From a candidate division WOR-3 bacterium (GTDB lineage Bacteria; Hydrothermota; Hydrothermia; Hydrothermales; JAJRUZ01): 41,748 nucleotides of DNA. This document shows positions 1-41,748 of this stretch, piece after piece. How positions within the stretch are numbered: the first letter of the stretch is position 1; each line of letters begins with the position of its first letter. The notes below the pieces were generated by a model. The model was given only the letters and a program-made list of their open reading frames with translations. It was not told where the DNA came from and did not search any database. A program made the translations under genes and the position numbers. Location of the stretch: the NCBI GenBank assembly GCA_039803925.1, contig JBDRZL010000019.1, forward strand, positions 1 through 41,748. Direction: 5' to 3'.

Positions 1-626
1 TTCACATAAATTTTTCCTTCTTTTTCAATAAACATCGGTTTGTGAAAGTGACCTAAAATACATATATCCCCTCCCTTTTTAAAAAATTTTTCTGCTCTCG
101 GAGGAATCTCTTCTTTTACTTCCTTTTTTTCAGAAGAATTTCTTGAAATTTTTGAAAAGGTTTTCGCAAGTTTTATTCCTATATCGGGGTGAAATAGATA
201 GAATAAAAATTTTACAAAGTCAGTTCTTATAAAGAAATTGAAATAGGTTCCAATAATATCTTTATTGTAATAAAAATCACCATGGGCAAGTAAAACCCTT
301 TTACCTCCAATTTGAAATACCCTTTCCCTTTGAAAAATTCTTATATTGAAACCTTTTACAAATTCTTTAACAAAAAAATCATGATTACCTGTGAAATAAA
401 GGAATTCAAATTTATCTTTAAATTTATAAAGTTCTGAAACAAAAAGAAAGTTTTCCTTTGGTATAACTGTTTTGTATTCAAACCAGAAATCAAATATATC
501 CCCTAAGAAAACAATTTTACTTTTATCAGGAATTTTCTCAAGTAATTTAAAAAATTTATCAAATATCTTTTTATCCCTCTCTTCAGAGTAGCCGAGGTGA
601 AAATCTGCAAAAATATAGTATTGCAC
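1..626 (-). CDS. lpxH: LpxH-like UDP-2,3-diacylglucosamine diphosphatase (partial, C-terminus beyond window)
   Basis: Read on the minus strand from a GTG at 626-624, the frame stays open to the window edge (about 208 codons), so the C-terminus is missing. It is a calcineurin-like metallophosphoesterase. The visible motifs are ADFHLG (Asp8, His10), GDIFDFW, GNHDFF, LAHGDF and GHFH, which are the five metal-binding blocks in the order and spacing of LpxH. LpxH hydrolyses UDP-2,3-diacylglucosamine to lipid X at the inner face of the inner membrane during lipid A synthesis. The GTG start is chosen because the protein begins at the expected strand just before the DxH motif and a perfect TATAAT lies 7 bases upstream. 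It is divergent from the gene at 658. A related phosphoesterase with another substrate cannot be excluded. Confidence 0.8.
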   Translation of the reverse strand, partial: MQYYIFADFHLGYSEERDKKIFDKFFKLLEKIPDKSKIVFLGDIFDFWFEYKTVIPKENFLFVSELYKFKDKFEFLYFTGNHDFFVKEFVKGFNIRIFQRERVFQIGGKRVLLAHGDFYYNKDIIGTYFNFFIRTDFVKFLFYLFHPDIGIKLAKTFSKISRNSSEKKEVKEEIPPRAEKFFKKGGDICILGHFHKPMFIEKEGKIYV

Positions 627-633
627 TTTAAAT

Positions 634-639
634 ATTATA
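634..639 (-). promoter_or_regulatory. -10 box of the lpxH-like gene
   Basis: The minus strand reads TATAAT, followed by exactly 7 bases and then the GTG at 626. With a normal distance from -10 to transcription start, the mRNA would begin at or next to the start codon, giving a leaderless transcript. No Shine-Dalgarno sequence fits in the gap. Confidence 0.55.
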
Positions 640-644
640 TACTC

Positions 645-650
645 TATAAT
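645..650 (+). promoter_or_regulatory. -10 box of the secreted-protein/E1 operon
   Basis: TATAAT, 7 bases before the ATG at 658. A weak -35 candidate (TTGCAC, 621-626) lies 18 bases upstream, overlapping the divergent start codon. The geometry mirrors the opposite promoter at 634-639. Confidence 0.55.
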
Positions 651-657
651 AGATTCT

Positions 658-1479
658 ATGAAAATATTTGTGCTCTTATTAATTTTTCTTTCCGAGGAGG
701 AGCCATTATATTATTCAAATTTTTATGAAATATATGCAAACTGGGATTCAATAAATTTTTATATAAAAATAAAAGTAAAAGAATTTAATAGAGTTTATTT
801 AGCCACAGGAAACGGAGAAGAGGGTGAATACTTTTTCCCTGAATTAAGAAAAGTTAATAAATTTCCTGTTAAGCTTAATAATTTTTTAATGTTTGATATA
901 AAGGAAAATAAAAGTTATATCACTGATAAAAGAATAATATATAAACTTGATACTCTTGAAAATAATTTTATGATTAATTTCAAATTACCCATTAAAATTT
1001 ATGATAAAAGCCAATATGTTTATTTCTGGATAGGTTTAGAAATCAAAGGGGATTTTTATTCAATTCCTGAAAAAAAAGAAAATATTTTCCCTGTTTTTTC
1101 TTTTTCCCCTGATAAGGATTTTGATGGAAAATGGGATAAGGGTGTTAATATCAAAGCAATAACAAGAGTAATTTTCAAGGGAGAGGAAGAGGAAGAATTA
1201 ACTTTAAAAGAATTAAAAAAGTTTTTTAATCCTGAAAAAGAAAATCTTGAAATAGTTCTTGAAGGAGAAAGAGATTTAAATAATATCTTTGCATCAGTTT
1301 ACAGTTTAACAGGTAAAAAAATAAGAGATATTGATGTTTTAAAATCCGGTAAAAAGGTTATAATTATATGGGATGGAAGGGATGAATCTGGTAAAATTCA
1401 AAGGTCAGGAGTTTATTTAATAGTTGTTATGAAGGGAAATGAGACCTGGGCACAGATTCCAGTTGTCATATTTAAATGA
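658..1479 (+). CDS. Secreted protein with FlgD-like C-terminal Ig domain
   Basis: A 273-residue protein of unknown function. Residues 1-12 are a short hydrophobic stretch (MKIFVLLLIFLS) that could be a minimal signal peptide. The middle is beta-rich without a recognised family. The last 70 residues match the FlgD-like immunoglobulin fold common at the C-terminus of secreted proteins in FCB-group and WOR-3 bacteria: a VYSLTGKKI strand, then a WDGRDESGK turn and a final SGVYLIVV strand. It probably reaches the periplasm or surface. The stop overlaps the next ATG by 4 bases (ATGA), so it is translationally coupled to an E1-like enzyme, an unusual partner. Start supported by the adjacent -10 box. 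Confidence 0.7.
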   Translation: MKIFVLLLIFLSEEEPLYYSNFYEIYANWDSINFYIKIKVKEFNRVYLATGNGEEGEYFFPELRKVNKFPVKLNNFLMFDIKENKSYITDKRIIYKLDTLENNFMINFKLPIKIYDKSQYVYFWIGLEIKGDFYSIPEKKENIFPVFSFSPDKDFDGKWDKGVNIKAITRVIFKGEEEEELTLKELKKFFNPEKENLEIVLEGERDLNNIFASVYSLTGKKIRDIDVLKSGKKVIIIWDGRDESGKIQRSGVYLIVVMKGNETWAQIPVVIFK

Positions 1480-2486
1480 TAGAGGAGAGATTAAAGAGAA
1501 TTTTCCCCCTTTACTTTGGGAAAAAAATAGAAAATTTAAAAAATAAAAAAATTTTTCTCATTGGTCTTGGTGCCCTTGGTTCAAATATACTTGATTTACT
1601 TGTAAGGGTTGGTGTTAAAAATATAGTGCTTATGGACAGGGATTATGTTGAATTTTCAGATTTATTAACAAGTCCCTTTTATACAAGAGATGATGCACAA
1701 GTTTCAAAACCAAAGGTTATCGCAGCTCTTGAAAGAATAAAATCTATTGATAAAGATATAAATGCTGAAATTTTTTTTGAAAATTTTTCTCCTCAATTTG
1801 TTAAAAATTTTAATTTTTATGGAATTGACCTTTTAATAGATGCTGTTGATAATCTTGAAACAAGGTTTTTAATAAATGAAGTTTCTCTTAAATATAAAAT
1901 TCCCTGGATTCATGGAGCCTGTGTGGCTGAAAGGGGAGAGGTTTCTTTTTTTAAGCCCTGGGAAGCTGCCTGTTACAGATGTTTATTTAATAAAATTCCA
2001 GAAAGGGGAAGGCTTGAAACCTGTGAAACACATGGAATAAATCCCTCTGTTAGCAAAATAGTTGCAGGAATTGAATCTGATATTGCAATTAAATACCTTA
2101 CAGTGAATAAATCTTTTGTTAATAAAATAATTTATATTGATTACTCAGAAGGTTACTCTTTAAGGGAATTTGAAATTAAAAAAAGAAAAGATTGTCCCTT
2201 ATGCATAAAGGGAATTTTTGAGTTTATTGATAGAAAAGAGGAAAAGATAATAACTTTCTGTTCTGAAAAAAATGTATTTATAAAATTAGAAAATTTTGAT
2301 TTTGAAAAAATTAAAGAAAAGTGGAAGGTATTGGAAAATTTTTCTGAAAACATATACTTTATAAGGATTAATCCAAAAGGTTTTGAACTCAAGTTTTTTA
2401 AAGAAGGAAAACTCTTCATAATTTCAGAAGAACCTCTTGAAAAGAAAAAAGTAAAAACTATTATCTCAAAATATATTGGTAATTAG
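1476..2486 (+). CDS. ThiF/MoeB/HesA-family E1-like adenylyltransferase
   Basis: A 336-residue E1-like enzyme expected to adenylate the C-terminus of a ThiS/MoaD-type ubiquitin-like sulfur carrier. The nucleotide-binding loop is GLGALG at residues 30-35, with Asp54 after the next strand and the DAVDNLETR block near 122-130. Zinc Cys pairs are C166/C169 and C240/C243. Cys183 (LETCETHG) sits where the MoeB/ThiF catalytic cysteine lies. The catalytic core ends near residue 250; the remaining 85 residues are not a recognisable rhodanese domain. No ThiS or MoaD partner is in the window, so thiamine, molybdopterin or another sulfur pathway cannot be chosen. It overlaps the upstream secreted-protein gene by 4 bases. 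Confidence 0.85.
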   Translation: MIEERLKRIFPLYFGKKIENLKNKKIFLIGLGALGSNILDLLVRVGVKNIVLMDRDYVEFSDLLTSPFYTRDDAQVSKPKVIAALERIKSIDKDINAEIFFENFSPQFVKNFNFYGIDLLIDAVDNLETRFLINEVSLKYKIPWIHGACVAERGEVSFFKPWEAACYRCLFNKIPERGRLETCETHGINPSVSKIVAGIESDIAIKYLTVNKSFVNKIIYIDYSEGYSLREFEIKKRKDCPLCIKGIFEFIDRKEEKIITFCSEKNVFIKLENFDFEKIKEKWKVLENFSENIYFIRINPKGFELKFFKEGKLFIISEEPLEKKKVKTIISKYIGN

Positions 2487-2489
2487 TTT

Positions 2490-2519
2490 TTGATAATTTT
2501 GAAAATTAAGTTTTATAAT
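2490..2519 (+). promoter_or_regulatory. pyrG promoter
   Basis: TTGATA at 2490-2495 and TATAAT at 2514-2519, separated by 18 bases. The pyrG ATG follows 8 bases after the -10 box, so the mRNA is probably leaderless and has no room for a pyrG attenuation leader. Confidence 0.6.
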
Positions 2520-2521
2520 AA

Positions 2522-4915
<2,394 letters not shown>

Positions 4916-4934
<19 letters not shown>

Positions 4935-5347
4935 TTAAAAGTTTAAAGAAGAATAAACTTTTTAAAAATTTAACTGATGATATTTTAAGAGAAATAGCCC
5001 CTTATATAAATTGCAGAGAATATAAAAAGGGTAGAACTATTTTCTTTGAAGGTGATACGGGAAGAGTTTTGTATCTTGTTAAAAATGGAAAAGTGGAGGT
5101 TTTTAAAAGAAATAATGAGGGTGAAGAAGTTATACTTGCAAGTTTTGGTCCAGGTGATTTTTTAGGGGAAATGGCTCTTATTGAGGAAAGCACAAGAAGT
5201 GCTACATGCAGGGCAGTTGAGGATTCAGAGCTTTTGCTTTTTTCTCATCGGGCTTTCCTTGATTTAATTGAAGAAAGACCAAAGGCAGCAGCAAAGCTTA
5301 TTCTTGAAATTGCAAAAGTTTTATCAAAGAGATTGAGGAGCTCTTAA
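4916..5347 (+). CDS. Stand-alone cyclic-nucleotide-binding domain protein
   Basis: A 143-residue protein consisting of one cNMP-binding beta-roll and a C-terminal helix. The FLYLVKNGKVEVF-type strand region is followed by GDFLGEMALIEESTRSAT (phosphate-binding cassette, Gly84-Glu85 and Arg94). This resembles the N-terminal half of CRP/FNR regulators, but there is no helix-turn-helix, so it is unlikely to bind DNA itself. The family also occurs as a small sensor partnered with other proteins. Its ATG lies inside lgt (19-base overlap), placing it last in a pyrG-lgt operon. Whether it binds cAMP, c-di-GMP or another ligand is not decided by the sequence. Confidence 0.85.
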
Positions 5348-5361
5348 AAGAAATCTATTTT

Positions 5362-6966
5362 TCACATATAACCCCATCCTTTTAATTTTTCTTCTATTTC
5401 CTTTTTCTCTTTATCTATAAATATGTGTTCTTCAAAAATTAATTCCTTTCCCCATTTTTCCCTTTTTAACTTTATTTTTGATAGGTATTCTTCCTTTACA
5501 ATCTCCTCTATTACTTTCCCTTCAAATTCTTCTGGGACAGGGAGTCCTGAGAGAAATAAAAATGTAGGAGCAAGATCTAAAAGAGTGTATTTTCCTTTTA
5601 TTTTGTATTTTTCTTTTAAAATTTTTCCCATTCCAAAAAATATCCCCTTTGTTGAGTGAATACCGTTCAGTTTTTCGTAATCCTTTTTATCTATTTCACT
5701 TATATATTCATTTAAAGAAGAACCACCTTCAAAATCATCTGAGTATAGAAGGATAAGGTCTGGAAGTTTTTCAGAATATTTACCCTTGTAAAGTTCTTCT
5801 CTTAAGAAAACTTTTTGAATGGGTTTTATTCCATTAATGCTAAATTCTTCTAATTCTTCCTTTATCTTGATTCTTACTTTTTCATAATCTTCTGCTTTTA
5901 CAATCCCTTTTGGCTGCCTTTCTTTGAGATTTATTACAATTCCATCAACAGGAGGATAAAGGGGGAATCTATATGCCTTTGTTTTGTTGAAATCAATATT
6001 AAAAAGAGAAGTTTCAGAGAAAGTGTCAATTTTTGTTAAAATTTTCCTTAAATTTAAAGGTAATTTTTTAAAAACAATTTCCTGGTAAGGAAATTTCCCC
6101 TTTAATTTTCTGTAAATTTCTTTAAAAGGTTCGTATAAACTTTTAGTTTTCTTTTCTTTTAAAAATCCTCTTTCTTTTAAGAAGAAATTGAGATTGAATT
6201 TTTTTAGGGGTCTTTTTCTTGCACCGTGATCTGACATAATGAAAACAAGTGTATCTTCATCTAAAATTTTTAAGAATTCCCCTATTACTTCATCGGTTTT
6301 AATATAGACTTTTTCTATGTAGTTATCTTTCTCTTCTATGTATTTATAAAAATTATGTTGTGCTCTATCAGCTGATCCTAAAACAATTATGAAGAAAAAG
6401 GGTTTATATTTTTTATAAAGATAAATCCCTGCTTTTTTTCTAATTTCAAGAAGCCTTATAAGTTCATCAAAAACCCTTTTTTCCGAACCACCCTTAAAAA
6501 TTGAGGTATTTTCTGTAAGAGGTTCAATTTCCTTTTTTAATTCAGAAGGATAGGCAAAAACCTCCTTTGTATCAGGTGTTGGAAATCCTGAAACCAGAAA
6601 ATCTTTGATTTTCCAAGGTGGATAAGTTATAGGAATTGTAATTGCTCCAACATTTAACCCCTTTTCATTAAAATAGTCAAGAAAAGTAATCCCTTTAAAA
6701 AATCCTGAATGTATTATTTCTGCTTCCCTCATTTCATAAAGTTTTATATTCAAATTTCTGAAATCAAAAACCCCGTGAGCACCTGGATTTTTTGAAGTTA
6801 AAAAACTTGTCCATGCACAGGCAGAAATAGATGGATAGGTTGATTCTATCTCACCTATAAAACCTTTTTCAAAGAATTTTTTTAGATTTTTTAATTTATC
6901 TTCTTTTAAAAATTTTTCAATCAGATCAAAGGAACCACCGTCAATCCCGATAACAAATATTTTCAT
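5362..6966 (-). CDS. Alkaline-phosphatase-superfamily phosphodiesterase/nucleotide pyrophosphatase
   Basis: A 534-residue member of the type I phosphodiesterase/nucleotide pyrophosphatase group of the AlkP superfamily. Metal ligands appear in order: Asp9 in GIDGGSFD, a nucleophile block with Ser48 where family members usually carry Thr (followed by AWTSFLT), Asp200/His204 in GSADRAQH, Asp246/His247 in MSDHG, and a late GIHSTKG histidine. There is no obvious signal peptide. It sits at the edge of the surface polysaccharide block and ends 14 bases from the convergent gene at 4916-5347. The substrate is unknown; nucleotide-sugar, lipid-linked or glycan phosphodiesters are plausible from context. 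Confidence 0.85.
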   Translation of the reverse strand: MKIFVIGIDGGSFDLIEKFLKEDKLKNLKKFFEKGFIGEIESTYPSISACAWTSFLTSKNPGAHGVFDFRNLNIKLYEMREAEIIHSGFFKGITFLDYFNEKGLNVGAITIPITYPPWKIKDFLVSGFPTPDTKEVFAYPSELKKEIEPLTENTSIFKGGSEKRVFDELIRLLEIRKKAGIYLYKKYKPFFFIIVLGSADRAQHNFYKYIEEKDNYIEKVYIKTDEVIGEFLKILDEDTLVFIMSDHGARKRPLKKFNLNFFLKERGFLKEKKTKSLYEPFKEIYRKLKGKFPYQEIVFKKLPLNLRKILTKIDTFSETSLFNIDFNKTKAYRFPLYPPVDGIVINLKERQPKGIVKAEDYEKVRIKIKEELEEFSINGIKPIQKVFLREELYKGKYSEKLPDLILLYSDDFEGGSSLNEYISEIDKKDYEKLNGIHSTKGIFFGMGKILKEKYKIKGKYTLLDLAPTFLFLSGLPVPEEFEGKVIEEIVKEEYLSKIKLKREKWGKELIFEEHIFIDKEKKEIEEKLKGWGYM

Positions 6967-6979
6967 TTTAATTAATTTT

Positions 6980-6987
6980 ATTATAAA
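6980..6987. promoter_or_regulatory. Overlapping divergent -10 boxes
   Basis: ATTATAAA gives TATAAT on the minus strand (6980-6985, 13 bases before the ATG at 6966) and TATAAA on the plus strand (6982-6987). The two -10 elements share four bases. Alternatives closer to each start are TAAAAT on the minus strand and TATAAA at 6989-6994 on the plus strand. Confidence 0.35.
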
Positions 6988-7003
6988 ATATAAATTTAGA
7001 GGA

Positions 7004-8203
7004 ATGAAAAAAAAGCTTTTGTTTTTAACTGATATGATCCCCTCTAAAAGTATAAGTGGAGCTAGGATTAGAAATTATTTTATTTTGCAAAAATTATCAA
7101 AAATTTTTGAGGTTTATCTTTTCTGCATTAAAAGAAAACAAAGTGTTGAGGAGAGTCTGGAAGAACAACTCTTAGAAGATCTAAGAAATTATACCAGGGA
7201 AATTTATATTTATAGGTTTAAAAGAAATCTTTTCATTTTTTTGATTAAATTTTTAAAATCTTTAATTTTAGGTAAGTCTTATTTTATTGAAAGATTATTT
7301 TTTAAAGATTTTCATAAAAAAATAAAGGAATTTGTAAAAAGAGAGAAGATAGATGTTCTTTATTTGGCACAACTTAACTTAATTAATTATGGAAGAGGAA
7401 TAAAAATTAAAAAAGTTTTAGATAATCATAATGTCCATTTTAAACTTACTGATAGAATTAAAAATACTCTCTCTTTTTTAGATTTTAAAAAGTATTTTTT
7501 TAAGATTGAATCTTTTAAGTTAAAGAAAATTGAAAGTAAGTTATCTGAAAATTTTGAATTAGTATTATGTGTGTCAGAGTTTGATAGAAATTTATTGTTA
7601 AAGTTGAATAAAAATAAAGAAAAGATAAAAAGTTTACCGATTTTTTTAAATTCAGGAACTATTAAATATATAGAAAAACCTAAAAAATCAAATTTGCTTT
7701 GTTTAGGAGATCTAAAATGGTTACCAAATAAACATGGTGTTCTCTGGTTTTTAAAAAATGTTTATCCTTTATTGGAGAAGGAAAATTTAGATTTCAATTT
7801 GAACATAGTGGGTGACGGTTCCTTAGGAATTAAGATTAAAGATAAGAGAATAAATTTTTTAGGTTTTAGAAAAGATATAGACGAGGTATGGAGAAATTCT
7901 TATATTCTGATTGTTCCTCTTTTTTCAGGTAGTGGTGTAAGGGTTAAAATAATAGAAGCTTTTGCAAGGGGAATACCTGTTGTTTCAACTTCAATTGGTT
8001 GTGAAGGATTAAAAGTAAAAGATGGAGAGAATATAATGATAGCTAATGAGCCTTTAGATTTTAGAAATAAAATAGTTTTTCTTTTAAAAGATGAGAAAAT
8101 TTATGAGAATATAAGACAGAATGCTTTTCTTACTTTTAAAAAATATTATAGTGAAACTTCTTATGAAGAAAAAATTTTAGATTACTTTAAATATTTTTTA
8201 TAA
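7004..8203 (+). CDS. Glycosyltransferase family 4 (GT-B)
   Basis: A 399-residue GT-B glycosyltransferase. The N-terminal domain begins KLLFLTDMIPSKSISGARIR, the start of many GT4 acceptor domains. The donor-binding half has LLCLGDLKWLPNKHG, then GSGVRVKIIEAFARGIPVVST near residue 310-330, where the Glu lies in the usual EX7E region. No signal peptide or membrane helix is evident, so it should act at the cytoplasmic face of the inner membrane. It is flanked by polysaccharide export and polymerisation genes, suggesting a role in the same glycan. The 3' end overlaps the convergent flippase gene by 22 bases. The sugar donor cannot be predicted. Confidence 0.85.
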   Translation: MKKKLLFLTDMIPSKSISGARIRNYFILQKLSKIFEVYLFCIKRKQSVEESLEEQLLEDLRNYTREIYIYRFKRNLFIFLIKFLKSLILGKSYFIERLFFKDFHKKIKEFVKREKIDVLYLAQLNLINYGRGIKIKKVLDNHNVHFKLTDRIKNTLSFLDFKKYFFKIESFKLKKIESKLSENFELVLCVSEFDRNLLLKLNKNKEKIKSLPIFLNSGTIKYIEKPKKSNLLCLGDLKWLPNKHGVLWFLKNVYPLLEKENLDFNLNIVGDGSLGIKIKDKRINFLGFRKDIDEVWRNSYILIVPLFSGSGVRVKIIEAFARGIPVVSTSIGCEGLKVKDGENIMIANEPLDFRNKIVFLLKDEKIYENIRQNAFLTFKKYYSETSYEEKILDYFKYFL

Positions 8204-9633
8204 AATTTTGGGGAAAATATAAATAGAAGTGATAATAAAAATCCTAATGTAAAAATCAAAAATATAGAGATTAAAGAATTTTTTTGTATTTTAGATAAAT
8301 AATTTAATGCTATTAAGATAATCATTTGCCATAAAATAAATTCTAAAATTAAATTCAAATCCAGTTGAAAATACTTTTTAGATTTAAATATAAAAAAAGC
8401 AGAGAATGTCAAAAAAATTATGGAAAAAGAGGTAGATATACTTGCTCCTAAAACTCCATATTTTTTTATTAAGAAAAAATTTAAAAATATATTGATAATA
8501 AGTGCTATTATGTTAAGATTAGCCCATTTTTTTTGCTCATAAGACATAATTATAATTGCCACAAAAGGGCTTTGAAGAGAAACAAGCAAGTTTGAACACC
8601 CAACTATGTTGAGGACAACTGCCATTTCTTTAAAATCCTTACCAAACATAAAATTTAGAATTTCACTACCTTTTAATAAAAAGGTGTGAATAAAAGGAAA
8701 AGAAAGAATTAAAGAAAAAATAAGAGTTTTGTGAAAATTTTTTTTAAGAGATTCAAAATTCTTTTCCCTTATATCTCTTGAACACACTGGGTTAAAAATT
8801 GGTGAAAATATCCATATAATTAAAAGTATAAATTCTGAGGTTCTTAATGCAGCATTATAAAGACCAACTTCTTGGGAGCTTTTTAAAAGACCCAACATTA
8901 TGACATCTACCCAATGAGAAGATTCCCTTACAAGTTCCATTACCATAATCGGAATTGTAAAAGAAAAGAAAGAAATTACAATATTTTTTCTAATTATTGA
9001 TTTTTTTATTCCCTTAAATTTTAATTGGTAAAAGATAATTATTATTATTCCTGTGATTATAAAAGAAATTGAATAGGAAAGAGGAACGGAGAGGAAATTT
9101 TTTAAAGAATAAACCAGAATAAATAAAAAGATTAAATTCAGGAAAGGTCTTAAAAACTGAACAATCAAAACATATACTTTCATAATAGAAAAAGCTCTTA
9201 TTGTCCAAGCCCCGGCAAGGGTAAGCAAGGAAAAGGGAAATCCTAAGGAAAAACCAAATATAAATAGTGAAAGGTAATTTTTCCTGAATATTATTTTTTC
9301 AAGAAAATCTGATAGGGTGATTAATAATAATGAAAAAATTATTCCAATAAATATAAAGTAAAATAAAACAAATTTTAAAAAAGAATTAACATTTTCTTCT
9401 TTTTTTTCTGATATAAACTGAGGAATAAAGTAGGAAGATCCAGCTTCAATACCCGAAAGACCAAACCTTGTTAAAATTCTGAATATTCCTGTTGTTAAAG
9501 AAAAAATACCATAAATTTCTTTTCCAAAAAGCCTTATTATAGCTATATTTAAAATATAATTTAAAATTTTTTCAGTAGCTGTACCCAAAAAATTCCATAT
9601 AGAGCCCTTTATAAATCCTTCACCTTTTAACAT
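8182..9633 (-). CDS. Wzx-like polysaccharide flippase (MVF/MATE-type)
   Basis: A 483-residue polytopic membrane protein with about 12-14 hydrophobic segments. The N-terminus (KGSIWNFLGTATEKILNYI, then a short helix and IIRLFGKEIYGIFSLTTGI) is typical of the polysaccharide biosynthesis flippase family, including the amphipathic start and the YGIFSL turn after helix 2. The family flips undecaprenyl-linked oligosaccharides across the inner membrane. The start codon lies inside the 3' end of the upstream ligase/polymerase gene (14-base overlap), so the two are coupled. A repeat-unit flippase next to a polymerase or ligase is the expected Wzx/Wzy-type arrangement. Confidence 0.88.
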   Translation of the reverse strand: MLKGEGFIKGSIWNFLGTATEKILNYILNIAIIRLFGKEIYGIFSLTTGIFRILTRFGLSGIEAGSSYFIPQFISEKKEENVNSFLKFVLFYFIFIGIIFSLLLITLSDFLEKIIFRKNYLSLFIFGFSLGFPFSLLTLAGAWTIRAFSIMKVYVLIVQFLRPFLNLIFLFILVYSLKNFLSVPLSYSISFIITGIIIIIFYQLKFKGIKKSIIRKNIVISFFSFTIPIMVMELVRESSHWVDVIMLGLLKSSQEVGLYNAALRTSEFILLIIWIFSPIFNPVCSRDIREKNFESLKKNFHKTLIFSLILSFPFIHTFLLKGSEILNFMFGKDFKEMAVVLNIVGCSNLLVSLQSPFVAIIIMSYEQKKWANLNIIALIINIFLNFFLIKKYGVLGASISTSFSIIFLTFSAFFIFKSKKYFQLDLNLILEFILWQMIILIALNYLSKIQKNSLISIFLIFTLGFLLSLLFIFSPKFYKKYLK

Positions 9634-11080
9634 ACTCTTTTAAGTATATTTGGGGCAATAAAAAAGTTAAGAAAAGATAAATAATGAAAAATTTTATCTC
9701 CATGTCCATAATTGGATTAAGCCAGTAGAAGTCAAAAATTAGCTGAAAAATGATAATAACCCATCCCACCAATAATCCTATTATTAAATGTATTTTATCA
9801 CTTTCTATATTTAAATAAAGTTTAAAAAGAAATTTAAATATACTTAAAATAATACTTAAAAATATTAATAATCCAGGTAAACCAAGTTCTGCTAAAATAT
9901 TTAAAAATGCATTGTGAGCATGTAAATGAATATGAGAAACTTTTTGAAAGGCAAATTGCCCTAATCCAATACCTGTTAATGGATTCTGAAAAAAGAGTTT
10001 TATACTTGTTTTCCAAAAAAGAATCCTGACCAGTATGCTTATATCTCTTTTTCCCCAAAAAATAGATATGATCCTTAAATAAATTTGTGGTAATAAAGTT
10101 TTTATTAAAAGAAATAATAAAAAAATTAAAGGAATTACAAATGTTGCAAAGAGAAAAATTTTTTGATATTTTCTTTTTTTTATTAGATATAAAATATAAT
10201 AAAGAATAAATGCTAAAAATAAAGATAAATATCCAGAACGAGAAAGAGTTAAAACAAGAGATAAAACAGAAATTAATATAATAAAGAATAAGAAAAATCT
10301 GAGTTTTTTATTTTTTTTAAAAAGAGCAAAACCGAAAATAAAGATTATAGAAATGATAAGGAAACCAGAATAACTATTACTGTTGTAAAAAATTCCTCTC
10401 GCTCTCTGAGACCAATAATAACCAATCTTTTCTATTTTAAAAAATTCAGATAAAGGAAATTCAGGAAAAAAGTATTGTAATAGAGAAATTATAATATTAA
10501 AAGAAAGAAATACAAGCAGACTTAAAAGAAATCTATTTAAATCTTTTTCCTCTTTTAAATAAATATATCCTGCAATATAATAAAGTAAGTTAATCAATAA
10601 AAGAAAAGAAACTAAAAAGGCGTAATCTTTTTTATAGGACCATATTATTGAAAGAAAGGCCCAAAGATTATAGAAAAAAAGAGTTTTTAACAAGGGAATT
10701 TTTTCCTTTAACCTGTTACCACTTAGGAAAGATAAAATAAGCAAAAAACCAAATATCAGAATAAAAATGTTAAAAATTTTAAAGGGAACTGTTATTTTAG
10801 ATAAATCGTGTTTTAAAACAGTAGGGTTGACTTCATAGTTAATATACACTGTTAATCTAAATATTAAAGAAAAAGGGAGTAAATAAAATAAATTTTTTAA
10901 AAAATTTCCATTTAAAAGAATCAATAAAAAAAATAGAAAAATAAGAATTTTTGCAAGATAAATGATTTTAATTTGTGTTTCTGATAAAAGATAAATATAA
11001 AGAAAATAAAAAAGAAGAAATAAAAGAAAATTTGTTAAAAAAAGCATCTGATTTATTCTGAATTTCAGTGCATTTAGCAT
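9620..11080 (-). CDS. O-antigen ligase/polymerase-type membrane protein (WaaL/Wzy family)
   Basis: A 486-residue membrane protein with about 12 predicted helices. Near residues 365-405 it carries the Wzy_C/O-antigen ligase signature: GIGLGQF, then HIHLHAHNAFLNILAELG and GLPGLLIF, in a periplasmic loop flanked by helices. A second typical feature is the RGIFYNSNSYSGFL loop. Family members join lipid-linked glycans to lipid A core, or polymerise repeat units. Which reaction applies here is not decidable. It is first of a two-gene operon with the flippase. The ATG at 11080 is favoured because TATAAT ends 5 bases upstream. Confidence 0.85.
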   Translation of the reverse strand: MLNALKFRINQMLFLTNFLLFLLFYFLYIYLLSETQIKIIYLAKILIFLFFLLILLNGNFLKNLFYLLPFSLIFRLTVYINYEVNPTVLKHDLSKITVPFKIFNIFILIFGFLLILSFLSGNRLKEKIPLLKTLFFYNLWAFLSIIWSYKKDYAFLVSFLLLINLLYYIAGYIYLKEEKDLNRFLLSLLVFLSFNIIISLLQYFFPEFPLSEFFKIEKIGYYWSQRARGIFYNSNSYSGFLIISIIFIFGFALFKKNKKLRFFLFFIILISVLSLVLTLSRSGYLSLFLAFILYYILYLIKKRKYQKIFLFATFVIPLIFLLFLLIKTLLPQIYLRIISIFWGKRDISILVRILFWKTSIKLFFQNPLTGIGLGQFAFQKVSHIHLHAHNAFLNILAELGLPGLLIFLSIILSIFKFLFKLYLNIESDKIHLIIGLLVGWVIIIFQLIFDFYWLNPIMDMEIKFFIIYLFLTFLLPQIYLKEYVKR

Positions 11081-11085
11081 ATCTT

Positions 11086-11091
11086 ATTATA
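11086..11091 (-). promoter_or_regulatory. -10 box of the ligase-flippase operon
   Basis: The minus strand reads TATAAT, then 5 bases, then the ATG at 11080. This implies a leaderless or near-leaderless mRNA. Confidence 0.5.
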
Positions 11092-11144
11092 AAACAGCTT
11101 TTTTAAAATTTAAAAAAACTTGGAATTTTCTAAAATTTAAATAA

Positions 11145-11150
11145 TAAAAT
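11145..11150 (+). promoter_or_regulatory. -10 box of the glycosyltransferase gene
   Basis: TAAAAT, 7 bases before the ATG at 11158. TTGGAA at 11120-11125 is a possible -35 element with 19-base spacing. Confidence 0.4.
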
Positions 11151-11157
11151 TTTTTAA

Positions 11158-12375
11158 ATGAAAATCCTTTTTATAACATCTCAGGTTTTTTTCCCGCCCC
11201 TATCAGGATTGAGAAAAAAAATTTTTTTACTTTTAAAAGAATTAAAGGAGAAAAATAATAAAATTTACCTTTTTTCCTTTCCTGAATTTGAAATTCCTGA
11301 TAGTTATTTTGAAAGAGTAGAATTTTCCTCTCCTTTATCAAAATTTACCTTTTTTAAAAATCTTTTTTTCTCCTTTTTAAAAAATCCCTTTGAAATTGTT
11401 TTTTATATAAATCCAAAAAGTTTTAAAAGAATAAAAAATTTTGTTAAAGAGGTTGATCCTGATATAATCTTTGTTGATTACATAAGGATTGCCCATATTT
11501 TCCCCTATATAAATTTTAAAAACAAAAGACTAATCTTAAATATGGATGACCCTCAATCTCTTAAATACATAAAAATGAAAAGTTTAATAAAAGAAATAGA
11601 AAATCCCTTTGGTGAAGCCCTTGAATATTTACCAATTTTAGTAAAGAAAATTTTAAAAAATAATTTTGTAAAAAAATTAATTTTGTCCTATGAGATAAAA
11701 ATGATGCAAAAGTATGAAAAAAAATGGACAGAAAGTTACAATTTAGTTCTAACTAACTCTGAAAAGGATAAAATGTATCTAAATTCTATTGGAATAAAAA
11801 ATGTAAGTATCTTACCACCACTTGTAAAAATTGATAAAGATTTAAAAATGGAGGAAAAGGAAAACTATATTCTCTTTGTCGGTAAAATGGATTATGCACC
11901 AAATCCAGATGCTGTAAATTATTTTTTAAAAAAAATATTTCCCTATGTAAGGGAAGTTCATCCTGAAATATGGTTTTATATTATAGGTTCAAATATAAAT
12001 AAAGAGTTAGAAGAAAAATGGAAAAAGGAAAAAAATGTAAAAGTCATAGGGAAAGTTCCTGATGTTGAATTTTTTTATAAAAAAGCAAAAGTTTTTATCT
12101 CGCCCTTAAGATTTGGAACAGGAATAAAGGTAAAAATACTTGAAGCAATGAGTTATGGAGCTCCTGTTGTAACTACAAAAATAGGTGCTGAGGGTATGAA
12201 AGTTTTAAATAGAAAGCATCTTTTGATTGCAGAAGATGAAAAGGATTTTGCCTTAAAGGTTATAGAATTAATTGAAAATAAATCTTTATGTGAAAATATC
12301 GTAAAAAATGCTTTTAAGTTTGTTAGGGAAAATTACGATATAAAAAAATGGACTAAAAAAATTTTTAACTTTTAA
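11158..12375 (+). CDS. Glycosyltransferase family 4 (GT-B)
   Basis: A 405-residue GT-B glycosyltransferase. It starts MKILFITSQVFFPPLSGLRKK, the usual first strand and loop of the acceptor domain. The donor domain has ILFVGKMDYAPNPDAVNYF and SPLRFGTGIKVKILEAMSYGAPVVTT followed by GAEGM. That arrangement resembles sugar transferases of exopolysaccharide clusters (the PEP-CTERM/EpsH-associated type) and the paralogue at 7004-8203. It lies divergent from the ligase/flippase operon and probably acts on the same glycan. Donor and acceptor are unknown. Confidence 0.85.
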   Translation: MKILFITSQVFFPPLSGLRKKIFLLLKELKEKNNKIYLFSFPEFEIPDSYFERVEFSSPLSKFTFFKNLFFSFLKNPFEIVFYINPKSFKRIKNFVKEVDPDIIFVDYIRIAHIFPYINFKNKRLILNMDDPQSLKYIKMKSLIKEIENPFGEALEYLPILVKKILKNNFVKKLILSYEIKMMQKYEKKWTESYNLVLTNSEKDKMYLNSIGIKNVSILPPLVKIDKDLKMEEKENYILFVGKMDYAPNPDAVNYFLKKIFPYVREVHPEIWFYIIGSNINKELEEKWKKEKNVKVIGKVPDVEFFYKKAKVFISPLRFGTGIKVKILEAMSYGAPVVTTKIGAEGMKVLNRKHLLIAEDEKDFALKVIELIENKSLCENIVKNAFKFVRENYDIKKWTKKIFNF

Positions 12376-12386
12376 AGATTTTGTTT

Positions 12387-12392
12387 TATAAT
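12387..12392 (+). promoter_or_regulatory. -10 box of the UPF0173 gene
   Basis: TATAAT, 6 bases before the ATG at 12399. This promoter position argues against a TTG start at 12381, which would place the -10 box inside the coding region. Confidence 0.5.
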
Positions 12393-12398
12393 AAGACT

Positions 12399-13103
12399 AT
12401 GAAAAGATTTAATGGTGTAAAGATAAAGTATTACGGACATGCTGCTTTTAAATTAATATCACCCAAAGGAAGGGTGATTTTCCTTGACCCCTGGCTGAGT
12501 AATCCATCTTCTCCTTCCAAGGATTATGATAAAGTGGATTTTATACTTTTAACTCATGCTCACGGTGATCACCTTGGAGATACAATAGAAATTGCTAAAA
12601 AAACTGGTGCTAAGGTCTATGCCATTCATGAGATATCAGTGTATTTATCCTCAAAGGGTATTAAAAACGCAATTGGTATGAATATAGGTGGTCATATTAA
12701 AGATGGAGAAATTGAGATTATTCAAACAGAGGCAACACACTCCTCAACAATTCAGGAAGGTGATAAACTTATTCCTGGAGGTTTGGCATCAGGCTTTGTT
12801 ATAAAATTTGAAAATGGTTTTACAGTTTATCATGCTGGTGATACTGGTGTTTTTGCAGGTATGCAGATTATTGGAGAACTTTATAAACCCCATCTTGCCC
12901 TTTTACCAATAGGTTCTCACTACACTATGGATCCTTTTGATGCAAGTTATGCCTGTAAACTTTTAAAACCGAAATATGTAATTCCAATGCACTACGGGAC
13001 CTTCCCTGTTTTAACAGGAAGCCCTGAAGAGTTAAAAAAGAATCTTGATCCAGCACTTAATATTGAAGTTATTGTTTTAAAACCAGGAGAAGAAGCAGAA
13101 TAA
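12399..13103 (+). CDS. UPF0173 metal-dependent hydrolase (metallo-beta-lactamase fold)
   Basis: A 234-residue cytosolic protein of the UPF0173/YtkL group of the metallo-beta-lactamase superfamily. It has the family opening KIKYYGHAAFKL, LDPWLSNP, the metal motif LLTHAHGDHLGD (HxHxDH), a TEATHSS histidine, VYHAGDTGVF (bridging Asp) and VIPMHYGTFPVLTG near the C-terminus. The biological substrate of the family is not established. The ATG at 12399 is preferred over a TTG 18 bases upstream because it matches the family N-terminus and the adjacent -10 box. The stop is one base from the convergent DUF429 gene. Confidence 0.92.
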   Translation: MKRFNGVKIKYYGHAAFKLISPKGRVIFLDPWLSNPSSPSKDYDKVDFILLTHAHGDHLGDTIEIAKKTGAKVYAIHEISVYLSSKGIKNAIGMNIGGHIKDGEIEIIQTEATHSSTIQEGDKLIPGGLASGFVIKFENGFTVYHAGDTGVFAGMQIIGELYKPHLALLPIGSHYTMDPFDASYACKLLKPKYVIPMHYGTFPVLTGSPEELKKNLDPALNIEVIVLKPGEEAE

Positions 13104-13104
13104 T

Positions 13105-13692
13105 TCAAAGTTCTCTTATGATTCCATAAGGAACTTTTTTTCTTGCTAAAAATATTTTTTCTTTTTTGTAATAATAAAGGGAAAATAAAGCACAGAAAAG
13201 TGAATCAAGATGGTTGTGATTTTTTATTAAACTAATTTTGTCTATTTTTTCTTTCAATTTATTTAAAATTTTTTTTAGTTCTTTTTTATTTTTTTTATAA
13301 TTTTCTTTAAATCCAATTGCTCTTAAAGATGCGGTGGGATGGGTTTCTAAAACTTCTGTTATTTTCCTCAATTTTAAATAAATTCTTTTCCCCCTTTTAG
13401 AAAGTTTATACATACTTTTAACATAAAAGGGCAATATTCCAGGAACCTTAATTTTTCTTTCAATGAAGTATCTCCTTAAAATTTTATCCTCTTTTCTATC
13501 TTTAATTTTTCTCCATGTAATAGGTGCATCTATTGCAATGTAAAGGGGTTCATATTTTTTAACTTCCTCTATAATTTCTTTTTCTGATATTTTATCTTTT
13601 AAAAAAACAATTTTTATTTTTTTTGAATCTTCAATAAAACATAAGGAAGTATTTTTATCACCTATTGATAAATCAATTCCTCCAAAAAACAT
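13105..13692 (-). CDS. DUF429 predicted RNase H-like protein
   Basis: A 195-residue protein of the DUF429 family, predicted to have an RNase H-like fold. The acidic residues that make up the fold's active site are visible as GIDLS at the N-terminus, IAIDAPITW in the third strand, ETHPTASLRAIGF and a late HLDSLFCAL block. No function has been fixed for the family. It begins 14 bases after the stop of the NuoG-like gene on the same strand, so the two are probably co-transcribed. No Shine-Dalgarno site is evident. The enzyme activity is a prediction from the fold only. Confidence 0.75.
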   Translation of the reverse strand: MFFGGIDLSIGDKNTSLCFIEDSKKIKIVFLKDKISEKEIIEEVKKYEPLYIAIDAPITWRKIKDRKEDKILRRYFIERKIKVPGILPFYVKSMYKLSKRGKRIYLKLRKITEVLETHPTASLRAIGFKENYKKNKKELKKILNKLKEKIDKISLIKNHNHLDSLFCALFSLYYYKKEKIFLARKKVPYGIIREL

Positions 13693-13706
13693 TTTATAAA
13701 TTTATT

Positions 13707-15863
13707 TTATTTATGAAATAACCTTTTTAATTTTACAATTGGTTTTAAATTTTCAATTTCAAAATCCCTATTAATATTCTCTGAAAATAGAAGATTTATA
13801 TCCCATAAATTTGGTTTTTCAACTAAAAATTCAATTTCTTCTATGTCATTTTTAAGAAAATAAGTAAGGTCTAATTTGTTTTGAAAAGGAATTTCAACTT
13901 CGATTTCTTCCTCATCAAATAGATTTGAAGGGTCATAAGCATCAAAAAGTGAATCAAAAATTTTTGCTATTTTTCTTTTCTCTCCTAAATTATTGATAAA
14001 TTCTCCACCGTATTCAAAAGGTGTTTGAACGAAAAGAGAATAAAAGTTATTGTCTTCTTTTGGTTTTAATGAATTTATATAAAATACTACGAGCTCCTTT
14101 AATGAGTTTAAAAAATCATCATCTTTAATTTCATAAAAGGGTTCAATTCTATAAAAAATGAGACACTTAATTTCCTTTTTTTCTATTTTTTCCTTTATTT
14201 CCTTTAAACTTTTAAACTCTATTCCATTAAAAATCCTTAAAAATCCTTCTGTATTAAATAAAGCCCTTAGGTTTAAAATTTTAGATTTTTCATGAAATTT
14301 TGATAATAAATAAAAAAGAACCTGAATTTTAGGTGGTAACATATCATTAAAAACTAAAATAAAATTCTCATATTTCTTTATTTTTTCAAAAATTTCCTTA
14401 GATTCCTGAAAGAATAGTTTTCTTTTTTTAATTTCCTCTTCAAAAAAGAATTTGTTTAAAAACTTAAAATCTTTAATTTCAGGGATTTCCCCCTTTTCCC
14501 TGTAAAATAGTGTTAAAAGGTCTAAAAGAAATTCATAGGATTTCTTAAGTTCCATTTTTAATGAAAGATCTGCATTTTTGAAAAATCTATCCTCAAAGCC
14601 TGATAAAACCATAAAAAAGTTATTTTTTCTTTCTCTATTTCCAAAAAAGAAGAATTTTACTTTTTTTCTCCTTTTACCTTCTTTCATTATCCTAAAGAGT
14701 TCAAGTCCTATAACAGGATGTGAATAATCTAAAAGGGAATAATAAATAAGTGTAAAAGAATTTTCAAAATCTATATAATTTACATCAGAAAGAATTTTTT
14801 CTGCACCCCTATGTATTTCTGAAGGTAAAATCACTATATTTTTTAATTTATTTTTTAAAAGGAAATTTTTAATTTTCTTTAAAACAGAATCTGTTTCCCT
14901 TGGAGAAATAAAAAAACATATTTCATCAGGATCAAAACTTTTTAATACTTTTTTTAATTTATCCTTAAACTCCTCCAAGATAAGTCCTTTAAAAATTCTT
15001 TTTTCATTTGAAATAAAATCCTTACCATAAAATATTCTGTCACAGAATATTGTGGGATTTTCAAAGTCATCCTTTGCAATAACCTTATATATTTTATCGG
15101 GTTTCTTTTTTATTCCTGATTTTAATACTTTTTCTCTTCTTGGATTTTTAACCCAGAATTTAAGTTCACAGCCAGTTGAGCAAAGAATGCAGGAACTTTC
15201 TATTTCATAAAGGTCCCATGGTCTTGGACCGAACCTGTAGTCTTTATCATCAAGAATAGCACCAACAGGACATATATGGGTTAAATATCCTAAGAAGGGA
15301 ACATCGTCTTTAAGTTCCCTTTCAAAGGGTCCTACAAAACTTTCCTTTCCCCTTTTAAAGGATAGCCACTCATCTGAATAAACTTCCTCTCTCCAGAAGT
15401 TTGAGCATCTATAACACAATATGCATCTTGTTTCATAGAATCTTAAGAGTCCATTTAATTTCTGTTTGGGGGGCAGTATCTTTTTATAATTTGAAAAAGG
15501 AAAACTTCTTCCAAATTTATAGGTAAAATCCTGTAAATCGCATTTACCCCCTTTTTCGCATAAGGGACAATCTATGGGGTGGTGTATAAGCATAAACTCT
15601 AAGATATTAGCTCTTGCTTCTTTTGATTTTTCTGAATAGGGAAAAATTTTCATTTCTTCCTGTGGATAGGTGGAGCAGCTTGTTACAAGAAATCTTTTCC
15701 CTTTTATTTCAATTTCTACTATACAGACTCTGCAGGAAGCAGTTATTCTTAAGTTAGGGTGAAAGCAATAATAGGGAATATAAAATCCATTTTCCTTTAA
15801 AATCTGTAAGACAGTTTTTTGAGGGTTAACTTCAAATTGTTTATTATCAATAAAAATTTTCAT
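13707..15863 (-). CDS. nuoG: NuoG-like NADH dehydrogenase iron-sulfur subunit (orphan)
   Basis: A 718-residue protein with the complete iron-sulfur layout of complex I subunit NuoG. [2Fe-2S] ligands: C33, C44, C47, C63. His-Cys cluster: H95, C99, C102, C108. Next [4Fe-4S]: C147, C150, C153 and C198 in CPVGA. N7-type cluster: C225, C228, C232 and C274 in CDRIFYG. The C-terminal 440 residues are a divergent, Lys/Phe-rich molybdopterin-oxidoreductase-like domain with no recognisable cofactor motif. The usual role is electron transfer from NuoE/NuoF flavin to the membrane arm, but no other nuo or hydrogenase gene is in the window. A subunit of an NAD-linked hydrogenase or formate dehydrogenase is the main alternative. 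Confidence 0.85.
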   Translation of the reverse strand: MKIFIDNKQFEVNPQKTVLQILKENGFYIPYYCFHPNLRITASCRVCIVEIEIKGKRFLVTSCSTYPQEEMKIFPYSEKSKEARANILEFMLIHHPIDCPLCEKGGKCDLQDFTYKFGRSFPFSNYKKILPPKQKLNGLLRFYETRCILCYRCSNFWREEVYSDEWLSFKRGKESFVGPFERELKDDVPFLGYLTHICPVGAILDDKDYRFGPRPWDLYEIESSCILCSTGCELKFWVKNPRREKVLKSGIKKKPDKIYKVIAKDDFENPTIFCDRIFYGKDFISNEKRIFKGLILEEFKDKLKKVLKSFDPDEICFFISPRETDSVLKKIKNFLLKNKLKNIVILPSEIHRGAEKILSDVNYIDFENSFTLIYYSLLDYSHPVIGLELFRIMKEGKRRKKVKFFFFGNRERKNNFFMVLSGFEDRFFKNADLSLKMELKKSYEFLLDLLTLFYREKGEIPEIKDFKFLNKFFFEEEIKKRKLFFQESKEIFEKIKKYENFILVFNDMLPPKIQVLFYLLSKFHEKSKILNLRALFNTEGFLRIFNGIEFKSLKEIKEKIEKKEIKCLIFYRIEPFYEIKDDDFLNSLKELVVFYINSLKPKEDNNFYSLFVQTPFEYGGEFINNLGEKRKIAKIFDSLFDAYDPSNLFDEEEIEVEIPFQNKLDLTYFLKNDIEEIEFLVEKPNLWDINLLFSENINRDFEIENLKPIVKLKRLFHK

Positions 15864-15907
15864 TCTTTTGAATTTTAACTCTTTTTATTTTAAAATTTCT
15901 ATATAAA

Positions 15908-17029
15908 ATGATAATTGCCCTTTTATTTACTCATAAAAAGGCACCCAGTGAAGTAAGGGAAGAAGTTTTTAAATTTTTTGAAAATAAACTCAATGAAACA
16001 AGGAATGATATTCTTGAAAAGTTATTACTTGCCACCTGTTACAGGGTAGAACTTTATTTAAGAATAGATAAATCTAAAAAGGCAAAGTTATTAAAAGAAC
16101 TTTTGCCTTCTGAGTTTAAAAATTACGCAGAAATACTTGATTCGCCAAAGGATATCTTTGAGCATATTGTTATTGTTTCAAGTGGGGCAGATTCTCCTGC
16201 AATTGGTGAACCTGAGGTTCAGGGACAGGTTAAAAGGGCTTTAGAAGAGGCAAAGAAAAAAGGATGGGTTAAAAAGTTTCTCGGTAAGGCTTTTGAAAGA
16301 GCAATTTTTGTTTCAAAAAAGATAAGGGAAGAATCTGAAATTCAAAAAGGTTCCCTTTCAATACCAAGAATTGTTTCCTTGTATTTAAAGGACTTAAATG
16401 GAGAAGAAAAGGATTTAAAGATTTTAATTGTTGGAACAGGTGAAATGGGAGCAGGAATTGCAATGTATTTGAGAAAAGAAGGGATTCCCTTTCATGTTGC
16501 TACTAAAAGTATAGAGAGAGCAAAATTTTTAAAGGAACATGCGAATATTGATGCAATTTTATATTCAAGGGAAACTCTACCCTTTTATGTAAAACATTAC
16601 GATGCTGTTATATTTGCAACTGAAAGCGATGGATATTTACTTGATAGAGACTTTTTAGAAAAAAGTAAAGAAAGACCAAAACTTATAATAGATCTTGGCT
16701 TTCCGAGGAATGTGGACCCTGAAATTAAAAATATAAAGGGTATTGAATTCCATCAGATAGATGAGTTTAAAAAGATAATAGAAGAGAAAGTAAAGGAAAA
16801 AAAAGAGATGCTTTCCTATATAATTTTCAGAGCAAAAAAGGAAAGTGAAAGATTTGAAAAGTGGTTAATAAGGGAGGAAAAGATTTTAAAATTATTTAAT
16901 TATGTTGATAAGAGAATAAGTAATATAGAGGATAAGACAAAAATTAAAAAATTCCTTTTATACCCTGTATTAAAGTCTTTAAGAAGTGGGAAGGATATTG
17001 AGGAGATAATAGAAAGTTGGATAAAGTAA
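15908..17029 (+). CDS. hemA: Glutamyl-tRNA reductase
   Basis: A 373-residue enzyme that reduces glutamyl-tRNA(Glu) to glutamate-1-semialdehyde, the first committed step of the C5 tetrapyrrole pathway. The catalytic cysteine is Cys44 in LLATCYRVELY; most homologues have Asn after this Cys, here it is Tyr. GEPEVQGQVKRA matches the family GExQIxGQV block, and ILIVGTGEMGAGIA is the NADPH-binding loop. The C-terminal dimerisation helix is shorter than in most HemA proteins (usual length about 420). It is first of the hem operon and overlaps hemC by 13 bases. Start ATG is preceded by TATATAAA but no clear Shine-Dalgarno site. Confidence 0.95.
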   Translation: MIIALLFTHKKAPSEVREEVFKFFENKLNETRNDILEKLLLATCYRVELYLRIDKSKKAKLLKELLPSEFKNYAEILDSPKDIFEHIVIVSSGADSPAIGEPEVQGQVKRALEEAKKKGWVKKFLGKAFERAIFVSKKIREESEIQKGSLSIPRIVSLYLKDLNGEEKDLKILIVGTGEMGAGIAMYLRKEGIPFHVATKSIERAKFLKEHANIDAILYSRETLPFYVKHYDAVIFATESDGYLLDRDFLEKSKERPKLIIDLGFPRNVDPEIKNIKGIEFHQIDEFKKIIEEKVKEKKEMLSYIIFRAKKESERFEKWLIREEKILKLFNYVDKRISNIEDKTKIKKFLLYPVLKSLRSGKDIEEIIESWIK

Positions 17030-17877
17030 TAAGGGTTGGTGCAAGAGGGTCAAAGCTCAGTTTTAATCAGGCAAAAAAAGTTTTGGAAATTTTAAATAAA
17101 AAGGGATTTAAAACAGAGTTTGTCCCTATTACAACAAAAGGAGATAAAGAAAGGGATAAACCACTTTTTAAAATAAGCGGAGTAGGTATTTTTGTTAAGG
17201 AAATTGAAAGAAAAATTTTAGAAGGAGAGATTGATATTGGTGTTCACAGTGCCAAAGATGTGCCTACTCAAATAGAAGAGGGTTTAGAGATTTCTTGTTA
17301 TTTAAAAAGGGAAAGTCCTTTTGATGTCCTTGTTTCCTATGTGAGTTCAATATATGAGTTGAAGGAGGGAGCAGTTGTAGGAACAAGTAGTATAAGGAGA
17401 AGGGAATTTTTACTTGAAAAAAGAAATGATTTAATTATTAAGGATTTGCGAGGAAATATTGATACAAGAATAAAAAAATGGGAAAGGGGTGAATATGATG
17501 CAATAGTTATATCTGAAGTGTCTATAAAAAGATTAAAGCTTAATGTCCCGTATGTAAGGCTTGATATTGAGGAATTTCCGCCTTCACCAGGGCAGGGTGC
17601 AATATGTATTGAATCTAAAAAAGATTTTATTTACAGAGATGTTTTAAAAGAAATAAATGATGAAAAAACTTTTATTGAAGTAGAAACAGAAAGGGAAATT
17701 CTTTCAAAACTTTCCATAGGGTGTTCAGTCCCTTTTGGAGCTTATGCCTTTATTGATAATGGAGAAATCAATTTAATTCTTAAATATAAAAAGGGTAATG
17801 AATTTATAAAAATTAAAGAAAGGGGAAAAACAAAGGAAGAACTTGTTAAAAAAGTTTATGAAAAAATCTTCTCATAG
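17017..17877 (+). CDS. hemC: Porphobilinogen deaminase (hydroxymethylbilane synthase)
   Basis: A 286-residue enzyme that polymerises four porphobilinogen molecules to hydroxymethylbilane. It contains RVGARGSKLS at the N-terminus, the catalytic Asp81 in HSAKDVPT, the arginine-rich GTSSIRRREF and DLRGNIDTR blocks, and the dipyrromethane cofactor attachment Cys236 in SIGCSVPFGAYA. Length is close to the family norm. The start is TTG at 17017; no ATG or GTG is available upstream of the conserved block, and GAGGAG about 10 bases earlier serves as the ribosome-binding site. It overlaps hemA by 13 bases and hemD by 20 bases. Confidence 0.96.
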   Translation: MDKVIRVGARGSKLSFNQAKKVLEILNKKGFKTEFVPITTKGDKERDKPLFKISGVGIFVKEIERKILEGEIDIGVHSAKDVPTQIEEGLEISCYLKRESPFDVLVSYVSSIYELKEGAVVGTSSIRRREFLLEKRNDLIIKDLRGNIDTRIKKWERGEYDAIVISEVSIKRLKLNVPYVRLDIEEFPPSPGQGAICIESKKDFIYRDVLKEINDEKTFIEVETEREILSKLSIGCSVPFGAYAFIDNGEINLILKYKKGNEFIKIKERGKTKEELVKKVYEKIFS

Positions 17878-18877
17878 CACCCTTTTAGTCTTGAATACAA
17901 ATACCTTTACTCTTTTTCCTGAAATATGGCAATTTTTAAAGAACTATAAAAATATTTATTATGAGGAAAAAAAACCACCTTTTATATTATGGGCTTCACC
18001 TTTTTCCAAATGGGAAAAAATTCAAGGAAATTTAAATAAAGAGAACTCACTTTTTATTCTTGATGGTTTTAAGGGTTTGAAAAATATCTTAAGTAAATTT
18101 AATTTTAATAATATTTTGAAATTAAGTTATTATGTAAGGGATAAGAATTTTGGAAAAAAAATATTCTGTGTTGTAAGGCCGATGCCTGAAGCTCTTTATT
18201 TTGCTAATGAACTTGAGAAAGAAAAATTAAAAGCCTTTCCTCTTCCTGTTTTAAAATTTAAGGTTATAAAAGTTAAAAATTTAAAAGAAATTTTAAAGGA
18301 TAAGTGGGATTATGTAATTTTTACTTCCAAAAGGGGAATAGATGCTTTAAGAGAAAATATAAAAGATGTTTTTTTGTTAAGGGAACTTTTGATTGATAAG
18401 AAAATAATAGCAATTGGACCTGAAACAAAAAAGAATTTAGAGGAAGTTGGTTTAGATGCGATTTTACCTGAAGAATTTTCTCAAGAAGGTATAATGGAAA
18501 TTTTAAAAGAAGAAAAATATAAAAGAATTTTAATGTTAAAAACAGAGGGTAGAGAGGATTTAAAAAATTTTCTTTTAAATAACAAAAATTATGTTGAAGA
18601 GGTTAAAATTTATGATATGGTAAAGGAAAAAATAGAAAGATTAAAAATCTTTGAAATATATTTAAATATGGCTACACATCTTATTTTTACAAGTCCTAAA
18701 CTTTTTGATACATTTATAAAGATTTTTAAGGACAAAAAATTTTTAGAAAATAAAGAAATTTTAGCAATAGGAAGAGTAACAAAGAGTCATATTGAGAAAA
18801 AAGGTTTTAATGTGAATTTTGCTCCTCAAAAATTTACAGGTAAATACCTTTTAAAAGAAATTTTAAAAAGGAGTTAA
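17858..18877 (+). CDS. hemD: Uroporphyrinogen-III synthase with N-terminal extension
   Basis: A 339-residue protein from the ATG at 17858. The HemD core starts near residue 101 with [17 protein letters not shown] and continues with [40 protein letters not shown] and a late [27 protein letters not shown] repeat half; this bilobal pattern is typical. The enzyme cyclises hydroxymethylbilane to uroporphyrinogen III. Residues 1-100 are extra and match neither HemD nor the CobA methyltransferase sometimes fused to it. A TTG at 17843 would add five residues but is less likely. Position between hemC and hemB supports the assignment. Confidence 0.9.
18868..18873 (+). promoter_or_regulatory. Shine-Dalgarno site of hemB
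   Basis: AAGGAG, 8 bases before the hemB ATG at 18882. It is one of the clearer ribosome-binding sites in the window and shows that internal operon genes use ordinary initiation. Confidence 0.7.
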
Positions 18878-18881
18878 AAAT

Positions 18882-19862
18882 ATGAAGGAATTTCCTTTTA
18901 TAAGAATGAGAAGATTAAGAAAAAAGGAATTTTTAAGAGACCTTGTAAGGGAAACAATTTTAACTCCAGATGATCTTGTTTATCCACTTTTTGTAATTAA
19001 AGGGGAGGGGAAAAAAGAAGAAATATCTTCTATGCCAGGTCAATATAGATATTCAATTGATGTTCTATGTGAGGAGATTCAAAAAATAAAAGAAGAAGGT
19101 ATAAAGGCAGTTATTCTGTTTGGTATTCCAGAAAAAAAGGATGAAATGGGAAGTGATGCCTATTCTGATGATGGTATAATTCAAAGGGCATTAAGGGAAA
19201 TAAGAAAATTTGAAAAGGATCTTATATTGATTACTGATCTTTGTATGTGTGAATACACTTCGCATGGTCATTGTGGAATTATTAAAAATGGTGATGTTGA
19301 TAATGATATGACGCTTTTATATCTCGGAAAAATAGCAGTTTCACAGGTTGTTGCGGGTGCTGATATTGTAGCACCTTCAGGAATGATGGATGGTATGGTA
19401 AAGGCAATTAGAAAGGCTCTTGACGAAAATGGTTTTAAAGATACTCCTATTCTTTCCTATGCTATTAAGTATGCATCAAGTTTTTATGGACCTTTCAGGG
19501 AGGCTGCTGAATCAGCTCCACAGTTTGGTAATAGAAAGACCTATCAGATGGATCCTGCAAATTTAAGAGAAGCAATACTTGAAGCAGAGCTTGATTATGA
19601 AGAGGGTGCAGATATTTTAATGGTTAAGCCTGCTTTAGCCTATCTTGATGTTATAAAAACTATTAGAGAAAGGTTTAATAGACCAATTGCAGCCTATAAT
19701 GTTTCAGGTGAATATGCTATGGTGAAGGCTGCTTCAATGAAAGGTTATATAAATGAAAGGGAAATTGTTCTTGAAATTTTGACTTCAATTAAAAGGGCAG
19801 GGGCTGATATAATTTTGACTTATCATGCAAGGGATGTAGTAAAGTGGTTGAAAGGTGGATAA
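18882..19862 (+). CDS. hemB: Delta-aminolevulinic acid dehydratase (porphobilinogen synthase)
   Basis: A 326-residue enzyme that condenses two 5-aminolevulinate molecules to porphobilinogen. Schiff-base lysines are Lys196 ([15 protein letters not shown]) and Lys249 ([10 protein letters not shown]). The metal site [14 protein letters not shown] supplies three cysteines (121, 123, 131), the zinc-dependent form rather than the magnesium Asp-rich form. Length is normal. It begins 4 bases after hemD and overlaps the downstream gene by 8 bases. hemL, hemE and later heme genes are not in the window. Confidence 0.97.
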
Positions 19863-20226
19863 GTTAAAAAAATTAAAAGATTTTTTTTATTATTACCTAT
19901 ATCCTTCAGACTCTGAGAAAAAGGTAATTTATCTTTTGATATTTATTATTCTTTTGGGTGATGTGGCTAAAAGATTTTTTTATGAAAAAAGAATTAATTT
20001 ACAAAATCAAAAAATTGAGAAAATAGATTTTAATCTTGCTGAACTTGAAGATCTTGTAAATCTTCCTTCTATAGGACCTCGTCTTTCTGCAAAAATTATT
20101 GATTTTAGAAATAAGAAGGGAGAAATTAAAAAACCAGAAGAGCTTCTTGAAATTAAAGGTTTGGGTGAAAAAAGGCTTGAGATTATAAAAAAATATTTTA
20201 AGTTTCCAGAAGAAGATTTGAAATAA
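19855..20226 (+). CDS. Membrane-anchored helix-hairpin-helix (ComEA-like) protein
   Basis: A 123-residue protein with one transmembrane segment at about residues 24-36 ([13 protein letters not shown]) and a C-terminal double helix-hairpin-helix of the ComEA type: [24 protein letters not shown] then FRNKKG and [18 protein letters not shown]. ComEA proteins bind double-stranded DNA outside the inner membrane during natural transformation, but short HhH proteins of this kind are widespread and often unassigned. The start is GTG at 19855 inside the hemB 3' end, so it is coupled to the hem operon. Its functional link to tetrapyrrole synthesis is unclear. Confidence 0.8.
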
Positions 20227-20229
20227 AAT

Positions 20230-20922
20230 TTATTTGCATGAATCTACAAATTTTTTAAACAATTTTAAAAAAATTTTATCTTCCTCAAATAGATGTTCAG
20301 GGTGAAACTGCACTCCTAAAAAGAAGGGGTGTTTATCACTTTCGATTGCTTCAACAATTCCATCCTTTGCTCTTGCTGATATTTTTAAATCTTTACCCAA
20401 TTTATTTACAGCTTGATGATGGAAGCTGTTTACTCTTATTCTTTCTTTTTTAAAAATTTCATATAAAAGTGTTTCTTTCTCTATTATTATTGTATGAGTT
20501 AACTTACTGCAACTTGCTGATTGTTCATGTTCTATATCTGAATTAATATGCTGAATTAAATTACCTCCCATTGCCACATTCATTACCTGTGAGCCCCTGC
20601 AAATGGCAAAAATCGGTTTTTTATTTAAAAAACAAGCTTTAACAAGTTCTATTTCAAGAATATCTCTTTCAGGAACAACTCCTCTTGTTTTTTTAGGCTC
20701 CTCTTTATAATATAAAGGATGCACATCTCCTCCACCTGTTAACAAAAATCCATCAAATTTTTCTAAAAGAGTTTTTATTTCATTTTTAAAATCAGTATAC
20801 GGAATAATTAGAGGAATTCCCCCTGCTTCCTGTATTGCTTTTGTATATTTAATATTTAAGTAAAATCTGTTAGATTGAATATCAAAAGAAGGGGTAACAC
20901 CGATTAAAGGTTTTTTATTCAA
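20230..20922 (-). CDS. Class-I glutamine amidotransferase-like hydrolase (peptidase C26, PuuD-like)
   Basis: A 230-residue hydrolase of the gamma-glutamyl-GABA hydrolase (PuuD) group. It has PLIGVTPSF at the start, GFLLTGGGDVHPLYY, the nucleophile in FAICRGSQVMNVAMGGNL (Cys within the ICRGxQ elbow) and the His/Glu pair in GVQFHPEHL. The family cleaves gamma-glutamyl amide bonds; the actual substrate is not indicated and no polyamine genes are nearby. The start codon is TTG at 20922, only 8 bases after the T-run of the hsp20 terminator, so its own promoter is hard to place and read-through from hsp20 is possible. Confidence 0.88.
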   Translation of the reverse strand: MNKKPLIGVTPSFDIQSNRFYLNIKYTKAIQEAGGIPLIIPYTDFKNEIKTLLEKFDGFLLTGGGDVHPLYYKEEPKKTRGVVPERDILEIELVKACFLNKKPIFAICRGSQVMNVAMGGNLIQHINSDIEHEQSASCSKLTHTIIIEKETLLYEIFKKERIRVNSFHHQAVNKLGKDLKISARAKDGIVEAIESDKHPFFLGVQFHPEHLFEEDKIFLKLFKKFVDSCK

Positions 20923-20930
20923 TTTATATT

Positions 20931-20961
20931 AAAAAAATCCCCGGGGAATTACCCCCGGGGA
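20931..20961 (-). terminator. Rho-independent terminator of hsp20
   Basis: On the minus strand, a 9-bp stem with arms 20953-20961 and 20938-20946 (core CCCCGGGG on both sides, 6-base loop) is followed by seven T. It is one of only two strong GC-rich hairpins with a T-run in the window. Confidence 0.9.
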
Positions 20962-20985
20962 AATCATTCTTTAAAAAGGTTCGAT

Positions 20986-21435
20986 TCACTCCTCTATTTC
21001 AATCTTTATTTCTTTTGGTTTTACCTTTTCACTCTTTGGTATTTCAATTCTTAAAATCCCATCTTTATAAGAAGCTTTTGCTTTTTCAGGTTGAACTTCT
21101 TTGGGAAAAGGTATATATCTATGGAATTTTCCGTAACTCCTTTCAATTCTATGATAGGATTTTCCTTTTTCCTCTTTTTCTCTTTTTCTTTCACCGGAAA
21201 TTGTAATACCATCCTCATCAACTGTAATCTTTATCTCATCTTTTTTCATTCCTGGTAGTTCTGCAGTTACTATAAAAGATTCTTCTGTTTCCTCAAGATC
21301 ACAGGCAGGAACAAAGGTTTCTGTTTCACCGAAAAGAAAACTTCTCCTACCAAAGAAAGAATCAAATAGTTTATCAATTTCCTCCCTTAATGAAGAAATT
21401 TCTTTAAAGGGATCCCATTTGATAATTTCCTTCAT
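20986..21435 (-). CDS. Hsp20-family small heat-shock protein
   Basis: A 149-residue small heat-shock protein, an ATP-independent holdase that keeps unfolding proteins soluble in the cytoplasm. The alpha-crystallin domain spans about residues 40-140: ETEESFIVTAELPGMKKDEI, then GITISGERKREKEEKG, the SYGKFHRYIPFP block and ASYKDGILRIEIPKSE. The conserved C-terminal IxI-type tail appears as IKIEIEE. It is monocistronic in layout: promoter, hairpin-containing 5' leader, strong Shine-Dalgarno (AAAAGGGGG before ATG) and its own terminator. This differs from the compact leaderless organisation of its neighbours. Confidence 0.95.
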   Translation of the reverse strand: MKEIIKWDPFKEISSLREEIDKLFDSFFGRRSFLFGETETFVPACDLEETEESFIVTAELPGMKKDEIKITVDEDGITISGERKREKEEKGKSYHRIERSYGKFHRYIPFPKEVQPEKAKASYKDGILRIEIPKSEKVKPKEIKIEIEE

Positions 21436-21453
21436 ATTTCCCCCTTTTATTTG

Positions 21454-21487
21454 CCTCTCTTTGGGATTTGAACCCTTTAAAGAGAGG
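21454..21487 (-). promoter_or_regulatory. Inverted repeat in hsp20 leader (operator or RNA thermometer candidate)
   Basis: Perfect 9-base arms (minus strand CCTCTCTTT and AAAGAGAGG) enclose 16 bases, inside which GGG and CCC can extend the stem past a three-base bulge. The outer arm starts about 4 bases after the -10 box, so it lies at the expected 5' end of the mRNA. The sequence is not CIRCE. The 5' arm could alternatively pair with the AAAGGGGG ribosome-binding site. Confidence 0.6.
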
Positions 21488-21490
21488 TAT

Positions 21491-21496
21491 TTTATA
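21491..21496 (-). promoter_or_regulatory. -10 box of hsp20
   Basis: TATAAA on the minus strand within a TATATATAAAATA run. The ATG is 55 bases downstream, so unlike most promoters here this one yields a real 5' leader. Confidence 0.5.
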
Positions 21497-21519
21497 TATA
21501 AATTTTTTTTTTAAATTTT

Positions 21520-23583
21520 TCAAGCAAGATTTAATATAAGTTTTTTTCCATATATATCAACTCTATTAATAAAAACATTTAAATTGTCACCAATATCAAT
21601 TTTTTTTCTGTTTTTAAGATAGATTCTTTTTTCTTCAACATTAAAAGTTGCTCTAAAAGGTAAGGAATCCATACTTACAAATCCTTCAAAGTAAAATTCA
21701 GGAACATATACAAAAAATCCATCACTTTTTATATTTGTTACAAAACCTTCTCCCCTTTCACCTATTCTTCCTTTAAGATGTTCAAGAATTTTCATATCAA
21801 CAATATCCCATTCAGCTTTTTGTGCTGTTCTTTCTGTTTCTGATGCCCTTTCTGCTATATCCCTCAATTCCTCTTCATCAGGATATTTATTCATTTTGTT
21901 TTCCATAACAAAATTTAAAAGGTTATGAACTATTAAATCTGCTAATCTTCTTATTGGTGAAGTAAAATGAGTATAAAAGTTTAATTTAAGTCCATAATGA
22001 CCTTTATTTTCCACAGAATACTTTGCCTGTTTCATTGCTTTAAGAATACTTTTTATAACTATCAATTCTTCCCTTTTACCTTTGATACCCTCAATTATTT
22101 CAAATAAATCATGGGAAGTTAATTCATCTTTTAATAGAATTTTTTTAAGTTTTTCTTCTTTTAAAAGTTTTGATAAAATTTTTTTAAGTTCTTCAAGTTT
22201 TTTATTATCTGGTTCTTCATGTATTCTGTAAATAAAAGGTAAATTTTTTTTAGCAAAAAATTTAGCAATCATCCTATTTGCAAGTATCATACATTCTTCT
22301 ATAAGGGAATGGGTAAATACTGCTTTTTCAAGTTGAATAAGTTTAACTTTTCCTTCCTCTGTAAAAAGTATTTCTGGTTCAGGTAAATCAAAATCAAGGG
22401 AAAACCTTTTCCTTCTCCTTTCCTTTAAAATTTTTGAAATTTCTTCTGCTATTTTAAGAGAATTATAGATTTCTTTTTCTTTAATTTTAATTTTACCATC
22501 AATTATATCCTGAGCTTCTTCATAATTAAGTCTCTTATTTGATTTTATAATTGAGTTATAAATTTCAAATTTTTTTACATTACCTTTAAAATCAAGGATA
22601 ATGTGAACTGTTTTAGCAAGACGAATTTTACCGGGCTGAAGAGAACAGAACTTTTCAGATAATTCTTTTGGTAACATGTGGATAACTTTATCTAAAAGAT
22701 AGTAACTTGTTCCTCTTGTGTAAACCTCTCTAAAAATTCTTGAATTCATTGGGACAAAAAAGGAAACATCTGCTATATGGACAAATAATTCATATCCATC
22801 TTTATTTTTAAAGGCGCTTATAGCATCATCAAAATCCTTTGCATTATAAGGGTCAATTGTAAAAGTTACTAAATCCCTTAAATCTTTCCTTCTTTTTATT
22901 TCCTCTCTAATTTTTCTTTTTAAAACCTCTTCATCAAAATATTTTTCCTTATAGTCCTCGGGAAGATTATAAATATATTTTATAAGATTAAAGGGGGTTT
23001 CTGGGTCTAAAGGATTACCGAGATTTTTTATACCTTTGGCTTTATTCCCGTTTATAAGTATAAATCCAACTTTATTTCCTGATGGAATTTCTTCTACACT
23101 CTCAAGGGGGTATATTTTCTTTGGAAGAAAATCTTGATCAGGCTCAATGAAATTATCCCTGTATCTTTTCCACAAGGTTCCTGAAAATCTCCTTAAAGAT
23201 TTTTTTAAAATTTCTAAAACTTTTCCTTCAGGTCCTTTTTCTTTAAATTTAGTTATAACTACCTTAACATAATCACCATCTCTTGCACCTTTTAAAAATC
23301 TTTTGGGTATAAATATATCCTTTCCCTTATCAACAATTAAAAATCCAAAACCTCCTTGCTTTACCTCTATTTTTCCTTCAATAATTTTGTTTTGAGTTAT
23401 TATTATTTTTTTATTTTCTATAAGTTTGAGAGTGCCTTTTTTTTCTAATTCTTTTAAAATTTCAATTATCTTATTTTTATTTTCTTTTTGTAAGTTCAAA
23501 ATTTTTATTAATTTTTTTAATTTTACTTCTTTTTTGTTTTTTCTTTGAAGGTAATTTAAAATTTTTTCTTTTAATTTTTCCAT
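21520..23583 (-). CDS. rnr: Ribonuclease R (RNB family 3'-5' exoribonuclease)
   Basis: A 687-residue RNase R, a processive 3'-5' exoribonuclease of the RNase II superfamily. Domain order: winged-helix HTH at about 1-60 (LQRKNKKEVKLKKLIKIL), cold-shock OB domains at about 65-210 (GKIEVKQGGFGFLIVD), RNB catalytic domain from about 225 with the acidic motif TIDPYNAKDFDDAIS near 241-255 and HYGLKLNFYTHFTSPIRRLADL near 520-545, and a C-terminal S1 domain (GEGFVTNIKSDGFFVYV). It is divergent from purH with only 22 bases between the start codons. Confidence 0.95.
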   Translation of the reverse strand: MEKLKEKILNYLQRKNKKEVKLKKLIKILNLQKENKNKIIEILKELEKKGTLKLIENKKIIITQNKIIEGKIEVKQGGFGFLIVDKGKDIFIPKRFLKGARDGDYVKVVITKFKEKGPEGKVLEILKKSLRRFSGTLWKRYRDNFIEPDQDFLPKKIYPLESVEEIPSGNKVGFILINGNKAKGIKNLGNPLDPETPFNLIKYIYNLPEDYKEKYFDEEVLKRKIREEIKRRKDLRDLVTFTIDPYNAKDFDDAISAFKNKDGYELFVHIADVSFFVPMNSRIFREVYTRGTSYYLLDKVIHMLPKELSEKFCSLQPGKIRLAKTVHIILDFKGNVKKFEIYNSIIKSNKRLNYEEAQDIIDGKIKIKEKEIYNSLKIAEEISKILKERRRKRFSLDFDLPEPEILFTEEGKVKLIQLEKAVFTHSLIEECMILANRMIAKFFAKKNLPFIYRIHEEPDNKKLEELKKILSKLLKEEKLKKILLKDELTSHDLFEIIEGIKGKREELIVIKSILKAMKQAKYSVENKGHYGLKLNFYTHFTSPIRRLADLIVHNLLNFVMENKMNKYPDEEELRDIAERASETERTAQKAEWDIVDMKILEHLKGRIGERGEGFVTNIKSDGFFVYVPEFYFEGFVSMDSLPFRATFNVEEKRIYLKNRKKIDIGDNLNVFINRVDIYGKKLILNLA

Positions 23584-23590
23584 TCTTTAT

Positions 23591-23598
23591 TTTATAAT
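23591..23598. promoter_or_regulatory. Bidirectional -10 core between rnr and purH
   Basis: TTTATAAT encodes TATAAT on the plus strand (23593-23598, 7 bases before the purH ATG) and TATAAA on the minus strand (23591-23596, 7 bases before the rnr ATG). Both spacings are equal, so one 22-base gap can drive two leaderless mRNAs. Confidence 0.55.
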
Positions 23599-23605
23599 TA
23601 AATTT

Positions 23606-25069
23606 ATGAAAAAAGCACTCATTTCAGTTTTTGATAAAACAAAAATTGAAATTCTGTCAGATTATTTGCTAAAAAAGGGTTTTGAAATTTATGCCACCTC
23701 AGGAACAAAGGAATACCTTGAAAAAAAGAATATAAAAGTCAAGGGTCTTGTTGATTTGGGGGTTGAATCAGAGGGTCTGGCTCAGGGAAGAATTAAAACA
23801 CTTCATCCACTTATTTTTGAAAAGATACTCTCAAAGGAGGGAGATGTTTTTGATGTAGTAATAGTTAATCTTTATCCCTTTCATGAAAAAATTAAAGAAG
23901 GAAAGGAAGGTGAGGAAATTTATGAGTTTATAGATATAGGAGGAGTTAGTTTAATAAGAGCTGCATGTAAAAATATTATGAGGGTTATACCAATTGTTGA
24001 TCCCCTTGACTATGAGTTTTTTATTGAATCTTATGAAAAAGGTTTAAAGGAAAAAGAAAGATTTTATTTTGCAGCAAAAGCCTTTGAATATGTCACCTTT
24101 TATGATTCTGTAATTTCTCAGTTTTTTAGAAAAAAAGCATTTGGTGCCCCTTTATATTTAACACTAAGTGGTAAAAAAGTTTTTGATTTAAGATATGGGG
24201 AAAATCCTCAGCAAAAGGGTTTTGTTTATGGAATTGATTTTATAGAGCCCCTTCAGGGAAAAAAACTTTCTTACAATAACCTTCTTGATATTGAAACTGC
24301 TTTTTTATGTGTAAGTGAATTTGATGAACCTACCTGTGTGATTGTAAAACATACTTCTCCCTGTGCTTGTGCCTCAGGTGAGACTCTTGATGAAGCCTTT
24401 GAAAGGGCATATCTTTCTGATCCCGAATCTTCTTTTGGTGGAATTTTAGCTTTTAATAAAACTCTTGATAAAATAACTGCTGAAAGAGTTTTATCACATT
24501 TTTTTGAAATTGTGATTGCTCCTTCCTTTGAAGAAAATGTTTTAGATATGTTTAAAAATAAAAAAAATTTAAGGGTTATAGATTCAAGTAAACTTTTTGT
24601 TCCTGAATATGAAGTAAGAACCTGTTTTGATATGATACTTTATCAGGAAAGAATGAAAAAAACTTTACCACCTTCAGAATGGGAAATTATGACCAAAAGA
24701 AAAGCAAAGGAGTCAGAACTTGAGGATTTATTTTTTGCTTTAAAGGTTGTTAAATATGTAAAATCTAATGCGGTTTGCATTGTTAAAGCGAAAAGGACAC
24801 TTGGAATTGGTTCAGGACAACCTTCAAGAATAAGGGCTCTTGAAATTGCCCTTTCAAAAGCTAAAAGCTTTGGACTTTCTACTTTCGAAGCAGTTTTAGC
24901 CTCTGATGGTTTTTTCCCTTTCCGGGATTCAATTGATAAAGCAAGTGAAGAGGGAATTGTGGCTATAGTTGCTCCTTCAGGCTCAATAAGGGATGAGGAA
25001 ATCGTAAAGGCTGCAGATGAAAATGATATTTCCCTTTATTTTATAAAAGAAAGGTATTTCAGACATTAA
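23606..25069 (+). CDS. purH: Bifunctional AICAR formyltransferase/IMP cyclohydrolase
   Basis: A 487-residue PurH that catalyses the last two steps of de novo IMP synthesis. The N-terminal MGS-like cyclohydrolase domain (about 1-135) has ALISVFDKTKIEIL, GRIKTLHPLIFEKIL and IDIGGVSLIRAACKN. The C-terminal transformylase domain has LRYGENPQQKG, the Lys248-His249 pair in VKHTSPCACA (Asn of the common KHxNPCG is Ser here), KSNAVCIVKAKRTLGIGSGQ and the canonical C-terminal RYFRH. Slightly shorter than the usual 510-525 residues. The stop overlaps the probable start of the following hydrolase gene. Confidence 0.96.
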   Translation: MKKALISVFDKTKIEILSDYLLKKGFEIYATSGTKEYLEKKNIKVKGLVDLGVESEGLAQGRIKTLHPLIFEKILSKEGDVFDVVIVNLYPFHEKIKEGKEGEEIYEFIDIGGVSLIRAACKNIMRVIPIVDPLDYEFFIESYEKGLKEKERFYFAAKAFEYVTFYDSVISQFFRKKAFGAPLYLTLSGKKVFDLRYGENPQQKGFVYGIDFIEPLQGKKLSYNNLLDIETAFLCVSEFDEPTCVIVKHTSPCACASGETLDEAFERAYLSDPESSFGGILAFNKTLDKITAERVLSHFFEIVIAPSFEENVLDMFKNKKNLRVIDSSKLFVPEYEVRTCFDMILYQERMKKTLPPSEWEIMTKRKAKESELEDLFFALKVVKYVKSNAVCIVKAKRTLGIGSGQPSRIRALEIALSKAKSFGLSTFEAVLASDGFFPFRDSIDKASEEGIVAIVAPSGSIRDEEIVKAADENDISLYFIKERYFRH

Positions 25070-25694
25070 TTTAGAAAAAGTAATTTATCCTCCTCTTTAT
25101 GTAAATACCTATATTGTTTGGGATCAAAAGAAGAATGCTATTATCATTGATCCTGGTGGAAGTTATGAGAGTGTTAAAGAAATTCTTATAAAAGGGAATT
25201 TAAATTTGAAGGCAGTTTTTGTTACCCATTCCCATTTTGACCATGTTCTTGGTATTCCTATGATAGAATGTATTGATTCAATTCCAGTTTATATTCCTGA
25301 AAAGGATTTAAATCTTTATAATTCTGCAAGAAATTTTACAAAAAATTTTTTAGGTTTTGATCCTGGAGATTTTAAAAAACCTGATTTTTTACTCAAGGGT
25401 GGTGAGGAAATTAATATAGGAGAAATAAAAATTAAGGTTCATCATGTGCCCGGACACACTATGGGTCATCTTCTTTATGAAATAGATGAAAAGATTTTTT
25501 GTGGAGACTTAATTTTCTCAGGAAGTATAGGTAGAACAGATTTTCCTGAAAGCTCATGGAAAGACATGAAAAATTCCCTTTTATACTTAATTAATAACTT
25601 CCCTTCAAATTATGAACTTTACCCTGGGCATGGACCTAAAACAGATATTGAGAAAGAAAAACTGGAAAATCCATTTTTAAAGAACCTTTTTTAA
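25065..25694 (+). CDS. Metallo-beta-lactamase-fold hydrolase (glyoxalase II-like), probable ATT start
   Basis: A hydrolase of the GloB-like metallo-beta-lactamase superfamily. It contains THSHFDHVLG (HxHxDH), HHVPGHTMGHLLY, FCGDLIFSGSIGRTDF and a late YPGHGPKTD, covering all metal ligands. The first ATG/GTG/TTG in the frame is TTG at 25206, which would delete the first two beta-strands. The open frame upstream encodes the expected NLEKVIYPPLYVNTYIVWD and IIIDPGGSYES, reaching back to ATT at 25065; the frame is closed by a stop at 25044. GAAAGG at 25049-25054 sits 10 bases before the ATT. With this start the protein has 209 residues, normal for the family. It overlaps the purH stop by 5 bases. 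Confidence 0.75.
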   Translation: MNLEKVIYPPLYVNTYIVWDQKKNAIIIDPGGSYESVKEILIKGNLNLKAVFVTHSHFDHVLGIPMIECIDSIPVYIPEKDLNLYNSARNFTKNFLGFDPGDFKKPDFLLKGGEEINIGEIKIKVHHVPGHTMGHLLYEIDEKIFCGDLIFSGSIGRTDFPESSWKDMKNSLLYLINNFPSNYELYPGHGPKTDIEKEKLENPFLKNLF

Positions 25695-26692
25695 ATTTTT
25701 TTCATATAACTTTTAGCCATCATAAAAAATTTTTTAGTTTTTTCCTTTATTTTTTCCTTTTCCTTTATATTTTTATCTCTTAAAAGAAAACCTGTTACTT
25801 TTCCTCTAACATATGCTCTGTAAGATAAATAAAAATAATAAAGGGGTTTAATTTCTTTAAAGTTCTCACCTACTTTATTTAACCACCCTTTTATAAAATA
25901 ATCACCGAGTTTTTCTTTTCCCATTATATCAAGTTCCATTTTTAAAAAAACTGCATCAAGTAAAATATCACCGAATCTAAATCTTTCGTTAAATTCAATA
26001 CAATCTATTATCCTTATTTTATTTTCAAAAAAAGTGACATGTTCAAGCCTTATATCTCCATGACAATCCTTTATTTTACCTTCTCTTACTCTTTTTAACA
26101 TTAAATCATAATAATTTCTGTAAAATTCTTCTGTTTTATTTTTTAAAAATTCAAAATCTTTTTTCTTTAAAATATCCTCTTCAAAATCTTCTGTTTGAGT
26201 AAAATTTTCATCGGTGTTAATCCTGAATACCTCTGGTTTTCCGAATTCACTTATTTTTTCATTTGTTTCTGCCTTTAAATGAAATTCTCCGAGAAATTCT
26301 CCTACTTTATATAAATCCTCTTTTTTTGCTAAATTTTTTTCTATCATATAAGATAAAAGTGTATCTTGAGGAATCCTTTTCATTTTTACAAGATATTCAA
26401 CTGGTTCTCCCTTATTGAAAAATAATTTACCCTTTTCCTTACCTATAAAAATAACTCCCTCATAGATACCTTCAGCCATTCTTTTATTCAGATCTACTTC
26501 CTTTTCACAAAAATATTTTCTTTTTTCAAGACTTGTATAATCAAGGAATCCAAAATTTAAAGGTTTTTTTAACTTATAGGCATATTTATCAGTTAAAAAA
26601 ACAATTGATATATGAGTTTCAATTCTCTCTATTTTTTCAGGTTTTTCCTCATAATTTAATGGGTTAAGAAGGAATTCAATTATTCTTTCCAT
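25691..26692 (-). CDS. COG2187-type aminoglycoside-phosphotransferase-like protein
   Basis: A protein of about 333 residues with a kinase-like (APH) fold: KYAYKLKKPLNFGFLDYTSLEKRKYFC in the N-lobe, and the catalytic loop KDCHGDIRLEHV followed by IIDCIEFNERFRFGDILLDAVFL, which holds the metal-binding Asp. It matches COG2187, whose members are often fused to a C-terminal P-loop kinase domain; here the gene stops before that domain. The substrate is unknown, and antibiotic resistance is not implied. ATG at 26692 is chosen; a TTG at 26698 would add two residues. It overlaps both the upstream lipoprotein gene and, by 4 bases, the convergent hydrolase gene. Confidence 0.8.
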   Translation of the reverse strand: MERIIEFLLNPLNYEEKPEKIERIETHISIVFLTDKYAYKLKKPLNFGFLDYTSLEKRKYFCEKEVDLNKRMAEGIYEGVIFIGKEKGKLFFNKGEPVEYLVKMKRIPQDTLLSYMIEKNLAKKEDLYKVGEFLGEFHLKAETNEKISEFGKPEVFRINTDENFTQTEDFEEDILKKKDFEFLKNKTEEFYRNYYDLMLKRVREGKIKDCHGDIRLEHVTFFENKIRIIDCIEFNERFRFGDILLDAVFLKMELDIMGKEKLGDYFIKGWLNKVGENFKEIKPLYYFYLSYRAYVRGKVTGFLLRDKNIKEKEKIKEKTKKFFMMAKSYMKKI

Positions 26693-27629
26693 TTTCAAGA
26701 TCTGGATAAAAAGCCCAGGACTCCATCATTTTTAAATATTTCAATTTCCATTTTCTTGGCTCATGAACACCAATATCAATAAAAATTGTATTTCCATTAT
26801 TTTCAAAGACAAGGGATTCAAATCCTCCACCAACTTTTAAATTATAATTTCCCCATACACCGTATATATATATTGCCCTTTTACCATTTATATTTTTATA
26901 CTGGTAATTAACAAATTTTCTTATGACACTATCACCAGCATAAACATCTTTAGCAAAGCTATCCCTTAGTCTTATAATCTTTTCAGGTAATAGGTTTATT
27001 TTTTTATTTATTTTCCAGAATAAAATAAATCTATCAGGATAATGGGCATTTATAATTATGAAGTTTTCTCCTTCCTTAAATATGTTAAAACCAACTGGAA
27101 CTTCTATTTTAATTCCTGTTTTTTCAAAAATTTTTTCAGAAAGGTCTTTTCTTTTACCAGGAAAATAAGAGAGTTCTCTTAAGTTTTTTAGAATTCTGTT
27201 ATAAAATATATTGAAAATTGTGTCCTTTTTTTCTGATATAATTTTCAAAATTTCCTCTTCTTTCTGTCCATATATACCCAATGCCGATGAACCGTTCAAA
27301 AAAGGGTTTTCTCTTATATAAATTCCACTTCTTTTAACTTCACCGAATATGCTTTTAAATAAATCAAAATTTTTTGAGTTTGGGGTAGAGATTATGATGT
27401 AATAGCGATAAAGAAATCTTTCCTCCTTTTCAAGAGAATCAATATCCAAGATCTCTAAAATTTTTTCTTCTCTTGGTGTAAACTGTATAATTTCAAAATT
27501 TTTTTTAAGAAATCTTTTTGCATTTTTTAAAGAACCGGCTGAAATTAAAAGAGTATTGAATTCTCCTTTGAAAATTATAATGTTATCTGAACAGGATATT
27601 AATAAAATTAAAAATATAAATTTTTTCAA
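26676..27629 (-). CDS. DUF4837-like lipoprotein
   Basis: A 317-residue predicted lipoprotein. The signal peptide MKKFIFLILLISCSDN carries a lipobox-like LISC, so Cys13 would be acylated by the lgt product. The mature part has a repeated layout of two similar halves (EKKDTIFNIF and FAKDVYAGDSVIRKFV regions) and ends with GVWGNYNLKVGGGFESLVF and GVHEPRKWKLKYLKMMESWAF, consistent with DUF4837, a family seen mainly in Bacteroidetes and relatives. The function is unknown. The start is TTG overlapping the upstream stop by 4 bases (TTGA), so it is translationally coupled. Confidence 0.65.
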   Translation of the reverse strand: MKKFIFLILLISCSDNIIIFKGEFNTLLISAGSLKNAKRFLKKNFEIIQFTPREEKILEILDIDSLEKEERFLYRYYIIISTPNSKNFDLFKSIFGEVKRSGIYIRENPFLNGSSALGIYGQKEEEILKIISEKKDTIFNIFYNRILKNLRELSYFPGKRKDLSEKIFEKTGIKIEVPVGFNIFKEGENFIIINAHYPDRFILFWKINKKINLLPEKIIRLRDSFAKDVYAGDSVIRKFVNYQYKNINGKRAIYIYGVWGNYNLKVGGGFESLVFENNGNTIFIDIGVHEPRKWKLKYLKMMESWAFYPDLENGKNN

Positions 27630-28153
27630 TATATTTCTTCTTTTAGTTCTTCCTGAGATGAACCCCTTGGAATAACTATTTCTTCTATTTCATTTAAATT
27701 GTAGTATTCATCAGAAACTCTTATAAGTTCAAGGGAAGTTGCACCTTTCATTGGTCCTATAGTTATAACTCTACAACCTTTTCTGTTTAGTTCTTCAATA
27801 AGGGGAACAAAATCTCCATCACCTGTAACAAGGATAATTTGTTCTAAATAATCAGAGGCTTTAACAATTTCAAGACAAATTTCAAGGTCCATGTTTGCTT
27901 TTAAAGAGCCGTCAGGTAAATGTTTTATCTGTTTTGTCACAACTCTATAACCCATTAAGGAGAGAGCATCTATCAATCTCTTTCTGTGCTGATCCTCTGG
28001 ATTATAGGGGACAAAACAGACTGCTTTGAAGGGTTCGCCATATTTATTTTTTATGAATTCAAGGAATTTATCATATCTTACGCTCTGGTTAAATTTTTCA
28101 AAGGTTGCCTGTAAATTTTGAACATCTATATAAATTCCATATTTTTTATTCAT
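27626..28153 (-). CDS. NYN-domain (LabA/DUF88) PIN-like protein
   Basis: A 175-residue protein of the NYN/LabA group of PIN-like folds, predicted metal-dependent RNases. Acidic residues characteristic of the fold are in YGIYIDVQNL (Asp10), KANMDLEICLEIV and ILVTGDGDFVPLIEEL, followed by the GCRVITIGP strand and the SLELIRVSDEYYNL ending typical of LabA-like proteins. AAGGAG lies 7 bases before the ATG. It overlaps mazG by 8 bases and the lipoprotein gene by 4. Its RNA target, if any, is unknown. Confidence 0.85.
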   Translation of the reverse strand: MNKKYGIYIDVQNLQATFEKFNQSVRYDKFLEFIKNKYGEPFKAVCFVPYNPEDQHRKRLIDALSLMGYRVVTKQIKHLPDGSLKANMDLEICLEIVKASDYLEQIILVTGDGDFVPLIEELNRKGCRVITIGPMKGATSLELIRVSDEYYNLNEIEEIVIPRGSSQEELKEEIY

Positions 28154-28943
28154 ATTTTTTCTCCTTGTTTTTTAAATTATTTTTTGCTTTTTCCCATAAT
28201 TCATCCATTTCCTTTATACTTAAATTATAAAAGTTTTTTCCCTCTTTTTCAGAAATTGAAAGCATTTCATTAAATCTCTTGATAAACTTTTCGTTTACCT
28301 TTGAAAGTGCTATCTCTGCTGAGATTCCGAGGTGTCTTCCTATATTAGTTAATACAAAAAGTATATCCCCCAGTTCTTCTTCTATCTCTTCCTTATCTTT
28401 TTCTTTTATGGCATTTCTTAATTCTTCAATTTCTTCTTTTAATTTACTAAAAACTTCATCAGCATTACTCCAATCAAATCCTATTCTACCTGCTCTTTTT
28501 GATAATTTTTCTGCCATTAAGAGTGCTGGGAAAACTTTATCCTCTATATCAAGACCCTTTTTATTTTTCTCAATTTCCCATTTCTTTAAAAATTCCTTTT
28601 CTGAAAGATTTTCTCCTTCAAAAACATGAGGATGTTTTTCAATCATTTTTTTTACAACATTAAGTATAATATTTTCCTTTTTCTCTATGTTTTCCCTTTC
28701 AATGGCATCAAGCATCATGAAAACTGTTAAAACAAGGTCCCCCATCTCCTCCTTTATTTTTTCCCTATCATTGAAATTTATTGCACTTATCACCTCATAA
28801 CATTCTTCAAGAAGTTCTCTTTTATATGTGTATAAATTCTGTTTTTTATCCCAGGGACAGTTTTCTCTTAAAATCTTTACAAGTATTAAGAGTTTTTTTA
28901 AAGGCTCTTTTTCTTTTTCAATTAATTCTTTTAAATCCTTCAT
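28146..28943 (-). CDS. mazG: Nucleoside triphosphate pyrophosphohydrolase MazG
   Basis: A 265-residue two-domain MazG, which hydrolyses nucleoside triphosphates to monophosphates and pyrophosphate as a housecleaning activity. The N-terminal domain has the signature NCPWDKKQNLYTYKRELLEECYEV and EEMGDLVLTVFM; the C-terminal domain repeats the acidic motif as EEIEELRNAI and EEELGDILFVLTN. Length equals the E. coli protein closely. The start overlaps the upstream peptidase gene stop (TAATG), tying it to a secretion-related operon without evident functional link. Confidence 0.95.
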   Translation of the reverse strand: MKDLKELIEKEKEPLKKLLILVKILRENCPWDKKQNLYTYKRELLEECYEVISAINFNDREKIKEEMGDLVLTVFMMLDAIERENIEKKENIILNVVKKMIEKHPHVFEGENLSEKEFLKKWEIEKNKKGLDIEDKVFPALLMAEKLSKRAGRIGFDWSNADEVFSKLKEEIEELRNAIKEKDKEEIEEELGDILFVLTNIGRHLGISAEIALSKVNEKFIKRFNEMLSISEKEGKNFYNLSIKEMDELWEKAKNNLKNKEKKYE

Positions 28944-31900
28944 TACTCACCCACTGCAATTTTTGCCTTGATTTTCTTATTCTCTTTTCCCCTTTTACCC
29001 TTTAAAAGTAAAAAATATATTCCCTTTGATACTTTATTTCCATAAAAGTCTCTCAAATTCCATGTAACTTTATGTTTTCCCTTTAGATTAAGGGGGCTTC
29101 CCTCATCATCGGTTATAAATTCCTTTATAAGTCTTCCTGAAACTGTATAAATTTTTATTTCCATTTTTTCTGCTTCCTTTGTTAATTCATAAAATATAAC
29201 TGTTTTTCCTTCTTTTGCCGGATTTGGATAGTTCCCGTAATATAATATATCAAAAGGCACAAAAACTTCCACCAAAAAGTCCTTTTCACTTTTATTTCCC
29301 ATTGCATCAAAAACTAAAAGTTTTAACGGGTATATGCCTTCTTTAAGTGGTCCTTCTTTTAAATTTATTATAACTCCCTTTTCCTTTTTTATCATCGAAT
29401 TTTCATAATTGATTTTTGAATTATTAAATATTATTTCTGGTTTTTTAAAGATAAGGTCTATTCCTGAAGAATCCCTTAAAAGAATTTTTAAATCAAGATT
29501 TTTTGATATCATGAATTTTTCTTCCTCAATTTTTCTGTTTTTATAGTAAACTTCAATTAAAGGACCTTTATTATCATTTGTATTAAAAAGGGCAATTTCA
29601 CCTTTTTGATTTAAATAGAACTCAATTTTATTATTTAAACTATCATAAACATAATCAATTTTGTGCCATAAGGAGTCCTTATCTATTTTTATTATAACAT
29701 CTTTTTTTTCATTAATATTTTCAAAAATAAATTTACCGATTGTATCCTCTTTGTTATTCTCTTTTATTCCTATAATTTTTATTGTAGAATCTTCTATTGA
29801 AGTATTTTTTAATTTTTTTAACTCATATATTGATAAATTATTAGATGGATAAAATTCCATATTGAATTTTAAATTTTTAAAATTTATTTTACCTTTAAAA
29901 CCTGAGGTATCCACATATATGTAAGGATTCCTTATTATACCCGAATCTGAATTATTGAATTCACTTATTTCTTTTACACTATTTTTATAATCAAGAATTA
30001 TTTTATAGCTGTAATAAGTACTGCAGGGAAGGGGAATTTTTAGAAGTTGTGTTTCTTGTGATTTAAAGGTATTTATAAAAACAGAGTCTTTTTTTAAGAA
30101 GCTTCCTGTTTTTATTATATAAAAAATGTAAAAATTATTTGCATCCCTTCCACCTGAATTTGTGAAAGGAAAATTTATTTCAGGAAATTTTAAAGAAGGT
30201 GTTATATTTATTAAGTTCTTTTTTAAAACAAGGTCAGCTAAAGTTTTATTTTTTAAATAAAGGGTATCGGAAAAGTAGCTATTAAAGAAGGTGTCAGTTG
30301 CAATAAATGCATAGTGGAAATATTTTCTATCAAAAGGCGGAAGAGTTATATTTGTTTTGAAAGTATTTCTACTTGTTCTTGACATTGTAACTCTGATTAA
30401 ATTTTGTGGATTTAAGGTATCATTCATAGAATACCATAATTCACAGGATTTAAGAGGATAAGAAGCACTTAATTTTGCATAAACTCTAAAGGTATCTTCT
30501 GAGTAAATGTCCGGTTTAAAATATATTGAATCAACATTTAAAATTTTTACACTGAGGTTCCCCTTTGAAATTATTTCTTTAAAGGGATTTAAACCAAAGG
30601 CATAAAGGTATATTTCTGCTTTTGCCCTTGTAATTGTTTGAGGAATCTGGAATTTAATTTTTATCTCCCCATTATCAAATGCTTTTGTATACAATTCTCT
30701 TAAAATTATTTTATCCTTTAAATTTTTATAGATTATTTCCCAAGCTGAACTTCCTGAAACAATTTGTGGATTTTGAACATAAATCAAAGCACTGTCTAAA
30801 GGATTATAGTAATTTTTATCGGATTTAACATTTACCTCTTCTAATTCAGGTAAATCTAAAAGCGGGTCTCCGAGTAAATTTGATGTTTTTAAAGTTGTTT
30901 CAACAAATTTATCAAGAATTGAGAATCTTGACAGTAAATACATTCTTGAGTAAAGAACAAGGTCCCCGATTTTATTTATTGAATTTCTTAAATAACCTAT
31001 AAAAATTGATTTTGTATAATCGGAACTTATATCAAAGTTTAAATTACCAGGTTCTTTTCCACTTCCAGAAAGGGAAATTGATCCAATAGCTCCCCTTTCA
31101 GGTAAAAGGAGAATTTCTTCACCAAAAGCTCTTGCATCTGTCATACCGAATTCTCCTGTCCAGCATGATAGGGCTGTAAAGAAATAACATTTTTTATAAT
31201 TAGTTGTTTCCCAGAGGTCTTCCTGTCTGAATGCACCTTTTACCCATAAAGTGTGTATTCCTCCATGCCCTATAAAATTAAAAATTGATGCCCCATCAGA
31301 AAGGTAATTAATTAAATTCTCAGGTGTTTCGTTTTCATCAGGTTCAACATAAGTCATTCCTTTTTTCATCAAGGATTTTAGAAAGTTATTTATCTGTGTG
31401 TATATATCACTTCCTTGACCTGTTTTTCTTTCTGTTGCTAAAATAAAATGCCTTCTCCATATACCTAAATTTTTATCTGCATAGTCTTTTATTTTTCTTA
31501 AAACAATTTTCATTTCAATTTTATTCTGAACTGGAATTCTTGAAACAACTATATCAGGAAATGGGTCATCACCTATTATGTTTGAATAGTAAAAATCAGA
31601 GGAGAAAAATCCTGTAAATATAGCGTTAGATTGGAATTGTTGAAAAGTAGAAGGAAATAGAAAGGTTGGAACTTTATCTTTCATAATACCCTTTAAAATA
31701 TCTCTTGGGTCTTTGCTTGCATCACCTATGATTATTAAATAATTAAATTTTGGCTCTTTTGTTATATAAAAGTATTTAAGAAATTTTCTTATTGCAAAGG
31801 GACTTTTTATCCCATAGTTAAATTGAACATAAATATCTTTGACTGAAAAGGCTTTTATATTATAGTTACCACCCTTAGGAGATGAGTGGAATAGTACTAA

Positions 31901-33259
31901 TGAGTCAGCAAACTCTTTAAATTCAGGATGATATAAAATTATTGCATTGGCACCACTTACCTTTCTAACATCTTTTTCTATCCTGTATAAAATAATAGAA
32001 TCAGGTGATAAAGTTTTATCTGTTACAAAAAATAAAGAGGGTAAATTTTCATCTATTTTTGCCTTTAACCCATAATAGGTTTTACCATTTTCAATATAAC
32101 TTATGATTTCAAAATTTTTGTAATTTTTTTTGTTTATATTTATAAAGAATAAAGGTTTATTTTTAAAACCTTTTATAACAATATTTTTATTTATATTCTT
32201 TAATTCAAATTTTAAATTATCTAATTTATTTGAATTAAGCAAAAATTCTCCCTCAATTTCTATATAATTCAAATAATTTGGTATATCTGATTTTTCCCAT
32301 ATAAAAAATAAAGAATCAGAATTTAAAATAAATCCTTTTACATTTACTTCTATGGTATACGGATTCCTTGAGTTATAAATGAAGCTGTCAATAAAATATT
32401 TTCCAATTTTTAAATAAATTTTATGAATCCAGTCTATACTTTGAGTTTCTTCTGAATCAAAATTTAATCTTAGTTTATAAAGATTAGAATCAATTGCTAA
32501 AGGGATTTTTATTTTTAAAGTTTCTTCTTTTAACTTTGTTAAATATCTAAAAAACCATATATCCTCTGTATCAGAATGAGCGGGGTCAAGATCAGGAAAA
32601 TATCTTTCCTCTTCAAAATGGAATTTGAAAAATCCACTATTTATATATGAAGTGTCATTATCTGGTTTTGCATCTTCTTCTGGTATTTCCACTTTCGGAT
32701 TTCTGTTAAAGAAAAGAATATAGATATTTTCAAAGGAATAAAGGTCATAAAAAGAATTTTTACCACTTAGCTTTTTTGCATAAAAAATTATTTCATCAAA
32801 AGGATCAAATTTACCATCATTTAAACCTTTTGTTATAATAGGTAATTTTCCCTCTTTTCCTAAAATTGTTATGTAATTTGGATTAACTGTATCAAGATTT
32901 ATTCCTTTTGAAGATAACATATATCCCTTTATTGAGTAAAGTCCTTCATCTTTTGTATAAATTAAAACTAAATTTTTAGGTAAATTTAAGGGTGTGTCAG
33001 TTTCTAAAAAACTTGTCAGATTTACATTTTTAAACTCTTCAATATATGAAGGATTTAAGGCTAATTTTTTTAAAATATTTCCATAGAAATCAAGATTTTT
33101 TGAATTAGTTAAATTTTTTTCAAAATTAAAATTAGATTCTCCAATTGCTATTCTATAAGGTCCAAAGTATCCCTCTCTATATATCTTAATTTTATCCCTT
33201 ATGTTATCATTAATAAGAAAAATTCCTGTTTTTAAGAAAATTATTAAAACAAGATACAT
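28943..33259 (-). CDS. Gingipain-type peptidase C25 with sorting-type C-terminal domain (PorU-like candidate)
   Basis: A 1438-residue secreted cysteine peptidase. Order: hydrophobic N-terminus (YLVLIIFLKTGIFLI), a beta-rich pro-region to about 430, a C25 catalytic domain at about 435-800, beta-sandwich domains including a CARDB-like segment at about 1005-1105 (LPCSTYYSYKIILDYKNSV), and a FlgD/T9SS-like domain from about 1330. The catalytic pair is His665 (FIGHGGIH) and Cys699 (ALSCWTGEF), 34 residues apart, close to the His-Cys spacing in gingipain RgpB. The last domain has NYPNPAKEG, IYTVSGRLI and SKGIYFLLL. PorU, the sortase of the type IX secretion attachment complex, is a C25 protein; the neighbouring PorV-like gene favours that over a plain exported protease, but this is inference. 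Confidence 0.85.
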   Translation of the reverse strand: MYLVLIIFLKTGIFLINDNIRDKIKIYREGYFGPYRIAIGESNFNFEKNLTNSKNLDFYGNILKKLALNPSYIEEFKNVNLTSFLETDTPLNLPKNLVLIYTKDEGLYSIKGYMLSSKGINLDTVNPNYITILGKEGKLPIITKGLNDGKFDPFDEIIFYAKKLSGKNSFYDLYSFENIYILFFNRNPKVEIPEEDAKPDNDTSYINSGFFKFHFEEERYFPDLDPAHSDTEDIWFFRYLTKLKEETLKIKIPLAIDSNLYKLRLNFDSEETQSIDWIHKIYLKIGKYFIDSFIYNSRNPYTIEVNVKGFILNSDSLFFIWEKSDIPNYLNYIEIEGEFLLNSNKLDNLKFELKNINKNIVIKGFKNKPLFFININKKNYKNFEIISYIENGKTYYGLKAKIDENLPSLFFVTDKTLSPDSIILYRIEKDVRKVSGANAIILYHPEFKEFADSLVLFHSSPKGGNYNIKAFSVKDIYVQFNYGIKSPFAIRKFLKYFYITKEPKFNYLIIIGDASKDPRDILKGIMKDKVPTFLFPSTFQQFQSNAIFTGFFSSDFYYSNIIGDDPFPDIVVSRIPVQNKIEMKIVLRKIKDYADKNLGIWRRHFILATERKTGQGSDIYTQINNFLKSLMKKGMTYVEPDENETPENLINYLSDGASIFNFIGHGGIHTLWVKGAFRQEDLWETTNYKKCYFFTALSCWTGEFGMTDARAFGEEILLLPERGAIGSISLSGSGKEPGNLNFDISSDYTKSIFIGYLRNSINKIGDLVLYSRMYLLSRFSILDKFVETTLKTSNLLGDPLLDLPELEEVNVKSDKNYYNPLDSALIYVQNPQIVSGSSAWEIIYKNLKDKIILRELYTKAFDNGEIKIKFQIPQTITRAKAEIYLYAFGLNPFKEIISKGNLSVKILNVDSIYFKPDIYSEDTFRVYAKLSASYPLKSCELWYSMNDTLNPQNLIRVTMSRTSRNTFKTNITLPPFDRKYFHYAFIATDTFFNSYFSDTLYLKNKTLADLVLKKNLINITPSLKFPEINFPFTNSGGRDANNFYIFYIIKTGSFLKKDSVFINTFKSQETQLLKIPLPCSTYYSYKIILDYKNSVKEISEFNNSDSGIIRNPYIYVDTSGFKGKINFKNLKFNMEFYPSNNLSIYELKKLKNTSIEDSTIKIIGIKENNKEDTIGKFIFENINEKKDVIIKIDKDSLWHKIDYVYDSLNNKIEFYLNQKGEIALFNTNDNKGPLIEVYYKNRKIEEEKFMISKNLDLKILLRDSSGIDLIFKKPEIIFNNSKINYENSMIKKEKGVIINLKEGPLKEGIYPLKLLVFDAMGNKSEKDFLVEVFVPFDILYYGNYPNPAKEGKTVIFYELTKEAEKMEIKIYTVSGRLIKEFITDDEGSPLNLKGKHKVTWNLRDFYGNKVSKGIYFLLLKGKRGKENKKIKAKIAVGE

Positions 33260-34554
33260 TTAAAATTTTCTCCTTTTTTATTTTTTAAAAGATAAATTCC
33301 ATCTTTAAATTTTCCTTTAATTTTTCTCCCTGAAATATTATAGATTTCTATTTCTTTTTTATCAGTGGGTAATGAAAAAGTTAAAAATTTTTCTTTATCT
33401 TTTTTACTCGTATAGGTAAATGTTTTCTTTTTAAAGTAGATATGACTCAAGCCATAGGGAAGTGTTTCTGTATATTTACTTCTATCGCTTTGAAAAAAAA
33501 CAAAAAATTCATTTTCTGAGGTGATAAGGGGTATCGGAATTTCATTTTTTCCAAGAGAAGTGACAAATAATTTTTTTTCTATTAAAGGATTTTTGTATTT
33601 TATAAGGTAAATATCACTATTTATGTTATTTCCCTTTTCATAAAAAATAAAAAGGGTGTCAAAGAAGAAAATCGAAGTTGGATTTTTAAGGTAAAAACCT
33701 TCTCCTTCATCTAAAAATAAATTATTTTTTGTATTGAAACTGTAATCTGTTATTTTTAAAAAAAGGGAATCATTCCTTATGTAAGTTATATATAATTCAA
33801 TACCGGTAAAATTCACAGAGTAGTCATATCCTCTTGCAACTTCAAAGGGTCCCTGAAAAATGTTATTTTTAAATTTCCTTGCTAAAATTTTTTTTGATAT
33901 TGCTTCATAGTAAAATATCACCTTATCATTATTCTTTAAAGTTATTATAAGGGGATTTTCTGCTATCTCATTTTCTTCAGTTATTTTCTTATTGGTCCAG
34001 TTACCAAAATTATCTCTCTCTGATAAATAAATGCTTTCTTCCCATTGCTTTATTTTCCAGTATACAACATAGATTCTGTTATCAAGGTCACAGGTGGCAC
34101 TGGGAAAAAGATCAAAGGAATTTGTATCCCTTGATACATTTTCAATACCAGGGAAATATATATAAGGGGGAGAGGAGTAAGAATAAAATATATCAGTCTG
34201 CCACCAGAAGGGGTATCCTCCTAAATTTCTTTCTGAATTCCAGAAAATATGTAGTTTGAAATTGTAAGAAGAATCTATAACAAGAACAGGGGAACCATCG
34301 TAAGGCGGTCTTGTTGAAGGAGGGTCTTCAAAAATTTTAATTGGTGTATCTGTAAAGGTTGTAGTTGGTGTTCTTAAAATATAATAAATATCAGAGTTTA
34401 GGTAATGGGGGTATCCTGTAAAAACTAAAAAGGCATATCCATTTTTTTCAGCAACACTAAAATTTTTGTTATCAGTTAAAAAATAGTGTCCACTTACATA
34501 CTTTGAATATAAAAGGGAATCTGAGGAAAAGTTTAAAAATAAAAATAAAATCAT
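33244..34554 (-). CDS. Secreted propeller-like protein with short sorting-type C-terminus
   Basis: A 436-residue protein without a named family. Residues 1-14 are hydrophobic (MILFLFLNFSSDSL). The body has repeated four-strand-like units with aromatic motifs (LHIFWNSERNLGG, RIYVVYWKIKQWEE, KVIFYYEAISK, TLFIFYEKGNN, EFFVFFQSDRSK), suggesting a five- to seven-bladed beta-propeller of the sialidase-like type. The last 35 residues contain EIEIYNISGRKIKGKFKDGIYLL, a compact version of the T9SS sorting-domain pattern. The gene is coupled on both sides: ATGA overlap with the barrel gene upstream and a 16-base overlap with the C25 gene downstream. A PorZ-like role is possible but unproven. Confidence 0.7.
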   Translation of the reverse strand: MILFLFLNFSSDSLLYSKYVSGHYFLTDNKNFSVAEKNGYAFLVFTGYPHYLNSDIYYILRTPTTTFTDTPIKIFEDPPSTRPPYDGSPVLVIDSSYNFKLHIFWNSERNLGGYPFWWQTDIFYSYSSPPYIYFPGIENVSRDTNSFDLFPSATCDLDNRIYVVYWKIKQWEESIYLSERDNFGNWTNKKITEENEIAENPLIITLKNNDKVIFYYEAISKKILARKFKNNIFQGPFEVARGYDYSVNFTGIELYITYIRNDSLFLKITDYSFNTKNNLFLDEGEGFYLKNPTSIFFFDTLFIFYEKGNNINSDIYLIKYKNPLIEKKLFVTSLGKNEIPIPLITSENEFFVFFQSDRSKYTETLPYGLSHIYFKKKTFTYTSKKDKEKFLTFSLPTDKKEIEIYNISGRKIKGKFKDGIYLLKNKKGENFKCILF

Positions 34555-35387
34555 TTTTTTATAGAAAGGTTTATTACTTCTATGAGACCAAGTTCATGAA
34601 TTCTCAAGGAATAGTATATTTCAAAATTTTTAAAGACAAAACCAGCTCCGAATCTTGGTTCTCTATCATAACCTGCAAGTATTGAAAAAATATCCTTAAT
34701 TTTTATTTCCATTCCTGATGAATAAAGAAGTTCTATATCATATCCGATTTTACCAGATAATGCGAGACTTATAAATTTTAAATTTTTTTTAAAGGTTAAG
34801 AAAGTTAAGATTTTAATATTTTCTTTATCTTCACTTCCTCTGTTCCATAAAATTTTAGTTCCAAAGGGGTCAATTAAAGAAATTCCAAGATAAGTGTTTA
34901 TTCCTTTTAATTTAAAATCTTTTTTAAAGCCAAGGTCAAAACCTATTCCCTTTCCTTTTAAATCCTTAAATCTTTTATTAATAAGTTTAAACTGGAAAGC
35001 AAGATTTAATTTTTTAAACTTAAAAGGAATTAAAAAGGCTTCTTCAATACTTGAAAATTCACCTGTTTTTAATTTAGGGATAGTATCATTTTCTTCTAAG
35101 AAAGGGTATTCTGGGATTTCATCAATCTGGGTTCTTATCCATAAGAAACCCGTTTTAATATTTTTAAAGGGAAGAGAAAATCCAAAAAGATAGTAATTTG
35201 CTAAAAGTGCAAAGTTTTGGGTTCCAAAATTTAAGCTTATAAAATCGGGTATTAAGGAGGGATTTAATGGTGTTAGATTTATATTATTTTCTGAGATATC
35301 AGAGAAACCAAGTGATACTCCTTTTGCATCGGGTAATTCCTTTAGAAATTCAAGAGCATAGTAGGTAAAAATTATTATTAAAACCAT
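34551..35387 (-). CDS. PorV/PorQ (UPF0164)-like outer-membrane barrel protein
   Basis: A 278-residue predicted outer-membrane beta-barrel, first gene of a seven-gene operon. The N-terminus is a hydrophobic leader, then DAKGVSLGFSDIS and TPLNPSLIPDF, which corresponds to the gene-family opening in which an early Gly-rich strand precedes an NPA-type turn. Later GIGFDLGFKKDFKL, YLGISLIDPFGTKILW and a terminal IYYSLRIHELGLIEVINLSIK follow the PorV/PorQ pattern (barrel strands ending with an exposed LG..h.isl strand). In P. gingivalis PorV carries substrates to the PorU sortase. Sequence identity is not high enough by eye to exclude another FadL/UPF0164-like barrel. Confidence 0.65.
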   Translation of the reverse strand: MVLIIIFTYYALEFLKELPDAKGVSLGFSDISENNINLTPLNPSLIPDFISLNFGTQNFALLANYYLFGFSLPFKNIKTGFLWIRTQIDEIPEYPFLEENDTIPKLKTGEFSSIEEAFLIPFKFKKLNLAFQFKLINKRFKDLKGKGIGFDLGFKKDFKLKGINTYLGISLIDPFGTKILWNRGSEDKENIKILTFLTFKKNLKFISLALSGKIGYDIELLYSSGMEIKIKDIFSILAGYDREPRFGAGFVFKNFEIYYSLRIHELGLIEVINLSIKK

Positions 35388-35398
35388 AAGACTTATAT

Positions 35399-35406
35399 AT
35401 TATAAT
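35399..35406. promoter_or_regulatory. Palindromic bidirectional -10 core
   Basis: ATTATAAT reads TATAAT on both strands. On the plus strand (35401-35406) it is 7 bases before the glycosyltransferase ATG at 35414. On the minus strand (35399-35404) it is 11 bases before the ATG of the barrel-peptidase operon. Confidence 0.5.
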
Positions 35407-35413
35407 TAAAAAA

Positions 35414-36556
35414 ATGGAAAAAAAACACTATATATTGATAACAACTGAATATCCACCTTTCAAAGGAGGAATTTCGAGGTGTCTTTCTTCAATATATGGG
35501 ACATTTCCTTCAGACTCACTTACTGTAATTGCCCCTTATTTTAAAGGTTCAGAAGTATTTGATTTTAATCAAAATTATAAAATTAAAAGGTTGAATAAAT
35601 TTTTTTATTTTTTACCAAAAAAATTAAGTCTTTTTTTATTTATTTTTTCTTTAACCTTTTCTCTTTTTTTAGAAGTTTTAAAAAATAAAGAGAAAAAAAT
35701 AGTTATACATTCAGGGCATGTTTTAAGTGGTATTACTGCATTTATTTTAAAAAAAATTTTAAAAGTTCCATACATACAATGGACACATGCAATTGAAGTT
35801 ATGGATAAAAGAAGATTCTGGTTAATAAAGAATATTTTGAATTTTGCAAATTATGTTATAACAATAAGCAAATTTTCAGAAGATTATTTAAAGAGATTTG
35901 TTTCTGAAGAAAAGATAAAAAAAATCAGGCATCCATTACCCGAGATTAGGTATCCCTCAAGAGAAATTGTTGAAAAAGTTTCGAGGGAAGTTAGCGGGAA
36001 AAAGGTTATTTTAACTGTTGCAAGGTTAGAAAAGTTTAACAGGTATAAGGGTGTAGATCTAACAATAAGAAGTTTTAAAAAAGTTAAGGAAGAAATTCCA
36101 GAATCTGTTTATATAGTAATTGGTGTTGGGGGTTTAAAAAGTTATTATGAAGAGATGGCTAAATCTTTAGGCTTGGGAGAAAGTGTTATTTTTAAAGGAG
36201 AAATTTCTGATGATGAGCTTTATGCATGGTATTCAATATGTGATTTATTTGTAATGCCTTCAAGGGTTGAAAAAAAATCTAAGGGTATTTTGGGTGAGGG
36301 TTTTGGACTTGTTTTTTTAGAGGCTGGTTTTTTTGGTAAACCTGTTATAGGAGGGGAGGGTGGATGTAAGGATGCAATAATTAATGGAGTTACAGGTTTT
36401 TTAGTTAACCCAAGAGATGAAGATGAGCTTGCAGAGAAAATTATTTATTTACTCAGAAATCCTTCTGTTGCAAAGAAGATGGGAGAAGAGGGAAAAAGAT
36501 GGGCAGAGAGTGTAAATAGAAAAGATCTCGGTTTATATTTAAGAGAACTTCTCTAA
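35414..36556 (+). CDS. Glycosyltransferase family 4 (GT-B)
   Basis: A 380-residue GT-B glycosyltransferase. The N-terminus YILITTEYPPFKGGISRCL is the classical GT4 glycine-rich acceptor loop. The C-terminal half has VILTVARLEKFNRYKGVD, GVGGLKSYYEEMAKSLGL, VIFKGEISDDELYAWY, and the nucleotide-sugar motif GEGFGLVFLEAGFFGKPVIGG, with Glu residues in the EX7E arrangement. It stands apart from the polysaccharide block at 5-12 kb and next to T9SS-like genes; a role in glycosylating surface proteins or in lipopolysaccharide is possible. The donor is unknown. Confidence 0.88.
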   Translation: MEKKHYILITTEYPPFKGGISRCLSSIYGTFPSDSLTVIAPYFKGSEVFDFNQNYKIKRLNKFFYFLPKKLSLFLFIFSLTFSLFLEVLKNKEKKIVIHSGHVLSGITAFILKKILKVPYIQWTHAIEVMDKRRFWLIKNILNFANYVITISKFSEDYLKRFVSEEKIKKIRHPLPEIRYPSREIVEKVSREVSGKKVILTVARLEKFNRYKGVDLTIRSFKKVKEEIPESVYIVIGVGGLKSYYEEMAKSLGLGESVIFKGEISDDELYAWYSICDLFVMPSRVEKKSKGILGEGFGLVFLEAGFFGKPVIGGEGGCKDAIINGVTGFLVNPRDEDELAEKIIYLLRNPSVAKKMGEEGKRWAESVNRKDLGLYLRELL

Positions 36557-36557
36557 A

Positions 36558-37928
36558 TTATTTTAAAATTTTATATTCTGTTCCCTTTTTTGTATCTAAA
36601 AGTTCTATTCCAAAATTTTTTAATTTTTCTCTGATTTTATCACTTAAATGAAAAATTTTTTCCTCCCTTAGCAGTTGTCTTATTTCAATTATTGTTGAAA
36701 GAAGGTTATTTAAAAGAGAAGAATTAATTTTTTCCTCATCCAGTTTAAAACCTAAAATTTTAAGTATAAAAATCATTAAATTTTTTACTTCGAAAAATTC
36801 TTCTTTACCATCCTCATAGAGTTTATTAGCTAAATTTTTTAACTCATGTAAAATTGCAAAAACTTTAGGTGTATTTAAATCCTCTTCAAGTGCTGATTCA
36901 AATTTTTTTAAATATTCCCTAATTGGAGGTGAAAACCCCTCTAATTCTTTATTTTCCCCTTTAAAAATAATATCTTTTATTTTATCCCATGATTTCTTTG
37001 CTTCTTCAAGGGAATTTTCATCATATTCAAGTGGTGATCTGTAGTGAGCTTTTAATAAAAAATATCTCAAAACATCAGGGTGATAACTTTTAAGTGCATC
37101 AAGTGCCCTGAAAAAAAGTCCAGTTGATTTACTCATTTTTTCACCTTTCATTCTTAATAGTCCTGTGTGAAACCAGTATTTTGCAAATTCCTTACCGGTT
37201 GCTCCTTTACTTTGAGCAATTTCATTTTCATGATGTGGAAATATTAAATCTTCACCTCCTCCATGAATATCAATTGTTTCACCAAGGTGTTTCATACTCA
37301 TTGCAGAACACTCTATATGCCATCCGGGTCTACCTTCTCCAAAGGGTGAATAAAAAAAAGGTTCATTTTCTTTTTTCTTTTTCCATAAAGAAAAATCAAG
37401 GGGATCTTTCTTTGTTGGGTCTGGTTCAACCCTCGCTCCTTTTTCAAGTTCCTCTAAGGGTTTACCCGACAATTTTCCATATTCATCAAATTCTGAAACA
37501 TCATACCATATATTTCCCTCAGATTCGTAGGCAAGATTCTTATTCAGCAATTTTTTTATAATTTCGGAAATTTCAGTTATATGTTGAGTTGCTCTTGGGT
37601 AAATATCAGCTTTTCTTAAATTCATCTTTTCACTTACTTCAAAAAATTCACTTTCATATCTTTCTGCTATTTCCCTAAAATCTTTTCCCTCTTTAATTGC
37701 CTTCTGAATAATCTTATCATCAATATCTGTAATATTTAAAACAAATTTAACTTTATAACCTTTGTATTCTAAGAACCTTACAAGAATATCAGCACATAGA
37801 AATGCTCTCAAATGGCCAAGGTGTGGTGAATCCTGAACAGTCATTCCACAGAAATAAAATTTAACTTTCCCCTCCTCCAAGGGAATAAAATCTTCAATTT
37901 TTTTACTTATAGTATTGAAAATTTTCAT
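36558..37928 (-). CDS. cysS: Cysteine--tRNA ligase
   Basis: A 456-residue class-I aminoacyl-tRNA synthetase that charges tRNA(Cys). The HIGH motif is HLGH (36-39), the KMSKS motif lies at 264-268, and the zinc ligands are Cys27, Cys207, His232 and Glu236, spaced as in the E. coli enzyme. RPGWHIECSAMS and GGGEDLIFPHHENE are family signatures. The frame extends 18 codons further upstream to 37982, but the ATG at 37928 matches the family N-terminus and has TATAAT 7 bases upstream. It is convergent with the glycosyltransferase gene with one base between the stop codons. Confidence 0.97.
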   Translation of the reverse strand: MKIFNTISKKIEDFIPLEEGKVKFYFCGMTVQDSPHLGHLRAFLCADILVRFLEYKGYKVKFVLNITDIDDKIIQKAIKEGKDFREIAERYESEFFEVSEKMNLRKADIYPRATQHITEISEIIKKLLNKNLAYESEGNIWYDVSEFDEYGKLSGKPLEELEKGARVEPDPTKKDPLDFSLWKKKKENEPFFYSPFGEGRPGWHIECSAMSMKHLGETIDIHGGGEDLIFPHHENEIAQSKGATGKEFAKYWFHTGLLRMKGEKMSKSTGLFFRALDALKSYHPDVLRYFLLKAHYRSPLEYDENSLEEAKKSWDKIKDIIFKGENKELEGFSPPIREYLKKFESALEEDLNTPKVFAILHELKNLANKLYEDGKEEFFEVKNLMIFILKILGFKLDEEKINSSLLNNLLSTIIEIRQLLREEKIFHLSDKIREKLKNFGIELLDTKKGTEYKILK

Positions 37929-37935
37929 TGTTCTT

Positions 37936-37943
37936 ATTATAAT
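37936..37943. promoter_or_regulatory. Palindromic bidirectional -10 core between cysS and propeller gene
   Basis: ATTATAAT gives TATAAT on the minus strand (37936-37941), 7 bases before the cysS ATG, and TATAAT on the plus strand (37938-37943), 49 bases before the ATG at 37993. The plus-strand transcript would therefore have a short leader containing GGGTTCAATCCCC, a small possible hairpin. Confidence 0.5.
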
Positions 37944-37992
37944 ATAAAAGTTTATTAAGGGTTCAATCCCCAAAAAAAACAACTTTAAAATT

Positions 37993-40203
37993 ATGAATTT
38001 TTTTATTTTTTTAGCTTTTAATATAATAAATGTAGATTTAAATTTCAGGAGAGAGCAGATTTTATGGAAATGGGATTTGCGAAATTTTTCAAATTTAAAA
38101 ATAAATTCTTTCTATCCTCTTACTTACATAGGACCTGAGGGTGGAATAATTTTATATCCTATAACTTCTGAAGTTAATTTAAAAAAGGTGGTTTTGCCTT
38201 CTTTTTTAGAGTATCATAAAAGTGAGAATGTTTTTGCTGGTGATACTTTTGAGATTGCTATACCGTATTCAGGATTAAATTTTAGGTTCGGTAAAAGCGG
38301 GGTAATGATTTCATCTAACACATTTCTTCTTTTGAGGGATACCTTGTCCTTTTACTTTACTGATGATAATTTTGCCACGTTAAATATAGTGAGTTTAAAT
38401 TCAAAAATTGGAGCTTTAGATGCGCTTGGTTCAACAATTTATATGATTTCCGGTGATTCTCTTTTAAGGTCAGATAATGGCGGTTATAATTTTAATTTTA
38501 TTAGAGATCTTGAAAATTATTTGATTCAGGGTAATTATAACTATGTTATGGATATTTTCCCCTTTAACCAACAGGTGGTTGCAATTGCAGCTTATGGTCA
38601 AGAGACTAAATTTTTGATTTCAACTGATGGTGGAAACAATTTTTCTGCTTACAATTTACCCTTTTCTGGAGATATTTATTCCTTGAGATTTGCTCCTCAG
38701 AATCAAAATGTTATATTTTTAGATCCTGCATCAGGCGGTGTTCTATACACTACAGATGCTGGTGTTACCTGGAATAATGTAAATTTAATACCAAATTTTC
38801 CTCTTTATCCTGGTTTTATCATAGATATTTTACCTTTAAATTCAGATACCTTTTTAATATCTTCTGTAATTGATAGAGGTATTTTTAAAGCTTATAGAAC
38901 CTTTGGTAATAATTTTTCTTATTCCTATCTTGATACCACTTTAGTTCCCTTTTTCTTTGAACCCACCTATAGAAATTCAAAATTGAATGATACTTTTTAT
39001 ATTGGTTCAAATGATGGGGTTTATTACACTGTTAACAGGGGAAATACATGGACAAGGTATAAGAATCGTTTAAAGGCAGTTTTACTTTTGGGACCAGGAC
39101 AGGTTACATCAAAGAAAGACACAACTTTTTTAATTACAGATGGAGGAATTGTTTATAGAAGTTTTGACCTTATAAATAGTAGTTTTTCTGAGCTTCCTTT
39201 TAAGGGTAATTTAATTTTCTTTGGTAACAATCTTGTTGAAAATTTTTATTTTTCTTCAAAAAGCCTTTATCTTCTAACATCTAAATTCAGAATATTTGCT
39301 TCTCCTTTCCAGAGAGTTTTGTTTTTCTCAAATAATGCGGGTGAAAGTTTTACTTTAAAAAATTCTAATGGTTCTCTTTTAAGTTATTACGATATATTAC
39401 CTGGTTCAAATACAAATACTCTTTATCTATGGAATGATTCAACTCTCATAAAATCATCAGATGGTGGAATTACTTTTGACACAATTTATTCTGGTACTAT
39501 AAGAAGTGTAGCTGGTGAAGGTGATACAATTTTTGTTTTGAAAGAAAGTGACACTCTATATGCAAGTTTTAATGGATTAAATTTTTCAGCTTTAACATAT
39601 TTACCTGATGCAGGTGAGTTATACTATGTAAAAGGTTCTCCCTTTGTATTTTATTCTAATACCTTTAAAAACTATCTTATGTCTTATGATTTAAATAACT
39701 CAACAATAGATACGGCTATTAAAAGACCGAATAACTCATCAATTCTTATTCATTCTTCACTATCCTATGATGGATTCATCTATTCTCTTTTCCTTAACAA
39801 TCAAACTGGAGAAAAAAATATTTATTACAGAAAAATTCCAGATGGAAATATAAATTCGGTTCCTATTAATCTTGAAGCACCTGTTGGCATCTTTGCTCTT
39901 GAAGGTGGTTATGTTCTTATATATGAGATGGGAAGGGGACTTTATATTATAGGTGTAACTTCTGTAGCTGAAAGAAATAGTGAGGATGTAAAATTGTTAT
40001 ACGTAACTCCACTTGTAAGGAATAATCTTGAAATAAAAGGATTTAGAGGTTCTATAAATTATGGAATTTACGATATAACTGGAAAGAGATTGCTTTCTGG
40101 AAATATTTCTTCTAAAGAAAGGGTTTTGAATTTGAATAATTTTAAGTCAGGAACTTATTATATAAAATTAAACAATAAAATTTACAAGTTTATAAAATTT
40201 TAG
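37993..40203 (+). CDS. Secreted Asp-box beta-propeller protein with T9SS-type sorting domain
   Basis: A 736-residue exported protein. Residues 1-14 (MNFFIFLAFNIINV) form a short signal. The body contains at least six BNR/Asp-box-like repeats (LRSDNGGYNF, STDGGNNF, TTDAGVTW, TVNRGNTW, SNNAGESF, SSDGGITF), indicating a sortilin/Ycf48-like propeller. The C-terminus (NYGIYDITGKRLLSG, then FKSGTYYIKLNNKIYKFIKF) is a good match to the T9SS type A sorting pattern. No catalytic residues are recognised. Length and architecture (propeller plus sorting domain) recall PorZ, but PorZ propellers are of a different type. The stop codon TAG shares its G with the first base of tRNA-Ile. Confidence 0.8.
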   Translation: MNFFIFLAFNIINVDLNFRREQILWKWDLRNFSNLKINSFYPLTYIGPEGGIILYPITSEVNLKKVVLPSFLEYHKSENVFAGDTFEIAIPYSGLNFRFGKSGVMISSNTFLLLRDTLSFYFTDDNFATLNIVSLNSKIGALDALGSTIYMISGDSLLRSDNGGYNFNFIRDLENYLIQGNYNYVMDIFPFNQQVVAIAAYGQETKFLISTDGGNNFSAYNLPFSGDIYSLRFAPQNQNVIFLDPASGGVLYTTDAGVTWNNVNLIPNFPLYPGFIIDILPLNSDTFLISSVIDRGIFKAYRTFGNNFSYSYLDTTLVPFFFEPTYRNSKLNDTFYIGSNDGVYYTVNRGNTWTRYKNRLKAVLLLGPGQVTSKKDTTFLITDGGIVYRSFDLINSSFSELPFKGNLIFFGNNLVENFYFSSKSLYLLTSKFRIFASPFQRVLFFSNNAGESFTLKNSNGSLLSYYDILPGSNTNTLYLWNDSTLIKSSDGGITFDTIYSGTIRSVAGEGDTIFVLKESDTLYASFNGLNFSALTYLPDAGELYYVKGSPFVFYSNTFKNYLMSYDLNNSTIDTAIKRPNNSSILIHSSLSYDGFIYSLFLNNQTGEKNIYYRKIPDGNINSVPINLEAPVGIFALEGGYVLIYEMGRGLYIIGVTSVAERNSEDVKLLYVTPLVRNNLEIKGFRGSINYGIYDITGKRLLSGNISSKERVLNLNNFKSGTYYIKLNNKIYKFIKF
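40191..40196 (+). promoter_or_regulatory. Candidate -10 box of tRNA-Ile inside the upstream coding sequence
   Basis: TATAAA, followed by 6 bases and then base 1 of the tRNA at 40203. This is the same spacing as from -10 boxes to start codons elsewhere in the window, so transcription could begin at the mature tRNA 5' end. A weak TTAAAC (40168-40173) lies 17 bases upstream. AT-rich coding sequence makes chance occurrence likely. Confidence 0.3.
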
Positions 40204-40276
40204 GCCCCGTAGCTCAGGTGGTTAGAGCGTACGCCTGATAAGCGTAAGGTCGGTGGTTCAAGTCCACCCGGGGCCA
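40203..40276 (+). tRNA. tRNA-Ile (anticodon GAT)
   Basis: A 74-base tRNA without introns. The acceptor stem GGCCCCG pairs with CGGGGCC, the D arm is GCTC...GAGC, the anticodon stem TACGC/GCGTA encloses the loop CTGATAA (anticodon GAT), and the T arm is GGTGG TTCAAGT CCACC. Discriminator A; the 3' CCA is not encoded. The first base is also the last base of the preceding stop codon, and an outer-membrane protein gene starts 31 bases downstream. Confidence 0.97.
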
Positions 40277-40293
40277 TAATTAATAAAAAAATA

Positions 40294-40302
40294 AAAGGAG
40301 GT
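40294..40302 (+). promoter_or_regulatory. Strong Shine-Dalgarno site of the barrel gene
   Basis: AAAGGAGGT, 5 bases before the ATG at 40308. It is fully complementary to the anti-Shine-Dalgarno end of 16S rRNA and the strongest such site in the window, consistent with an abundant envelope protein. Confidence 0.85.
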
Positions 40303-40307
40303 AATAT

Positions 40308-41447
40308 ATGAGGAAAATATTAGGAGCTCTTGCACTCCTCTTAGGAGTGCTTTTTGCTACAGAGACAAGAGTGACTACATTTGGTGGAGTGGCTGATTTT
40401 TTAAAGGATGATGCTCTTGCTCTTACATATCCTTCCCAGATTCTTTCTTTTCCTGGTTATCTTGTTCTTGAGGCTTATGATGAAAATACACTTATATCAG
40501 GTAATGCTTACTTAAAAGGTTATTTTGGTCTTGGAGAAAACCATTCAAAGGGTGTGTTTGGAGTTTATTTAAATATTCCAGTATATACATATCCTTACAG
40601 AACTATAAAAGGTTTTATGCTCTCTTATGGAAAATATTTAGGTGAAAAGCTTGGTTTTGGACTCAATTTTGGATTTGGAAATTACAGTAGAACCTATGAA
40701 GATACAACAGGTGCTGGTTTTAAAAATAAGGAAAGTGCAAACATAATTTCCTTAAATCCAGGCATTACCTTTTATCTCTCCGAAACCGACTTTATTGATG
40801 CAGCTTTTAAATTTAACATTCACTCTTTTGATGTAAAGAGCGCCATACCTAGTGATACAACAAAAGCAAAAGGAACTTCTGATATTTCTTTTGATGCAAG
40901 ATATATGAGGTCCCTTTCAGAATACACTTCACTTGTAGTTGGTTTTCACTTTTTAACCTCTGATAATTCCACAGAAGAAAGAGCGGGTGGGCAGACTTCT
41001 GAATTTACTGATAAATTTTCAAGTTTTGGACTCAATATTGGAATTAACACCCAGCCTATAGATGTCTTAAACTTTATTTTAGGATTTCAGATTACAAGTG
41101 CCTCCTGGGATTATGGTGATGCTGGTAAACAGGGAAGATTTTCTTTTGGAGCAGTTACAGGACTTGAAGCAGACCTTGGAAAATACTTTCTTTTGAGACT
41201 TGCAGCAAGAAAAGATCTCTGGGGAAGTTATACTGATGATTACTTCTCTTTTCCAACTGGAAAGTTAAGTCTTACAACACAGGATCTACTTCCACTTGCC
41301 CTTGGTTTTGCTTATAAGAGGGGTAATTTAAGAGTAGATGCTCAGGCTTCTCCTGATATTTTATATAATGGTCCCTATTTCATTACAGGAAAACAAAGTA
41401 ATTTCTTTACCTCAATAAGTATTCTTTATTCCTTTTCAAGTTACTGA
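40308..41447 (+). CDS. Outer-membrane beta-barrel protein (PorV/UPF0164-like or porin)
   Basis: A 379-residue protein with a clear signal peptide (MRKILGALALLLGVLFA, cleavage near residue 17-18) and a body of amphipathic strands rich in Gly, Tyr and Phe. The start of the mature part, TRVTTFGGVADFLKDDALALTYPSQI, resembles the N-terminal turn of PorV/UPF0164-like barrels of FCB-group bacteria. The sequence ends in SISILYSFSSY, a likely terminal barrel strand. It has a strong ribosome-binding site and its own terminator, so it is probably abundant. No promoter is visible between the tRNA and the gene, so co-transcription with the tRNA is likely. Confidence 0.8.
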   Translation: MRKILGALALLLGVLFATETRVTTFGGVADFLKDDALALTYPSQILSFPGYLVLEAYDENTLISGNAYLKGYFGLGENHSKGVFGVYLNIPVYTYPYRTIKGFMLSYGKYLGEKLGFGLNFGFGNYSRTYEDTTGAGFKNKESANIISLNPGITFYLSETDFIDAAFKFNIHSFDVKSAIPSDTTKAKGTSDISFDARYMRSLSEYTSLVVGFHFLTSDNSTEERAGGQTSEFTDKFSSFGLNIGINTQPIDVLNFILGFQITSASWDYGDAGKQGRFSFGAVTGLEADLGKYFLLRLAARKDLWGSYTDDYFSFPTGKLSLTTQDLLPLALGFAYKRGNLRVDAQASPDILYNGPYFITGKQSNFFTSISILYSFSSY

Positions 41448-41466
41448 GAAAGAAAGTAAATTTGTG

Positions 41467-41510
41467 GGGGAAGGGGATTATAAAAAATTTCCCCTTCCCC
41501 TTTTTATTTT
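41467..41510 (+). terminator. Rho-independent terminator of the barrel gene
   Basis: An 11-bp GC-rich stem pairs GGGGAAGGGGA (41467-41477) with its complement at 41490-41500 across a 12-base AT loop, followed by TTTTTATTTT. It starts 20 bases after the barrel gene stop. Confidence 0.92.
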
Positions 41511-41525
41511 AATTAAATTTAATAA

Positions 41526-41748
41526 ATGGGAATAAAAAACGATAAGTGGATTAAGAAAATGGCTTTTGAGGCAAGGATGATAGAGCCTTTTTCTGAAACT
41601 CTTGTTACAAAAAATGTGATTTCATACGGAACCTCTTCTTATGGATACGATATAAGAATTGCTGATGAATTTAAAATTTTTACAAATGTTTTTTCAACAT
41701 TTGTAGATCCTAAGAATTTTGATCCAAAGTCCTTTGTAGAATTTAAAG
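41526..41748 (+). CDS. dcd: dCTP deaminase (partial, C-terminus beyond window)
   Basis: The first 74 codons of dCTP deaminase, which converts dCTP to dUTP for thymidylate synthesis. The N-terminus [42 protein letters not shown] and [11 protein letters not shown] match the family closely; the catalytic-site residues later in the protein lie beyond the window. It begins after the barrel-gene terminator, so it needs its own promoter; the AT-rich sequence immediately before the ATG has only weak -10-like candidates. Confidence 0.95.

Follow-up and report, generated by a model that had tools for sequence, protein, structure and literature searches.

A likely second T9SS sortase module with a propeller subunit in a candidate division WOR-3 bacterium

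Introduction

The C25 sortase PorU cleaves the C-terminal domain (CTD) of its cargo and transfers the cargo to A-LPS. In Porphyromonas gingivalis, the T9SS attachment complex consists of PorU, PorV, PorQ and PorZ (PorU:PorV:PorQ:PorZ; PMC5562754, PMC8545088), in which PorV holds PorU and PorQ holds PorZ (PMC5562754), and PorZ binds anionic LPS and then presents it to PorU (PMC8545088). A further sortase and barrel, PorU2 and PorV2 (NF052324 and NF052325), are annotated in Bacteroidota as putative; both are database names only, and a full-text literature search by name gave no paper describing either. Literature searches on T9SS in WOR-3 and candidate phyla also returned nothing.

Here we describe a three-gene operon from a candidate division WOR-3 bacterium (phylum Hydrothermota), located in a 41,748-nt stretch of DNA (contig JBDRZL010000019.1 of assembly GCA_039803925.1), hereafter the window. 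A first-pass annotation had read the operon as a set of attachment-complex components and had suggested that it could be a minimal cell-surface sorting module. Our results bear this reading out in part, and favor the view that the operon probably encodes a second T9SS attachment (sortase) complex. This complex would be a paralogue of PorU-PorV, closer to PorU2-PorV2, with an additional propeller subunit typical of the phylum.

Results and Discussion

Layout of the operon

The three genes are encoded on the minus strand from 35387 to 28943, and neighbors overlap by 4 nt (ATGA) and 16 nt. Their coordinates, lengths and strand are exactly as first described, and the features discussed below are as follows:

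34551..35387, minus strand: PorV-family outer-membrane beta-barrel (PorV2-like), 278 aa; first gene of the block
33244..34554, minus strand: beta-propeller protein of sialidase-like type, 436 aa; its C-terminal sorting tail, at about residues 384-436, is degenerate
28943..33259, minus strand: PorU2-like member of the PorU superfamily (sortase-like C25 cysteine peptidase), 1438 aa
31265..31267, minus strand: codon of catalytic His665, numbered from the start codon at 33259 and assigned by gingipain alignment and invariance
31163..31165, minus strand: codon of catalytic Cys699, numbered and assigned in the same way
28946..29230, minus strand: type A T9SS CTD at the end of the C25 protein, from about residue 1344 to 1438, TIGR04183 30.6 and 33.9 bits
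28146..28943, minus strand: gene of the MazG family (PF03819, 94.9 bits), which overlaps the stop codon of the C25 gene

The C25 gene is followed by four more, which extend to 25691 and again overlap slightly: a MazG, an NYN-domain and a DUF4837 gene and one other. Since of these only MazG is kept beside C25 in all of the order's other genomes, and outside the window only in these (G001-G004), the four genes look like lineage-specific passengers, and the MazG gene is probably a passenger of the operon.

As in the P. gingivalis complex, the block comprises a C25 sortase with its own CTD, a PorV-fold barrel and a surface propeller protein, and the barrel and C25 genes are adjacent, much as porU and PorV-like genes are in the Bacteroidia loci read. 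In contrast to that complex, the block has one barrel rather than two, the propeller and C25 genes overlap within one operon, the C25 protein carries an extra CARDB-like domain, and a canonical PorU and PorV are encoded separately in the same genome.

The C25 protein is PorU-like

The C25 protein consists of a PorU-type N-terminal region, a caspase-like domain, a CARDB-like domain and a type A CTD. Its C25 domain was matched by PF01364 (195 bits, residues 440-803), and His665 and Cys699, which align with the GHG and C residues of gingipain R, were invariant in 12 homologues and found in at least 70 of 72 C25 proteins compared. The C-terminal tail scored 30.6 bits with TIGR04183 against a cut-off of 23. 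Thus the initial description of a 1438-residue C25 peptidase with an intact His665/Cys699 pair and a T9SS-type C-terminus is borne out, and three features of PorU are present together: the His/Cys dyad, the PorU-type N-terminal region and the type A CTD.

The catalytic dyad and the caspase-like domain are also those of gingipains and other exported C25 proteases. On another reading, the C25 protein would be an exported surface protease, i.e., T9SS cargo. The barrel would then serve this protease as a dedicated shuttle or anchor, the propeller would be a co-exported adhesin or glycan-binding protein, and the operon would be a cargo cassette lying outside the sorting machine. All three proteins do look exported, and the C25 tail is of the ordinary A type. 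Moreover, the genome encodes six further PorV/PorQ-type barrels scoring above or near the cut-off, and because several of them lie directly downstream of tail-bearing genes, pairs of barrel and cargo seem to exist. However, the C25 family profile scored 232 bits with PorU (6za2) in the PDB, twice the 119 bits obtained with gingipain R, and profiles of the N-terminal and caspase regions that we built from PorU and PorU2 gave 96-232 bits with module C25 proteins compared to only 24-72 bits with other C25 proteins. The latter also formed a clade of their own (support 98), with the module C25 proteins outside it. The peptidase of the window is therefore, as judged from its sequence, PorU-like and not gingipain-like; grouping with exported proteases, which would have counted against the earlier reading, was not found. 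In addition, the barrel-C25 pair has a PorV2-PorU2 counterpart in most Bacteroidia genomes sampled. For these reasons we regard the cargo cassette as a rather unlikely explanation of the operon.

Within the PorU superfamily, the window protein scored 219 bits with the PorU model NF033707 (best stretch, positions 8-734) and 144 bits with the PorU2 model NF052324, below the curated cut-offs of 420 and 450, respectively; the best NF052324 score in 60 genomes of the phylum was 195 bits. Module C25 proteins scored about equally with our own PorU and PorU2 profiles. In a tree of the caspase core they were placed next to Bacteroidia PorU2 with modest support (SH-aLRT 88), and the PorU alternative was not rejected by an AU test (p 0.51). 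A separate character, the CARDB-like domain that follows the caspase domain, leans toward PorU2: it occurs in module C25 and in most Bacteroidia PorU2 and essentially not in canonical PorU, although its matches in Bacteroidia PorU2 are weak, the match of the window protein itself is below cut-off, and its use as a PorU2 trait comes from the present analysis, not from a published definition. Module C25 proteins share with PorU2 a size larger than that of PorU, at about 1400-1630 aa compared to about 1600-1740 aa for PorU2.

The barrel belongs to the PorV family

The AF2 model of the barrel (pLDDT 85) found its best PDB fold matches in F. johnsoniae PorV (8gl6_F and 6h3i_F, TM 0.74), followed by classical porins at ~0.35. 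When a profile of 12 family members was searched against the whole PDB sequence set, PorV was the sole match (E 3e-7). With no unrelated family matching better, the PorV-type barrel recognised at the outset holds. Profile scores of the window barrel itself were low, i.e., 22.3 bits with NF033709 (PorV/PorQ; cut-off 90) and 20.6 bits with NF052325 (PorV2; cut-off 325; best relative 130). Barrels at the same position in other families of the phylum reached 102 and 104 bits with NF033709, and the barrels of these families preferred the PorV2 model over the PorV and PorQ equivalog models. In the barrel tree, which contains several long branches, the module barrels formed one clade (99/93), and a split supported at 100/98 placed them together with Bacteroidia PorV2, apart from canonical PorV of both phyla; another barrel of the same genome fell on the PorV2 side as well, with weak support. 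Because the window proteins fall below the NCBIfam cut-offs for PorU, PorU2, PorV and PorV2, the module constitutes a divergent branch, with a C25 protein that is at most a candidate PorU2.

The propeller is not a PorZ by sequence

The propeller was modelled by AF2 with a pLDDT of 81 (at least 85-90 in most blades). Its PDB fold matches were sialidases and propeller lectins at a TM of about 0.5, which are generic for sialidase-type propellers and reveal little of the function. Homologues within the phylum gave Pfam BNR_4 matches. A sorting tail had also been ascribed to this protein, and here the earlier description stands for the fold but not for the tail as such, since the tail of the window protein gave no TIGR04183 or Pfam tail match at E<=1 and was modelled at a pLDDT below 50, and a recognisable tail was seen in homologues only. 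In homologous propellers of the phylum's other families, a tail occupies the corresponding position; two of these tails scored above the TIGR04183 cut-off (28.7 and 34.9 bits) and a third just below it (22.3 bits), with Pfam tail scores of up to 43. The tail is shortened and undetectable in the order to which the window belongs; the propeller family profile weakly and non-significantly resembles gingipain CTD structures in this region.

By sequence, the propeller can be ruled out as PorZ. The 436-aa protein, with one propeller, gave no match to NF052228, a 757-position model covering the two propellers and CTD of PorZ, and full-length PorZ was found in none of 14 genomes of the phylum, whereas three Bacteroidia controls were strongly positive. 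A PorZ-like role for the propeller would be one of analogy.

Conservation of the module

Module C25 proteins were separated from canonical PorU by their family profile (at least 484 bits compared to at most 390) and were present in 29 of 147 genomes of the phylum, representing 14 family groups. The 31 loci read comprise 15 from a first set and 16 added later, the latter having been left out of profile building. A propeller gene was beside C25 or one gene away in about 25 of the 31 and a barrel gene in 22, and most of the loci lacking either are cut by contig ends. In the held-out genomes, proteins encoded beside C25 scored 160-413 bits (propeller) and 143-287 bits (barrel). The gene order is barrel-propeller-C25 in the order of the window and propeller-C25-barrel elsewhere in the phylum, and two genomes of one family have two C25 copies each, one near the propeller and the other beside the barrel. 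The propeller is a third component, kept beside module C25 across the phylum.

Among Bacteroidia, PorU2 scored above its cut-off in 49 of 60 genomes, and a barrel gene was adjacent in 17 of 20 PorU2 loci; none of these 20 had a propeller gene beside PorU2. The module resembles PorU2/PorV2 in its adjacent PorV-family barrel, in the CARDB-like domain and in the presence of a canonical PorU in the same genome, and differs from it in the propeller gene, in scores far under the curated cut-offs and in a gene order that varies within the phylum.

A canonical PorU and secretion-system components elsewhere in the genome

A full-length canonical PorU is encoded on another contig (C9) of the genome. Its match to the PorU model spans positions 4-1094 of 1095, with a score of 381 bits that falls slightly short of the cut-off of 420, and it grouped with Bacteroidia PorU (support 98). 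PorU profile matches were obtained in all 60 genomes of the phylum that were sampled. Likewise, a PorV on contig C22 scored 199 bits, compared to 22 for the window barrel. Since a canonical PorU and a better PorV are thus present elsewhere, the operon is neither a minimal nor the main attachment complex, and the C25 protein is not the PorU orthologue.

It is also conceivable that the operon is the working canonical attachment complex, made up of diverged PorU, PorV and PorZ, with the PorU-like protein of contig C9 as an accessory copy. The adjacency of barrel and C25 recalls porU-porV in Bacteroidia and the propeller recalls PorZ. Nevertheless, it is the C9 protein that matches PorU over its full length and groups with it, C9-type PorU occurs throughout the phylum while the module is confined to the 29 genomes noted above, and the PorV of contig C22 far outscores the window barrel. 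We consider this explanation highly improbable.

The first-pass annotation had found no core translocon gene in the window. In the genome as a whole, an 1800-aa ORF on contig C10 matched SprA/Sov with 298.6 bits (TIGR04189; cut-off 200); because a phmmer search of this protein against the PDB gave no match, the assignment is made on that one profile. Listing of the sorting tails gave 45 matches in the genome, 39 of them over cut-off, and together with SprA these support a T9SS context. The motor components fared differently. GldL (PorL) was not found by profile in any of 14 genomes of the phylum (three of three Bacteroidia controls positive), nor GldN (PorN) in any of six (one positive control), nor GldM (PorM) in the genome of the window, a search run without a positive control. 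A complete classical T9SS is therefore not supported, and secretion may proceed in another way in this bacterium. Of the two halves of the system, the one at the outer membrane and surface is supported and the motor half is not recognised, although distant analogues are possible. SprA and the separate PorU and PorV together rule out a minimal stand-alone module. Of the attachment-complex reading, what remains is the T9SS context and the PorU/PorV-like pair, now as a second module and with a propeller that is not PorZ.

The C25 protein might also be a quality-control or regulatory protease derived from a sortase, degrading stalled T9SS cargo or processing a few partners without transpeptidation. 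The genome already has a canonical sortase, and the dyad of the C25 protein is intact, yet no sequence feature examined tells a peptidase from a transpeptidase. Nothing in our results speaks positively for such a protease, however, and a sialidase- or lectin-type propeller better suits a glycan-linked reaction, which makes it very unlikely in our view.

Proposed working of the second sortase complex

On the preferred reading of a second attachment complex, the homologies described above suggest how its parts might work together, from docking through cutting and transpeptidation to the choice of anchor and the role of the propeller. Cargo with type A CTDs would exit the cell via SprA. The PorV2-like barrel in the outer membrane would dock the C25 protein by the CTD of the latter and may collect cargo too. 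The His665/Cys699 dyad would then cut the CTD of the cargo and move the new C-terminus onto a surface anchor, while the propeller would adjoin the C25 protein as a PorZ-like partner, binding a carbohydrate or glycolipid and presenting it to the sortase. A more far-reaching version, which we think unlikely, is a dedicated second pathway of surface attachment with its own sortase, barrel, glycolipid-presenting propeller and cargo subset, in a phylum whose T9SS works without a recognised PorLM-type motor and is perhaps powered by ExbBD-type proteins.

Conclusions

The operon is most likely a second T9SS sortase module with a propeller subunit, nearest to the PorU2/PorV2 kind and undescribed in the literature searched. 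These results indicate that a paralogous sortase-barrel pair exists in Bacteroidia and in another phylum, the latter adding a propeller subunit in the same operon. They also raise the question of why two T9SS sortases are kept, i.e., whether they serve different cargo or different anchors.

Variants of the module and neighboring genes

The order of barrel, propeller and C25 peptidase genes varied among relatives. In the family represented by genomes G051 and G199, the block contains two barrels, since an additional PorV-like barrel intervenes between the propeller and the C25 gene at the following positions:

9375-10346 of locus L060 (G051), extra PorV-like barrel
9198-10166 of locus L170 (G199), extra PorV-like barrel

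Genomes G203 and G204, from a single family (loci L171-L174), each have two copies of the module C25 gene, one lying near a propeller and the other adjoining a barrel. The reading frame of the module C25 gene is interrupted at L164 on contig C46 of G121. Two further genes of the window are listed below, the first of which also lies near the operon in G001:

37993-40203, propeller protein of 736 aa, BNR/sortilin-like, whose T9SS tail scores near the cut-off
40308-41447, 379-aa protein with weak matches to PopA-type porin and PorV family models

Translocon, motor and barrel-associated loci

A search of the whole WOR-3 genome (G000) recovered SprA. GldL had no detectable match in 14 genomes of the phylum and GldN had none in 6, while the Bacteroidia controls were positive in both searches. 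This bacterium and its relatives may lack the T9SS motor or have one that cannot be recognized.

Elsewhere in G000, several sorting-tail genes have a PorV/PorQ-like barrel directly downstream (L047, L048, L049 and L050, on contigs C21, C13 and C1), which could suggest a dedicated shuttle for part of the cargo. Two of these loci are arranged as follows:

3735-6567 of L048 (contig C13), BNR-type protein of 653 aa that ends in a good T9SS tail, then a PorQ-like barrel
7053-15393 of L050 (contig C1), tail-bearing protein, PorQ-like barrel, TPR protein, then ExbB-, ExbD-, ExbD- and TonB-type genes

The first is a candidate PorZ-PorQ pair, in which the match of the BNR-type protein to the PorZ model is confined to its tail. 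At the second, the ExbB/ExbD/TonB-type genes may provide an alternative source of energy.

Follow-up and report, generated by a model that had tools for sequence, protein, structure and literature searches.

The window analyzed here, a stretch of 41,748 nt, is contig C19 of a 1.84-Mb genome assembly (G000; 29 contigs, 96.45% complete). Its forward strand carries a propeller gene, a tRNA gene, and a porin-like gene in succession, with the following features.

37915-37943, + strand: predicted propeller promoter, TTGAAA-17-TATAAT (score 16.8, the top + strand match in the window)
37993-40203, + strand: propeller ORF of 736 aa, with an ATG start and a TAG at 40201-40203, for a beta-propeller (sortilin/BNR-like) protein with a C-terminal T9SS-like sorting domain (ORF, Pfam, NCBIfam, orthologs)
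40191-40196, + strand: TATAAA, the −10 candidate of the original prediction, ending 6 nt from the tRNA and probably merely codons F-I-K
40201-40203, + strand: TAG stop codon, whose G is tRNA-Ile position 1
40203-40276, + strand: tRNA-Ile(GAU), called by ARAGORN and Rfam, CCA not encoded
40308-41447, + strand: porin-like outer membrane protein gene, 31 nt after the tRNA, with AAAGGAGG at 40294-40301

The original prediction had the propeller stop codon and the start of the tRNA sharing one base, and the ORF, ARAGORN, and Rfam all bear this out. RF00005 (Rfam) places tRNA-Ile exactly where ARAGORN does, over model positions 1-71 of 71 with 73.1 bits, and the acceptor stem GGCCCCG/CGGGGCC fixes G1 at 40203. 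G40203 is the single base common to the stop codon and the tRNA, and because tRNA G1 supplies the last base, TAG is the only stop possible in the propeller frame. Coding and tRNA functions share a base, as was also proposed. The stop is TAG in the three genomes with the overlap and TAA in the sister genus, where a gap separates the two genes. The TATAAA likewise lies where it was reported. This tRNA-Ile(GAT) is the only copy found among the 43 tRNAs of G000.

With the propeller protein as query, 60 genomes were searched, its own included; 33 had some match and only four others a strong one. The junction was compared in these four, which have long strong propeller matches. G001 and G002 belong to the same genus, G003 to the other (sister) genus of the family, and G004 is an order-level outgroup; the order is represented by five genomes in the collection, a small sample. 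PF15902 (sortilin/Vps10 propeller) matches the propeller ORF at 45.9 bits (cut-off 33), and the T9SS sorting domain, at residues 684-735, is weak (PF18962 in Pfam, 25.5 against a cut-off of 27; TIGR04183 in NCBIfam, 22.9 against 23). The orthologs align through the last residue, with protein identities of 93.5% (G001), 53.8% (G002), and 42.9% (G003). Judged from these matches and alignments, the propeller ORF is a real gene. Its 3′ end is truly coding, as a KF[IV]KF-type C-terminus is kept in four genomes (G000-G003; RFIKF in G002).

The junction and its neighborhood in related genomes

The 1-nt overlap is identical in G001 and G002, the two other genomes of the genus examined, and the junction TTTATAAAATTTTAG, at whose final G the tRNA begins, is the same in all three. 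Since separate congeneric genomes share the identical overlap, the junction is no assembly quirk. In G003, the propeller gene ends in TAA and a gap of 19 nt precedes tRNA G1. The propeller relative of G004 sits elsewhere with no tRNA nearby; there, a different ORF ends approximately 204 nt upstream of tRNA-Ile, downstream there still lies a porin-like gene, and also an ORF that we take to resemble a dCTP deaminase. No tRNA is found near the weaker propeller-matching loci (L052-L054). Approximately 180 nt upstream of the intact tRNA-Ile of G004, a fragment resembling a tRNA 5′ half is present (L174, ~1320-1370).

Matches of the porin-like gene to PopA/PorV are weak and do not reach cut-off. In 5/5 genomes, the next gene after tRNA-Ile is similar to it (G000-G003 by protein start; G004 at 32% identity), with 31, 69, 23, and 22 nt between the tRNA and the porin start codon in G000-G003, respectively. 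Our model scan of G000-G003 found no promoter above 2.9 between tRNA-Ile and the porin ATG, and a simple scan listed no terminator before the porin start. Because no promoter above 2.9 lies between them, tRNA-Ile and the porin gene are probably co-transcribed. All five genomes have the tRNA-porin unit; proximity to the propeller gene is, as sampled, a trait of the family. Just 3′ of tRNA-Ile, G001:C2 (locus L048, reverse strand) contains ~38 extra bases with a T-arm-like hairpin, absent in G000 and possibly a tRNA remnant.

Close spacing is not confined to tRNA-Ile. For 20 of the 43 tRNAs in G000, a same-strand ORF of at least 80 aa ends no more than 80 nt from the tRNA start, with gaps of −15, −1, 1, 9, 12, 20, and 26 nt, then 13 of 34-57 nt, a class with roughly the space that a promoter needs. 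Some of the shorter ORFs counted may be spurious; the propeller and ispE cases are backed by homology. The ispE gene (TIGR00154, 176.2 bits, cut-off 138.7) ends with a TAA 15 nt inside tRNA-Gln(UUG), and the same is found in G002.

G000:C2:123003-123074, − strand: ispE/tRNA-Gln(UUG) overlap (locus L036)

The tRNA-Leu(UAG) gene of G000 lies 1 nt behind a TGA. At G002:C14:1756-1840 (+ strand, locus L155), the corresponding ORF extends 51 nt into tRNA-Leu(UAG), and its terminal peptide is translated from the tRNA.

Predicted promoters at the propeller/tRNA-Ile locus

A generic sigma-70 scan gave 21 sites against 15.9 expected from shuffles and decided nothing. A two-box model was obtained by expectation maximization (EM), with TTGAAA and TATAAT as seeds, from 122 tRNA upstream regions of G000, G002, and G003 (135 tRNAs minus the 3 for Ile and 10 closely behind another tRNA, leaving 122 unclustered non-Ile genes). 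The model converged on TTGAA(A/T), 17 or 18 nt, and TATAAT, commonly ending 8-10 nt before the tRNA and varying up to 19 nt. Without the distance term, 85/125 unclustered tRNAs of the three genomes have a match of at least 9 within 20 nt, a count that includes tRNA-Ile of G002 and G003 and excludes that of G000. Such a missing match is not rare, as 13/41 unclustered tRNAs in G000, Ile among them, have no adjacent match of at least 9. The TTGAAA-TATAAT model should be useful as a promoter model for the lineage. Most isolated tRNA genes of G000, G002, and G003 have their own TTGAAA-TATAAT promoter, usually 8-10 nt upstream, implying very short leaders.

Restricted to distances of at most 19 nt, the model finds an adjacent tRNA-Ile site scoring 15.0 in G003 (0/500 shuffles as good), 8.8 in G002 (16/500; its −10 box stops just 4 nt short of the tRNA), and 2.6 in G000 (TTAAAC-17-TATAAA; 160/500). 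The predicted propeller promoter upstream of the CDS is also present in G001 and G002 (16.8 each) and in G003 (12.5). With no distance limit, five matches of at least 12 occur on the + strand of the whole window, and two of them are at the propeller/tRNA locus: the propeller promoter and a site within the propeller CDS itself.

40132-40161, + strand: predicted tRNA-Ile promoter inside the propeller CDS, TTGAAT-18-TATTAT (score 12.7; −10 box ending 41 nt before tRNA G1)

These two are also the only sense matches of at least 9 across the whole propeller locus in G000 and in G001. At the homologous codon column, G002 has TTGAAT-18-TATCAT (12.4). Its other locus sites are the propeller promoter, a TTGATA-18-TAAAAT (12.4) ending 4 nt from the tRNA, one of 11.6 at 75 nt, and one of 10.0. 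When G000 and G002 are aligned by codon, the embedded column has a joint score of 12.4, and the next best among 2,379 columns is 3.6. The site is absent from G003, which scores −3.3 at that column. It falls within the conserved sorting-domain motif, and its −35 box uses TTG, a rare Leu codon (93 of 1,266 Leu codons in the long ORFs of the window). The codons of the preceding gene appear to spell out a tRNA promoter.

Synonymous-codon reshuffling of the last 40 codons of G000 and G002 reached the joint score in 0/1000 and then 2/5000 trials. With a fraction of 0, 0.12, 0.3, or 0.5 of codons shared by descent, the null reached it in 2, 18, 43, and 53 of 5000, respectively; the actual sharing is about 0.12 (226 of 393 identical residues against 202.6 expected). 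Taken singly, the best match of G000 was equalled by 35/1000 synonymous shuffles; in G002 the best match is the other site, and 162/1000 equalled it. Synonymous conservation between G000 and G001 is uninformative, because just 32 of the 688 codons with the same residue differ synonymously, and in the last 30 codons 0 differences were seen where 1.3 were expected. As a control, ORFs around the tRNAs of G000 and G002 were paired by best BLAST match, dropping pairs with <35% or >85% identity or with <80 aligned residues, which left 75 pairs and 62,364 aligned columns. Five of these columns reach a joint score of 8, namely 12.4 (the tRNA-Ile site), 10.5 (ispE), 9.9, 9.3, and 9.1. The ispE column is a conserved promoter-like site in the CDS, TTGCCT-18-TAAAAT, 43 nt before tRNA-Gln, weaker when considered alone (7/1000 joint shuffles). 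The top two joint matches in this comparison coincide with the genus's two conserved CDS/tRNA overlaps, which is the strongest evidence for the predicted embedded promoters.

In G004, a free-standing promoter match, TTGAAA-18-TATAAT, lies ~14 nt from tRNA-Ile, ahead of tRNA-Ile and the porin gene. In G003, the −35 box of the predicted tRNA-Ile promoter is inside the propeller CDS, and the promoter ends 11 nt before the tRNA. A longer gap with a separate promoter, which the original prediction named as evidence against itself, is found in the sister genus and in G004, and not in the genus of the window. From a free promoter in G004, through a CDS over the −35 box in G003, to a promoter wholly within the CDS and no gap in the genus, the series reads as progressive encroachment, in a direction that so few genomes do not fix.

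Transcription and processing of tRNA-Ile

Comparison with the relatives points to a promoter of the tRNA's own, concealed in the end of the propeller gene, as its source of transcription. In the reading that we favor, and consider probable with some reserve, tRNA-Ile has a CDS-embedded promoter, a leader of ~36 nt is trimmed by RNase P, and the upstream gap has shrunk to minus one base.

40167-40202, + strand: putative tRNA 5′ leader, ~36 nt by the usual promoter spacing, overlapping the last 11-12 propeller codons

Within the genus, the space between the propeller gene and the tRNA-Ile-porin unit would have been lost down to that shared base. Transcription of tRNA-Ile would proceed mainly from 40132-40161, in the last 25 or so propeller codons, starting near 40167; RNase P would cut between 40202 and 40203, and transcription would run on into the porin gene. 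Because most tRNA precursors would begin too far downstream to be propeller mRNA, cutting them would cost nothing. Propeller mRNA would come from the separate promoter at 37915-37943, and only those of its transcripts that read through could become non-stop. On these, RNase P and the terminating ribosome would compete over the same bases. A ribosome on the stop codon covers the tRNA acceptor stem, so cutting and termination would be mutually exclusive in time. A cut read-through mRNA would end in ...UUU UA, a non-stop message clearable by tmRNA. Genes for RNase P RNA (RF00010, 221.8 bits, G000:C2:84567-84948) and tmRNA (182.4 bits) are both present in G000. We infer from the sequence that the promoters are active, where transcription starts, how the RNAs are processed, and what becomes of mRNA that reads through. 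The overlap probably reflects harmless crowding and is no special device for cutting mRNA, and its significance as a mechanism is modest. Should read-through mRNA be frequent, the junction would be a natural setting in which to see how one substrate is divided between RNase P and a terminating ribosome.

Several observations temper the embedded-promoter reading. Only two really independent sequences carry the site (G000/G001 and G002), and G003 is without it. The −10 box is not full consensus in either form, the G000 score is matched by 35/1000 synonymous shuffles, as given above, and the distance of 41 nt is unusual. G002 has an equally strong second site and a third at 75 nt, and the tRNAs of G000 lacking an adjacent match include Ile. 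The embedded promoter could also drive the porin gene no less than the tRNA.

The original prediction offered two mechanisms, processing of a propeller through-transcript and initiation at the first tRNA base, and missed the embedded site. Its statement that RNase P cleavage would take the last stop base from a through-transcript holds, with both RNase P RNA and tmRNA genes at hand; because a conserved promoter-like site lies within the CDS, obligate co-transcription with the whole propeller gene becomes unnecessary. We consider it unlikely that tRNA-Ile is made solely by read-through from the propeller promoter, the cut then leaving a non-stop mRNA in a bacterial form of tRNA punctuation. The strength of that promoter, unmatched on the + strand of the window, and its conservation in G001-G003 would fit, as would the weak adjacent promoter of G000, the RNase P RNA and tmRNA genes, and an overlap that leaves no room for a terminator, none being listed by the simple scan before the porin start. 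However, the conserved embedded site offers another source, both relatives outside the genus have a promoter adjoining the tRNA, and the sole tRNA-Ile(GAU) found would otherwise hang on a 2.2-kb gene for a secreted protein, with every propeller mRNA threatened.

Initiation exactly at 40203 from the TATAAA, yielding a leaderless tRNA that requires no 5′ trimming, appears somewhat less probable still, and we rejected it as the main reading. With this spacing the first transcribed base would be G1, which is a purine; TTTATAAAATTTTAG is shared unchanged by G000, G001, and G002, and in G002 a TTGATA stands 16 nt upstream of the TATAAA. Nevertheless, the adjacent G000 site is no better than shuffles, its −35 box is not conserved in G000, and a distance of 6 nt is rare among related tRNAs, which mostly have 8-10 nt. 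The conservation of TATAAA is explicable by the codons TTT ATA AAA TTT, and with RNase P RNA present, leaderless starts are not needed.

A broader idea, which we would call a long shot, is that RNase P, acting at tRNA-Ile and tRNA-Gln, has a controlling influence on the genes before them as well. Once cut, read-through transcripts would be stripped of their stop codons, by one base for the propeller and by 15 nt for ispE, maturation would compete with termination, and cut mRNAs would be cleared by tmRNA or, for the propeller only, rescued by addition of an A to the UA, giving a bacterial analogue of mitochondrial tRNA punctuation. Least credible to us is that nothing mechanistic is involved, an intergenic deletion in the genus ancestor having fused the two ends, with any upstream promoters sufficing and the embedded motif owed to chance and protein conservation: there are further near-zero gaps beside tRNAs, the site falls in a conserved protein motif, and up to 53/5000 nulls reach the joint score if half of the codons are shared by descent, yet codon sharing is barely above independence and the control ranks the site first of 62,364 columns.

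Comparison with known systems

Phage integrase genes that overlap tRNAs are precedents for shared coding and tRNA sequence. In the openly licensed PMC literature searched, no case was named in which a bacterial stop codon and a tRNA have a base in common, which is no evidence of absence in print. The nearest ideas are mitochondrial tRNA punctuation and the leaderless tRNAs of Nanoarchaeum equitans. Within the genome itself, the ispE/tRNA-Gln pair is a close parallel, being a conserved CDS/tRNA overlap with a promoter-like site embedded in the CDS at a similar distance (43 nt, against 41 nt for the propeller gene). It differs in its larger overlap, as RNase P would strip four sense codons and the stop from an enzyme gene.

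In E. coli, Mohanty and Kushner reportedly described in 2008 a joint secG-leuU mRNA-tRNA transcript that is processed by RNase P. Both loci have a protein gene followed directly by a tRNA on the same strand; here the gap is −1, with no room for a terminator, and the genome has an RNase P RNA gene (RF00010). The secG stop, however, is 14 nt before leuU and is spared by the cut, whereas the last base of the propeller stop belongs to the tRNA. The predicted embedded promoter also argues for a separate tRNA transcript and against a single mRNA-tRNA transcript.

Nanoarchaeum equitans has leaderless tRNAs, no RNase P, and strict promoter spacing, as outlined in PMC10100707. Promoter placement that sets the tRNA 5′ end is what the original prediction proposed for the TATAAA. 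In contrast to N. equitans, an RNase P RNA gene is found here, and the −10 boxes of related tRNAs lie mostly 8-10 and up to 19 nt upstream, implying short leaders; a promoter at fixed distance with its start at tRNA position 1 is not evident, as the G000 site does not rise above shuffles.

Animal mitochondria use polyadenylation to complete stop codons that are cut short at the edge of a tRNA. An RNase P cut at 40203 would likewise leave UA, to which one added A would restore UAA. Mitochondrial coding genes abut tRNAs without a spacer, and cuts by RNase P and RNase Z set the mRNA ends (PMC4394434). Abutting coding and tRNA genes are common to both systems, but here a full TAG is encoded, and in place of a few long polycistrons without promoters for each gene, a bacterial-type promoter of its own accompanies the majority of tRNA genes (85/125 unclustered tRNAs with an adjacent match of at least 9). 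The junction shows how far intergenic space can shrink, with one base serving as both the end of a stop codon and the start of a tRNA.
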